Source: Salpingoeca rosetta (taxonomy: Eukaryota; Opisthokonta; Choanoflagellata; Craspedida; Salpingoecidae). From it: a stretch of DNA of 25,000 bases. Of this stretch, positions 1 to 25,000 are shown piece after piece. How positions within the stretch are numbered: the first letter of the stretch is position 1; each line of letters opens with the position of its first letter. The stretch spans positions 885,051 through 910,050 of the forward strand of contig NW_004754927.1 of assembly GCF_000188695.1 (NCBI RefSeq), given 5' to 3'. A program made the translations under genes and the position numbers. Below the pieces are notes generated by a model that saw only the letters and a program-made list of their open reading frames with translations, was not told the DNA's origin and did no database searches.

Positions 1-1204
1 GATGCAGCGCCTGATAGAGTCGCATGGCTCTGTGGAGAAGCTTCCCTCGACGATCCTCGGGTTGACACCGATGCTGGCCCACGGCATGGATTGGCGCGAT
101 TTCATTGGCCAGGTCACCGCCGCTGGCTTAGCACAGCAGGACGGCCGTCAGCTCCACTGGAACGCCACCGCCGTCAACCAGTGGTATGATGCCCGTCTCG
201 TCGACTCGGATTATGAAGACGACTTTGAAGAAGAAGAAGAACAAGACAGTGAAGAAGACCAAGAGGAAGAGGAGGCGGCGGCGGTGCTGGACGGCCAGGG
301 TCAGGGGCAGCAGCAGCAGCACCAGGGACAGCAAGCCCAAGCACAGCAAGAAACAGTCCCCGCGCCGCTGCCGCCATCGACAACATCCGGCACCAACGGC
401 GGCGGTGCAAGCCATGTCCAGAAGCTGTTCAACTTCTCGGATACGGCCAGCACGCAGATCGGGCCAGGCGAAGAGACCAGCCCTCGCACGGCCCCTCTCA
501 ACGCGGCGGCAGTCCAAGCAACATCGTCGTCGTCGACCAACCCATACGGCCCGCCTCCAGGCACCGTTCCTGCGGACAGTCGCCCTTCGCGGCCCTTTCC
601 GTTTCAGACGACACCACCTCCCACCCCGCAGTACGTTACTGGCCCGCCCACTCCAAACAGCCTGCGCGCCATGAAGTCTGGCGCCGTGGCCCCGCCTGCG
701 CGGCCCCCATCCCACGACGCACCGAGGACGCAAGCGCAACAACAGCTACAGCAGCAGCAGCAGCAGCAAGCTTCCGCAGTTTTGCCAACTGCAGACGATG
801 AGGAAGTGGTTGCTGCAATCAAGCAACATCTTGTGGAAGTTGGAGGCGAGGCCGTCGCCTGTTCCCTGCCCATCCATCTGCACCACGTTGTGCCACACGC
901 GAGTGACACGATCAAGCGCCACGGCAGGTTCCGCAACTTTGTCGATGCATTCCACCACAAGGGCATCGCGTTTGTCGAAAACTCGAGTGGTGGGAACGTG
1001 CGGCTGACACATGGCCTCGCTCACCGGTCGCTGTCCCAGAAGAGGACGAAAGCCGGCCAGCCGCCTGCAGCCGAACAAGGCCAGCAGCAGAGTTTTCAAC
1101 AACAAGTTCAAGAGCAATTCAAGCAAGGACAACAACAACAGCAACAACAGCCGCCTCCTCAGCAGCCACCACGGCAGGAGCAGGCAACACAGCCAAAGCC
1201 ACAG

Positions 1205-1242
<38 letters not shown>

Positions 1243-2223
1243 ACAACAGCACCAGCAACAACAGCACCAGCAACAACAACACCAGCTACAACAGCACCAG
1301 CAACAACAGCACCAGCAGCAGGTAGCGATGGACCCGCGTCTGGCACAGCGCGTGCCTCCGAGCGGTGCGCCTTCTGTGGAAGAGGTTGCTCGCGCCATCA
1401 GGAAGTACCTGCAGGCTGCTGGCGGTGCGGCCTGTGCCAGCGCCGTTCCCCTCCATCTGCAGCACGAGATGCCATCGGCGATTGACACCATCGGCGCCTT
1501 TGGGCGCTTCCGCGCGTTTGTTGACATGTGCGACAGTAAGGGCCTGGGATTTGAGTTCATCCACGACAACATGAATGGTCGCGTGCAGCTCACCAGCCGT
1601 TCCAACGCAACAGCACCAGCAGCACCACCAAAACCAACACCAGCACCGAAACCAAAACCAGCACCAACAGCAGCCCCAACTGCACCCACAGCAACAGCGC
1701 CACCGCGGCGCCACTCCATCAACACCCCGTCAACGAGTGATGTTGCTCGCGTCATCAGGCACTACCTGCGGGACAAAGGCGGCTCTGTCATTGCCAGCTC
1801 CATCCCAATCTATCTGAGGGACGCGATGCCTGACGCTGACACAACCATGAAGAAATACGGCAGGTTTCGCAGCTTCGTTGAGGAGTGTGCTCAGAGAGAC
1901 CTGGGGTTTAAGTATGTCCCCGACAACGCGAGTGGCCTTGTCTGCCTGACCGAGCGTGAGCATGATTCGCGTTCGCAGCCCCACTCCAGCATCACCCCCC
2001 CGTCAGCGAGTGAAGTTGCTCGCGTCATCCGCCGTTTCCTGCACGGCCAACATGGCTCCATCATTGCCAGCTCCATCCCACCGTACCTCAAGCACGCAAT
2101 GCCTGGGGCTGAGGCAACCATCAAGAAATACGGCAAGTTCCGCAGCTTCGTTGAAGAGTGTGCGAAAAGAAGGTTGGGGTTTGAGTACGTCCCCGACAAC
2201 GCGAGTGGGTTTGTGCGCCTGAC

Positions 2224-2258
<35 letters not shown>

Positions 2259-3364
2259 GTGGCAACGCGAGCGTGCGTACTGCCAACACTGCAGCCATTC
2301 CTGCATCAGCAACGGCGGTGCACCATCCGTTGGCTGCACGTGCCCCGACGACTGCTGCTAACACAACCAGCAGCAACGCAGCGCAGCCAGCAGGCGTGGC
2401 GCCCGCTCCACCGGCTCCTCCTGCTGCCCTGCAGGCGTCGTCAGCCCACGCACATGTCCAACACCACCAGCACCAGCAGCAGCAGCAAGAACAGCAGCAA
2501 GAACAGCAGCAGCAGCAGCACGAACAGCAGCAGCAGCAAGAGCAGCAGCAACCTTCTTCTTCTTCGGCCCCATCAACCGCGGGTGCCACGAGTGCGACTG
2601 CTACTGCTCCCACTGAGGCCAGTGCAACGAGCCAGGGCGCGCGCTTTGATGTTGATGCTGCTGCGTTTGCCGATCACGTGGCAACGCGCTTGCCACTCTC
2701 GACGCGGCTCGTAGAGTACGTGAACCGCCACGCTTCCGAGGTGGCAGGCGTCGACCTGCATGTTGACGGCCGGGCCATTGTCTGGCAGCGCGGCCCGCAT
2801 GACGAGAAGCCGCGGCCCGAGGTTTTTGTGGACGCCCACACGTGCCACGAGGTCGTCGAGTGGCCCGAGACGAACCACCTCGGCTGCCTCGCCATCGACA
2901 ACGCGTTGCACAAGGTGTGCGTGCTGCGTGACAGCATGGACCACCTGTCGTGCGTCACCATTCGCCTCGTGCACCCGATGCTGCCACTGCCGCACTTCCC
3001 CTTCCTTGCCAAGAAGGCGGCCACTGGTGGCTTCTTTGCCTTCCGCGGCACCGACCGCGCCGTGTGCAATGCCTTCCTTCGCACCGCCGCCAAGCACCTG
3101 TGCATGTCCAACCACGTCGTTGTGCTTGATCCGTACGGCGAGATTGCCGGCCAGGGCCAGCGCTGCGAGGCCCTCATTGGCGGCGCTGTGCGCATGCCGC
3201 TGTTCCCCGATGACGACAGTGCGCGCGCTGTGGAGCGAGCCACCGTCGTGCTGGACGCAGACATTGTCATCTTGTGTATCACGCCAGCGCACAAGCACGC
3301 CCACTTGGCAAACATTGCCGAGCAGCTCCCTGTCTCCCTCATCACCGCCATGATCACAAAGTGA
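1..3364 (+). CDS. PolyQ protein with four winged-helix-like repeats and a degenerate Ycf45/SpoIIIAA-like C-terminal domain (5' partial)
   Basis: One long open exon, open at the 5' window edge (first Met at base 2 may be internal), ends in TGA at 3362-3364; 1120 residues are visible. Four homologous blocks of about 70 residues lie at roughly residues 268-337, 457-531, 578-650 and 669-742. Each has an amphipathic helix, a GG/GS turn, 'ASSIP.YL', 'P.A..TIKKYGRFR.FV' and a C-terminal 'V.LT' strand, which looks like a small winged-helix (LOTUS/Egalitarian-type) fold; this fold call is inference. They are joined by Gln-, Pro- and Ser-rich linkers with long CAG/CAA runs. Residues about 889-1120 resemble the Ycf45/SpoIIIAA AAA family: an 'LH+V..+RD' segment near 964, 'EIAGQG' at 1047-1052, then 'IGGAVRMP' and a short tail. 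The P-loop position lacks GxGKT and the Walker B position (DADIVILC) lacks the acidic pair, so ATPase activity is unlikely. Possible role: RNA or protein scaffold; no function is assigned. Confidence 0.75.
794..2225 (+). repeat. Four-copy coding repeat of a winged-helix-like domain
   Basis: Copies at about 803-1015, 1370-1594, 1733-1950 and 2006-2227 encode homologous modules. Copies 3 and 4 are the most alike, even at the DNA level (shared 'cgtcatc', 'attgccagctccatccca', 'cgcagcttcgttga' stretches), which points to a recent tandem duplication. Copies 1 and 2 are more diverged and separated by long glutamine tracts. The N-terminal visible segment (residues 1-60) may be a fifth, more distant helical copy, but I am not sure. 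Confidence 0.75.
1098..1326 (+). repeat. CAG/CAA-rich coding tract (polyglutamine linker)
   Basis: Mixed CAG, CAA and CAC codons encode a Q/H/P-rich linker between domain copies 1 and 2 of the first gene. The codon mixing means selection or drift keeps glutamine rather than a pure DNA repeat. Shorter tracts of the same kind sit at about 740-775, 2227-2260 (serine AGC run) and 2476-2551. The antisense frames of these tracts give false Leu- or Cys-rich open frames. Confidence 0.85.
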
Positions 3365-3717
3365 TGGGTGTATGTGTGTGTGTGCGTGTGTGTGTATGTG
3401 TGTGCGCGCGCGCTTGTTTGTGAGAGAGTGAGCGTGTGCGCGTGTATGTCGTGTGTGTGAGTGTTTGCGCGCGTGTATGTGTGAGTCAGTGCGTGAGTGT
3501 GAGCGCGTGTTTGTGTACAGTTTCATTGTTGAACGACTGATGTATGTGTTGAGTATGATGCGTTCATCACATCATGTCACCCCTCGCTCTTTGCCCCCTT
3601 GCTTGCGATTGTGCGTCTGCGTTGCCAATTGGCTGGTTGGGTTCATTTGAAGATGAACAGAGTACCCCGTTGTCACAATCTGCATCGAGAAGCGAAGCTG
3701 CCTTTGCACACACATAT

Positions 3718-3804
<87 letters not shown>

Positions 3805-3810
3805 CAGCTG
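3365..3810. other. Convergent intergenic region, microsatellite-rich
   Basis: 446 bases between the stop of the first gene (plus) and the stop of the lactone dehydrogenase (minus). It opens directly with a TG/GTGCGTG-rich stretch (3366-3515) one base after the stop, has an unremarkable unique core (3516-3720), and ends with a pure CA run. I saw no AATAAA signal on either strand and no gene. Confidence 0.7.
3721..3802. repeat. (CA)n microsatellite, about 41 units
   Basis: Uninterrupted CA dinucleotides. The run ends eight bases before the stop codon of the minus-strand lactone dehydrogenase gene, so its transcript would begin its 3' UTR with a long UG run. Confidence 0.97.
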
Positions 3811-6066
3811 CTACGCTGTTTGCGGTGAGGTGTGGCTGGTGCCGTTGTCTTCCTGCTCGTCAAAGAGTTTGGCGATGAATGTGTTGCTGAGGACACCACG
3901 TGGGTCGAGCCGTCGCCTGAAGTGATTGAACCGGTCAACGGGGAAGCGCTCTCGCATGCGTGCTCTCAACTCACGCAGCTCAGCGGGATCTGTTGGGACT
4001 TCAAGCTTGGCCCAGTGTACATACGCGTCATACTTGGCATCAAGGTTGTCGGCGACCAATTGCCTGTACTTGAAGAACGCTTGCGTAATGGCCTCGCGCT
4101 CGCGCGTGTCTGCCGTACACAAGTACATGATGATGCCCGCCCATGCGTGGATGCCGTCCTCGTGTGCCGGTACGCGGCCTGGCCCAGGGCCACCGACACT
4201 CATGGCGGAGGTGGAGGTGCGCGTCCACCGCTGCTCGATAGGCGCCGGTGCAGGCACGTGGTTGTCCTCAATCAGGGCGAGCAGGTCTGCCATGAACGCC
4301 ATATCGGCCATGTCGGGCGCTTGCAACGTGCCTGCAGGGAAGCACACCTCGTTCACCCACTGCTGCCCTCCGCACTCAAATCCAAGCACCTGTGAGTGTG
4401 CACAATGTGAGTGAGTGCGCTCAATGTGGGTGAGTGCGCTCAATGTGAGTGAGTGAGTGTGCGCAATGTGTGCGAGGGTGTGTGCGCAATGTGTGCGAGG
4501 GTGTGGTACGCTCACCTCGTCGCTGTAGCCGACGCTGGTGATGCCCTGGTTTCGGCGCCAGAACTCGGCTTCGGCAGCGTTGCACTTCTTCACGTGCTCA
4601 ACATCTGCACGTGGCAGAGGTGTTGGATGGGTGTGTGTGTGTGTGTGAGGTTAGCAGGCATGCAAACGGAAGACCACACATACACACAGAGGCAGACAGA
4701 CACAGACACAGAAGCAGACAGAGAGACAGAGAGACAGAGAGACAGAGAGACAGAGGCAGACACACACACACAGACACACAGACACACACGCACGCACACA
4801 CACAAACACACAAACACACACAGACACACAGACACACAGACACACACGCACGCACACACACACACAGACACACACACGCACGCACACACGCACACACGCA
4901 CGCACACACACACACACACAGACACACAGACACACACACACACACACACACACAGACACAGACACACAGTCGGTACCTCGAGGGTTGGCGGCCAGGATGG
5001 CGTCGCGAAGGTCCGCAAAGTGCATCGTGCGCATGCGGTCTTGGGAGATGCTCGGGTTGACCTGTTGCAGCAGCGATCGCAGTGGCGCCAGCGCATATGC
5101 CTCGTGCTCGCTCGCCTGCTTCTCCTCGGCCTCTGCTTCGTCCTGTGCCCGCGCGGCATGTGTGGTGTTGTTGCACTCCACAACAACCACGGCGTCCTCG
5201 TACGGGATCCACATGTATCGGACGTGCTTGTTGCGCCGCAGCCGCTCCTTGTGGCCGCGGCGGGCCTCCTCGCGCGTGATGACGCTAGTTCGCTCCGTCA
5301 GGAGGTGGTGATCAACGCACTGCAGCGTGACGGTGCCCATGATGCCCAGCGCACCGAGTCCAACGCGTGCGAGGTCAAACAGCTCCGGGTGTGACTCGCG
5401 TGTGACGCTCAAGGTGCCCTGGGCGGGCGTGATGAGGCTGAAGCCAACAACCTGGTCGTCCGCGGGCGGGATGGCTGCGCCGGTGCCGTGCGCGCCGGCT
5501 TGCACGAAGCCGCCAATCTGCTGCTCTCGGATGGACGCGTAGTTCTGCAGCGTGAGCCCATATGGCCGGAGCTTCTCCACGACGTCTGCCACGCGTGCGC
5601 CGGCCTCCACGCACACCTGCTTCGAGTCCGGGTCCACCCACAGCACGCGGTTGCAGTTGACCATGCTCAGCATGCCCTCGTCACTGAATGCCAGGCCGTT
5701 TGGCGAGATGGCCGAGCCCACAACGCGCAGCCGCTGGCCCGTCGCGTGTGCTCTCGCAAGCGCGTCCTCCACCTCACCCAGGCTGTTCGGCTCCACGAAC
5801 ACGCGAGGCCACGCCGTGTGCGTCCCAGACCAGTTGACCACCTCGTGACTGTCGTGGTCATGATTGCCGTCGTCATCATCCCTGCCTGCTTCTGCGTGCG
5901 CCAGGCGACATCCACGCATCCAGCCGTGTGTGATGGTGGTGGTGCCACCTCTTCCCTCTTCCCCTTTGCTGGCTGGTTCCCATGCGCTCCATGGGTGCAG
6001 CAGCGCTGCTCCCGATGCTGCTCCCGCCACAGCTGCCCACCGCATGAACACCCTCCCCACCACCAT
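3811..6066 (-). CDS. GLDH: L-galactono-1,4-lactone dehydrogenase (GLDH), 3 exons
   Basis: Exons on the minus strand: 6066-4977, 4604-4516, 4389-3811 (stop TAG at 3813-3811); joins are in phase and give 585 residues. The enzyme oxidises L-galactono-1,4-lactone to ascorbate, in plants on the mitochondrial inner membrane with cytochrome c as acceptor. The N-terminus is basic and Ala-rich (residues 1-25), fitting a mitochondrial presequence plus membrane segment. 'VNWSGT' at about 77-82 opens the FAD domain. 'VGSAISPNG' (116-124) has no histidine at the covalent-flavin position of gulonolactone oxidase, so FAD should be non-covalent, as in plant GLDH. '[15 protein letters not shown]' (182-196) is the FAD signature. 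'[10 protein letters not shown]' (439-448) carries the Glu445/Arg447 pair matching the catalytic Glu-Arg of plant GLDH. The C-terminal 'HWAKLEVP' and 'RFPVDRFN' segments are also family features. Resemblance is to plant-type GLDH rather than animal gulonolactone oxidase. Confidence 0.93.
4390..4515 (-). repeat. GLDH intron 2, made of degenerate GTGAGTGCGCTCAATGT-like repeats
   Basis: Donor GTGAGC follows ...GACGAG and acceptor ...CACAG precedes GTGCTTGG (minus strand). Between them, about five copies of a 16-22 base unit, including two near-identical 'tgcgcaatgtgtgcgagggtg' blocks, fill the intron (plus-strand 4391-4505). Confidence 0.8.
4605..4976 (-). repeat. GLDH intron 1, filled with UG/UGUC tracts and a short CA tract
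   Basis: Donor GTACCG after ...CCTCGAG and acceptor ...GTGCAG before ATGTTGAG; the split codon reads GAT. On the plus strand, 4680-4970 is CA, GACA and GAGACAGA repeats (sense strand UG-rich, starting about 6 bases from the donor) and 4630-4648 is (TG)n, which is sense CA near the acceptor. The purine-rich GAGACA block lies at 4718-4758. Confidence 0.85.
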
Positions 6067-6264
6067 TGTCCTCTGACTTTAGTCTTCTTGGCTTCTTGCG
6101 TTGTTGTCTTGCTTCTTTTGGCTGTAACATGCACTTCTTTGCTTGGTGTCCGTGGTGGTCATTTCATGCCGCCTGTGGATGTGTGCTGTGTGTGCATGTG
6201 ATGCGTGGATGTGTGCTGTGTGTGCATGTGATGCGTGGATGTGTGTGGTGTGTGTCGAGCTACA
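6067..6264. other. Spacer between two minus-strand genes, with a 30-base tandem repeat
   Basis: 198 bases between the GLDH start codon (6066) and the GalNAc-transferase stop (6265). A 30-base unit beginning 'ggatgtgtgctgtgtgtgca' occurs at 6178-6207 and 6208-6237, followed by a partial third copy. The GLDH promoter must lie here or inside the upstream gene's last exon; no TATA box is evident. Confidence 0.7.
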
Positions 6265-11771
<5,507 letters not shown>

Positions 11772-11964
11772 TGTCGGCGTCGTCTGCGGGCAGTTGGTCG
11801 TCGTTGTTGTCCTTCTCCTCCCTTTCCTTCTTCCGTTTCTGACAACAACGTCAAATTTGCCTTTGGCCACCAAGCAGCAGAACGCAATTTTGCCTTTCCA
11901 AATTTTCAGTTTCGAAGAGAGCAGAAGAGGAAGCAGGAAGGACACCAACCCACCAACGAGCAGC
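11772..11964. promoter_or_regulatory. Candidate bidirectional promoter between GALNT and the FBF1-like gene
   Basis: The two start codons face away from each other with 193 bases between. No TATA box at a usual place is obvious. The region has a T/C-rich block (11798-11840) and two copies of a 12-base motif, 'aaatttgccttt' at 11853-11864 and 'aattttgccttt' at 11886-11897, one change apart and 33 bases between starts. That these are regulatory is inference from position and repetition. Confidence 0.5.
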
Positions 11965-12054
11965 ATGGACGACATCGATGCGTTGCTGGACTCGCTCGCT
12001 GACAACAGCGACAAGAGCAAGATGAAGCGTGCGTTCCATGTCATGTTCGTGTGT

Positions 12055-12141
<87 letters not shown>

Positions 12142-13866
12142 GCATGCTCTGTAGTCTGTGCTCTATACACTGTTCGCTGTTTGCGCTGTGCTCTGTGTGC
12201 TCTGTACACTGTTCGCTCTGCGCTGCGCTCTGTGTTCTGTTCGCTGTTTGCGCTGTGTTCTGTACACTGTTCGCTGTTTGCGCTGTGCTCTGTGTACCCT
12301 GTGCTTTGTGCTCCTCGCCCTTCCCTTATGCATGCCCCACTCATGTGTCATTCCTGGTGTACTTGCTGCAGCAGCAAGCGGAGGATCATCAAGGCCATCT
12401 CGACGGGGCATGTCTGCGACGAGGACGAGGACGACGACGACGGCCGGTGCTGGGCGTGCTGCTGGCACAGCACGTGGGTCTGCCGCGCGCGCAGGCAGTG
12501 GTGCACGTGGCAAGAAGTCTGCGGGAACGCCCAAAGACCAAGATTTTTATGCCAGCATGCGCCAAGAGGTCGACGACGATGTAAGTTCAGCACTCATCCT
12601 GCTGTGTTTGTTGTGCACATGTCCACGTGTACACGTGTATGTGTGTGCATGTACGTGATCTTGTGTTTGTGTGCATGTACGGATCTTGTTTGTGTGTGCC
12701 ATGCGTGCATGTGTTAGTGCACGCACACGTGTAATTGCACGTGTACGTTCTTTGGCATGACATTATGGACTCTGCCAGCTCGTGGCTGAACTGAATTTGC
12801 TTGCTTGGGGCGATTTTGTTTTGTCTTCTTGGCTGTAACAGTGGGATGACAGTGACGAAGACATCATGTCAAACGTCGATGCCAGCAAGATGGCCGCAGA
12901 CCTCGGCGTGAGCACAGTCACAAACACAATTCAGCATACACCAACCTGCACATGATTCAACAGCTTGCTCAACAACATCGACGACCACACAACATCAACA
13001 ACCACACACACACACACACATGCACACACACACACATGCACACACACACACACACACACATGCACACACACACACATACGAGCGAATGTCCTCCTCATCA
13101 CTATCACCTGCTCCTCTGTCTCGTCCGCTATCCGCATTGACCAGGACCTGGACGATATGGACGACGCGCTCTTTGGCGGGCTTGGCGGCAGTGGTGGTGG
13201 AGAAACGAAGACGAAGAAGAAGAAGAAGCCCACGACGGCGACAACAGCAGCCGCATCACGGACAGCGGCAACAGCAACATCAACCGCAGCCAAAGCAAGG
13301 CCTGCAGCCGCGACAAAGGCGACAGAAGCGCAGCCCCCAGCTACAAAGCACCAGCAGAGCAAGAAATCAGCAGCCCCGCCTGCCAGCACCAGCACCGCCG
13401 CACAGAACGACTCCGACGACTGGGATCTGAGCGGTGCTGACGATCTCCTAGCAGACTTGGGCGATTCAAAGCCAAAGGCGCGCGCACAGGGTGGCGCCCG
13501 TACAGCAGCCGCGACAACATCAGCTGCTGGGAAAGGCCAGTCTGTTGGGCGCAGTGACACCGCGTATGTGCCGTCGATGGGTGGTCGTGGCGGCATGAGC
13601 GCAATGCTTGAGCCGCGCACAGGGCGCCCAGGCACATCTACGGGACGAAGGGGCGCTGGAACACAGGGAACAACTGCCGCAGCCACCGCAGCAAAGGCAA
13701 CAGCACCCCCTCGTGCCGGTGCAGTGGCAACGACGAAGCGAAGCAGTAGCACGGCCGGGCGGGCAGCGTCCAACAGGGCGTCTCGCGCAGACAGTGATCT
13801 CGACTTTGGCAGCAGCTTTGGTGATGACGACGAAGAGCAGAGCAGTGGCAGCGGCGCTGTTGTTGG

Positions 13867-13899
<33 letters not shown>

Positions 13900-15702
13900 G
13901 CTTGGTTTGCTCGGTGATGACGAGCCAGCGGGAAGGAAGCAGCAGCAGCAACAACAACAACAACAACGACGACCAAGCACGCTGGGCACACAAGGCTCCA
14001 GAGCAACGGCTGCAGCAGCAGGCGACGCTGCTCGTGGTCGCGGCGGTGGACGCGGCGGTGACGACGGTGCCCTGCCGTTCCGACCGTCCACAGGCACGGG
14101 CAGACGGCGGCAGGGCACGGGCCCCACAGGTAGCAGTGGTGATGATGGCGGCGGCAGCGGCGGTGTGCAGATGCCGTGGGAGGAGCCATCGCGACGCGGT
14201 GCTGGTGCTGGCGCTGGGCGAAGGCGGACATCATCGTCGGCATCGTTCGAGTGGGGTGAATCTGCCGGCGAGGAAGAGGCACCGACACATGTGGGCGGTC
14301 GCGTGGAGGATGAACGAGGTCACGGGGTCGAAGGGAACGTGTTTGCTGGCGAGGAAGAAGGAGCTCAAGCACACCACCAACAGCAGCAGCAGCAGCAGCA
14401 AGGGGGCCGTCCACAGAGCCGCAGCGAGGCAGCAGCAGACCTGAGCTGGCTCTCACAGAGCCGTGGCGCAAGTCGCACGGAGGCACACGCTAAATCCTCA
14501 TCACCGCAACCACAACAGCCACAGCAACAACAGCAACAACAGCAACAGCCACAGCAACCACAACAGCCACAGCAACAACAGCCACAGCAACAACAACAGC
14601 AGCAGCAGTGGCCGCCCACATCTTCCAGCCGTCGTGGTGGCGGTTTCCTCGACTTTCTGCACAGCCGCAGCGGCGCTGCACCACCACAACAGCAGCAGCA
14701 GCAACAGCAGCAGCAGCAACGACGCGGTGGTGGTGGTGGTGGGAGTGGGGTTAATGCGACTCAAGCGGCACCAGCAATGAGACAAGCAGGACCATCTGTA
14801 ATGGGTACAGCGGGCGCAGGGGCGTTGGGTGAACAGCCAGCACCGACAGCGCTGAGCCGTGAGACGACGAACAAGGAGATTTCGCGGCTCGAACAAGAGG
14901 TGCAGCGCTTGCAATCGGAACTGAAAACAACGCACCAAGCTTTAGATGGCGCCAGCACCAAGCATGAGAAGCAGGTATCTTTTCGTTTGTGTGTGCGTGT
15001 GCGTGCGTACGCGCGTTGGTGTATGGTTGTGTGTTTCTCGCTGATGACGTTTGCTGTCTTTGAGCGGAGGCATCTGTGGTACCAAGCGAGAGTGTGAGTG
15101 TGCGCTGTGAATGGACTGTGCCAAAAGCCGTCCTCCCCGAAATTCACATGTGCACGCGTTCATGTGCTCATCGTACAGGCGGTGGAATTGCAGGCCGCAA
15201 GGGATGAGTTGACATCAAGCCAAAAGACAATGAATGAATACAAGCAGCAAATCCAACAGGTGACTTGGGCAAGACCAGCCATAGTTGGCAGGATTGCGAT
15301 GTGCATGTGTGCGTTTCTTTGCGTCATACATTTTGCCAGAATGCGTTCACGATATGCACGCACAATATTCGATGATGACTGCGCGACTCACGCTCTCCAC
15401 CCTCTGTCGCATTCACGTTTTCGCTCGCGCACGTGAATCAGCTGACGGATGAGCGGGATTCCTTGGCAAGGAAGGTGAAGACGCTTGAAGAAGACGCGGC
15501 GACTGCCGCGGAATCGCGCGATAAACAGCTGTTGGAGCGCGATGAGGAACTGCAGCGCCTGCGAGACCGTGTAGCGCACACGGACGAGATCCTGCGCAAG
15601 GAGCTCGACAGCGTCCATCAACGCCACCGCGACGCCGTTGCCAAGGTGCGCCGGTGCATGTGTTGATTCTGGGCGTGATGATGATGATGCTGATGATGAT
15701 GC

Positions 15703-15746
<44 letters not shown>

Positions 15747-15771
15747 CTGATGATGCTGATGATGATGATGC

Positions 15772-15809
<38 letters not shown>

Positions 15810-15819
15810 GTGGTGGTGT

Positions 15820-15889
<70 letters not shown>

Positions 15890-18800
15890 GGTGTCAACGG
15901 TTGTTGTTCCCGCTTGCCTGTGCTGTGTGACTTGAGCGAGTGCTTTTCATGACGTATCCTTCTGTGTGCAAATGTGTACGCATGTATGAATCCATGGTGT
16001 TGCCTCTACCACCTCACGTACTGGCCGTGTCTGCTTCGCTTCCAGCTGCAAGAAGAGTCTGATGCGCGGTACGAGGCGCTGCTGAAGCGAAAGGACGCCG
16101 AGATTGAGTCCATCCGCCAGTCTCACAAGGTCTCACAGGCTGGGCTGCTGGATTTTACGCATGCACATAGACGTGTTCACACTTGCACACACTGCAGTGG
16201 CTGTCTGAACTGACACATCACCGCTTACCCTCACCCCCCTCCTCCTCCAAATCGCCCTAACTTGCGCTGCTTGTTCACAGGTGGAGATTGCAGACTTGGA
16301 GGCGTCGCATTCGCTCGTGCTGCAAACACGCGAGCAGCAGCACCAGGCAGACCTTGCGCAGGTGCGGGAGCTGAGCAAGCAGCAGGTTGCCTCTGCGTTG
16401 GAGAACAAGGAGAATGCCGAGGGCATTCGCGTGCTGCTGTCCCAGTTGAAGAACACAACCGAGGGTGTGGACACCATTCAGCAACGCCTTCGTGCTGCCA
16501 TGAGCGAGCAGCTTGGAGAGCGCGAGGCACGCGTTGTCGAGCGAGAAAAGGTGCGATGTGCGTGTTGTATGTGTGGTGTGGTAGATGGGTGTCGTGTGGT
16601 GTGATGCGTTGAATGTACGTGGCTGAGGATGCGGGGTCAGTGTCAGTGTTTGTGTGCATGTGTTTTCAGGTGTAAACCTAGTATTTGGTCTGAGATCGTT
16701 GGGACGTTTGCACTCTGAGTTGTGTTGCGCAGTTTCGTCACCGAGTTGCTTCCATCTCCATGCTGTTATTTGTTGGCAGGCGCTTGATGAAGCCATGGAG
16801 AGCTTGAAGAAGCAACAACTCTCCCTGGACGAGGTGCGTTCACACCCTGCGAATCTGTTGTATGAGACACCAGCTTCTTGTGCCATGGGGTGGCAGTGGA
16901 GAGGTGTTTGTATCCTGCCGTACCTGCGTGTGTATTTGTGTTGTGTGTGTGTGTGTGTGTGCGTGTTGTGTGTGTGTGTGTGTGTGTGCTCTCGCCCGCG
17001 CAGGGGCCCGCGTGTCGTGTGTGCGCGTTCACACGTGTTCACTGTGTGTGTTTGTGCATATGTGTAGGAGCGACGCGACATGCAGCGCGTGTATGCAAAG
17101 CTGGAGGTGGAACTGCGAGAGCAGCGAACGCAGCTGGAGCAGCGGCAGTGGCGCCTGACGCAAGATGAGGCGCGTGTGCAGGCGAACCAGCAAGCCATTG
17201 ACGACCAGCGCGCTGTCGCCATGCAGCAGTCGCAGGAGGAGCGTGCACAGATCCAAAGCCTGGTAGGGTGCTCGGCTTTATGTGTGTGTGTGTGTTGGGG
17301 GGGGGCGGTGTTGTGAGATGCATTGCGGCTGATTGCACTTGTTTGTATATTGCTGCTGCGGCAGTGAATGAAAAGAGGCAATGCGCTGCCTTTTCACCGA
17401 CTCCCAACATGCACGCACTCACCCGACTGCCACCAACCACCACCACAACACAACACAACACAACACAACACAACACAACACAACACAACACAACACAACA
17501 CAACACAACACAACACAAACATACATACACACTCACATGGCGTGTGTGTCTGTACATGGCAGCGGGAGGCGCTGTCGCGGGAGAGGCGGGAAATGCTGCG
17601 AGAACTCAACGACCAGCGGCGCGATCTGGCAGAGGAGCGCGCGTCTGTGAAACAGGCAAAGCGGGAAGCAGAGCTGAGAGACAGGCGCAAGACGGATGAG
17701 ATGATGGAGACGACGGCGCAGGTGGAGAAGGCCATGGCGAGCGTGCACCAGGAGCAGCTGCAGATTGAACAGCGCTCGTCTGCACTCAAGCGGCAGGAGC
17801 GAGAGCTGGAGAAGGTGAAGCGACGGCTGAAACTCGAACGCGAGCGATTGGCAGAGGAGCGACAGCAGTTGATGGAGACGGCAACAATGGTGGAGGAAAA
17901 GTCCGCAGCTGCGCTTGCATTGCATCAGCGTGCGCAAGAGGACCTGGCAGCAGCACGAGAGGCGCACGAGGTGTGTGTGTGCTTTTGTGTGCATTTGTGT
18001 GCATGTGCGTGTGTGTTTGTGTGTGTTTGTGTGTGTTTGTGTGCGTGCGTGTGTGTTCGTGTGCGTGTGTGTTCGTGTGTGTGTGTGTTGGGTGCATGTG
18101 CTGGAAAGCTTTCTCCGTGTGCCTCACGTTTGATGCAACGCTCCGTTGATTGTTGCTTTGCAGCATGTGGAGGCGTTGAACCTGGCCATCGCAAACGAAA
18201 AGGCGGAATTGCTCGCTCTTCAGTCTGAACTCAAGGTGACGATGAGGACTCACCGTCGTCCATATTCTGGATCGTTCATCCACCACCATTGTTGTTGTGT
18301 GCTCACATTCACTCACGAACATTGACAACTACGCACACACACACGCACTACAACATACTTACACGCACAACATGCATGCATACACACATACATGCACACC
18401 CTGGCGCTGGTGAACGTTAGGCGGCCGAGACGCGGCTGTATGAAACTCGTGCACGCATGGAGCTGTCATCGTCCAACTCTGGCCCACACACGCAGCAACA
18501 ACAGCAACAAAGAAAGCCGTCAACGCAACAAGCGTACACCACGGGTCACGATTCTGGGGCACACAATAGCGGCGGCGACACAGCGTTTGCGCAGACAATG
18601 CAGCAGCTCGAAGCCCTGAAGGTACACGTACATATACTCACACACTCACACACTCACATACATTCACGGACACACGTACTCGCTCACGGGTGCGCTTGCA
18701 CTTGCACTTCTTGTGGGTCTTTACGCAGGCATGCACTCATCTTTGCATGCTTGGGCGTTGTTGTGTCTGCTTGTCGACCTTTCAGGCGCAATATGAGGAG

Positions 18801-19150
18801 ATGAACGCAGCCGTCTCTGCCAATCTCCAACAGCCGAGGTGCGCGTACGTGTATGTGCGCTGTGGCGCGTGTGCTTATTTTTGTGCATGTCAATAAACGT
18901 TCGCTGAACTCCCCCATCCCTCCCCCACATATGTGTTCGCGTGCTTTTTGCAACTTGCAACAGGTCGGAACAACGCTCAGGGAGCAAGAAAGGTGTGCAC
19001 TGGAACCCACAGCACCACCACCAACACCAACAGCGTGATGTGAATAACAGCGCCGATCCACACGCGTCTTCGCCAATGAAACTCACGCTGACGTCTCGAC
19101 GACAACTTCGCGATCTCGTGAACACGTGGCGATCAGAGATGAGCGCGTGA
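11965..19150 (+). CDS. FBF1: FBF1-like transition-fibre coiled-coil protein, 15 exons
   Basis: Exons: 11965-12028, 12372-12580, 12842-12907, 13145-14974, 15179-15259, 15442-15645, 16046-16129, 16281-16550, 16780-16833, 17068-17262, 17563-17970, 18164-18235, 18421-18621, 18786-18838, 18964-19150 (TGA). All phases agree; 1325 residues. The N-terminal half (1 to about 690) is low-complexity with acidic clusters such as 'DDLLGLLGDDE', 'DLDFGSSFGDDDEE' and 'WDLSGADDLLADLGD', plus Q, G and T/A-rich linkers. From about 690 to 1180 it is one long coiled coil. The part with 'LEQRQWRLTQDE', 'DQRAVAMQQ', repeated 'ER' heptads and 'LKLERERLAEERQQL' follows the order of the human FBF1 C-terminal coiled coil. 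FBF1 sits on distal appendages/transition fibres and gates IFT entry. Orthology is from memory of family sequence, so moderate; another ciliary or centrosomal coiled-coil protein is the alternative. The C-terminal 60 residues are not coiled and are His/Gln-rich. Confidence 0.75.
12029..12371 (+). repeat. FBF1-like intron 1: (TG)n plus a CTGTTCGCTGTTTGCG minisatellite
   Basis: Donor GTGCGT, then pure TG from about 12057 to 12140 (about 42 units). From 12145 to 12305 an imperfect minisatellite follows, whose unit resembles 'ctgttcgctgtttgcgctgt' plus 'gctctgtgtactctgtaca', in about four degenerate copies. The acceptor is a CAGCAG tandem at 12369-12374. Confidence 0.85.
13002..13079. repeat. (CA)n tract with ATGCAC interruptions, FBF1-like intron 3
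   Basis: CA runs punctuated by 'acatgcac' in intron 12908-13144, in the acceptor-side half on the sense strand. Confidence 0.88.
13867..13898 (+). repeat. (GAT)n coding run (polyAsp)
   Basis: Nine to ten GAT codons in exon 4 encode an Asp run in an acidic cluster before 'LLGLLGDDE'. Poly-Gln tracts of CAG/CAA follow at 13940-13970, 14381-14400, 14506-14610 and 14688-14720 in the same exon. Confidence 0.9.
15646..16045 (+). repeat. FBF1-like intron 6 with a 215-base (ATG)n/GCTGATGAT tract
   Basis: From 15677 to 15893 the intron is ATG trinucleotides with regular GCTG interruptions and two GGTGGTGGT blocks. The rest (15894-16045) is ordinary unique sequence ending in the CTTCCAG acceptor. Open frames here (polyMet, polyAsp, or polySer in antisense) are artefacts. 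Confidence 0.9.
17442..17518. repeat. (ACAAC)n pentanucleotide microsatellite, about 14 units
   Basis: Regular CAACA repeat in FBF1-like intron 10 (17263-17562), about 45 bases before the acceptor. The donor side of the same intron has a short TG run (17281-17296) and a G9 run. Confidence 0.95.
17971..18090. repeat. Imperfect (TG)n tract at an FBF1-like donor
   Basis: TG with TTTGTG and CGTG variants begins at the GTGTGT donor itself of intron 17971-18163. Confidence 0.88.
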
Positions 19151-19458
19151 TTCACCTGCGTGCGTGCGTGCGTGCGTGCGTGTGTGTATGTGTATGCGTG
19201 TGTGCTTGTTGTGTATTGGAGACAGAAACGGCTGCTGCTGTAGAGTGAGACGTGCTGTTTTGCCTGCTTGTGTACAATTGAATCCACGTGTAATGTCGAT
19301 ATGAGCGCGTTCTCCTCCACCCCTTGGCTTGCTTTGTGGGTTGCTTTTCCTCATGCTGGTGTTTGTCAGTTATGTGTAGTAAAGGCACGATGACTATCCC
19401 GTCAGCACGACAGCACAAAGCACAGCGATATCCATCCTGCATCCAGTGTGGTGTGCAA
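19151..19458. other. Convergent intergenic region between FBF1-like and ALG9 genes
   Basis: 308 bases between two stop codons. A short (GCGT)n/TG stretch lies at 19160-19210; the rest looks unique. No AATAAA or its complement was seen; no gene is supported. Confidence 0.7.
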
Positions 19459-24299
<4,841 letters not shown>

Positions 24300-24417
24300 T
24301 GTAGAAATGTAGTCAAAGATATTCGCCAATCGCCATCAGTGTTTGTGTTGTTGGTTGGTTGGAAGAAGACGGCTTGTTGTTGTTGGTTGAGCCAGTGCGG
24401 CAGTGCAGTCGTCCGTC
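24300..24417. promoter_or_regulatory. Candidate bidirectional promoter between ALG9 and the last gene
   Basis: 118 bases separate two divergent start codons. It contains a CCAAT sequence (within 'cgccaatcgcc', about 24325-24335) and a GTTG/GGTTGG-rich block (24343-24392), but no clear TATA box. Assignment is from position. Confidence 0.5.
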
Positions 24418-24825
24418 ATGGATCAGCAAAGGGAGCAGCAAGGGGAGCGCACTCGACAGCAGCAGCAACAGCAACAGCAGCAACAGCCACAACAGCCACA
24501 GAGCACACAGGGTCACCATCACCATCATCATGTGCACCCTCACCACCAGCATCACCACCAGCATCAGCGACATGTGCATCAACATCGCGTACAAGGGCGG
24601 CTGATGTTTGCCGCACTGCCCAACGACACGTTCCAGCCCGTGGTGGTGCAAGGGAACGTTATTCCAGCATCCATCACGGACAAGAGGAGTGGCCAGACCT
24701 ATCCACTCATCTCAAAGGAAGAGAAAGACAAGCGCGAGGCCAAGATCCAGGAAGAGGTTCGTTTGCATGCTGGATGTGCGTGCGTGCGTGCGTGTGTGTG
24801 TGTGTTGTGCGTGCGTGCGTGTGTG

Positions 24826-24857
<32 letters not shown>

Positions 24858-25000
24858 TGTGTGTATGTGTGTGTGAATTGACTCTTTGTTGGTGGCCTGG
24901 TGGTGTGCCCAATGTGAAAGTGGTTTGATCTTCATAGCCAGTCACTTGTTATCTCTCGCTGTTGAACGTGCTCGTTCTCTGATCAGATCTCACGCATTCA
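24418..25000 (+). CDS. Unrecognised Q/H-rich protein, first exons only (3' partial)
   Basis: Exon 1 runs 24418-24756 (113 codons) and is followed by a GTTCGT donor, a TG/GCGT-rich intron (24757-24986) and a GATCAG acceptor. Exon 2 starts at 24987 (reading ISRI...) and leaves the window. The first 60 residues are Gln and His runs. The rest, about 60-117, is ordinary sequence, 'RLMFAALPNDTFQPVVVQGN', then a segment with 'ITDKRSGQTYPL' and a charged helix 'SKEEKDKREAKIQEE'. It looks like the start of a conserved domain, but I do not recognise the family and assign no function. An upstream in-frame GTG (24403) is a less likely start. Confidence 0.7.
24757..24986 (+). other. Intron 1 of the last gene
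   Basis: It has imperfect (GTGC)n/(TG)n from about 24775 to 24872 on the donor side. The remainder is unique sequence with a T-rich stretch before the GATCAG acceptor. Confidence 0.7.

Follow-up and report, generated by a model that had tools for sequence, protein, structure and literature searches.

A long reading frame of Salpingoeca rosetta raises the question of whether a nuclear protein can end in a relative of the Ycf45/SpoIIIAA ATPases from which the catalytic motifs have been erased. This is what the original prediction had proposed, behind a series of winged-helix-like repeats, and the short strings on which it relied are each found once in frame 2 of the plus strand, in the stated order. 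The window, by which we mean the whole stretch of DNA analysed, comprises 25,000 nt of contig NW_004754927.1 (885,051-910,050); all coordinates below are window-based, and whole-genome searches covered 54.4 Mb in 49 contigs. According to our analysis, the following features make up the protein.

2..3364, plus strand: open reading frame in frame 2, open from base 2, with 1120 amino acids within the window and a stop codon
791..1021, plus strand: putative winged-helix repeat 1, LOTUS/Egalitarian-like, residues 264-340, with its fold assigned by resemblance to repeat 4
1202..1321, plus strand: glutamine-rich linker, residues 401-440, by sequence composition
1370..1603, plus strand: putative winged-helix repeat 2, residues 457-534, by repeat comparison
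1727..1960, plus strand: putative winged-helix repeat 3, residues 576-653, by repeat comparison
2000..2233, plus strand: putative winged-helix repeat 4, residues 667-744, pI 10.0, modelled with a pLDDT of 85
2459..2551, plus strand: second glutamine-rich linker, residues 820-850, by sequence composition
2648..3361, plus strand: putative C-terminal Ycf45-related pseudo-ATPase domain, residues 883-1120, by profile similarity

The frame terminates at a stop codon at 3362-3364, just past the sensor-like strand, as had been foreseen. It is not closed at the left edge of the window, beyond which the sequence is partly N, and the gene may extend further in the 5' direction. The two last codon blocks, which span the C-terminal domain, have GC3 values of 0.87 and 0.80, a coding signature. 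The linkers combine glutamine-rich with other low-complexity (Gln/Ser/Ala/Pro-rich) sequence. A spliced exon continuing the protein past 3361 was considered and rejected, since the three downstream frames resemble repeat sequence by eye. Residues 1-64 (window 2-193), ahead of the first acidic linker, look folded by eye; a fifth repeat at this place was rejected as well, since the repeat profile gives no match there.

Pfam and NCBIfam scans of the whole protein and of the C-terminal domain returned nothing relevant. The Pfam profile search suggested with the original prediction matched no Ycf45/SpoIIIAA model, and the best Pfam match of the domain was the Rossmann pattern F420_oxidored (12.2 bits, domain residues 192-227). 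Protein-database searches, in a database of uncertain eukaryote coverage, retained none of 1,360 candidates at E <= 10 with the C-terminal domain as a 238-amino-acid query, none of 2,082 at E <= 10 with the domain as a region of a long protein, and none of 1,202 at E <= 1 with repeats 3-4 as such a region. Viral contigs gave no match for the C-terminal domain or the repeats, nor did plasmids when searched by tblastn with the domain.

The relationship to the Ycf45 group was recognised with profiles built from two collections of relatives. The first comprises 80 Ycf45 loci (cyanobacteria, Chloroflexi, Armatimonadota, Acidobacteriota, and others), recruited with a consensus of the ATPase core, 36 of which were used to build a core profile. 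This profile scored 14.8 bits against the domain (E 6.2e-7 as a single comparison), while no shuffle among 5,000 exceeded 5.7 bits, and it aligned LHKVCVLRD with TLHRISAIRN, EIAGQG with EIAGDG, and GTDRAVCN with the P-loop; a full-ORF profile scored 9.1 bits. Taken alone the Ycf45 profile is weak, with an hhalign probability of 51% and two P-loop ORFs that outscore the whole window protein. The second collection was obtained by tblastn with one Ycf45 protein, which identified 23 plasmid records, 22 of them from Deinococcota, at 33-48% identity. Eleven of these 23 records form the Deinococcota profile, which has no sequence in common with the Ycf45 set; loci L129-L137 were fetched and entered no profile.

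The Deinococcota profile matched the domain along its columns 22-200, the N-domain included, at 22.1 bits (E 3.4e-9), and a joint Deinococcota and Ycf45 profile likewise reached 22.1 bits. The best shuffle scored 10.3 bits in a run of 5,000 and 9.0 in a run of 30,000, and the reversed domain gave no match. The N half alone scored 12.7 bits and the C half alone 9.8. Leave-one-out profiles ranged from 15.4 to 26.7 bits, single Deinococcota sequences from -3.0 to 14.3, and masking of residues 1043-1065 lowered the score to 10.5 bits. When the profile was run on the whole 1120-residue protein, it scored 17.0 bits (E 1.2e-7), and among 843 stop-to-stop ORFs (from the window and loci L007-L128) the window protein came directly after 118 family members with at least 25 bits, although it has no P-loop and the ORF ranked below it, at 16.1 bits, has a real one. 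An hhalign comparison of the domain with 16 relatives (11 Deinococcota, 5 Ycf45) gave a probability of 93.4% (E 2.5e-7) over 168 columns. After a rough correction for 24,736 possible families, the E values are about 8e-5 for the domain and 3e-3 for the whole protein. Among the best 60 of 142 PDB chains, the family profile matched PilT, FlaI, and DotB over long stretches, which groups the relatives with these proteins, although midasin outscored them on its P-loop alone. By these profile comparisons, the domain is similar to the Ycf45 group across both its N-domain (about 883-1008) and its ATPase-like core (about 1009-1120), and it very probably descends from that group.

The SpoIIIAA half of the proposed family name fared differently. 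A SpoIIIAA-only profile, built from 15 of 30 loci after a motif filter had removed the other 15, scored -2.4 bits against the domain, which is not significant, and a joint Ycf45 and SpoIIIAA profile scored 6.6 bits, below the two best shuffles (best 8.8). SpoIIIAA is a related ATPase family, and its Pfam model Spore_III_AA (PF19568) matches Ycf45, but neither this model nor the 15-sequence profile matches the window domain, so that membership is supported by profiles on the Ycf45 side and not on that of SpoIIIAA. A semi-global alignment with averaged BLOSUM62 scores gave z = 1.47; equal or higher scores came from 160 of 2,000 shuffles and from 356 of 863 real-ORF pieces, family members among them. 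The test discriminates poorly, with ten SpoIIIAA ORFs of the 25 listed scoring 28.8-39.5 and unrelated ORFs doing likewise. The single-sequence AlphaFold model of the domain has a pLDDT of 40, and a fold search with it returned no significant match. Its elements (in domain numbering, strand 128-133, helix 137-151, strand 157-160, helix 191-201, strand 206-211) follow the strand-helix order of a P-loop core, which at this pLDDT is no evidence.

Several of these results would suit a different Rossmann-like or alpha/beta domain whose likeness to Ycf45 is due to chance or to a generic beta-alpha-beta pattern: no curated model matches, the best Pfam hit is the weak one to F420_oxidored, the semi-global z is low, residues 1043-1065 carry much of the Ycf45-profile score, and the domain model lacks a confident fold. 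We nevertheless deem this reading very improbable, since two profiles derived from different members (Ycf45 loci and Deinococcota plasmids) agree on residues and register, the score is higher with the second set, which is the more divergent, each half matches that set on its own, none of 30,000 shuffles attains 17 bits, and the window protein outscores the P-loop proteins among the 843 ORFs (17.0 versus 16.1). Descent from Ycf45 is therefore retained here as the preferred reading, under which the segments below can be compared with their counterparts in the family.

2906-2932, plus strand: LHKVCVLRD, apparent counterpart of the Ycf45 TLHR segment before the ATPase core, with L969 and H970 kept
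3035-3067, plus strand: FAFRGTDRAVC, at the P-loop position
3047..3070, plus strand: GTDRAVCN, in place of the Walker A motif G-x-P-G-x-G-K-T, with the first Gly alone kept
3116-3157, plus strand: VVVLDPYGEIAGQG, apparent counterpart of VxVxDTSNEIxGDG, with D1043, E1047, I1048, G1050, and G1052 kept
3176-3196, plus strand: IGGAVRM, apparent counterpart of Ycf45 IGRARRM
3254-3277 and 3260-3280, plus strand: DADIVILC and DIVILCI, in place of the Walker B motif VIVIDEI, with D and E replaced by C1092 and I1093
3314-3349, plus strand: IAEQLPVSLITA, apparent counterpart of TIAERGVQLIATA, with T and H of the His box replaced by A1116 and I1118, after which the protein ends

In the DTSNEIxGDG segment, the D, E, I, G, and G are kept and the S, N, and D are lost. 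The window domain retains 16 of the 42 columns in which at least 87% of 23 relatives agree. Nine columns are those which we take to be Walker A (G, P, G, K, T), Walker B (D, E), and the His box (T, H), and a single one of them, the first Gly, is kept, the others reading D, V, C, N; C, I; and A, I. Among the non-catalytic conserved columns, 15 of 33 are kept, as against 1 of 9 catalytic ones, a post hoc comparison that amounts to a trend only (hypergeometric p about 0.06); the loss of the catalytic motifs is independent of this bias. The Walker A, Walker B, and AHG patterns are present in 80 of 80 Ycf45 ORFs, the DE pattern is matched by 8 of 11 Deinococcota proteins, and K, D, E, and H are invariant (16/16) in the 16-row alignment. 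This supports the core of the original prediction, a domain related to Ycf45 that follows winged-helix repeats and has had both of its Walker motifs erased. Judged by its sequence, the C-terminal domain is a pseudo-ATPase and, given Ycf45 descent, can be expected with high confidence not to hydrolyse ATP.

What remains of the motifs, i.e., D1043, E1047, the glycines of EIAGxG, and the first Walker A Gly, could belong to a descendant of Ycf45 with a residual, non-canonical capacity to bind nucleotide or RNA, acting as an NTP or RNA sensor. We consider this unlikely, since Walker A has lost its Gly-Lys-Thr, Walker B its Asp-Glu, and the His box both of its residues, and the domain has a pI of 6.2, which makes it a poor candidate RNA binder. 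A gene in decay, that is, an inactivated fusion without a present role, would likewise account for the lost catalytic motifs, and no relatives were found that could show constraint, but an open frame of more than 3.3 kb, GC3 values of 0.80-0.87 in the domain, and the more frequent retention of non-catalytic columns, albeit as a trend, render it highly unlikely.

The four repeats ahead of the pseudo-ATPase domain span about 78 residues each, with 36-68% identity to repeat 4, and a genome search with repeats 3-4 found three places, all inside the same gene. Among the structural neighbours of modelled repeat 4, LOTUS domains take the first four places and RNA-bound Egalitarian-BicD entries three of the next four. 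Going by this model, the repeats appear to share the winged-helix topology of LOTUS/OST-HTH proteins (Oskar, TDRD5, TDRD7, Tejas, and Limkain b1), which are their best structural neighbours, but they differ from them in having no match to the Pfam OST-HTH model: the LOTUS/OST-HTH model PF12872 matched none of the four repeats and nothing else in the protein, the Egalitarian winged-helix model PF23713 matched none of the four, and the LOTUS and Egalitarian models found no match in the same genome. From the modelled fold, the repeats are likely to be LOTUS/Egl-like winged-helix modules, with the basic repeat 4 as the best candidate RNA-binding surface. The repeats may instead be protein-interaction modules, in the way that eLOTUS domains bind Vasa, or DNA-binding ones, rather than RNA binders; this is a possibility of some weight, against which stand the four LOTUS domains and the RNA-bound Egalitarian-BicD entries among the closest neighbours. 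The part of PMC2848206 that treats OST-HTH/LOTUS architectures, choanoflagellates included, mentions no ATPase-derived partner domain.

Compared with Ycf45, the plastid and cyanobacterial R3H ATPase, the window domain presents an N-domain and an ATPase core in the same register, with TLHR-like, D..xEIAGxG, and IGxAxRM segments. It differs in having the first Gly of Walker A alone and no Walker B or His box, in ending at the sensor strand, and in its position behind winged-helix repeats. The scanned Nostoc Ycf45 has, besides the ATPase core, PF25516 at 414-492 and an R3H domain at 520-577, both of which are missing from the window protein. The "N-terminal R3H-like part" described at the outset is a mislabel for the Ycf45 N-domain, because R3H is C-terminal in the Nostoc protein and missing here.

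The compact Ycf45-like ATPases of Deinococcota plasmids (e.g., WP_244348217.1 from Thermus thermophilus) provide the best-scoring profile, at 22.1 bits, and take part in the 93% hhalign match, but they are bacterial, annotated at about 310-386 amino acids, and have the P-loop Lys and the Walker B DE intact in the 11-plus-5-row alignment. For 5 of the 11 Deinococcota plasmid regions (L138-L148), the annotation shows a neighbouring lytic transglycosylase (L138, L139, L140) or VirD4-type coupling protein (L142, L146); these ATPases are possibly the VirB11 counterpart of their conjugation systems. Stretches with 23-36% identity to a Thermus Ycf45-like ATPase are also encoded by five unannotated gut "Bacteriophage sp." records (MT836401.1, MT835785.1, MT835629.1, MT839853.1, and MT835961.1), which may be phage or other mobile DNA.

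A parallel to the arrangement of the window protein is Drosophila Egalitarian, in which several LOTUS-like domains on flexible linkers precede an enzyme-derived domain and which is a structural neighbour of the repeats; its enzyme-derived domain, however, is homologous to a 3'-5' exonuclease rather than to an ATPase, and no sequence similarity was detected. According to PMC13186709, the LOTUS-like domains of Egalitarian stand on flexible linkers ahead of an exonuclease-homology domain that can do without its putative catalytic residues, and bent RNA stem loops are enclosed by a pocket to which both kinds of domain contribute.

No active Ycf45 paralogue was seen in the same genome, where two weak matches lie in ORFs presumably encoding midasin (a P-loop protein) and a RhoGDI-like protein; this shows little, because a Thermus query of the same genome gave no match at all, missing even the window domain. 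As to novelty, YCF45 appears in Table 1 of PMC3087521 as a gene of cyanobacterial ancestry, present in Phytophthora ramorum and Naegleria gruberi but with no entry for Monosiga brevicollis, so that, going by this table, a nuclear Ycf45 in plastid-lacking protists has already been published. This part of the claimed novelty falls away; what stands is that no description of a catalytically dead Ycf45 or of a LOTUS-Ycf45 fusion was found in the open-licence literature.

Elsewhere in the window, two minus-strand ORFs at 3814-6078, converging on the gene, contain FAD_binding_4 and D-arabinono-1,4-lactone oxidase (ALO) matches; the two ORFs jointly cover the ALO model, and by sequence this neighbour is probably an ALO/GULO-type sugar-lactone oxidase with a CA-repeat-rich intron, the intron being judged by eye. 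Glycosyltransferase exons were found on the minus strand at 7911-8360 (Glyco_transf_7C, 25.1 bits; cut-off, 23) and at 23088-23696 (Alg9-like mannosyltransferase, Glyco_transf_22, 34.3 bits). A plus-strand ORF at 17368-18225 has a sub-threshold match to FBF1 (25.2 bits; cut-off, 45), which we take to be a ciliary protein family, and points weakly to a host that is ciliated and holozoan-like. Long CA/GT microsatellites are abundant by eye (e.g., 3720-3802 and 4760-4970).

On balance, we favour the view that the C-terminal part of this nuclear protein combines at least four LOTUS/Egalitarian-like modules, set on flexible linkers, with a domain derived from a Ycf45-type (PilT/VirB11-like) ATPase that has lost ATP binding and hydrolysis. 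The winged-helix array would bind structured RNA or an RNP partner, taking the place of the R3H domain that complete Ycf45 joins to its ATPase, while the dead ATPase domain, by analogy with Egalitarian, would serve as a fixed scaffold for docking or self-association and not as a motor. The role of the protein as an RNA-binding scaffold is suggested by this analogy and is put forward tentatively.

In animals, LOTUS-like domains organise germ granules and localise mRNA. Here, with chances that we judge to be even, a eukaryote that is non-photosynthetic and possibly holozoan may have acquired in its nuclear genome a Ycf45-type ATPase of bacterial or plastid descent. This ATPase would have shed its catalytic motifs together with R3H and PF25516 and come to form the scaffold at the end of an RNA-binding protein with multiple LOTUS domains, so far undescribed both as a class of pseudo-ATPase and as a LOTUS architecture. 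If so, it would be a P-loop-less member of the secretion/R3H ATPase lineage, reused non-catalytically beside LOTUS-like domains. It would also parallel Egalitarian, with its LOTUS-like array and enzyme-derived domain, and would suggest that the passage from catalysis to scaffolding recurs in such proteins, of which the window protein is a concrete and testable case.
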